IMG/VR virus record: IMGVR_UViG_3300042869_000046
Coordinates: 1-31,125 of that record
Length of the DNA: 31,125 nt
Source of the DNA: a virus
Strand: one strand, 5' to 3'
Shown here piece by piece: positions 1 through 31,125 of this stretch (within the stretch, counting starts at the first letter, position 1; each line of letters opens with the position of its first letter). The translations under genes were made by a program, and so were the position numbers. The notes beneath the pieces were generated by a model. The model did no database searches. It had not been told where the DNA came from and saw only the letters and a program-made list of their open reading frames with translations.

Positions 1-127
1 CCAAAGTTTTGTGTCTGTAGATAATCAATGACATCTGTTCTCATCTTACTCTCTTAATGTTATACTGGCCTGGTGACTTCTCTCCTGACTCCACAGTGTT
101 GTCATTGTCAAAGTCATACCAATCACC
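1..127. repeat. Terminal direct repeat, left copy
   Basis: Bases 1..127 are identical to 30999..31125. The repeat covers the first codons of the tail-terminator gene (complete at the other end of the window) and the last codons of the connector gene. An exact 127-base overlap equals a common maximum assembler k-mer, so the simplest reading is a circular assembly graph and a circular or circularly permuted genome of 30,998 bp. A real short terminal repeat is less likely because the repeat lies inside two coding regions. Confidence 0.95.
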
Positions 128-550
128 AGCTGTGATAAGTTCACCAAATAAACTTTCTGCTCGTTGAATGTAGTAAGCCATCTTCTGGCGTTCTGCACTG
201 TCTTCGTTGCCAAAGTCTGCAATACTAGGTAGAATGTATTCTGCAAGTGCGGTGTAGACACATAGGTCAGTGAAGTCGTTTACACGACCCTTGATCCTGT
301 TAGCATTGACAGCAGGGATATCTGCCACGGTATTATATACTGTGGCTTGATCACGCCTGGTGTAATATGATTTCCACCAAGCACTGGCACGCAGTTTGGA
401 TAAAATGCGTTCCGTTGCTCTTACTAACTGTGTCTCCACTGCATCATCAGAAAGGCCTTCGTTGGCTTCAAACAACCGTGAGTCTTTGTCAACCACATCT
501 TGGAACTCAGCAAAACTGATTACCGTGCTATTTTCAGTTACGAAAGCCAT
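41..550 (-). CDS. Head-tail connector (adaptor) protein
   Basis: A 169-aa, mostly helical acidic protein directly downstream of the major capsid gene, the usual place of the adaptor that docks on the portal after packaging (gp6/gp15-type connector). I identify it from position, size and helical character rather than from a diagnostic motif. It starts at an ATG preceded by AGGAG with 7-nt spacing. Its stop overlaps the start of the tail-terminator gene by ATGA (41..44, and again at 31039..31042 in the other repeat copy), so the two are translationally coupled across the assembly junction. The C-terminal part is duplicated at 31039..31125 by the terminal repeat. Confidence 0.7.
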   Translation of the reverse strand: MAFVTENSTVISFAEFQDVVDKDSRLFEANEGLSDDAVETQLVRATERILSKLRASAWWKSYYTRRDQATVYNTVADIPAVNANRIKGRVNDFTDLCVYTALAEYILPSIADFGNEDSAERQKMAYYIQRAESLFGELITAGDWYDFDNDNTVESGEKSPGQYNIKRVR

Positions 551-562
551 TCTATTCTCCTA

Positions 563-1432
563 TTAACTCAATTCAGAGTCAAACTTCAATGAGATACCAT
601 AAGCATCATACAATTCACCAACACCATAATGGCAACTTGCAACTACATCAGTGCCTAGGAAACTGGCACGACGCTGTGTTTCAATTGTGATATCACCAAC
701 TAGGGCAAGACCCAATGCATCACGGTGGAATACACCGCCTGGGAAGTCGCCAGCGTTAGTTACATACGCAATGTTTGCACTTTCGTAGATTGGAACACCA
801 GCCAACTGGCCAATGTAGCCCATACGCATTGCTTCATTGCTAACTTCAGAAACACCGCCACCTGCTGTGAACGCAACGGTTCCGCCAGTGGTCAATACTT
901 TCTTCAATGTGTAAGCAATTTCTGGGTGTAGAACACAGGCAATACCTTCCATACCAATACCTTGAGCACGGAGTTTAGCCACTGCTTCAAAGATAGCTGC
1001 GGCTGAAATGTTGGTTGTGTAATCATTTGTGAATGTTACGCTGGTTGAGAAACCTGCCAATAGAGCACCTAGATCAGCGTCCATCTTGCGGGCTACTGCC
1101 TCACCAAATAAACGACCCAAGTCAGCAACTACATTGCTGGCACTTTGAACCACTGATAAGTCAGTTACCATTGTGCGGATTGCCTTAGGGCTGATAGTGA
1201 TTTGTCCTTGTGATGTGCTAACTGCTGTGTTAGAAATCTCATCACCTTCAGTTAGAGCGGCTGCTGTTTGTTGTGGGTAGATTGGAACTGTCACAACTTT
1301 ACCTTGACCTGGAGCCAAAGAATAGTTACGAACTAGACCTCTCATAATACTTCTTTCTGAAGCAACGAACATTGCTTCTTGAACGATAGACGGCAATAAG
1401 TCGTCTAGTGTGCTTGTGGTTGAACCTGCCAT
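563..1432 (-). CDS. Major capsid protein, HK97-fold type
   Basis: A 289-aa protein between scaffold and connector genes. Residues about 95-130 form the long Ala/Leu helix expected for the spine helix of an HK97 P-domain, followed by a Gly/Thr-rich beta section and a C-terminus rich in short strands. There is no long N-terminal delta region. With a separate scaffold gene upstream and no recognisable maturation protease, this suggests a scaffold-dependent shell of the P22/SPP1 assembly style. AAGGAG lies 9 nt before the ATG, a strong ribosome site fitting high expression. The family assignment rests on context plus general sequence character. Confidence 0.85.
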   Translation of the reverse strand: MAGSTTSTLDDLLPSIVQEAMFVASERSIMRGLVRNYSLAPGQGKVVTVPIYPQQTAAALTEGDEISNTAVSTSQGQITISPKAIRTMVTDLSVVQSASNVVADLGRLFGEAVARKMDADLGALLAGFSTSVTFTNDYTTNISAAAIFEAVAKLRAQGIGMEGIACVLHPEIAYTLKKVLTTGGTVAFTAGGGVSEVSNEAMRMGYIGQLAGVPIYESANIAYVTNAGDFPGGVFHRDALGLALVGDITIETQRRASFLGTDVVASCHYGVGELYDAYGISLKFDSELS

Positions 1433-1456
1433 AATAATATCTCCTTAATTAGATTG

Positions 1457-2137
1457 TTAGGCTATTCCGTTCTTCTTGCGGTAATCCGCATAGATTTTAC
1501 GGTGTTCTGGATTTTTCATATCCAGTGATTTAATGTCTACTTTGCCTTGTCCCCCAGAGAAATTACTTTTGGTATTTGTAGTTGTAGGATTGGCCAGTTT
1601 GAAATGCGGATTGGAATCTAAGAATTCTCGCACTAGGTCTTCAACACCAAGAGCCTCGCCCTTGTCTGTGTATCTAACACTGCCTTTTGCATCTACTACT
1701 TCTACATCACCACCTTCATTAAGTCTTACATTTGTTGCAAGAAGAGCCTTGACCTGTTCAGCATTTACCGCATTATATTTGGCAGCGGCTGAAAGTATGG
1801 GCACATTCACTTTGTATTCTTTAATGACACTATCTCTCTTTGAGATTTCAGCATCTTTTTTAGCGGCCATTTCTTGTAGTGTCTTTTCAAACTCCCCACG
1901 CTTGATTGCTTCTGCTTGCTGTTTCTTGGCAGCTTCTTCACGAAGTTGTCTAAGTTCTGCAGGGTCGCCTAAGTCTTCATAGGGTTTCAAGAGTTTCTTT
2001 TCCAACGACCCTTTCATACGGGCCATCATATTGTCTACTTCTTGTTGACTATAAGTTTTTGTCGCTTGTGCCTGATTTTCAGTTTGTTCAGTTGCCGCAT
2101 CAGTTGCGTTGTCTGTTACCAATGTATTATCTGACAT
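1457..2137 (-). CDS. Capsid assembly scaffolding protein
   Basis: A 226-aa, highly charged protein immediately upstream of the capsid gene. Residues about 1-30 are an acidic, Asn/Thr/Gln-rich disordered tail. Residues about 33-110 are a Lys/Glu/Ala-rich coiled coil, and the C-terminal 30 residues are basic, as in scaffolds that bind the capsid N-arm. This layout and position are typical of phage scaffolds of the DUF4355/GP20 kind. The start is the ATG behind AAGGAGG. No protease motif is seen, so the scaffold is probably released intact. The plus-strand open frame across this gene is only a shadow. Confidence 0.85.
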   Translation of the reverse strand: MSDNTLVTDNATDAATEQTENQAQATKTYSQQEVDNMMARMKGSLEKKLLKPYEDLGDPAELRQLREEAAKKQQAEAIKRGEFEKTLQEMAAKKDAEISKRDSVIKEYKVNVPILSAAAKYNAVNAEQVKALLATNVRLNEGGDVEVVDAKGSVRYTDKGEALGVEDLVREFLDSNPHFKLANPTTTNTKSNFSGGQGKVDIKSLDMKNPEHRKIYADYRKKNGIA

Positions 2138-2178
2138 TGTGCATCGCCTCCTTGGAGTGTTTAGTGTTATATTTATAG

Positions 2179-2197
2179 CCGTGTAGTAAAATCACGG
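2179..2197 (-). promoter_or_regulatory. Hairpin at the junction before the scaffold gene
   Basis: A perfect 5-bp stem (CCGTG, 9-nt loop, CACGG on the minus strand) overlaps the stop of the upstream unknown gene and is followed by an AT-rich stretch, then by the scaffold ribosome site. There is no clear T-tract. It could be a weak terminator, an RNA processing site or a stabilising hairpin that separates capsid from portal expression. The call is structural only. Confidence 0.35.
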
Positions 2198-2536
2198 GGA
2201 TAAACGGTTTCTTAAGTCATTTAATTGCTTTCTATTCTGCTGGATCAGGACCTTGACTGGTGTTGCAAACTCTCCATAGCCAGGATATGAAAACAACCAT
2301 TCAGATAGTTGATCATTAGTGTCTAGTTCAAGTGCCATACCTTCAACAACCACATCAGGATAATCTACAATATACATTCTGGCATCAAGTGATCCCAGTG
2401 GCAGTATCTTGGAGATTGTGCTCCACTCTATGATTTCTATCTTGTTCTGTAGGTAGGCACGAAGACTCCAAGGACATTCTCGTTGAATGCTCTCAAAGTA
2501 TTCAAGCCAATTAACGCTTTGGTGGCTTCTTGCCAC
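2192..2536 (-). CDS. Unknown protein between portal and scaffold
   Basis: A 114-aa protein with no recognised domain. It begins with an aromatic amphipathic segment (VNWLEYFESI) and is otherwise acidic with a basic C-terminal helix. Its position between portal and scaffold suggests a head morphogenesis accessory role (inference). The best start is GTG at 2536, which has AGAGG 8 nt upstream. A GTG at 2542 would add two residues. The start region lies inside the 19-codon basic ORF at 2511..2570, whose stop falls 10 codons into this frame, so translation is either coupled to that ORF or joined to it by a +1 frameshift. Confidence 0.65.
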   Translation of the reverse strand: MARSHQSVNWLEYFESIQRECPWSLRAYLQNKIEIIEWSTISKILPLGSLDARMYIVDYPDVVVEGMALELDTNDQLSEWLFSYPGYGEFATPVKVLIQQNRKQLNDLRNRLSP

Positions 2537-2570
2537 GACCACGGCCTCTTCCCATTGCTTTTTTCATCAT
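2511..2570 (-). CDS. Nineteen-residue Arg/Gly/Lys-rich peptide
   Basis: The frame reads MMKKAMGRGRGRGKKPPKR and ends with TAA. It has one of the strongest ribosome sites in the window (AAGGAG, 6-nt spacing), which overlaps the end of the portal gene. The composition (four Arg, five Lys, four Gly) would suit nucleic-acid binding. Alternatively, this is a short leader that loads ribosomes for the overlapping unknown gene, or the N-terminus of that protein reached through a +1 shift at CGT TAA. Its brevity limits confidence that the peptide itself is functional. Confidence 0.5.
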   Translation of the reverse strand: MMKKAMGRGRGRGKKPPKR

Positions 2571-2580
2571 AACCAGCTCC

Positions 2581-4284
2581 TTAGTTGTTGTTTCTTGCTG
2601 CCTCTGCAGCCGCTTTCACAATGTCTTCTACTGTGATACCTGGCAATGCTGCCATAATCTCAGCATTGGTCATACCTGTCATAATCATTTCTTGTATCTG
2701 TGCCATCAGTTCAGCAGTCATAACTCTGGACATTTCTTCATATGGCTCCCACTTAGCACACCAGTAGACTGCACGAACTGGTGCATCAAACTTGGTGCAA
2801 TAGAGTTCACCTGGCTTGTAGTATTCACAGTTGCCACAGTTTTCACCTTGTGGAACTTCAGGGTTTGAAGCAGGTTGATAAGCTGCTGGCAAGTTGGCAT
2901 TAATCTCTTCACCATCAGGATACAGTCTACCTGGTTGTGGATTAGGATCTTGGAATGGTAGAAGTTCTTTCTCTTCACCCATCCATTCTAGGATATGTTC
3001 ATCTATCTTGCGTAGAACTGCAGGATCTGTTGCTGTGTTTTTGGCAGTTTGTAATTGTGTAATCTCACTGCCTGTGTCACGGATGTTGAAGCTGCCTGGA
3101 TAATCTATGCTACCTTGCCAGGTTGTGCCCATATAGGCACACCATATCATCCACATTTGTTCTTCTGCTAATTCTAGGTTATCTGCCTTTTCACTTAGTC
3201 GTGCATTTAGCAATTGGAATTCTGTTTCCATTGCAACACCGCTCATAACCTTGCTTTCTGTGGCACGAACTGCACCTGTGTTGGCCATCTTGTCTATTGA
3301 GTCTATTGAGTGTTGAATGGCTTGATAGATTGAATCAATTGAAGCACCACCAAACTCTAGTAGGTATGGCTTCAAGCCTGGATCTAGATTCTCTGGCATA
3401 TGGATCAATGCCCCTGATCCTGTGCCTACTTTGGTTTCTGGAGTCACAACAAGACTGGGGTGGCTGTCCATACGAATTGATTGTTCTACTTCTGATGTGG
3501 CATTGTAGATAAACTTTTGTGCATCAGCAATGTCAGCGATATCACTAACGCCAAAGCCACGAATGATTGAACGACCATTGTAGGCACACACAGCAGGTAT
3601 CATTCCCAAGCCATTGACTTCTACTATCTCTTCTACTATCTCTTCTTTCTTGGTATCTATCACAGTGGTAGTCACTGTTTCAGGAGTCCATAGTTTTACA
3701 ATCTTGATATCACCTGTGGTTTCTTCTAGGTATCTTAATTTGTTTAGAGTCACACGACCACTTGGTGCACGACTGTATTCCCAGTCTAATACAACCATAG
3801 GAGTCAATAGACTGACATATGGGCGAACACCCATTGATTGTTCATCTGCCACGGTGACAGCACCCACATTAGGCTTGCTTACTATGATCCAAGCGTGTCC
3901 AAACACTGATGTCCAGGTAGCAACATCTTTCATAAATGCGTTGAGGCTGCGACCATCAAAGTCTGCATCATTTAAGAAGTCTTCTAATTCAGGAAATGAT
4001 TCAAGCCCGTTGAATTCTCTTACAGGTTCTTCACGGAATAAGAAACTATTATACACTGATATCACACTTTGGCAGTGATTCTCAAGTGGTGTTGTGCGAA
4101 TACGAGCACGATATTCACCGTCTGTTTCCAGTTGATATCTGGTTAGGTGCTGTGCGTCTTTGTATTCTTGGCCACCCACATAACTTTGTAGTAGGTATTG
4201 CCACTGTGGGAAGTAGGTGTCATAGAGTAGATTGCCCTGCAATAGTCTACTAAGTTCGTCTGATAGCGTTTCAATTATGTTCAT
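2581..4284 (-). CDS. Portal protein
   Basis: A 567-aa portal, the dodecameric channel at one capsid vertex through which DNA enters and leaves. It directly follows the terminase large subunit and precedes scaffold and capsid, and its length suits the SPP1 gp6-like/DUF4055 group. Residues about 315-385 contain the long helices and tunnel-loop region expected of portals. Residues 483-509 hold four cysteines (C483, C486, C496, C509) in a CxxCxYY...YCxKF...YWCAxW pattern, resembling a zinc- or iron-sulphur-binding knot and rarely part of the core fold. A helical, Met-rich tail follows. The ATG has AGGA 8 nt upstream. Small in-frame tandem repeats occur at about 3295..3312 (SIDSID) and 3620..3650 (EEIVEEIV). 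Confidence 0.88.
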   Translation of the reverse strand: MNIIETLSDELSRLLQGNLLYDTYFPQWQYLLQSYVGGQEYKDAQHLTRYQLETDGEYRARIRTTPLENHCQSVISVYNSFLFREEPVREFNGLESFPELEDFLNDADFDGRSLNAFMKDVATWTSVFGHAWIIVSKPNVGAVTVADEQSMGVRPYVSLLTPMVVLDWEYSRAPSGRVTLNKLRYLEETTGDIKIVKLWTPETVTTTVIDTKKEEIVEEIVEVNGLGMIPAVCAYNGRSIIRGFGVSDIADIADAQKFIYNATSEVEQSIRMDSHPSLVVTPETKVGTGSGALIHMPENLDPGLKPYLLEFGGASIDSIYQAIQHSIDSIDKMANTGAVRATESKVMSGVAMETEFQLLNARLSEKADNLELAEEQMWMIWCAYMGTTWQGSIDYPGSFNIRDTGSEITQLQTAKNTATDPAVLRKIDEHILEWMGEEKELLPFQDPNPQPGRLYPDGEEINANLPAAYQPASNPEVPQGENCGNCEYYKPGELYCTKFDAPVRAVYWCAKWEPYEEMSRVMTAELMAQIQEMIMTGMTNAEIMAALPGITVEDIVKAAAEAARNNN

Positions 4285-4297
4285 CGTTGTGTCCTAT

Positions 4298-5533
4298 TTA
4301 AGCCAAGGCGTGTGACCAGCGTCTTGGCAGTGTTGTATCTGGGTCTATGTCCCGCTTGACTGGGAATAGATAATCTACCATATAACCTAGTGCGTCATTC
4401 ATATGGTCGTAGCCACCGTCTTTGTCTGGCTGGCTGCTTCCTTCTTTGTAGGTTTGGCGTTCAAGTCCTTCAATAGTGTATTTACACTTGGGATCAATAT
4501 ACAGCTGTCTAATGCCGCTACTTGAGCACAATCTTGAGTTGACTGCGTTGATTCTATCTCGCACTGGAGTGTGGTGTCTAGGTGCTTTGACCACGAACCC
4601 TGCATTAGACAGGATGGTGATGTCAGTAGCACCGCTTGCTGAGCTTTTCCTTTGGTGTCCTGCTGGATCTGGATAGACAAAGACTTTACTACGCCCGTAT
4701 CTGCTTTTAATTTCAGCCACTGCTTCTTGGGTGTTAGAAGAAAACAGGCGGATTTCGTCAATGACATATAGGGAGTCTCCTTCTCTTACTGCTATGACTG
4801 CACTCATAGGATCTATGTTGAAGTCCATACCTATGTAGACCACATCAGGAATGGGTTTGTCCCAACTCTTTACATTGTGAGCACGGTCAAAGCCATAATA
4901 GATTCTGCCTGCAAATGTTTCAAAGGTGGCTAGGTATTCTTGTCTAAAGGTGCGTTCATCTAGATCCTGCTTGGCAGCTTCTATTTCTTCTGGGGGCACA
5001 CGACCACCGTCAATGGTGGTAAAAGAATATGATTGCCAGTTTGCATTGTCTATGCTGTTCTGATATATCTCATAAGCCCAATTGCCAATGCCCTTGGGTG
5101 TACCAATAAAAAGAGCACGGCCCTGCTTGTCAGAGAGAGTAGGACGAAGAGTTTCATACCAAGCTTCAGGGTCAATGTCTGCAAACTCGTCAAGCACAAT
5201 AAAGTCAAGACCAACACCGCGTAGACTATCATAATTATCAGCTCCCTTGAGACTGATGACACTGCCATTGCGAAGTTGAAGAGTGAGTTCTGTTTCATTT
5301 GCTTTCTTTACCCAGTTGAGATCTTGTAGTTTGTTCTTAAGTTTACGCCACACAATCTGTTTGGCCATCTTGTAGGTTGGAGCCACATACCATACTTCAC
5401 GACCAGGTTCCTTGGCGTGTTTGCAAAGTTCTCTAATAGAGAGATGTGTCTTGCCAAATCTGCGACCAGCAACCACAACACGGAATCGTGTTGCGTCATT
5501 GGCCACTTGATCTTGTGCATTACTTAAAGGCAT
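4298..5533 (-). CDS. terL: Terminase large subunit
   Basis: A 411-aa packaging motor with ATPase and nuclease halves. The Walker A-type loop AGRRFGKT is at residues 22-29. Walker B with the catalytic acid (FIVLDE) is at 111-116, and the coupling motif IGTPKG is near 143-148. The RNase H-like nuclease has acidic residues at D237 (GMDFNID), D289 (YPDP) and D380 (HMNDALGY). All key residues appear intact. The start overlaps the end of the small two-TM gene by 14 nt. The separation of terS from terL by a methyltransferase and a membrane-peptide gene is unusual. Confidence 0.97.
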   Translation of the reverse strand: MPLSNAQDQVANDATRFRVVVAGRRFGKTHLSIRELCKHAKEPGREVWYVAPTYKMAKQIVWRKLKNKLQDLNWVKKANETELTLQLRNGSVISLKGADNYDSLRGVGLDFIVLDEFADIDPEAWYETLRPTLSDKQGRALFIGTPKGIGNWAYEIYQNSIDNANWQSYSFTTIDGGRVPPEEIEAAKQDLDERTFRQEYLATFETFAGRIYYGFDRAHNVKSWDKPIPDVVYIGMDFNIDPMSAVIAVREGDSLYVIDEIRLFSSNTQEAVAEIKSRYGRSKVFVYPDPAGHQRKSSASGATDITILSNAGFVVKAPRHHTPVRDRINAVNSRLCSSSGIRQLYIDPKCKYTIEGLERQTYKEGSSQPDKDGGYDHMNDALGYMVDYLFPVKRDIDPDTTLPRRWSHALA

Positions 5534-5684
5534 TGTAGGCTTGACCTAGTATGGTCAGCGTGATTATTATTGTGAGAGTTATGATGACATCCTTGTCCCA
5601 GACCAAGCCAGTCAGCCAGGGACGAATCCACAGATAGTTGACAATGATTAATGCCAAGACAAGATGTTGTTGTTCTAGTGTCAC
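5520..5684 (-). CDS. Small two-TM membrane protein (holin-like candidate)
   Basis: A 54-aa frame starting with GTG, whose GTGA overlaps the methyltransferase stop. It ends 14 nt inside terL. The sequence shows two hydrophobic helices, about residues 8-28 (with a short Arg-Pro turn) and 33-50 (Ile/Thr/Leu-rich), joined by the polar turn WDKD, and short charged ends. Size and topology suit a class II holin or another small inner-membrane effector. No family can be assigned. Filling an otherwise empty 147-bp gap with exact overlaps at both ends is good evidence that it is real. It is easily missed because of its length and GTG start. Confidence 0.7.
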   Translation of the reverse strand: MTLEQQHLVLALIIVNYLWIRPWLTGLVWDKDVIITLTIIITLTILGQAYNAFK

Positions 5685-6808
5685 TCAAATAATGCATCAA
5701 AGTTGTTTTCGCTCTTGTTATATTCTTCTATTCTTCGCTTGCTTATCTCAACATAGGCAGGGTCTAACTCACAGCCTATGTATTCGTGATCTAATGCCAC
5801 TGCGGCACAGCCTGTTGAACCACTTCCGTTAAAAGGATCCAACACTATGCCACCTGGTGGAGTGATCAGTTTAATAAGATACTTCATTAGTTCTATGGGT
5901 TTCACTGTGGGGTGATTGTTTTCAACACTATCATCTATGTGTCTTTCACTACGGCTGACCTTGGGGCAGTAGAAATACTTTTGATATGGTTCTGCTATCT
6001 CACCTAGAACATTAGAGGGAAAGCGTCCCAGTTCGTTGGTTTCTACTTTAACAAACTCTCCCTTTTCATAACTGTCTACCTGTAGAGTATGTCCACTCCA
6101 GGCTGCTGTGGGCACCTTGTGGTCAATGCTGGCTTTGTCTTTGTCATTGGCATAGGGCACACGAGTAGCATCAATGTTGAGAGCACCTGTGCCCCACTGC
6201 TGAGCGTTCTTGGCAATACTATTATTCTTATATAAAGGCTTGCGTGCCAGGGCAATAGGTTCGTGTGCTGGCTTTAGACTTGAGCCCCAACCTAGCCACG
6301 GTTCTGCTTCTGGTGTTTGTGCCTTGTAGATCATACCGCATTCAACTTCTTGACAATCATAACGAGCGGCACTATCTTTATGGCATTTAGGACATTTTAC
6401 TCCACTACCTACATCTAATCCGTTATTGTCTTTCTTGGGACTATCGTGTCTTTTTAAATTGTTTTTCTTACCTGCGGCCCTATCAATGCTTTTACCAATG
6501 TCCTGGCTCTTGGGAAAGCCACTAGAATAGATCCACATAATCTGATCACGGATTTCAAAGCCTGCTTGTTCTAGGGTAACTGCAAGGTGATGATAGGTTC
6601 GTGCCGCACTGAACGCAAGTATATGTCCGCCTGGCTTGAGCACACGCAGGCATTCTTGATAGGTCTCAAGTGCTCCAGTGTTGGCATCCCACGCTTTACC
6701 TAGAAAATCAATGCCGTAGGGTGGGTCTGTGACGATGGCATCTATACTATTGTCAGGAATAGTTTTAAGGGTTTCCCTGTTATCGCCCTGTAAGATTTGA
6801 TATTTCAT
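5681..6808 (-). CDS. Orphan DNA methyltransferase, beta class (N6-adenine or N4-cytosine)
   Basis: A 375-aa AdoMet-dependent DNA amino-methyltransferase. The catalytic motif DPPYG (residues 28-32) precedes the AdoMet-binding motif DPFNGSGSTG (324-333), the motif order of the beta class. The C-terminal HPTVKP and ELDPAY segments are typical. An insertion contains C139-C142...C152...C157, a likely zinc knob in the target-recognition region (about 100-290). No restriction enzyme is encoded, so it probably protects phage DNA or mimics a host methylation signal. It sits between terS and terL, has AGGACAC before its ATG, and overlaps the next start by GTGA. The target sequence cannot be read from the protein. 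Confidence 0.93.
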   Translation of the reverse strand: MKYQILQGDNRETLKTIPDNSIDAIVTDPPYGIDFLGKAWDANTGALETYQECLRVLKPGGHILAFSAARTYHHLAVTLEQAGFEIRDQIMWIYSSGFPKSQDIGKSIDRAAGKKNNLKRHDSPKKDNNGLDVGSGVKCPKCHKDSAARYDCQEVECGMIYKAQTPEAEPWLGWGSSLKPAHEPIALARKPLYKNNSIAKNAQQWGTGALNIDATRVPYANDKDKASIDHKVPTAAWSGHTLQVDSYEKGEFVKVETNELGRFPSNVLGEIAEPYQKYFYCPKVSRSERHIDDSVENNHPTVKPIELMKYLIKLITPPGGIVLDPFNGSGSTGCAAVALDHEYIGCELDPAYVEISKRRIEEYNKSENNFDALFE

Positions 6809-6840
6809 TTGTGTCCTTGTAGCAAATATCGTTTTAATTT

Positions 6841-7308
6841 TTATTCATCGTTCCAAGGTAAGGCTTCTTGATCCTGGCTGTTAGCTGGTGTGTCTGATTG
6901 TCCTAGATACTGCTTGCCCAACCATATCAACAGAGTGGCATTGCCAGCCAATGCTGTTTGTAATTGCACGGCTCTTAAACGGCGTTTCATTCCTGCACGG
7001 GCTTTTGTAAGATAATCGCAAAAGTTGTAGTTCAGAGTGTCTTCCTTGATCATAAACCACTCTGCAATCTCTTTGTTATTACAGCCCAGTTCTGCCAGTT
7101 TATAGACTTCATCTGGTGGCACCACACGCTTTTCACGGCCTACAATTAGACCCTGCTTGGTGACTTCACCCCACTTGGGATCCTTGCGTTGAGGATACTC
7201 CCACTTGGGAAATTTAGTTAGATCTTGATGCGGCTCTTCAACCGTTGCTTGTGTTTTTGGCTGTGGCGGTCGTGCGGTGATGGCACCGCTGTCTATGATT
7301 GTATTCAT
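6841..7308 (-). CDS. terS: Terminase small subunit
   Basis: A 155-aa DNA-recognition subunit of the packaging enzyme. Residues about 66-103 form a helix-turn-helix (LAELGCNNKEIAEWF and following), and 122-137 carry the hallmark GNATLLIWLGKQYLGQ of this small-subunit family. The N-terminal 60 residues are Pro/Lys-rich and probably disordered. The ATG lies in an unusual leader without a clear Shine-Dalgarno site. An ATAGCA/TGCTAT inverted repeat with a 13-nt AT-rich loop ends on the start codon and could fold over it. The protein would bind a pac or cos site, often located in or near this gene. Confidence 0.88.
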   Translation of the reverse strand: MNTIIDSGAITARPPQPKTQATVEEPHQDLTKFPKWEYPQRKDPKWGEVTKQGLIVGREKRVVPPDEVYKLAELGCNNKEIAEWFMIKEDTLNYNFCDYLTKARAGMKRRLRAVQLQTALAGNATLLIWLGKQYLGQSDTPANSQDQEALPWNDE

Positions 7309-7344
7309 AGCAATATTTATTGTCGTGCTATAAATCTGGTGTGT

Positions 7345-7566
7345 TTATTGAGTTTTTTGTGCTCTTAACATATTGACTTCATTGCGAAGTAGATCAACCT
7401 GCAGTCTAGTGCTTTTGACTAGATCTATTAGTTGACGATGTTGTTCAACTAGATCATTCATTAAATTTTGATTGTTGTTATGCCCAACAATCAATTGTCC
7501 AATGTTGTGTTTGGCTATCTGTAGTTCTTGATATGGGTCCCAGCCCGTGTTGTGAAAGTCATTCAT
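7345..7566 (-). CDS. Small coiled-coil protein, unknown
   Basis: A 73-aa protein with heptad-like Leu/Ile/Val spacing over residues about 18-70 (QLIVGHNNNQNL through VDLLRNEVNML), so probably an oligomeric coiled coil. The start overlaps the upstream stop in a TAATG junction, which indicates coupled translation. No family is recognised. Its location just before the terminase genes could mean a packaging accessory or an early host-takeover peptide; the sequence does not distinguish these. Confidence 0.75.
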   Translation of the reverse strand: MNDFHNTGWDPYQELQIAKHNIGQLIVGHNNNQNLMNDLVEQHRQLIDLVKSTRLQVDLLRNEVNMLRAQKTQ

Positions 7567-8006
7567 TATTCAAAGGAGAATAGTAGTTCTTTGGGGGTGG
7601 GTTCTGGCACAGGCTCACGGTCTTTGGCAGTATATTGAGTAGTAGGTTGACCCGTGATGTCGTTGATGAAGTCTTTGATATTCATCCAGGCACGGAACAC
7701 AGCCTTGTTGCCATTCTTCTGATCTTTTCTATACAAGGGCTTGCCAAATGCCAAACGCTTGTGAATATCTGCGGTGCCTTCATCTAGTTTATACCAGCGG
7801 CGGTATTCAGTTTCATACTGTATTTTCAGTGCAGGTTGGATGTCAACCCAATCCCACCAATCTTGATCAGTCATTGTGCCAAATATGTGCTGCCAGAATT
7901 CTTCATCATCGTGTAGCTCACCTTTGAGGCGATCCCAGTGATAGTTGGTAATCTCTACATAATCTAGAATGTTCTGTAGTTTTTGATCATAGGTTCTTTT
8001 TGCCAT
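7566..8006 (-). CDS. Unknown Trp-rich acidic protein
   Basis: A 146-aa protein rich in tryptophan and acidic residues (an HDDEEFWQH stretch and a DWWDW segment near residues 32-54), with a predicted mostly helical fold and a Pro-rich C-terminal tail (PVPEPTPKE). I do not recognise a domain. AGAGG lies 8 nt before the ATG, and the stop is coupled to the next gene. It belongs to the pre-terminase block of small unknown genes led by the 9767..9795 promoter. Confidence 0.75.
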   Translation of the reverse strand: MAKRTYDQKLQNILDYVEITNYHWDRLKGELHDDEEFWQHIFGTMTDQDWWDWVDIQPALKIQYETEYRRWYKLDEGTADIHKRLAFGKPLYRKDQKNGNKAVFRAWMNIKDFINDITGQPTTQYTAKDREPVPEPTPKELLFSFE

Positions 8007-8007
8007 T

Positions 8008-8340
8008 TCAATATCCTCTATACTCTCTTTGTCTTTTTAAATATTCATATCTGCGGGTCACAGATACATTGCCTAACACCCAGGCTCCTTGGTGATCATC
8101 ACGAGTCATTACATAGTCTTCACTACCACGACCACGAAACTGCCATAATCCTGCCCAAAGTCTTTGAAAGTCATCAAAGTCTAGCAGCCAAACTTCATTA
8201 CGAAATCGTGCCTGCGCTTGTGCCCTCAACCAGGCTATGTTCTGTTGATGCGGTATTTCTCCCTGTACTTTCCAGGTGTGTGGTCTAATTCCTGTTCTTG
8301 GCATAGTGTTATTTATTCTGGTGCCTAAATAATCATTCAT
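8008..8340 (-). CDS. Unknown protein with HNH-like C-terminal signature
   Basis: A 110-aa basic protein. Residues about 78-95 (MTRDDHQGAWVLGNVSVTRR) resemble the segment of phage HNH nucleases that follows the catalytic histidine (RIDNSKGYxxGNVxWV). The paired H and metal-binding residues of a full HNH site are not evident, so it may be a degenerate or non-catalytic relative. The start is set at ATG 8340, which has AGGA 5 nt upstream and overlaps the previous stop by 8 nt; an ATG at 8358 would add six residues. AATAAATA lies just upstream of an internal ATG at 8304, an alternative shorter start without a ribosome site. Confidence 0.65.
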   Translation of the reverse strand: MNDYLGTRINNTMPRTGIRPHTWKVQGEIPHQQNIAWLRAQAQARFRNEVWLLDFDDFQRLWAGLWQFRGRGSEDYVMTRDDHQGAWVLGNVSVTRRYEYLKRQREYRGY

Positions 8341-8590
8341 TTCCTGGAGCACATTCATTCACGGTATCAGTGATCCATTGCATTATTTCTTTGTGCCGTG
8401 CTTCTGTGCAATGAATCCAACCCTGTTCTTGTTTAGGATTCCAATGCAATCGTTCTGGTCCCCAACCACCATCGTACAGTATTTCATCGCTGTGCCGTAT
8501 TTTGGTAAACATTTCGTGGCGAGAATCTGCTGCCTGCCACTCAGTGATGTAATCATAGGGCTTTAGTTCGCTGTGTTCATACCAACCCAT
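8333..8590 (-). CDS. Unknown protein
   Basis: An 85-aa acidic protein, Trp/Tyr-rich (MGWYEHSELKPYDYITEW at the N-terminus), without a recognised domain. The frame is open up to 8704, but that start has no ribosome site and would overlap the lipoprotein gene by 95 nt. A TTG at 8629 has AAGGTG upstream and would overlap by only 20 nt. I chose ATG 8590, just past the lipoprotein stop, as the conservative start; the true N-terminus is uncertain. The stop is coupled to the next gene (ATGA-type overlap). Confidence 0.6.
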   Translation of the reverse strand: MGWYEHSELKPYDYITEWQAADSRHEMFTKIRHSDEILYDGGWGPERLHWNPKQEQGWIHCTEARHKEIMQWITDTVNECAPGNE

Positions 8591-8609
8591 TACGGGTCGC
8601 CATTCTAGT

Positions 8610-8813
8610 TCAATTCTTTGTGTAGCCAACTCGTGCACCTTGATTATTGTATATGTAGGTCTTGCTCCCACCTGCTCCACAGAAGCTGGGATAGCGGCCG
8701 CCATTGTTTTGGCTTTGACAAGGGTCCTGTGTGTTTAGATAGTGAGCATACATTTCAAAGGGTGTGGCACAACCACTTAGACCTACTGCTACTAAAAGTA
8801 TTAGAATTCGCAT
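8610..8813 (-). CDS. Small lipoprotein (possible o-spanin or surface protein)
   Basis: A 67-aa precursor with a basic start, a hydrophobic core (ILILLVAVG) and a lipobox LSGC ending at C15, so it should be lipidated and anchored in a membrane, most likely the outer membrane of a Gram-negative host. The mature part has two further cysteines and a YIYNNQGARVGY tail. AAGGA lies 8 nt before ATG 8813; another ATG at 8819 is too close to it. Phages use such lipoproteins as Rz1-type o-spanins or for superinfection exclusion. No partner i-spanin was found. Its leader carries the pseudoknot at 8833..8867. Confidence 0.75.
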   Translation of the reverse strand: MRILILLVAVGLSGCATPFEMYAHYLNTQDPCQSQNNGGRYPSFCGAGGSKTYIYNNQGARVGYTKN

Positions 8814-8832
8814 TGCCATTATCCTTAAAGGT

Positions 8833-8867
8833 CCCCCGTTTCGCGGACCACTACGGGGGGAAGTGGT
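8833..8867 (-). promoter_or_regulatory. H-type RNA pseudoknot in the lipoprotein leader
   Basis: On the minus strand two perfect helices interlock. Stem 1 pairs ACCACT (8862..8867) with AGTGGT (8847..8852). Stem 2 pairs CCCCCGT (8853..8859) with ACGGGGG (8833..8839). Loop 1 is 2 nt, there is no nucleotide between the stems, and loop 3 is 7 nt, which is ideal H-type geometry. It ends 6 nt before the AAGGA ribosome site of the lipoprotein gene. Upstream GGGGG (8882..8886) could pair with the same C-run as an alternative fold. This suggests translational control by a protein or ligand; the effector is unknown. Confidence 0.6.
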
Positions 8868-8899
8868 AGAACAAGGGTGAGACCCCCAGTCCGCTGTCA

Positions 8900-8919
8900 C
8901 AACTGGAGTCACTCAGTTG
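8900..8919 (-). promoter_or_regulatory. Hairpin after the Cys-rich gene
   Basis: CAACTG and CAGTTG form a 6-bp stem with an 8-nt loop, beginning 3 nt past the stop of the upstream gene. There is no T-tract, so it is not a classic terminator. Together with the pseudoknot it fills the 109-bp gap between two genes that otherwise belong to an overlapping chain, so this gap looks like a dedicated regulatory leader. Confidence 0.4.
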
Positions 8920-8922
8920 ATG

Positions 8923-9168
8923 TTAATGATCACTGCAACCACAACCTTCTGGACCCACTGCCGCTACTAATACTTCAAGTTCTTCTTGATGATTGCACCA
9001 TCTTGCGGCCCATACTGCGGCATCGTATTCTGTGGGGAACGGCTCTGACTCTGCTTCGTGTCCGCAACAGAAACAGTAGACCACATAGTCTTGTTCTGTT
9101 AGACGCTGAAACCATTGAGCTGTTCTTGAACCGTTGACTTGCTCATTTACAAATAATCTATCACCCAT
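8923..9168 (-). CDS. Small Cys/His-rich protein, probable zinc binder
   Basis: An 81-aa protein with clustered ligands C32, C34, C35, H37, then C58, H60 and a C-terminal C76, C78, H81. The spacing is not that of a standard zinc finger family I can name, but metal binding is likely. The start is ATG 9168, which overlaps the previous stop by 8 nt with AGGG upstream; the frame is open to a GTG at 9213 that lacks support. It is followed by the structured 8820..8922 leader. Function unknown, possibly an early regulator or antirestriction-type protein. Confidence 0.7.
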   Translation of the reverse strand: MGDRLFVNEQVNGSRTAQWFQRLTEQDYVVYCFCCGHEAESEPFPTEYDAAVWAARWCNHQEELEVLVAAVGPEGCGCSDH

Positions 9169-9325
9169 AATGTTTTTCCCTGTGATTGAGCTCTTCTTGC
9201 TCTCTTTGGGCACGACGAAGTTCTCTAATCTTATTTATTGTTGCCTGTTTTTTCAATTCGTGCTTGCGGGCTTCTTGCTCATTTAGGCGACGAATCTGTT
9301 CCATCAGTGTTTCTTGTGTGTTCAT
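9161..9325 (-). CDS. Small charged coiled-coil protein
   Basis: A 54-aa frame running from ATG 9325 to TGA. The sequence is almost all Glu/Gln/Arg/Lys with regular Leu/Ile spacing (MEQIRRLNEQEARKHELKK at residues 8-26), predicting one continuous helix or coiled coil. It exactly bridges two neighbours: its ATG overlaps the upstream stop (ATGA) and its stop overlaps the next start by 8 nt. Its ribosome site GGAGG is encoded by the last codons of the upstream gene. Function unknown. Confidence 0.75.
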   Translation of the reverse strand: MNTQETLMEQIRRLNEQEARKHELKKQATINKIRELRRAQREQEELNHREKHYG

Positions 9326-9522
9326 TCTGCGGCCTCCAATATCTCTTTAGAATATTTTTCTAATAGTTTAGGTGTAAGTTTGCGGACAGCGTAAGCATAG
9401 TCTGGGCTATCCCACCAGCCATCTATTTTCAGTTGTTTTATGGCGGCTGTTTTAGTTGGATGTAGATAAACTGCTTTAATTTCGCTTGTGGTATATTCAC
9501 GAATCACTGTGATAACTTTCAT
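9322..9522 (-). CDS. Small unknown protein ending in LEAAE
   Basis: A 66-aa protein (MKVITVIREYTTSEIKAVYL at the N-terminus) with a predicted beta-beta-alpha start and a helical C-terminus. Both junctions are ATGA overlaps. Its last codons (TTG GAG GCC GCA GAA TGA) contain the GGAGG ribosome site of the next gene. The preceding gene ends in the same LEAAE peptide, which may reflect duplication or simply conservation of the embedded ribosome site. The annotated fold is a guess; no family is recognised. Confidence 0.72.
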   Translation of the reverse strand: MKVITVIREYTTSEIKAVYLHPTKTAAIKQLKIDGWWDSPDYAYAVRKLTPKLLEKYSKEILEAAE

Positions 9523-9710
9523 TCTGCAGCCTCTAAATGTTCTTTTACTAAATCTTCAGCATTGAAGCCCCAACCATCTTCGTCTTCAATACAACACAAC
9601 TCTTCAATCTCTTCGTATTCTTTAACGAGATATTGGGCAAGTTCTTTAAGGGTGTCAAATTTAACGGTTTCCCTACGCTGGTGAGACTCGCCGTAAATAA
9701 TATAATACAT
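9519..9710 (-). CDS. Small acidic protein, first gene behind the main promoter
   Basis: A 63-aa strongly acidic protein (YEEIEELCCIEDEDGWGF in the middle, C-terminus LEAAE). It is the first gene after the consensus promoter at 9767..9795, with a leader of about 50 nt that contains the GCTGTCT/AGACAGC half-sites. The last half-site is only a few bases before the ATG and replaces a normal Shine-Dalgarno site. Small acidic first-expressed phage proteins are often host inhibitors or DNA mimics, but nothing in the sequence proves this here. The stop overlaps the next start by ATGA. Confidence 0.72.
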   Translation of the reverse strand: MYYIIYGESHQRRETVKFDTLKELAQYLVKEYEEIEELCCIEDEDGWGFNAEDLVKEHLEAAE

Positions 9711-9713
9711 TTT

Positions 9714-9761
9714 GCTGTCTTTCTGTATGTGTTATAGACAGCACACTATTGCGCTGTCTAT
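9714..9761. promoter_or_regulatory. Three alternating half-sites (operator or leader hairpin)
   Basis: On the plus strand, GCTGTCT (9714..9720), ATAGACAGC (9734..9742) and GCTGTCTAT (9753..9761) alternate in orientation, with centres about 20 bp apart (two helical turns). The latter two form a perfect 9-bp inverted repeat with a 10-bp spacer, starting right after the -10 box. It may be an operator for a dimeric repressor or, in RNA, a 5'-end hairpin. The same forward-reverse-forward arrangement with GTTGTCT recurs at 20332..20362. Confidence 0.6.
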
Positions 9762-9766
9762 GTATT

Positions 9767-9795
9767 ATTATAGCGTATGCTGTATTTATTGTCAA
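9767..9795 (-). promoter_or_regulatory. Consensus sigma70 promoter
   Basis: The minus strand has TTGACA (9790..9795), exactly 17 nt, then TATAAT (9767..9772), a perfect match to both hexamers and the spacing. The -35 box is inside the 13-bp palindrome TTGTCAATGACAA (9789..9801), a second possible operator. The expected start is near 9760, inside the half-site array. It reads toward the small-gene block, terminase and head genes. It is the only perfect promoter I found and is probably the master early promoter for host RNA polymerase. Confidence 0.85.
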
Positions 9796-9812
9796 TGACA
9801 AAAACATCCAAT

Positions 9813-10238
9813 TTAGCGTTTGCCCAATATGTTGTTCTTGTGACAGCGCACTGATATTTGGGCATTATACCAATCTGCAGATTCCAAAACGCCATTGTAG
9901 AACTGCTCTTTGGCTTCCCAATATGAACACTCTGCTTTGGAGTAACACAAGCGAATGATCTCTCGTGAGAACTGATCTTTGCCCTGTAGCTCAATGTCTT
10001 TGGCAAGAGCATCACTTGATCCGTAATATGTCAACCAATCACTATCCACATATGAACGAATCTTTTTCTTTACTCGTTTACCATTTTTCTGTGTGTGCAT
10101 CTTATATCGTGTTTTGGCAAACTTGGCTAACTTCTTACCAATATACTTTTTGTCATTTATCAAGTTCGTAATCAGATACACAAAGCCAACTACATCATCA
10201 GGAAGTTCAGTAATCTCTTTATTATTGTAAATCCACAT
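9813..10238 (-). CDS. GIY-YIG family endonuclease
   Basis: A 141-aa protein with a GIY-YIG nuclease core: GFVYLI (18-23) and KYIG (31-34), a likely catalytic arginine R44, the DWLTYYGS segment (67-74), glutamate E108 in SYWEAK, and a C-terminal NNILGK (135-140). This is the short free-standing form common in aquatic phages, close to homing nucleases of the Seg/I-Tev type but without a clear separate DNA-binding domain. It starts 24 nt after the last hairpin of the noncoding region and has AAGGA upstream. It may act in phage recombination, host DNA attack or element mobility. Confidence 0.85.
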   Translation of the reverse strand: MWIYNNKEITELPDDVVGFVYLITNLINDKKYIGKKLAKFAKTRYKMHTQKNGKRVKKKIRSYVDSDWLTYYGSSDALAKDIELQGKDQFSREIIRLCYSKAECSYWEAKEQFYNGVLESADWYNAQISVRCHKNNILGKR

Positions 10239-10261
10239 ATCACTTATTCCTTACTATTAAA

Positions 10262-10803
10262 GATGTCTTACAGACATCAACTCATTTCGCTTCCGCTCAC
10301 TCGTATGTCGCTTCGCTTCGTTCAGAAACACATAATGATCTATTGAGATACTTTATGTAGATTGTTTCAGTCAGACGGAACCGTTTTCAGCGGCACCGTC
10401 TATCTTTATGTGAGTTGCCCCAGCCAAGACTTATGGAAGCAGGTGTTTTCATCACTGTATGCTAAAGGACTCTGTGCTTTTCCTTACCTGCCACGATATG
10501 CGTTACCGCACTCTAGACCTCGTTCCTAGTGTCTAGATGTTTATAGCCAGTGTGTTCGTATGCTAACATTCATACTATATCAATGCGTTGGTTATCTTTG
10601 CTTTCAACCTCAAACCCACTTCCAATTTTTCAGGATAGTTGCCGTAGCAACGGGGGTGCCTCAATATGTCTCGTGCCCAGTTATTCCCTGGTTTTTCCAC
10701 AGCCCTATTACAATCTGGCGGGCCAACCTTGTGTGTTAGATGATAGTGCCTAAAATGATTTGGATTGCCAATGATGCCTAAGTGTTTTGCCTGTCACAAG
10801 TAT
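10262..10803 (-). ncRNA. Candidate large structured RNA
   Basis: The span 10239..10975 has no convincing gene, yet its minus strand holds a chain of perfect helices. Examples are GTTGC-TACG-GCAAC (10638..10651, a cUACGg tetraloop), GUGCG-GUAA-CGCAU (10498..10511, GNRA), TGGG-GCAA-CTCA (10411..10422, GNRA), TCTAGAC/GTCTAGA (10512..10537, abutting the GUAA hairpin), GTATG/CATAC (10558..10575), GCAGGT/ACCTGC (10439..10491) enclosing AAGGA/TCCTT, AGACGG/CCGTCT (10373..10401), ACATAA/TTATGT with an inner stem (about 10330..10360) and GATGTCT/AGACATC (10262..10278). Stable tetraloops appear only in minus-strand sense. Size (about 540 nt) and phage setting recall ROOL or GOLLD RNAs, but I cannot confirm membership. 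The 5' end is set by TATAAA at 10803..10808 only loosely. Confidence 0.6.
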
Positions 10804-10836
10804 TTATATAAGAGACAAAATATCAGAATTAAATGT

Positions 10837-10873
10837 GGTAAAAGACGAAACCCAATCATTGCGACTGGGTTTC
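10837..10873 (-). terminator. Terminator after the late/lysis block
   Basis: GAAACCCA (10847..10854 on plus) and TGGGTTTC (10866..10873) form a perfect 8-bp stem with an 11-nt loop. On the minus strand it is followed by GTCTTTT, a short interrupted U-tract. It lies about 100 bp after the zinc-ribbon gene and just before the candidate large RNA, so it would end the tail-fibre/lysis transcript and isolate the RNA. Confidence 0.6.
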
Positions 10874-10884
10874 TAACAGGGCTC

Positions 10885-10915
10885 GTTTCTAATGGCAATA
10901 AGAAACTACTTTTTG
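10885..10915 (+). terminator. Opposite-facing hairpin with T-tract
   Basis: GTTTCT and AGAAAC (10885..10906) form a 6-bp stem with a 10-nt loop, followed on the plus strand by TACTTTTT. Its polarity is opposite to all genes. With the neighbouring minus-strand terminator it makes a bidirectional block that would stop antisense transcripts arising from the noncoding region. It could instead be a further stem of the structured RNA. Confidence 0.4.
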
Positions 10916-10975
10916 ATTTAGTGACAGCCAAACCATCCCTTAGGATTAACGGATATTTGTCCCTGCTAATAATAT

Positions 10976-11452
10976 TTATTCCGCCTGTGTGTTTTCACAA
11001 TGAATTGTGATTATTTCTTTATCACTTTCAAATGACACTTGATGTCCAGTCTTAAGTGTGCTGTAATGATTTGAAGCATTGTTGTCTGGTACGGTATATT
11101 TGCCAGTGTCTTTGTTAAGATATCGTTGACAGGTCACACATCGTTTACGCCAATGCAGGCCTAGTGCTCTTGATGGATATATTTTGGCAGTGACTTGTCT
11201 GCCATTGGGGCAGTGTTTACCGCAGTCTTCGCAGTTAGTGGCACAGGGTTTAAGTTTGACCAATATGGGTACCACTGTGGGATTGACACCATCAACAAGC
11301 TGCACTGCCATTTCTGGCTCTTCACCTTCCACAATGGGTTTGAATTTACCCTTGGCCATTTTACGGCTTTGTTTAATTTGAGTGTCGCTGACCTTTTCAA
11401 ATCGCCATTCTGCCACTTCACTGAGGATTTTTTTAAATTCTTTGTCGTCCAT
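10976..11452 (-). CDS. Zinc-ribbon protein, unknown
   Basis: A 158-aa protein. Its N-terminal 35 residues are a charged helix. Residues 70-81 carry C70, C74, C77, C81 and residues 105-108 carry C105 and C108, which together could form a zinc ribbon. Basic residues flank the cysteines (RKRCVTCQR), suggesting nucleic-acid binding. It follows the XhlA-like gene by 7 nt and is the last gene before the terminator. I do not recognise the family; a transcription factor, a packaging accessory or an endonuclease fragment are all possible. Confidence 0.75.
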   Translation of the reverse strand: MDDKEFKKILSEVAEWRFEKVSDTQIKQSRKMAKGKFKPIVEGEEPEMAVQLVDGVNPTVVPILVKLKPCATNCEDCGKHCPNGRQVTAKIYPSRALGLHWRKRCVTCQRYLNKDTGKYTVPDNNASNHYSTLKTGHQVSFESDKEIITIHCENTQAE

Positions 11453-11459
11453 CCCATAC

Positions 11460-11651
11460 TTACCTGAGACTGGTTGCGAACTCCACTAGAATTGGAAGGA
11501 ATGTTGCACCACAAAGAATAATCAATATGGCCCAAATGCGATTGTCTATCTTGTCTACTTTGGTTTCAACACGATCAATGTCTTCTGCCATATGAGCAAG
11601 ATGATTTTCTTTGATGGTTTTGATTTCTTGGGCAAGTTCTTTGATAGTCAT
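11460..11651 (-). CDS. XhlA-like membrane protein, lysis candidate
   Basis: A 63-aa protein with a charged coiled-coil N-terminus (residues about 1-37, ending ETKVDKIDNRI) and one membrane helix (about 39-58, WAILIILCGATFLPILVEF). This is the layout of the haemolysin XhlA family, which occurs in phage lysis cassettes beside a holin and an endolysin. Start and upstream stop share a TAATG junction. No endolysin follows, so its role in lysis is by family analogy. It is the clearest lysis-related gene here. Confidence 0.75.
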   Translation of the reverse strand: MTIKELAQEIKTIKENHLAHMAEDIDRVETKVDKIDNRIWAILIILCGATFLPILVEFATSLR

Positions 11652-11977
11652 TATGCTGACCTCGCTAGAACTTTGACACGGAAGTTTCTACGATCAATTA
11701 GTCCATTGGTTGTGGTCACTTGGCAGGTCACAGTATAGGTCTTGCCTTCCTGTCCGTTGCTTAGTTCCACAAAGGTCTTGGTGCCTACACGATTTTGACT
11801 TACCTTGATCAGAGGGTCTGGGTCATTGGCACGAGCGGTAATAGTATATGACACAGCACTTAGACTGTCACCTACTGGAAGCCATTCGCTCCACTCAAAG
11901 GTATAGACTAATTGTGCTTCTGTGTCCTTCTGGATTGTTAGTCCCTGGATGGTTTGAAAAAATCCTGTTGTAGCCAT
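11651..11977 (-). CDS. Ig-like beta-sandwich virion protein
   Basis: A 108-aa protein made of alternating beta strands (FEWSEWLPVGDSLSAVSYTI and YTVTCQVTTTNGLIDRRNF), matching the Ig-like fold of small phage fibre or surface proteins often found beside fibres. It begins right after the giant repeat adhesin and ends in a TAATG overlap with the XhlA-like gene. A role as a fibre-associated or decoration protein is inferred from fold and place. Confidence 0.7.
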   Translation of the reverse strand: MATTGFFQTIQGLTIQKDTEAQLVYTFEWSEWLPVGDSLSAVSYTITARANDPDPLIKVSQNRVGTKTFVELSNGQEGKTYTVTCQVTTTNGLIDRRNFRVKVLARSA

Positions 11978-11978
11978 A

Positions 11979-14900
11979 TTATGTGCTCCTTATATTATAT
12001 ATTCTTGTTTCTTGATCAACGGGGAATACTCTTGTTTCCGCTGTGATATTGTATGTCCAGTTCTCGTTGGGTATCACATACAGAATATCATTGTAAACTG
12101 GTACTTCGTCTGGTACAATGTAAACATAATCCTCACGAGCTATGGTGTAGACAAATTGGGTTAGACTGGCCGCATCAATTTCACGAACAGCAGCCACAAA
12201 GGTCATTGCAGAACTAATCACCGCTGAGAATTGAACTATCTTGGTCGCATTTGCCTGGATAGTGGCTTGAGCCTGTAGTGCGGCCTGTCCGCGGTGTATT
12301 TTAACTGCATTTACAATCAGTGCAGTAGATACAGCCAAGTTAGCACTAAATGCACGGAACTTGTCAGCACTTGCAGTTAAGTTAACTACTGATGTTGCAG
12401 TGACAGCAATTCCTGCAATTTTATCAACATTAGCGTCTAATGTAGCAAAGCCATTGGCAACAATATCAGCACCTTCAATGTGACTGATAACGCAGCTTAC
12501 ACTGGCAACAGCAGTTTGACTACTTGATGCACTGGCAGTTCTGTTTACAGCCGCTGATAGTGTTGCTTCACTGGCAATTGTAGAACTTAATTGAACAACT
12601 TCATTAACAGCCGCAATGACTGTGAAGTTTGAACTAATACTGCTATCAACACCTCTCAATCTCAATGCAGATGCAGTTTGTGTGAATACTGCACTTTGAT
12701 CGCTTTCAGCAAACTTACCAGCAAGAGCATCAGCAGTTAGTGTTGCAACACTATTGATCTCAACATTAATACTTCTGACGCGATTGTCTATTGTGGCAGA
12801 CTGTGCAAATGCACTTGATTGATTTGAGATTGCTCTACGAATTATATTAGCACTAACCGCTATTGCAGATTCGCTTGATACTGCAGAATCAAAGCCGTTT
12901 ATCTTTATAGCGATACTAGTTAATGCAAATTCACTAGAAACAATAACAGCGTTATTGCCAGTCTTGATGGCTGCGGCTGCAACTGTAAATTGACTGGCTT
13001 GCGTTGAACTAGCCTGTTTTATTCTGCCAATGCTGGCTGATTGTGTTGTATTGACCTGTAGAATAACGCCAAAGCCGCGTACTCTACCGTTTTCCACACC
13101 TAAAACAATTTCACTACTTAGATCCGCAGAAAGTTCTTTGTCAACGGTTATTTCAGCAGTTAGTGTTGAAACAATATTAGCATTTACAAAGAATTTAGCA
13201 ACCTTGACCACTGCCGTTAGCTGACTGGCAAGGGCTTCAGTGTTTATTACTGCCCTAGCAGTCTTAATGGCTGATATTTCAAGAACTTCGTAGTAGCCAG
13301 TTTCTAAATAGTCTGCTAAAATATATGGTCTAGAAGTAGAAAATTCACTGACTAATTGGGCACTGGCTACTTTAATTTTTTCTGCTGTCGCTGATAAACT
13401 AGAAACTAAAGTTAAGGTGCTATCAGCAAATCTAACTCTTTGACCTTGTGTTGATGTAGCGGTTTCTGATGATATTGTGCTAGAACCAACAGCAGTTTTT
13501 ACTGCATCTACTGATTGTGTAAATGCAGAATTAATATCACTGGCAGCAAATCTAACTCTTAGAATATTAGCAGTGGATGTAAATGCACTTGATTGGGTTG
13601 ATACTGCACTTCTTGTTACTACGCCATCAGCAGATAGTGTGCTATTGCTAAAGGCCACAAGGTCAGCACCTTCAATGTGACTAATTGTGCCTGTAAAAGT
13701 AGCCTGAGAGTCAAGAGCAGAAACTATGTTTGCTGTCTTAACAGCCTCTGTGGATTGTGTGAATACTGCGTCTTGATTACTTATAAGACCTCTTGTTCTT
13801 GCAACATCTGCTGACTGTGTAAACGCACTGTCTAAAGCGGCACTACTTGATTGTATTCTTAATATGGTTGCAGAAGTTGACGCCGCACTAGATATGACAG
13901 CAGATGCCTCAATAAATCTTATTTTATCAACTGTGGCTGTAATAGTGGCCGCAGTAGATATGGCGGCTTCAGCAACCTGTTGAATGCCTATGTCATCGCG
14001 ATAGTCAATGTCATAATGGAATAAGGCTCTGGTATACTCGCTGTCAGCGTTCCAACGACGATTAGTTGGTACTGTGATTGATGTTTGTGTAGGAGCAAAA
14101 CCACTGGCGTTATTTGTACCTTGTGGGCCAGTGATAATTCTTAATTCATCAATTTTAAAACTAGTATTGTATTGACCATCTGGGCCAACTCTTAAGAAAT
14201 AATTGCTAAAACCTGCTTGACCATTAATGTGGGCAGTGTTAAAAGCTACTCTATTACCGTCCAGCCAAATAGCGTTGCCAGGATTATCTCCATTGGCGTA
14301 GCCCTGTGTAGCAATGGCAATATGATGCCAAGTGTTCACGGTAATGTTAATATCAAATACTTGAAAAGTAACTCCTCCAAGCATTGCTATTCCGCCAGTG
14401 GCTCCAGTTTTTACTGTAACATACCAAACATAATTTGGGTAGGAGAAGCTAGTAGAACTATATAAACCTACAATAGGTACAAAATTTTGTGTTATACCAC
14501 CAGAATAGAACCAAAACTCAACTACTCTATCATTGTAAGCACCACCAAAACTAGTGGCCATTGAAGGAGTAGCGTGATAATCAACATAGCCTAGATTGGC
14601 TCCAGTAAATGTTGTGCCAGTGCCTGATGTAATTGACAAACTACCAGTACCAAACTTCTTGATGCTGGTATCTATTAGTCTTTTACTTGCGTCTGATGAT
14701 AATCTCTTGATGTCTAAAGGTCTATCACGATACACCACAGTGGCCACAGCACTTAGTGTCTGTGTTATTCTTGCTGTTCTATTAACCAGTGCTGTTTGTG
14801 TAAACTGACTGGATAGATTTAGTATAATACCTGGATTGCGTCTTACATCTGCAACAACTGTGGTGCTGACAGATTGTGTTGACGCTATCTGTTTGATTCT

Positions 14901-15566
14901 TGTAGCAGTGGCTGTTAATTCAGCATTGCTAAATGCCACAAGGTCAGCACCTTCAATATGACTGATAGTGGCAGTGAACACAAACTGAGATGTTAGAGCA
15001 CTTGATTGATCTCTTGTTCTATCGTCAATTGCTGCCGCCAATGAAAAAGCCGCTGATTGACTTGATGCATAATCGCGGCTTCTGACTGTGTTAGCAGTAA
15101 AAGAGAACTCCGCCGCTTCTTCACTGGCTGTGTTTCTAGTTCTAACAAAGTCAACAGCCACACTAAAGGCCGCACTGGCTGTTATATTATTATCACGAAT
15201 TCTACGAACCGCTGCCTCTAACTGTGCGTTGCTGAATGCAAATAGGTCAGCACCTTCAATGTGACTGATTATTGCTGTTTGTGTAAATGCAGCTGTGATT
15301 GCGGATTGACCACTGGCTATAACATTTACACTAACACTGGTAGTGGTAATTGTAGTAAAAGTACCAACACCAAAAACAGCATCTCCTACTTTGGTCAGTA
15401 GTGCTGTTAAACTGTATTCACCATTGATCGCATTACCTTCAAAAACAAAATAATCAACAGGTAGATAGCCTTCAACAAAGTAAGGTGTAAGACCAGCAGA
15501 GGCTTCTTTGACTACGGTTACATAGCCAGCTACAAGATAACCTTCTTCAAAGTAAAACTGATCCAC
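11979..15566 (-). CDS. Giant repeat adhesin / tail fibre with LamG domain
   Basis: A 1195-aa extracellular-type structural protein. The N-terminus (EEGYLVAGYV, VEGYLPVDYF) probably docks to the tail. Most of the protein is a long series of roughly 40-residue Ser/Thr/Ala units (SxxSAFTQTAxxxRxR). Four copies of ISHIEGAD occur near residues 100, 202, 629 and 1060. A LamG/concanavalin A-like domain occupies about 288-480 (FWFYSGG, NTWHHIAIAT, KIDELRI), and a Tyr-rich tail ends the protein. Cysteine is nearly absent. It starts at GTG with AAGGA 7 nt upstream. A role in host binding is inferred. DNA repeats of about 20-40 bp accompany the SHIEGAD copies. Confidence 0.82.
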   Translation of the reverse strand: MDQFYFEEGYLVAGYVTVVKEASAGLTPYFVEGYLPVDYFVFEGNAINGEYSLTALLTKVGDAVFGVGTFTTITTTSVSVNVIASGQSAITAAFTQTAIISHIEGADLFAFSNAQLEAAVRRIRDNNITASAAFSVAVDFVRTRNTASEEAAEFSFTANTVRSRDYASSQSAAFSLAAAIDDRTRDQSSALTSQFVFTATISHIEGADLVAFSNAELTATATRIKQIASTQSVSTTVVADVRRNPGIILNLSSQFTQTALVNRTARITQTLSAVATVVYRDRPLDIKRLSSDASKRLIDTSIKKFGTGSLSITSGTGTTFTGANLGYVDYHATPSMATSFGGAYNDRVVEFWFYSGGITQNFVPIVGLYSSTSFSYPNYVWYVTVKTGATGGIAMLGGVTFQVFDINITVNTWHHIAIATQGYANGDNPGNAIWLDGNRVAFNTAHINGQAGFSNYFLRVGPDGQYNTSFKIDELRIITGPQGTNNASGFAPTQTSITVPTNRRWNADSEYTRALFHYDIDYRDDIGIQQVAEAAISTAATITATVDKIRFIEASAVISSAASTSATILRIQSSSAALDSAFTQSADVARTRGLISNQDAVFTQSTEAVKTANIVSALDSQATFTGTISHIEGADLVAFSNSTLSADGVVTRSAVSTQSSAFTSTANILRVRFAASDINSAFTQSVDAVKTAVGSSTISSETATSTQGQRVRFADSTLTLVSSLSATAEKIKVASAQLVSEFSTSRPYILADYLETGYYEVLEISAIKTARAVINTEALASQLTAVVKVAKFFVNANIVSTLTAEITVDKELSADLSSEIVLGVENGRVRGFGVILQVNTTQSASIGRIKQASSTQASQFTVAAAAIKTGNNAVIVSSEFALTSIAIKINGFDSAVSSESAIAVSANIIRRAISNQSSAFAQSATIDNRVRSINVEINSVATLTADALAGKFAESDQSAVFTQTASALRLRGVDSSISSNFTVIAAVNEVVQLSSTIASEATLSAAVNRTASASSSQTAVASVSCVISHIEGADIVANGFATLDANVDKIAGIAVTATSVVNLTASADKFRAFSANLAVSTALIVNAVKIHRGQAALQAQATIQANATKIVQFSAVISSAMTFVAAVREIDAASLTQFVYTIAREDYVYIVPDEVPVYNDILYVIPNENWTYNITAETRVFPVDQETRIYNIRST

Positions 15567-15575
15567 TTTAGATCC

Positions 15576-18254
15576 TTAAGTTGGAGTGTAAGGTGCTATA
15601 CCGTTGTCATCAAAGAACACGGTTGAACCATTGGTTCCATTGTTGTGTAATAACAATAGGGTATTTGCATCATTCTGGAATGGTGCAGTAGGAATGGTGT
15701 AAGTTGTTCCAGTGTATCTTACTATATTACTAATTCTAATTTCATTTGAATAACTGTTAGAATATGCACCTGCATCCTGCCAAAGACCGTCAGCAATACC
15801 GTTTGAATGTCCAATTCTTAATCCTGCATTGCTTGCTTTCAGAGTAGCAGGCAAATTACTAGCAGAATACACTCTATTTCCGTTTGAATACATTGTCAAT
15901 GTAGTGCCAGTTCTACAAACGGCAATATGGTTCCAGGCATTTAGAGTAAAGGCATTGTCACTGCTGAATCTTACATCAATGCCTGGGGTACCTGCTGATG
16001 TGTTATTACAGAATAATATTCTACCTGTGCTCCAATGTGAAACTTGCCATCCATTGTTTGTTCCGTTCTGTAAATTGGTAACAAAATTACCAGTAGAACT
16101 TATTGGATATAACCAGGCTTCAACTGTAAAATCTTCTGTGGTAAATGCAGTATTAGATGCATCAGGTGATGTTAAAAATTGATTTGTTCCATTGACATAC
16201 AAACTGGAGCCACCAAACTTTGATTGAGTGGTTGATACTGCGGCACTGCCGTTAGAAATAACGCCCTGCTGTCTTCTTGTGCCATTGTCATCACGGAATA
16301 CTGTGCTACTGTTAGTGCCATCAAAGTGACATAACAACAAGGTGTTGGCATCATTGACAAATGGCGTAGTGCTGGGTGTAAAGTTGGCAGTGTATCTTGC
16401 AGAATTACTAATGCGGAATTCATCCATAAAGCCATCAACACCACTACCACTACTTTGGCCTATGTATAAAGGTGTAGCAGCCAAATAATTATTTGTGTCT
16501 GTATAGGTGCTGCCTGTCTGTGTGCCGTTAACAAACAATTTTGTTGATGAACCTGATCTTGACAATGCTATGTGATACCAGGTATTGGTAGATAAGGTGC
16601 TACCAGTAATCCTAGTGGTTGCTCCCACATCCATTGTTAGTGTGCCATTAAGAGTATAAACTATTGGAGAGATCTGACTGGTATTTCCGCCTCTCAAATC
16701 CCAATGTATATCATAACTTGACAGTGAGGTAGGTCTAATCCAATATTCAACTGTGAAGTCTGTTGTGCCAAATGCAAAACTGCTTGGGGTATTCACACTG
16801 GATGAACCATTCAGACTTAAACTTGATCCACCAAAATAACTTTGTGTAGTAGAAATTGCCGCAGTATTTTGTTGGCTCAATCCGTGGGGACTGCGACCAC
16901 TTACATCGTCTGTTACGATGAGAGAAGCATCAGCACCATCTGCGTGAACTAACAATACTGTATTGGCATCATTTTCAAATGTTGTTGCAGGTGCTGTAAA
17001 GTTGGCAGCATAACGAGCTACCTTTGAGATACGAACTTCATCTATGTAACCATCCCAGTTATAACTGGCGGCTATTCCACCAATGTAGATTGCACCATTA
17101 CCACCAAATGTGCCTGTAACTCCAGTGACTGCTGTTCCGCCTACACCGTCCTTATACATTGTTAGTGTAGTTCCATTACGGACAACTGCTAAATGAGTCC
17201 AAGTGTTGGCAGATATTGTTCCAGTGTATGTTGGATAATAACTGGTGCCTGCAGTATTTTGCCAAGCACTATAACCTGCTTGATCAGTGCCTACTTCAAC
17301 CCACCATATTCCTAGTCCTGTACCACTGCTTCTATTACCAATAGGAACCCTAATTGCACCTGTTGATGCTAATCTCACCCAAAGTTCAACAGTAAAATTG
17401 CCAGTGAATGTAAAATCATTACTGGCTGAAGAAATAAAATGATCTCCTGTACCATCAAACAACATTGAACTCTGTCCAAACTTTTCTTGTGCGGTACTTA
17501 ATTGTGCATTACCCACTGCGGTAAATGTCTTGGCAGTTCTCGTAGTTGTGGCACCGTTGTCATCTTCAAAGAATGTGGTGGCATTGGTACCGTTGGCGTG
17601 TATCAATAGCAGGGTGTTGTCATCGTTGACAAATGGCACGGTGCTTGGGGTAAAGGCTGCGGTATAACGGGCAGAGTTTGAAATGCGAACTTCATCAACA
17701 TAGCCATTTAATGCATTAAATGAAGTATTCCAACTGGCAATGCCAATACTGACCACAGTGGCAGGATAGTTATTAGTATCTGTATAATTGCTACCTATTT
17801 GAGTTCCATCTCTAAACAGTTTGGTAACACCACTGCTACGACTTAGGGCAATGTGATACCAAGTGTTGGCTGATAAAGTATTTCCTGTTATAGCCGTTGC
17901 ACCGTTTACATAATAATAGATTACTCCATCACTGCCACAATAGACCACAGGTTTGACTTCTGTTCCACCTGAGGCACGCAGATCAAACAGGGCTGGCCCG
18001 TTGGTAAAGTTGGTGAAACGGAACCAACCTTCAAGAGTAAAATCACCTGTGCCAAATCCAAAATCACTGTTAGATGCTACAAACAAATAGTCACCAGTAC
18101 CATCAAATAAAGCACTTGCTCCACCAAATTTACTTTGTGCGGTTGATACTTGTGCATTGCCAACGGCAATGATGCCTTTCTTTGAACGCAAGATTGTTAC
18201 CACTGCTGCCACAGTGGCAAAATTAGCACCAACCATTGAACATAGGATACTCAT
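15576..18254 (-). CDS. LamG-repeat tail fibre / receptor-binding protein
   Basis: An 892-aa protein built from four LamG (concanavalin A-like jelly-roll) units of about 215 residues. Each starts with a motif like STAQSKFGGASALFDGTGDY, passes through WYHIALSRSG and LFxDGTQIGS, and ends with GYVDEVRISNSARYTAAFTP. Such domains bind glycans, so a multivalent role in adsorption is likely (inference). The N-terminus contains a short hydrophobic stretch that may be the tail anchor. The start is ATG 18254 in a TAATG overlap with the upstream fibre gene. Differences among the four units point to old tandem duplications. Confidence 0.87.
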   Translation of the reverse strand: MSILCSMVGANFATVAAVVTILRSKKGIIAVGNAQVSTAQSKFGGASALFDGTGDYLFVASNSDFGFGTGDFTLEGWFRFTNFTNGPALFDLRASGGTEVKPVVYCGSDGVIYYYVNGATAITGNTLSANTWYHIALSRSSGVTKLFRDGTQIGSNYTDTNNYPATVVSIGIASWNTSFNALNGYVDEVRISNSARYTAAFTPSTVPFVNDDNTLLLIHANGTNATTFFEDDNGATTTRTAKTFTAVGNAQLSTAQEKFGQSSMLFDGTGDHFISSASNDFTFTGNFTVELWVRLASTGAIRVPIGNRSSGTGLGIWWVEVGTDQAGYSAWQNTAGTSYYPTYTGTISANTWTHLAVVRNGTTLTMYKDGVGGTAVTGVTGTFGGNGAIYIGGIAASYNWDGYIDEVRISKVARYAANFTAPATTFENDANTVLLVHADGADASLIVTDDVSGRSPHGLSQQNTAAISTTQSYFGGSSLSLNGSSSVNTPSSFAFGTTDFTVEYWIRPTSLSSYDIHWDLRGGNTSQISPIVYTLNGTLTMDVGATTRITGSTLSTNTWYHIALSRSGSSTKLFVNGTQTGSTYTDTNNYLAATPLYIGQSSGSGVDGFMDEFRISNSARYTANFTPSTTPFVNDANTLLLCHFDGTNSSTVFRDDNGTRRQQGVISNGSAAVSTTQSKFGGSSLYVNGTNQFLTSPDASNTAFTTEDFTVEAWLYPISSTGNFVTNLQNGTNNGWQVSHWSTGRILFCNNTSAGTPGIDVRFSSDNAFTLNAWNHIAVCRTGTTLTMYSNGNRVYSASNLPATLKASNAGLRIGHSNGIADGLWQDAGAYSNSYSNEIRISNIVRYTGTTYTIPTAPFQNDANTLLLLHNNGTNGSTVFFDDNGIAPYTPT

Positions 18255-19789
18255 TATGTAATGTTTCCTGTTAGGATGGCCACGGTTGAACTTATGAATA
18301 AGATATTGCAAACACCGCGTGTGGCTAAACTTACTGAAGTCTTATTGGTGTTAGTGCCTGCAATGTAAGCATTGGTTGTACTCAATGTAATTGTAATTGC
18401 GGCTGTGTGGTTATTGTAAACTACCACAACATCGCCTGCGGCAAATGTTGAGTTGGGAACAGTAATTGATCCACCACTTGCCACCTGCACAAATTCAGCA
18501 CGGTCTGATGTCTGTAGAGTGTATGAACTGGATTTTTCAGCACCTGCTGAAGGTATGCTTCTAAAGCCTACACCGTTAGTGCCATCTGCTGTGCAATTTG
18601 ACAAATTACCACTTGTTGGTGTGCCTAACAATGGTGTTGTGAATGTTGGTGAAGTGGCAAATACCAATGCACCTGTGCCTGTTTCGTCAGTTACTGCGGC
18701 AATAAGATTAGCAGAACTTGGTGTGCCTAAGAATGTAGCAACGCCTGTACCTAAACCACTTACACCTGTGCCAATTGGCAATCCAGTAGCGTTGGTTAAT
18801 GTGGCTGAACTTGGTGTGCCTAGAGCACCACCACTTACTAATGGAGTAGTACCGCTTGATGCGGCTGTGATGCGACCTTGTTGATCTACTGTAATGCTTG
18901 CGTAAGTATAGGCAGCGGGGGTAACTGCTGTGTTAGCAATTGAAATAGCACCACTAGAGATGCTGATGCCTGTTGATTGTGAAAAACTATCACGGGCTCG
19001 CTGTGTGGTAAAATAAAGATTGGTTGAACCTTCTGTGACTGAATCAGTTGAACCTGGGCTTGCTGATATCTCAACATAAGCTGAACCACTCCAACGATAG
19101 ATCTTGTTGGTGTCTAGTGTGACATAGATCTTTGATGTTTCGCCTGTGACTGGCAATGCGGCTTGATTAGCGGCTTCTACCACATCATCCACATAACTTG
19201 GCAGTTGAGCGGATGCCACTTTGCCACCAGCATCCAATCCTGCATAACCATTGTTTTGATTTTTGTTAGCTGAATTCTCTGCTGTGAAGCCTAGACTGGT
19301 TTGATAACCGCTTAGGTCTGGACCTGTGATAGTAATTGTGTCAGCGTCTGTTCTAGACACTGTGACATTAGTTGCACCAGCAAATTTAACTGCGTCTGTT
19401 GTGCTATCACTACCAACTAGATTTAGGTTAGCACCACCTGTGACAGAACTTGCGTTTTGTGTATATGTAGTATTGGCATCTGTGCCATTGCTTGCGGCTG
19501 TTATACGACCTTGTGCATCAACTGTGATGCTAGATAGCGTATAACTACCTGCTGTGACAGCAGTATTGTCTAGATTTAGCGTAACCGTGTCTGTTGCTGA
19601 TGCTACTGAACTTAATCCAGTACCACCACTAATAGTCAGTGTGTCATTGAGATCTAACACCTGTGGGGTGCCGCTATCGCCAGCAACGGTAACAGTAGCA
19701 TTCTGTAGGTTGGTAAAGTTTGCATCACCTTCAACGAAAGAGAGTGCTGAGCCTTTGCCTGCTCTGGTTACTATTACTGGCTTGGTCAT
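18254..19789 (-). CDS. Tail fibre protein
   Basis: A 511-aa fibre. The N-terminal 200 residues carry beta-repeats with SSITVDAQGRITAASNGT, repeated near residue 300 (ASITVDQQGRITAASSGT). A segment ALPVTGETSKIYVTLDTNKIYRW marks a small carbohydrate-binding-like unit common in phage fibres. The later GTPSSATLTNATGLPIGTG and GTPSSANL units form a triple-stranded shaft, and a beta-rich tip follows. It sits between a terminator (upstream unit) and the LamG protein. No intramolecular chaperone domain is seen. The start has AAGGATCTAGGAA upstream. Confidence 0.87.
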   Translation of the reverse strand: MTKPVIVTRAGKGSALSFVEGDANFTNLQNATVTVAGDSGTPQVLDLNDTLTISGGTGLSSVASATDTVTLNLDNTAVTAGSYTLSSITVDAQGRITAASNGTDANTTYTQNASSVTGGANLNLVGSDSTTDAVKFAGATNVTVSRTDADTITITGPDLSGYQTSLGFTAENSANKNQNNGYAGLDAGGKVASAQLPSYVDDVVEAANQAALPVTGETSKIYVTLDTNKIYRWSGSAYVEISASPGSTDSVTEGSTNLYFTTQRARDSFSQSTGISISSGAISIANTAVTPAAYTYASITVDQQGRITAASSGTTPLVSGGALGTPSSATLTNATGLPIGTGVSGLGTGVATFLGTPSSANLIAAVTDETGTGALVFATSPTFTTPLLGTPTSGNLSNCTADGTNGVGFRSIPSAGAEKSSSYTLQTSDRAEFVQVASGGSITVPNSTFAAGDVVVVYNNHTAAITITLSTTNAYIAGTNTNKTSVSLATRGVCNILFISSTVAILTGNIT

Positions 19790-19812
19790 TTCCTAGATCC
19801 TTTAATATTATT

Positions 19813-19846
19813 AAAAAGGGCACAAGAGCCATTAGCCCAAGTGCCC
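19813..19846 (-). terminator. Strong rho-independent terminator
   Basis: On the minus strand, GGGCAC (19841..19846) pairs with GTGCCC (19818..19823), with an inner GGGC/GCTC stem including one G-U pair, then TTTTT (19813..19817). It lies 15 nt after the stop of the 148-aa gene and before the fibre gene, so the 148-aa gene forms its own transcription unit. It is one of the best terminators in the window. Confidence 0.85.
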
Positions 19847-19860
19847 ATAGCATAGACCTA

Positions 19861-20307
19861 TTAGGCTAGGCTGATTGTTAAATTGCCTGAACTTACCTGA
19901 AAAGTGTCACCTGAATCTATGGTCTTGCTGGTTGTGACTTGTCCGTAGAATAGCACATTACCACTACCGCGTGTGCCACCATCCATAACTGCAATGTGAG
20001 TCACTGTGCCCCAACTTGCTGTTGCAGGATCAAATGTTACAGTTGCGGCTGTTGCTGAACTGGTAGGGTTAGTACCAGTTGCGGCTGCAAATGTTACTTC
20101 CTTACGAGCATAGGCTGTGCTACCTGCTGTTGCTACTTCATTAGTTGAAGTTGTGCCTGCTTCTAGATTGGCTGCAGTGGTAGCGGCATCAATGTCGCTC
20201 TTGAACAATGCTAGATATAATGTAGTTGGTGCTACATATGGTGCTGTGCCATAACGCAATGTATGGTCTAATAGTTTTGCTTCTAAAAAATTTGAGGCCG
20301 CGGACAT
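19861..20307 (-). CDS. Small virion/tail-fibre accessory protein
   Basis: A 148-aa beta-rich, Ala/Thr-rich protein of the family common in cyanophage and other aquatic phage genomes (LYLALFKSD at about 27, YARKEVTF at about 66, TVTHIAVMDGG at about 100, VLFYGQVTTSKTIDSGDTF at about 117). Relatives are annotated as tail or fibre-associated, or as Gp80-like. It is isolated from its neighbours by a 124-bp upstream gap with a possible promoter and inverted repeats and by a strong terminator, so it is probably expressed in greater amount than the hub and fibre genes. The ATG has AAGGAG 7-8 nt upstream. Confidence 0.78.
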   Translation of the reverse strand: MSAASNFLEAKLLDHTLRYGTAPYVAPTTLYLALFKSDIDAATTAANLEAGTTSTNEVATAGSTAYARKEVTFAAATGTNPTSSATAATVTFDPATASWGTVTHIAVMDGGTRGSGNVLFYGQVTTSKTIDSGDTFQVSSGNLTISLA

Positions 20308-20329
20308 AATAGTCTCCTTTGTTTTGAAT

Positions 20330-20381
20330 ATGTTGTCTGACTAGACAACATAGGGTTGTCTATGGTCAAAATGTTTTTGAC
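20330..20381. promoter_or_regulatory. Iterated inverted repeats upstream of the 148-aa gene
   Basis: On the plus strand, ATGTTGTCT-GACT-AGACAACAT (20330..20351) is a perfect 9-bp hairpin. TAGACAAC (20342..20349) also faces GTTGTCTA (20355..20362) across 5 bp, giving three half-sites in forward-reverse-forward order. A second hairpin, GTCAAAA-TGT-TTTTGAC, is at 20365..20381. The half-site differs by one base from that at 9714..9761. It may be an operator, or a leader structure that sets RNA stability. Confidence 0.55.
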
Positions 20382-20410
20382 ATTGTATTTACACAAATCC
20401 TCAAAAATCA
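20382..20410 (-). promoter_or_regulatory. Possible promoter for the 148-aa gene
   Basis: The minus strand shows TACAAT (20382..20387) as a -10 box with a poor -35 (TGATTT, 20405..20410) at 17-nt spacing, in an AT-rich gap after the hub gene. The weak -35 could mean that an activator helps. The match is modest; support comes mainly from the isolated gene with its own terminator. Confidence 0.35.
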
Positions 20411-20431
20411 TTGAAAAAAGGTAGAAAAAGA

Positions 20432-22291
20432 TTAGTAATAGCCCCACACCTGTGTTCTGGTGCCTGTGACTGCTGTGCTTGGAGCAACTGTGTTGAATGA
20501 AGTAATTGGTTCTAATAATGTTCCGCCTAAGACTGTAAGAGAAATTGCTCTAGTTGAAACGATAGTTATTGAACTTGGATTACCTTGACTTACACTTAGA
20601 GTCACTGGAACATTTACTGTAGATTCGCCTGCCAGCGGCAATGGCATATAGGCAGAGCTTGATACAAATATTGATTTCATTTGCCCTGTAGTTCCATCAT
20701 ACACGCCTTCCCAAACTACTGGAGTTAATACATATTGACGAGTAACATCAGTTGGAGGTGCTGATTCATTGTCTAATACTGTGATACTGGTAGATACCGT
20801 AGTTCCAGTTGCACAAGGATTGGCACTTGAAGTACCAAATGTTATTGTTAGTCCTTGTGTGCCTTGGTAAACACCATCATCTGTAGTTGAGATAGTTAAG
20901 GTAGCTGTGCCACTGCTGGTAGTTACTGTGCCAGTTAGTGCAGGGCTTGACACTTTGCCTGTGGCAGTTCCTGTTATAGTATAAGGAAATGTGGCATTTA
21001 GTCCTGCACCAGTTGCGGTCAATGTTACAATTGAACTACCTCCTTCTGTAATGCTGGCATTATTACGGGTTGCTGAAACTAGACCTGATGCAACATTATC
21101 ATAAATTATTACTGTAGTAGTTAATGTACCAATGGTAATTGTGGCAGTTTCACTGCCTTCTGTTGTGCCATCAGAGGTAGCAGTAAATGTTAGTGCTCCT
21201 GCACCATTAGTTACTGTGACATTGCCAGTAAGAGGTATTGAAATATCTCCTGCTGATATACCAGTGATTGTGTAAGGATAGTCTATTGCTGGTATATCAA
21301 ATAAACAACTGGTACAGGAGTGCCCAACTGTAATAGTCTTTGAGGCACCTTCACATAATGTTCCACCTGCTGAAATAGTTGTTAATAAAGGAGCTCTGGC
21401 ACTGCCAAGCACTTTGTCTAAATTTTTTGCAGCGTCATCTACTGGTTTTGTCTGTTTACTGTAAATTGGATTACCATTAGCATCCGTGCCAATCTGTTGA
21501 CGACCAAACAATTTGTTCAATAGACTATTCACAATGCCCAAGCCCACATTGGCAGCCAGCATACGACCAATACTTAAAGCAACCTTGGCATCATCTAGAT
21601 CCTGTAGAGTTTCGTTGTTTTCTTTAAGTTGAATACCTGTCTTCTTGGTCTTTTCAACTGCAACTAGACCAGCGGTTGAGTAAACATCTGCTGAATATTC
21701 TAGAGCAGTAATGTTAATTGTGATGCCTTCTTCATCTACTTCTTCAATGCGAGTTACACGAAACACTTTACTGCTATATCCATACATTGAAGCAGTGACA
21801 TCAATGAGATCACCTGCTTTTAGCCCCAAGGCTGTGTAGTCAGTGGTAAAAGTTATGATTTTGTTGAGTCTGCTTTGTTTAAGTTCAACGCTGGCAATGT
21901 ATTGTGCCTGCACAGGATCATTGATAAGATTGCTTTGAATGTTGAGAGTGTTGTCTACTTCATTGGCATATCTATTTTCATTTGGTATTGTAACTTCAAC
22001 AAAGTCAGTTTGATCTTGTAGTGTTCTATGCGGAAACTCTAGACTGCAACTGTTATAAAGTTCTGACACTCCTGTTTCGCTGACATTGATACTGCCAATG
22101 ATATTAGAGTTGTTAAAACTCTTGATGCTAGATCCTGTGGTGTTTATAATTACAGCCCACTTGCCTTGACTAATATCAAAGGTTAGAAACGCTCCTGCGG
22201 CTGTGCAAAGATCGTTTAGGTTTTGTAGTGCTGTCTTGTCTGTTGAAACAACACCGTTAATGTTTAATGGTTGATATATTGAACTTGGCAT
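20432..22291 (-). CDS. Tail-tip hub protein, C-terminal part, with Calx-beta-like repeats
   Basis: A 619-aa protein. Residues about 10-200 match the middle of a lambda J-type/phage hub protein (INGVVSTDKTALQNLNDLCTAAGAF, then FTTDYTALGLKAGDLIDVT and VFRVTRIEEVDEEGITI). Residues about 225-300 are helical, including a short LSIGRMLAANVGLGIVNSLL. From about 310 to 520 there are two or more beta-sandwich units of Calx-beta type (NNASITEGGSSIVTLTATG; YQGTQGLTITFG). A beta-rich C-terminus follows. The N-terminal hub part is in the 260-aa gene; the two are separated by the 793-aa gene. AAGGAAAAAC precedes the ATG. It probably forms the tip that contacts the host surface. Confidence 0.78.
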   Translation of the reverse strand: MPSSIYQPLNINGVVSTDKTALQNLNDLCTAAGAFLTFDISQGKWAVIINTTGSSIKSFNNSNIIGSINVSETGVSELYNSCSLEFPHRTLQDQTDFVEVTIPNENRYANEVDNTLNIQSNLINDPVQAQYIASVELKQSRLNKIITFTTDYTALGLKAGDLIDVTASMYGYSSKVFRVTRIEEVDEEGITINITALEYSADVYSTAGLVAVEKTKKTGIQLKENNETLQDLDDAKVALSIGRMLAANVGLGIVNSLLNKLFGRQQIGTDANGNPIYSKQTKPVDDAAKNLDKVLGSARAPLLTTISAGGTLCEGASKTITVGHSCTSCLFDIPAIDYPYTITGISAGDISIPLTGNVTVTNGAGALTFTATSDGTTEGSETATITIGTLTTTVIIYDNVASGLVSATRNNASITEGGSSIVTLTATGAGLNATFPYTITGTATGKVSSPALTGTVTTSSGTATLTISTTDDGVYQGTQGLTITFGTSSANPCATGTTVSTSITVLDNESAPPTDVTRQYVLTPVVWEGVYDGTTGQMKSIFVSSSAYMPLPLAGESTVNVPVTLSVSQGNPSSITIVSTRAISLTVLGGTLLEPITSFNTVAPSTAVTGTRTQVWGYY

Positions 22292-22300
22292 TGTTTTTCC

Positions 22301-24682
22301 TTATTTTGAAGTTATTCTAACGCCAACTATTCCGCTGCCGCCATTAGCGCCATTTTGTGACTTAGCACCGCCGCCACCGCCGCCAGAGCCGCTGTTTGGA
22401 TTAGCACTTGTAGGATTAGTGCTGGCATTACCACCTCTTCCTGCAATACTGGAATTTGGGTAAGTTCTAGTGTTTCCTTGTCCTAGACCATTTCTTACAG
22501 TTTGAGTTGATGTATGACCACCAGCTCCACCAGCGGCATAATATCCAAACATTGAATTTGTTGAATCATCCCAAGTGATGGTGGTAAAATTACCACCAAA
22601 CCCGCCTCTAACAACAGTACCTCCTGCTGGCGTATCATTAGGAGCCAAGCCAGTCTCATTGGGATTAGAACCATTGCTGGTTGACCCACCTCCACCTCCA
22701 CCGCCTGCTCTGTCATAATATCCGTTAAAATAACTAAGGCCAGTTAGGAAGCCATTTCCGCTTTGAGGTCTTATATTATTGTAGACAACATTGTCAGCTG
22801 TTGTACCACCACTTCCTCCAATTGCAGTATAACCAAAAGCCGTGGTATTTGAACCAGGTACACCATCAGTGGCGCTTGACACAAAAGGTACTCCTGCAAT
22901 ACCACCAGCACCTCCTGATCCAATAATAATACTGTAGGTTTGATTAGTTATGGAAACATTAGATGCTGTTATCACTTGACCAGCACAACCACCAGTACCG
23001 CCAAAAGTACCGCCGCCACCACCGCCACCAATTACAACAATTTCAAAATTGCCATATGTTAGATCTTCATAGGTTGGAGTATAATTTTGGCTTGAAGTAA
23101 AAATAAAACTTCTTGCATTATTATAACTGGCAGCAGTACCAGTTAATGTTACATTTTGATTTACCTGTTGAACACTGTTCTTTTGTTGAATATATGTGAA
23201 TGTTCCGTTAGAACTTACTCCGCCTGTTGGCCAGAATCTAACGGCAGCAAACTTGGCATTGCATTGTGCTTTGGTTCCAGTAAAGGTCAAAGTTGAAACA
23301 GGAGTTTCAGTTGCAAAGCCAAATAGTCCTAAAGCACTTGCAAAAGAAATAGTATAATTGTCTCCTTCAGTGTTATCAAAATCGCTGATGTAGGGAATAT
23401 CAGTTGCAAAAATAGTATTTTCACGATTGGCAAAATAACTTCTAGTAATGTTCATATTGGTTATTTCAGTGTCGTTACTGGAAATGGCCATAACCTGTAA
23501 TTTAGTGGCAGTATCAGCTCTTGGTGTTGACACTGAATAACTTAAGGTAAAATCTGTTGCCCAATCAACACCTGTTTTAATAGTTAATGTTGCCATTCTA
23601 GTGTTAATCTCACTGCGTGTTCCAGTGACTGTGAGAACTTTAGTTGAACTATTAAAACTTTGAGAACCTTCTGTTCCTGTAGTTGATAATAAACTTACAG
23701 CACTTGCAGTACTTGGAGTTACTGTAAATGTATATGCACCTGAACCATCATAAGCACTATCAGTAATCAATGGAACGCCCGTTGCTGAAGTTACAGCATC
23801 TTCTATAAAATAAATTGTAGGCGTTGTTACAGCACCAAGATATAATAATCCTTGGCTTGACATAATGTGAATAACGCTGTCTGTAGTAGCATTTAGATTA
23901 TTTGATAGTGCATAGGTTATTGAAAAATCAATTGATGTAGCATTGCTGGTAATTTGCAATCCAGCCAGTCTAGAATTAACCTGTGCTCGTGTTCCGCTAA
24001 TAGTAATAACTTTGGTTGAGGCATTTACAGAGAATGACCCGCCTGTGCCTGTAGTTGTAAATGTAGACACACTGGCAATGCTACTTGGTGTAGCAACCAC
24101 AGTCCAAGTGGTTCCAGGATAACTGGCATCAACATTAACAATTTGTGTGGTGTTTAAAATTGTAGTTGTTGCTGATGCTGGATAGATAAATTCAAGAGGA
24201 GTCGTTAAGAACACAACATCATTAACTGTAAGTGTAGTAGTCCAACTTTTTGTTTGGTTTCCATCTGCTTGACTATAATAGGCAATGGTACTAGTAAAGG
24301 CAAAAATTCCATTATAATTTGATGGAGGTGTAACCGTAGCAACCTTAACAGCGTCCCATTGAGCTTTTGTTTTTAGTCCTGACAGTCTGTAGACGCCAGC
24401 ACTTACAATTGAAGATGTTACTCCTGTAGGCAATGTGGCCCAAGTTACAGTAGTTCCAGCAACTGCACTAACATTTATTGTGTAAGTTGGAGCAGAAACA
24501 TCACTATTAATAATTTCTGTTATTTCAATGCCAATTGGTGTTGTTAGCGCAAAACCCTTATCAATAATAGCTGACTGAGCTGTCCCTGTTGATCTATCAA
24601 AGGTAACAGTAGCACTTCTGTTATCTGTAAATTCAAAACTTAGTGCTGATGCATACCCATTTAATTCTGTTAGACTGTTCAT
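22301..24682 (-). CDS. Adhesin-like tip protein with beta repeats and Gly-rich domain
   Basis: A 793-aa protein. Its first 18 residues (NSLTELNGYASALSF) read as a direct continuation of the upstream hub gene in the -1 frame. Residues about 20-550 hold four beta-sandwich repeats, each ending in a helix such as SGTRAQVNSRLAGLQI, TGTRSEINTRMATLTI or TGTKAQCNAKFAAVRF. Residues about 550-793 are a Gly-rich domain (VVIGGGGGGGTFGG; IIIGSGGAGGIAG) of the kind found at the ends of phage fibres. Upstream junction ATGA. It looks like a host-recognition module inserted into the hub locus. Confidence 0.75.
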   Translation of the reverse strand: MNSLTELNGYASALSFEFTDNRSATVTFDRSTGTAQSAIIDKGFALTTPIGIEITEIINSDVSAPTYTINVSAVAGTTVTWATLPTGVTSSIVSAGVYRLSGLKTKAQWDAVKVATVTPPSNYNGIFAFTSTIAYYSQADGNQTKSWTTTLTVNDVVFLTTPLEFIYPASATTTILNTTQIVNVDASYPGTTWTVVATPSSIASVSTFTTTGTGGSFSVNASTKVITISGTRAQVNSRLAGLQITSNATSIDFSITYALSNNLNATTDSVIHIMSSQGLLYLGAVTTPTIYFIEDAVTSATGVPLITDSAYDGSGAYTFTVTPSTASAVSLLSTTGTEGSQSFNSSTKVLTVTGTRSEINTRMATLTIKTGVDWATDFTLSYSVSTPRADTATKLQVMAISSNDTEITNMNITRSYFANRENTIFATDIPYISDFDNTEGDNYTISFASALGLFGFATETPVSTLTFTGTKAQCNAKFAAVRFWPTGGVSSNGTFTYIQQKNSVQQVNQNVTLTGTAASYNNARSFIFTSSQNYTPTYEDLTYGNFEIVVIGGGGGGGTFGGTGGCAGQVITASNVSITNQTYSIIIGSGGAGGIAGVPFVSSATDGVPGSNTTAFGYTAIGGSGGTTADNVVYNNIRPQSGNGFLTGLSYFNGYYDRAGGGGGGGSTSNGSNPNETGLAPNDTPAGGTVVRGGFGGNFTTITWDDSTNSMFGYYAAGGAGGHTSTQTVRNGLGQGNTRTYPNSSIAGRGGNASTNPTSANPNSGSGGGGGGAKSQNGANGGSGIVGVRITSK

Positions 24683-25461
24683 ACGCTGTAGATCTCCGCA
24701 TCTGGAATGCCAGCACCATATCTGGTATTTCTCATATAATCATTTACACAATCACCAGGTAAGGTCATTGAGTTTGTAAGTTTGAATTCAATTTCACCTA
24801 GACTGGTAACATCACGCTCTTTGTTGTATTCAACACGAACAATGGCAAATACCAAGTTGGTCATTGCGTGAAAAGCAGTCCAATTTGGCATAATACCAGA
24901 CGCATAGCCTAGACTGCCGTTAGTATACCCCTGTGGAACTACTGGACTGTTGCTACCATTATTAAAACAATAGATTTTAATCAAGCCATTCATTTTATTG
25001 TTAACATTGCCATCAGCATCTGTTATTGATTGCACTGTGATACCATCACCTTGAAATGTAACTAGGCCTGAGTTTAAAAACACTGAGTTGAATGTAAATG
25101 AACTAGCAGCACCTGTGCTTAACAATGTGCCTGTCTTTTCGCAAATGGTAATGCAATAGGTCATTGTTTTGTTGTCACCACTTAGTACTGCATCTGTAAT
25201 AATGCCTTTGGTAAATGCTGTTCCATAAATCACTGGAATTGCGTGATTAGTATCTGGGCTCAATTGTTCGCGAACAAATCTATCAGGTTGAGCAGTTTTA
25301 GCCGTTTCAGGTTTTGAATTGCCTTTGTTTACACTCTTATTAACTTGAGTTAGTATTAGACCTAATGCGGCCGTTTTAGCCACACTGATTGCAATATTTT
25401 TTGAAGCCTCACTTCTAAAGATTGCACTTCCTAGACTGCTTAAATCATCTAACCAACTCAT
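24679..25461 (-). CDS. Tail-tip hub protein, N-terminal part
   Basis: A 260-aa protein. Residues about 25-45 are hydrophobic (ISVAKTAALGLILTQV). From about 72 the sequence follows phage tip-attachment proteins (IPVIYGTAFTKGIITDAVL, AIVRVEYNKERDVTSLGEIEF), and it ends with the conserved NDYMRNTRYGAGIPDAEI. In relatives this motif sits inside one longer hub polypeptide; here the frame stops in an ATGA overlap with the 793-aa gene and the hub resumes only in the 619-aa gene. I assign it to the lambda I/J region by order and motif. Both ends are coupled (ATGA with the upstream gene as well). Confidence 0.72.
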   Translation of the reverse strand: MSWLDDLSSLGSAIFRSEASKNIAISVAKTAALGLILTQVNKSVNKGNSKPETAKTAQPDRFVREQLSPDTNHAIPVIYGTAFTKGIITDAVLSGDNKTMTYCITICEKTGTLLSTGAASSFTFNSVFLNSGLVTFQGDGITVQSITDADGNVNNKMNGLIKIYCFNNGSNSPVVPQGYTNGSLGYASGIMPNWTAFHAMTNLVFAIVRVEYNKERDVTSLGEIEFKLTNSMTLPGDCVNDYMRNTRYGAGIPDAEIYSV

Positions 25462-26039
25462 TTTTTAGCTCCAAAATCAAAGTAACTGCTTTCTAAACTA
25501 GGCACACGATCCATTGAAATGTCAGTAGAATAAAACTTCTTTTGACTGGCTGGATTGGTCTTGCGTCCCGCTATCTTGTTGTCTAGGATATCAACATTGC
25601 TGGCACAGGTAAGAAGCAGGATATTGCTACTATCTCTACTGTCAACATCATATTCTTCTTCTAAACTAATATTGTTTACATAGCCCACAAAGCGATTTAC
25701 TGGATTGCCAGCAACTGCACTTAGAAATGTGCCAGTGGAAGCATCAAACAAACCTCTTAAGACTCTAACTGGATTGCCTTTGATATTGGCAGCAACAATG
25801 TCACTGATCATTGAGTCTGGGACACCACTGATGCCTATAGTTATTTCACCGCTAGTGCTGCGAAGTTCACTACTACTTCCACTAATGCTTAGTAATTTTC
25901 CCAGTCCAACATAGGTATCACCACCAATGGTTGTTGATACTAATCTGTCACTAAACAATAATGTTGAACCTGTTAGAGTAATCTTAATGAATAGATTACT
26001 TTCAATGCTGCCATAACCTGTTAAACTTAGTACAGACAT
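25458..26039 (-). CDS. Minor tail protein (lambda L-like position)
   Basis: A 193-aa beta-rich protein. It shows YVGLGKLLSISGSSSELRS near the N-terminus, an RVLRGLFD...GTFL...NRFVGYV core, and a C-terminus with CASNVDILDNKIAGRKTN followed by DRVPSLESSYFDFG, the pattern of a tail protein family widespread in aquatic siphoviruses and placed between tape measure and hub. The start is ATG 26039 (TAATG junction, AGAGG 7 nt upstream); an upstream ATG would overlap the neighbour by 37 nt and lacks support. It may be the tail-tip ring or distal tail component. No iron-sulphur cysteine set is present. Confidence 0.72.
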   Translation of the reverse strand: MSVLSLTGYGSIESNLFIKITLTGSTLLFSDRLVSTTIGGDTYVGLGKLLSISGSSSELRSTSGEITIGISGVPDSMISDIVAANIKGNPVRVLRGLFDASTGTFLSAVAGNPVNRFVGYVNNISLEEEYDVDSRDSSNILLLTCASNVDILDNKIAGRKTNPASQKKFYSTDISMDRVPSLESSYFDFGAKK

Positions 26040-26419
26040 TATACTACCTCTTGAAACACAAAAGGACCACTCCAACTAACTTGATTGCGGCTAAAGATTG
26101 TCCACTCTGGAAACTGAATACAGCGAACAGTATAACTTTCATCACTGGCTGGTGCTGTGTTATTGTAATACCAAGGGAACTTGGCATAGGGTAATGATAT
26201 TGTGGCAGTGGTAATTCTATCAAGAACTTCAGCGGCTGCAATATCTGTTTTTAACACAGTCCAAGGAATACCATCTGGTAGTTTAACTTCAAAGCGTTTG
26301 GGTTGTGTGCCACGACTAACTGCACGAACTGTGCCATCGCGGGCTGTGGTTGAAGCAACCATCTTTTTTCTGTTGATGCTGATTGTTTCAGCCTGATTTA
26401 CTATCCATTGAAATGTCAT
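26039..26419 (-). CDS. Minor tail protein downstream of tape measure
   Basis: A 126-aa beta-rich basic protein (PKRFEVKLPDGIPWTVLK in the N-terminal third, SWSGPFVFQEVV at the end) in the position of lambda gpM or a distal tail protein. No diagnostic motif was found, so the call depends on position and size. The stop shares TAATG with the next start. GGAGATAACA precedes the ATG. Confidence 0.65.
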   Translation of the reverse strand: MTFQWIVNQAETISINRKKMVASTTARDGTVRAVSRGTQPKRFEVKLPDGIPWTVLKTDIAAAEVLDRITTATISLPYAKFPWYYNNTAPASDESYTVRCIQFPEWTIFSRNQVSWSGPFVFQEVV

Positions 26420-26421
26420 TG

Positions 26422-29031
26422 TTATCTCCTAGCAGGTGTTGATTTACCACCCTGCATTGCTATTGCGTGAATAAAGCCTGGGTCTTTTGCAATCATCTGT
26501 TTGAAGCTCATTGCGTCAACTGCTGATATGTTATAGGTCACATTGCCACCACCTTGAAGTCCGCTGTTAGGCACCATTGAGCCTGCTGAATTAGGAACGA
26601 ATAGTTCAGGACCACGCTCGCCTACCAAGTAAGGGCGACGATCACTAACAGGACCGCCTGCTGCCAATATGCCTGGAATTATACTACCTCCAAGTAATCC
26701 ACCACCGCCACCTTTGGTTTGACCTAATCCTATTTGAAATAAGCCTGCCATAGTCTGACGAATCTGACTGCGTAGTAGCTCTTCAAGCATACTGGCAACA
26801 AACTCTTTCCAACTGCCTTTCATATTTTTGGTTGCTTTAACCAAGTAATTTTCCATACCCGTAGAGAATGTTTTAAATGCTGATTCAACTGCTTTGGCAC
26901 CGTTGGTTGCATCGTCAACATATTCAGCCATACTTTTTCTTAATCCTACTATTGCATTACGGCTCATATCATAAGCATCAGCTTCTGCCTGTTGCAATTC
27001 TTTTACACCTTGCATTGCGGCTTGATAGTATGCTGATGCTTCATCTTCACTTAATTTTCTACCAGTTCTTTGTTCTTCTGCTCTAATTTGTGCTTCTGCT
27101 GATTTTGTTGCTGCCACTTCAATGTCATAGAACTTCTTTTCTATTGCAGTCATTCCAACAGATGCCATTTCAAATTGAACATCACGAATCTTGTCATACA
27201 TATCTAGTTGACTTTTTAGTTGAAACTGTTGCAGGTTATATTTCTCTGTGGCAATGTTTAACTGATCTTGAGATTCTTTTACTGCTTCAATACCTTGTCG
27301 TGCTGCCTTATAATATTCTGTCTGTTCTTCTGGTGATAGTTTCTCACCACGGCGCACTTCTTCTGCTTCAATCTTGGCTTTGGCAGTGTTGCGAATTGCA
27401 ATTTCTAATTCAGCATAACCCTTGGCCTGTAATGGCAAGAACATTGTAGCGGCACGCTCACTTAGATCATTGCTCTTGTTCTGTAGATCAATCAACTGTG
27501 AGGTTGAGAATATGTCAAGTTGTTGAGCTCTTTCTGCTTTAATTCTAGACTCAACCAATCCATCAATGCTGGATTTTTGTTTGTCGTATTCTTTACGCAG
27601 TTTGGCCTGTGCGGCTTCAAGTTGAGGTATAGCGGCTAGATCAACTGGTGTGCCAGCGTTACGCTTTTCATTGATTTGATCTTGTAGTTTTTGTAATTCT
27701 TGATTGAATGATTTCTCTGCTGCAAATCTTTCTTGTGCTAGAGCTTTGGCCTTGTCGCTTTGATTGATAGCATCTGTTTCTAATTTATATTTTTTATTGG
27801 CTTCTGAATTAGTGTCTTGATAGGCTTTGAGAACTTTGTTTAATTCAATTGCAAGTTTTTCACTTTCAGTTTTGATCTTGCGTGTGTCTTCTTTATTTTT
27901 TTCTAGTTCTTTTGATCTTTGAAGAAGTAATTTGTTTTCTCTGTCTACTTCACTTTGATCTAGGAAGGTTGGTTGATCAATGCCTAATAATGATTTTAAT
28001 TTTGTATAGGCACTAGTTGCATAGTCACCTAGATAACCTAATGCTAGGCCTAAACTGGCCAATCCAGGAATACTGGAAATGGCCCACTTACCCAGGTCAC
28101 CAATGGTGCCTTTAAGAACAACTAATGTTCCTCTTAAGAGTCCACCAATTGAATTAAGTTGACCACTTATTGCTCCCCAATTGCGGAAAGCATTTACCAC
28201 TACACTTACAGTTGTTCCTACGGCAGCAGCACCAGATTTTAATGCTACAAAACCTGCTCCTAAAAGAGCAACAGCACGACCTAGTATAAAAAATGTGGCA
28301 ACTATTGTTCCTATTTGAACAATTACAGTAATAAATGTCTTAAATGCGTCACTGGCAGTGTTTATACTTTTAGCAAGTTTACTAATAGGTTCTAGTGCGG
28401 CAAGTATTTGTAACTGCAGAGTTTTAAATGCAGAAGCAAAGTTATCGCTGGCATCACCTGCGGCTTTTACTGCATCAGCACTTAGACCACTTTTGTTAAT
28501 AAAATCTTGCAGATCACCATTAACTTTACCAAAGTCAACAGAAGCAAAGCTCTTGCCAAAGATATCAACAGCAATGGCAGTACGCTTGGCATTATCACCA
28601 GTTTCTGCTAGACCTTTTACAGTTCTCGCCAATAGATCTTGTTCACTTAGACTTCTTAATTCTTCAAATGTAATTCCAAGTTCTAGAAACGCATTTTGAC
28701 TTTGTTTACTACCTTCAGCCGCAGAACTTAGTGTTTGATTAAAACGACCAATGCCGTTAAGAGCACCATCAACACTGCCACCTGAAGCGGCAATAGCTTG
28801 ACTAAAGCCCATAACATTTTTCAATGCCATTCCGCTTGAATCAGCAATATCACTTAGGCTATCTGCTAATTGATAAGCACTGGCAACTAAAGCACCAACA
28901 CCAAGTGTGCCAATGGCAGATTTAAGACTGCTAAATGCACCTTGTGTCTTGGCCAGCTGACCTTGTAATTGCTGTAAGGGGTTTACGCTACCCTTTACAT
29001 CTGTATCAATACTATATTTGATATCCGCCAT
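26422..29031 (-). CDS. Tail tape measure protein
   Basis: An 869-aa protein that sets tail length. The N-terminus has coiled-coil and Ala/Gly helices (QLQGQLAKTQGAFSSLKSAI). Residues about 235-265 are a strong hydrophobic stretch (IGTIVATFFILGRAVALLGAG) as in tape measures that insert into the host envelope. About 380-700 is a long Lys/Glu/Gln coiled coil. In it, two copies of a unit of about 38 residues occur (EAEEVRRGEKLSPEEQTEYY near 555 and RAEEQRTGRKLSEDEASAYY near 647). The C-terminal motif YLVGERGPELFVPNSAG is a hallmark. By the lambda ruler (about 1.5 angstrom per residue) the tail would be roughly 130 nm. No muralytic domain is evident. Confidence 0.93.
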   Translation of the reverse strand: MADIKYSIDTDVKGSVNPLQQLQGQLAKTQGAFSSLKSAIGTLGVGALVASAYQLADSLSDIADSSGMALKNVMGFSQAIAASGGSVDGALNGIGRFNQTLSSAAEGSKQSQNAFLELGITFEELRSLSEQDLLARTVKGLAETGDNAKRTAIAVDIFGKSFASVDFGKVNGDLQDFINKSGLSADAVKAAGDASDNFASAFKTLQLQILAALEPISKLAKSINTASDAFKTFITVIVQIGTIVATFFILGRAVALLGAGFVALKSGAAAVGTTVSVVVNAFRNWGAISGQLNSIGGLLRGTLVVLKGTIGDLGKWAISSIPGLASLGLALGYLGDYATSAYTKLKSLLGIDQPTFLDQSEVDRENKLLLQRSKELEKNKEDTRKIKTESEKLAIELNKVLKAYQDTNSEANKKYKLETDAINQSDKAKALAQERFAAEKSFNQELQKLQDQINEKRNAGTPVDLAAIPQLEAAQAKLRKEYDKQKSSIDGLVESRIKAERAQQLDIFSTSQLIDLQNKSNDLSERAATMFLPLQAKGYAELEIAIRNTAKAKIEAEEVRRGEKLSPEEQTEYYKAARQGIEAVKESQDQLNIATEKYNLQQFQLKSQLDMYDKIRDVQFEMASVGMTAIEKKFYDIEVAATKSAEAQIRAEEQRTGRKLSEDEASAYYQAAMQGVKELQQAEADAYDMSRNAIVGLRKSMAEYVDDATNGAKAVESAFKTFSTGMENYLVKATKNMKGSWKEFVASMLEELLRSQIRQTMAGLFQIGLGQTKGGGGGLLGGSIIPGILAAGGPVSDRRPYLVGERGPELFVPNSAGSMVPNSGLQGGGNVTYNISAVDAMSFKQMIAKDPGFIHAIAMQGGKSTPARR

Positions 29032-29032
29032 A

Positions 29033-29323
29033 TTACTTCCTTGTCTTTATTTTTGTTATACGCTCAATAAACTTGCCAGTTGGTTCAACCATACCCTTGG
29101 GTGCTTGTTTACTGGCTCCTTCATCTAACTTTTGTGCATAGGCATAGTTAGCGTGAATAGTTGAGCCTTTTAACTGTGTGCTACGGCGAGCGTTGCCCTT
29201 GTCTTTGGGGGTGATGCTGACAAAATAATCATAGGCTTCTTTGGGAATATCACTTATTCTCTTTTCAAGATCCTGTAGACTTTTGGTCATTGTGTTCTTC
29301 AGCAATTTTGCGTTTACGCTCAC
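29033..29323 (-). CDS. HK97 gp10-like head-tail/tail completion protein
   Basis: A 96-aa protein with an N-terminal helix and a central ITPKDKGNARRSTQLKGSTI plus NYAYAQKLDEGASKQAPKGM. This is the typical core (TGxLRxS...YAxxxExG) of the gp10-like head-tail joining family. Its position after the tail chaperones rather than in the neck block is unusual but occurs in some phages. The start is GTG 29323, with AGGAG 8 nt upstream, giving a 59-nt overlap with the chaperone T frame. An ATG at 29290 is a weaker alternative. Confidence 0.72.
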   Translation of the reverse strand: MSVNAKLLKNTMTKSLQDLEKRISDIPKEAYDYFVSITPKDKGNARRSTQLKGSTIHANYAYAQKLDEGASKQAPKGMVEPTGKFIERITKIKTRK

Positions 29324-29573
29324 TATCTTCTCTCCTGGCTAAGTCCATATACCACTGTAGATCCTGCTTCTTGGCTTTAGGTTGTATTTTACCTTCTGCA
29401 ATATCCTGTCTGTATGATACCCATCTTGTGCTGACATCCAGCACATATAAATCAAATGTTGTTGCTCTGCTTAGGGCCTCGCTGGGCAACAACCCATATT
29501 CTTTGGCGAGGTTGTTGAGTGTAATAATCAAACTGACTTCAGTGCTATCCCACTCAACTTCTTGCCCTACTAC
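29265..29573 (-). CDS. Tail assembly chaperone, T extension made by -1 frameshift
   Basis: This frame has no good start of its own; it is entered from the G gene by a -1 shift at 29573..29579. The junction reads KVVETLGK then VVGQEVEWDSTEV, giving a 102-residue extension and a GT fusion of 200 aa. The T part is helical and charged (YMDLARREDSERKRKIAEEH at the end). In lambda, G and GT recruit tail tube subunits to the tape measure; the same role is inferred here from order and frameshift architecture. A TTG at 29531 is open but has no ribosome site. Confidence 0.8.
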   Translation of the reverse strand, partial: VVGQEVEWDSTEVSLIITLNNLAKEYGLLPSEALSRATTFDLYVLDVSTRWVSYRQDIAEGKIQPKAKKQDLQWYMDLARREDSERKRKIAEEHNDQKSTGS

Positions 29574-29866
29574 TTTCCCAAGGTTTCTACTACTTTGCCT
29601 ATCACTTTGATCAATAGAGTGCTGGGCAACATATTCTCACCTTTGATGATTTCTTTGCCTTCTTCGTCTAGGATCAAGGTCTTTACCAGACCAATCATTG
29701 AAGCCATATCCTGTTGATCTGCATTGGCCAGTTTCATAAACATTTCCAATGGTTGGCGGTCCCAAGAATAGAATTCAACAGGCTCCCCAAACTCTTTGAC
29801 GGTGGCTTCATCGTCAATAATGAACGGAATTAGTTTTGGTTTTGCTGCGATTTGTGAAAGTTTCAT
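29570..29866 (-). CDS. Tail assembly chaperone G
   Basis: A 98-aa acidic protein with helical C-terminus (KLSQIAAKPKLIPFIIDDEA; EFYSWDRQPLEMFMKLANAD), typical of the short product of the G/GT pair that lies between tail tube and tape measure. AAGGAG sits 8 nt before the ATG. The last two sense codons GGA AAG with the preceding G form the slippery site, and UAG follows directly, so termination and shifting compete. Confidence 0.83.
   Translation of the reverse strand: MKLSQIAAKPKLIPFIIDDEATVKEFGEPVEFYSWDRQPLEMFMKLANADQQDMASMIGLVKTLILDEEGKEIIKGENMLPSTLLIKVIGKVVETLGK
29573..29579 (-). promoter_or_regulatory. Programmed -1 frameshift site GGGAAAG
   Basis: In the G reading frame the heptamer is G GGA AAG, followed immediately by TAG. 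It is the same heptamer as in the lambda G/GT genes. The -1 frame is open from here through 29265. About 15 nt downstream GTTGAG (29553..29558 on minus) could pair with CTCAAC (29514..29519) as a weak stimulatory stem. Confidence 0.88.
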
Positions 29867-29869
29867 CTT

Positions 29870-30043
29870 TTAATCTCCTTGTCTTTCAATCAGTGTATGA
29901 GCCAGTACAAGCATAAACTTGATACGACCCTGTGCTTTATCTATGTCGCCACGAGCACACTTGATTTCATTAGTGGCTTTGGCAATCTCTGCTACGAGAC
30001 TTTCAAGCAGTTGCTTGTCTGTCTTTGTATCTAATACATCCAT
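29870..30043 (-). CDS. Small helical protein before the tail chaperones
   Basis: A 57-aa frame from ATG 30043 (AAGG about 8-9 nt upstream) to a TAA that abuts the ribosome site of the G gene. The sequence (LLESLVAEIAKATNEIKCARGDIDKAQGRI) predicts two helices or a coiled coil. It lies between the tail-tube terminator and the chaperone gene, where some phages encode short tail assembly helpers. The reading frame is complete and fills a gap; no family is recognised. Confidence 0.7.
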   Translation of the reverse strand: MDVLDTKTDKQLLESLVAEIAKATNEIKCARGDIDKAQGRIKFMLVLAHTLIERQGD

Positions 30044-30068
30044 ATATCTACCTTTTGTATTTAGTTGG

Positions 30069-30101
30069 TCATAAAAGAAAGGGGGTTTTTACACCCCCTT
30101 T
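30069..30101 (-). terminator. Terminator after the tail tube gene
   Basis: AAAGGGGG (30094..30101 on minus) pairs perfectly with CCCCCTTT (30078..30085) across an 8-nt loop, then TCTTTTAT follows. It would end much of the transcript after the highly expressed tail tube gene and lower expression of chaperone and tape measure genes. A small TCGC-GTAAA-GCGA hairpin precedes it. Confidence 0.85.
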
Positions 30102-30135
30102 CAGTCGCTTTACGCGATTCGCTCCCAGGCTGGGA

Positions 30136-30639
30136 TTAGGTCGCTGCTACTGTGTATTCACCAGCAACTGTAATAGTTACTGGAGTTACCCACACAGGGC
30201 TGTCAGCACTTAGTGTTGGTGCTAGACCAGTGATGTAACCTACACCCTTGATAAAGCGGTCAGCAGTTGCTTGGCCACTTGTGCTTTCAACAAACTTCAA
30301 GATAAAGTTAATCTGAGTCTTGTTGCGACTGCAGCCTAAAATACCTTGCTCAGCAATGGTTCCTGTTGCAGTCGCTGCGATGTTAGTTCCAAAGAACACT
30401 GCATCGTCAACTACCAAGTTCATAGAGATTGAGTTTGTAGAGGTTGTTGCTACCTGCTTCTTGGCTGTGGAATCTAATTGACTCCAAGTAAAGACATCGT
30501 TAGCGGCGTTAATTGTGATATCTTGCAAACCAGACACTGTTAGTGCTGAGGCTTGTGTGATATCTGTTTCTGATGAGGCAACATCTAATGTCAATAAAAT
30601 TGCATTAGCACTGCCTGGTCCTGGACTGATATATGCCAT
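30136..30639 (-). CDS. Major tail tube protein
   Basis: A 167-aa, beta-rich, weakly charged protein (ITQASALTVSGLQDITINAAND; AATGTIAEQGILGCSRNKTQINF) in the standard place between tail terminator and chaperones. Size and strand pattern suit the tail tube/gpV-like fold; it should assemble as stacked hexamers. The following terminator agrees with high-level expression. Its AAGGAGCC ribosome site lies in the short gap after the previous gene. Confidence 0.82.
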   Translation of the reverse strand: MAYISPGPGSANAILLTLDVASSETDITQASALTVSGLQDITINAANDVFTWSQLDSTAKKQVATTSTNSISMNLVVDDAVFFGTNIAATATGTIAEQGILGCSRNKTQINFILKFVESTSGQATADRFIKGVGYITGLAPTLSADSPVWVTPVTITVAGEYTVAAT

Positions 30640-30649
30640 AATTGGCTCC

Positions 30650-31042
30650 TTATGTTAGTTTTATGAATCGTAATTCTATTTGCGTGACAAGTTTGTCAGC
30701 TTCAAAACTGGTCTGAACATCTACTTCTCTACTGGAATAGCCAGCAGTTGGTAATATGTCCTTGGCAGCTCTTATGAGGCCAACAACTTCGTCGTAGTTT
30801 GGTGTCAATGATTTTGCATCATTAGCAAGATAAACAGTAACGGCCACTGTGTCTCTGGTTATGTTCACACCACTTAGAGTAGTAATGATAGGTTCAACAA
30901 TGTATTGATCAACTCCTACATAGACCTTTTTCAAGTTCTTGATGTATAGAGGGACTCCACTTTCACTAAATGGCAATTCAGTGCTGACAATGAATGTACC
31001 AAAGTTTTGTGTCTGTAGATAATCAATGACATCTGTTCTCAT
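30650..31042 (-). CDS. Tail terminator / neck protein
   Basis: A 130-aa protein (MRTDVIDYLQTQNFGTFIVS at the N-terminus; VTQIELRFIKL at the end) with an alternating alpha/beta pattern of tail terminator proteins (lambda U/Ne1-like), which cap the tail tube and join it to the head. It starts in an ATGA overlap with the connector gene, complete only when the circle is closed; bases 1..44 are a second copy of its 5' end. Assignment is by place, size and general pattern. Confidence 0.68.
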   Translation of the reverse strand: MRTDVIDYLQTQNFGTFIVSTELPFSESGVPLYIKNLKKVYVGVDQYIVEPIITTLSGVNITRDTVAVTVYLANDAKSLTPNYDEVVGLIRAAKDILPTAGYSSREVDVQTSFEADKLVTQIELRFIKLT

Positions 31043-31125
31043 CTTACTCTCTTAATGTTATACTGGCCTGGTGACTTCTCTCCTGACTCCACAGTGTTGT
31101 CATTGTCAAAGTCATACCAATCACC
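30999..31125. repeat. Terminal direct repeat, right copy
   Basis: Exact copy of 1..127. It holds the first 14 codons of the tail-terminator gene and, from 31039 on, the last 28 codons of the connector gene. It should be counted once when the genome is circularised. See the left copy for interpretation. Confidence 0.95.

Follow-up and report, generated by a model that had tools for sequence, protein, structure and literature searches.

A predicted multi-pseudoknotted noncoding RNA of aquatic phages encoded next to a SegE-family GIY-YIG endonuclease gene

The phage locus and its genes

The window, by which we mean the whole stretch of DNA that was analyzed, is the 31,125-bp virus record IMGVR_UViG_3300042869_000046. 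By its major capsid protein, which shares 47-48% identity with those of the pelagiphages HTVC111P and HTVC202P and 40% with that of the Dishui Lake phage DSL-LC06, the window belongs to a small tailed phage that is not T4-like. Two further contigs (L002 and L003) were near-identical to it across the shared stretch. A gap of 737 bp (10239-10975) is flanked by two minus-strand genes, one for a SegE-family GIY-YIG endonuclease (9813-10238) and one for a hypothetical protein (10976-11452), and it encodes two RNAs on the minus strand, RNA A (10967-10841) and RNA B (about 10797-10259). All features of the gap described below are on this strand. The initial annotation had proposed a large structured noncoding RNA candidate adjoining the GIY-YIG gene, and covariation among homologues bore this out; it overlooked the presence of a second RNA in the span, the systematic partnership with the nuclease, and the occurrence of the known Polynucleobacter-1 motif in a sister group.

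The endonuclease has 141 aa and matched PF19835 over nearly its whole length (E=1.1e-32, 113 bits against a cut-off of 25), and the motif residues Y21, Y32-I33-G34, R92, E111, and N125 were conserved in at least 95%. PHROGs and many GenBank phages label proteins of this family (window 9813-10238; PHROG 447) "NAD synthetase", which is evidently a misannotation. Elsewhere in the window, the minus-strand DNA methyltransferase gene at 5681-6808 had a PHROG match that aligned 371 aa to 233 profile positions, and these lengths suggest that the gene may carry an internal insertion. We also observed that the T4-late-like sequence (A/T)ATAAATA is present seven times on the minus, coding strand of this small non-T4 phage (at 2177, 7321, 8317, 9239, 9790, 10808, and 10980) and is absent from the plus strand of the window.

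RNA A, a small RNA with its own terminator

Directly before RNA A lies its own T4-late-like promoter-like motif, AATAAATA (10973-10980), whose AAATA was invariant in A8. RNA A itself (10841-10967, about 125 nt) occupies the first 130 nt of the gap, is supported by covariation, and ends in an intrinsic terminator. Its covarying closing stem AGCAGGG/CCCUGUU pairs 10967-10961 with 10881-10875, and it encloses a hairpin (10906-10885) with the conserved loop UUAUUGCCAUUA, of which UGCCAUU was invariant across 20 relatives. The terminator (10847-10873) has a 12-pair stem and a T tail; the initial annotation had placed a terminator ahead of the noncoding region, and the hairpin (10873-10847) is real but lies within that region and closes the separate small RNA. 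In 20 sequences, 94.8% of the RNA A pair cells were paired compared with 37-54% when the structure was slid, and 59 cells were compensatory. RNA A is kept in 20 relatives, some of which lack RNA B. At L005:6478-7020, the two RNAs are separated by an inserted small ORF (given as 91 aa with a GTG start), and both of them are still conserved.

Extent and architecture of RNA B

Upstream of RNA B we found the promoter-like motif TATAAATA (10801-10808), which would place the transcription start at about 10797, and relatives carry (C/T)TAAATA variants of it. The motif was not enriched in loci with SegE upstream of the RNA, nor generally outside the small-phage type. At the other end, just before SegE, there is a terminator-like hairpin, GATGTC-TGTAA-GACATC followed by TTT (10259-10278). 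From this motif and the downstream hairpin with its T-run, both features of the window type, we infer a full transcript of about 540 nt (10259-10797), the body of which is supported by conservation and covariation.

The 5' domain (10577-10739) starts with CTAACACACAAGG and was defined by covariation. It contains the helices 10725-10720/10705-10700, 10691-10688/10680-10677, 10667-10661/10583-10577, 10657-10654/10617-10614, 10651-10647/10642-10638 (closed by a UACG loop), and 10609-10606/10593-10590. The conserved core (10439-10575), also covarying, is pseudoknotted. It begins with the helix 10575-10571/10562-10558 and includes 10537-10531/10518-10512, the GUAA hairpin 10511-10498, and the helix 10552-10548/10457-10453, which is extended by GCUA/UAGC (10547-10544/10464-10461). 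Three crossing helices, 10494-10492/10476-10474, 10491-10487/10443-10439, and 10485-10481/10469-10465, interlock the core: the second of them crosses both the extended helix (10552-10544/10464-10453) and the first, and the 3' strand of the first sits inside the loop of the third. The tail that follows has a last hairpin (10373-10401) with the 3' strand GGUUCCGUCU(GAC), invariant in the alignments, and this hairpin is flanked by two direct repeats, CTC-ACATAAA (10405-10414) and TCT-ACATAAA (10352-10361). A 3' module, GAGUGAGCGGAAGCGAAAUGAG (10281-10302), completes the RNA before the terminator-like hairpin. Among 140 loci, 109 had its GAGCG..AGCGA motif no more than 160 nt downstream of the tail, and none of the shuffled sequences did.

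Covariation supports the RNA B structure

The folding energy of the gap was ordinary (z -0.69 on the minus strand and +0.21 on the plus strand) and was thus uninformative for RNA B, while the covariation was overwhelmingly beyond chance. For a structure of 75 pairs in 49 non-redundant homologues (A4), 97.0% of 3,651 pair cells were standard pairs compared with 33-39% after sliding, a control that is biased toward the structure, which had been built from these alignments. Two-sided changes within helices are independent of that bias, and they were seen in 40 of the 75 pairs (390 cells), values that none of 500 shuffles reached. When the core helices were examined on 84 more diverse cores (A6), 97.1% of cells were paired compared with 28-47% after sliding, and 404 cells were compensatory. 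In L005, where SegE is absent, 461 nt of the gap were 93% identical to the window and the neighboring genes only about 80-83%.

Several local elements pointed out by the initial annotation could be examined in the same alignments. The UACG hairpin (10651-10638), the GUAA hairpin (10511-10498), and the helix abutting the latter (10537-10512) all showed compensatory changes and are real, while the GCAA hairpin (10421-10412) is present but gave no clear covariation. The choice of the minus strand also agrees with the G-U pairs and the compensations, and with all SegE neighbors being on the same strand. Coding of a conserved protein had been named as an alternative for this span; no long conserved sense frame was found in RNA B, single-base indels were present in the alignment, and the homologues revealed no conserved protein there. 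One branch conserves the 5' domain (10739-10577), and others, such as L099, L105, and L119, have unrelated sequence in its place and keep the 3' core. From comparative sequence data, RNA B is predicted to be a noncoding RNA of about 540 nt that stands alone, contains several pseudoknots, and is encoded on the minus strand.

Distribution of RNA B

A 21-base motif from the gap matched 47 IMG/VR stretches, relaxed patterns brought well above 100 loci among the matches listed, and at least 170 IMG/VR loci carry RNA B. The tail motif was present in 178 fetched loci, and 164 of these also had the core motif among the matches listed. The carriers include unrelated phages, namely HTVC111P-like phages of about 31 kb and large T4-like phages with a gp46/SbcC-like gene, and RNA B was single-copy in the 16 phage contigs that were checked. 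No genuine match was obtained by BLASTN among 50,697 GenBank phage records, and the GenBank phages nearest by SegE, fetched whole, had no convincing copy. The hits that we rejected were Klebsiella matches of 30 nt (E=3, chance), a 46-bp match in a Xanthomonas plasmid that was judged to be chance, and an R1 match in phage Melnitz (E=0.028), which was discarded because it lies inside a RimK-like gene. In bacterial genomes, the first motif scan gave 0 matches and the second gave 21, with a convincing core only in L373 and L375; these two PBPT01 contigs come from one Red Sea Neomarinimicrobiota MAG bin and are probably phage contigs binned into it. The RNA B family is widespread in phages of water and almost undescribed.

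Rfam has no model for RNA B, and scans of the window and of homologues gave no credible match even at E<=10, which supports the earlier suggestion of a new class; the skipping-rope, Clostridium-PBP, and isrG matches were weak and far below their cut-offs. Relatives that share the upstream gene of the window (10976-11452) often lack RNA B or have a different core. Because the downstream genes of loci without RNA B differ from those of the window, a precise empty site was not found. Noncoding, structured-looking stretches (e.g., GTATATGACGGCTAATTGTTCCCCCGC) were also noticed about 550-1000 nt downstream of the 10976-11452 homologue in L218, L228, and L229, and these are possibly further RNA types.

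Tail repeats and a sister group of RNAs

The last hairpin of RNA B lies between CTC-R and TCT-R, and R was identical between the two copies in 173 of 174 elements, while several different R sequences occur. The 3' strand GGUUCCGUCUGAC of this hairpin was invariant in the alignments; it formed part of one search pattern, and it was equally invariant in loci obtained with other patterns. A complementary partner of the repeats in cis was looked for and none was found, the repeats being identical rather than complementary. Judging from their identity alone, the two repeats look like two sites for one partner.

A search with the core of L222 led to more than 120 contigs with a second type of RNA (type 2; L236-L354). 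The tail hairpin was located between identical CTC-R and TCT-R in 181 of 187 type 1 elements and 58 of 107 type 2 elements, and in 0 shuffled sequences. In five of the type 2 RNAs tested, the 5' domain is RF01718 (Polynucleobacter-1 RNA), with scores of 66-81 bits; the loci above the gathering cut-off, L237 (10099-10237), L238, L242, L245 (7166-7311), and L248, are all type 2, and RNA B of the window had no RF01718 match. SegE was near the type 2 RNA in 71 of 121 cases. Exchange of parts could be seen in single loci. In L222 (4051-4545), the CCGTTCTGATGTGTGACGG motif of type 2 is joined to the first hairpin, 3' module, and terminator of the window type, with SegE kept. L223 (5731-6250) likewise has another RNA core attached to the first hairpin, and both loci correspond to that of the window RNA. 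By the shared tail, RNA B of the window can be placed in a putative Polynucleobacter-1-associated superfamily.

Linkage between RNA B and SegE

Among the 114 loci with sufficient flanks, SegE adjoined RNA B on the same strand in 95, lying upstream in 88 and downstream in 7 (the window included); it was absent from 19 and never on the opposite strand. The 19 loci without SegE nearby indicate that RNA B can persist alone, while the near-constant adjacency suggests that the two spread together. A full-length SegE gene was present once in 15 of 16 phage contigs, always within about 700 bp of RNA B, and two of the 16 contigs had an extra, weaker SegE match far from it. Distances between RNA B sequences correlated with those between SegE sequences (Mantel r 0.60, p 0.001). 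The stop codon of SegE occupies a constant position within the first conserved motif of the RNA in about 38 loci. In 22 loci, including L011, L014, and L056-L063, an ORF of 83-92 aa with CxxC pairs (cluster c1) separates SegE from the RNA; it ends inside or just before the first motif of the RNA, and a Pfam search with it gave no match.

Discussion

The reading that we consider probable is that RNA B is a structured phage RNA that acts in trans and is passed on in one cassette with SegE, a free-standing homing endonuclease. Single copy number, same-strand linkage, spread across phages, and domain swapping are all consistent with a homing endonuclease for which the RNA gene serves as cargo or as host locus. 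SegE would cut co-infecting phages that lack the cassette, and the RNA gene would then be copied in by recombination, as with T4 SegB and the tRNA region. RNA B itself may act in trans, probably late in infection, and could use the two identical repeats of its tail to bind a single partner twice. Against such a cassette, SegE is mostly upstream of the RNA yet downstream in the window type, and the nuclease is missing from 19 of 114 loci.

The main rival, which we regard as unlikely, is that RNA B is an architectural RNA like GOLLD or ROOL that forms a homo-oligomeric particle during lysis, with SegE a mere hitchhiker. The initial annotation had pointed to this likeness, and it holds in style, since RNA B is large, phage-borne, and pseudoknotted and varies in its 5' part but is conserved in its 3' part, but neither Rfam model matches. 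The GOLLD, ROOL, and OLE models gave no match in the window (at gathering or E<=10) or in homologues, there were 0 tRNA genes in the window and 0 across 60 loci, and the link to SegE is too tight for casual hitchhiking.

That tight same-strand linkage, together with the stop codon fixed within the RNA motif in about 38 loci, would also suit a single ribonucleoprotein in which the RNA guides or switches on the nuclease. TnpB-omegaRNA loci have a similar overlapping layout of nuclease gene end and RNA, and SegE is small, with PF19835 covering nearly all of its 141 aa. We nevertheless hold one ribonucleoprotein to be improbable, since the RNA occurs without SegE, SegE is downstream in seven loci, cultured phages have SegE and no RNA (L088-L093 gave no nhmmer hits, and whole records were searched), and no guide-like segment was found. 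The same low standing applies to a more specific version, which we think quite improbable, of an RNA-controlled cutter whose pseudoknotted RNA would bind SegE and determine the place or time of cutting, and whose recognized sequence would reside in the identical tail repeats. A homing nuclease of this sort, if it exists, would be guided or gated by RNA and would have no relation to Cas, TnpB, and IscB.

Group I introns classically occur together with GIY-YIG enzymes, and the core of RNA B is pseudoknotted, so it could be asked whether the RNA is a self-splicing intron or its remnant, with SegE as the intron endonuclease. This is very improbable, because no group I or II match was obtained at E<=10, the order of helices is unlike P3-P8, the genes on both sides are intact, SegE has a normal end, and a split gene was not seen. 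A group I layout was tried and rejected, as its ACUAU/AUAGU pairing conflicts with two covarying helices. It is equally improbable that the gap is a long cis-regulatory leader for SegE translation, although the RNA of the window lies directly upstream of SegE and T4 seg and mob genes are under translation control by RNA hairpins (PMC2988022), since the RNA is downstream of SegE in 88 of 95 SegE-linked loci, a terminator-like hairpin separates the two in the window, and the RNA persists without SegE.

Large structured phage RNAs without an assigned function are a long-standing puzzle, to which RNA B adds a widespread family. The well-supported multi-pseudoknot structure, the systematic protein partner, and the strict rule that the repeats are identical while R varies freely make the function of RNA B testable. 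The orphan Polynucleobacter-1 motif, which PMC2864571 lists for Burkholderiales and fresh water, thereby gains a larger context. The probable inheritance of RNA B as a cassette with SegE also suggests that free-standing GIY-YIG enzymes may mobilize big noncoding RNAs besides tRNAs.

The closest precedent is T4 SegB, which promotes inheritance of the tRNA region, as cited in PMC2988022, and which can amplify this region against defenses (PMC13096335). Both systems have a free-standing GIY-YIG enzyme adjoining noncoding RNA genes, but here the putative homing enzyme is of the SegE family, and one large pseudoknotted RNA takes the place of tRNAs. By family, the neighbor gene of the window is a clear member of the T4 SegE group (PF19835) with conserved GIY-YIG motif residues, whereas the location of segE between inh and uvsW and its targeting of uvsW (PMC2988022) belong to the T4 gene. 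RNA B resembles GOLLD and ROOL in being large, ornate, phage-borne, and pseudoknotted, and GOLLD also has a conserved 3' and a variable 5' region (PMC12286853), but RNA B matches neither model, has no tRNA neighbors, is linked to SegE, and is shorter than GOLLD. As for RF01718, its sister type 2 RNAs share with RNA B the repeat-flanked tail, the SegE neighbor, and similar aquatic phages, whereas the model covers 141 nt without the tail, and the 5' domain and core of RNA B are unlike it.
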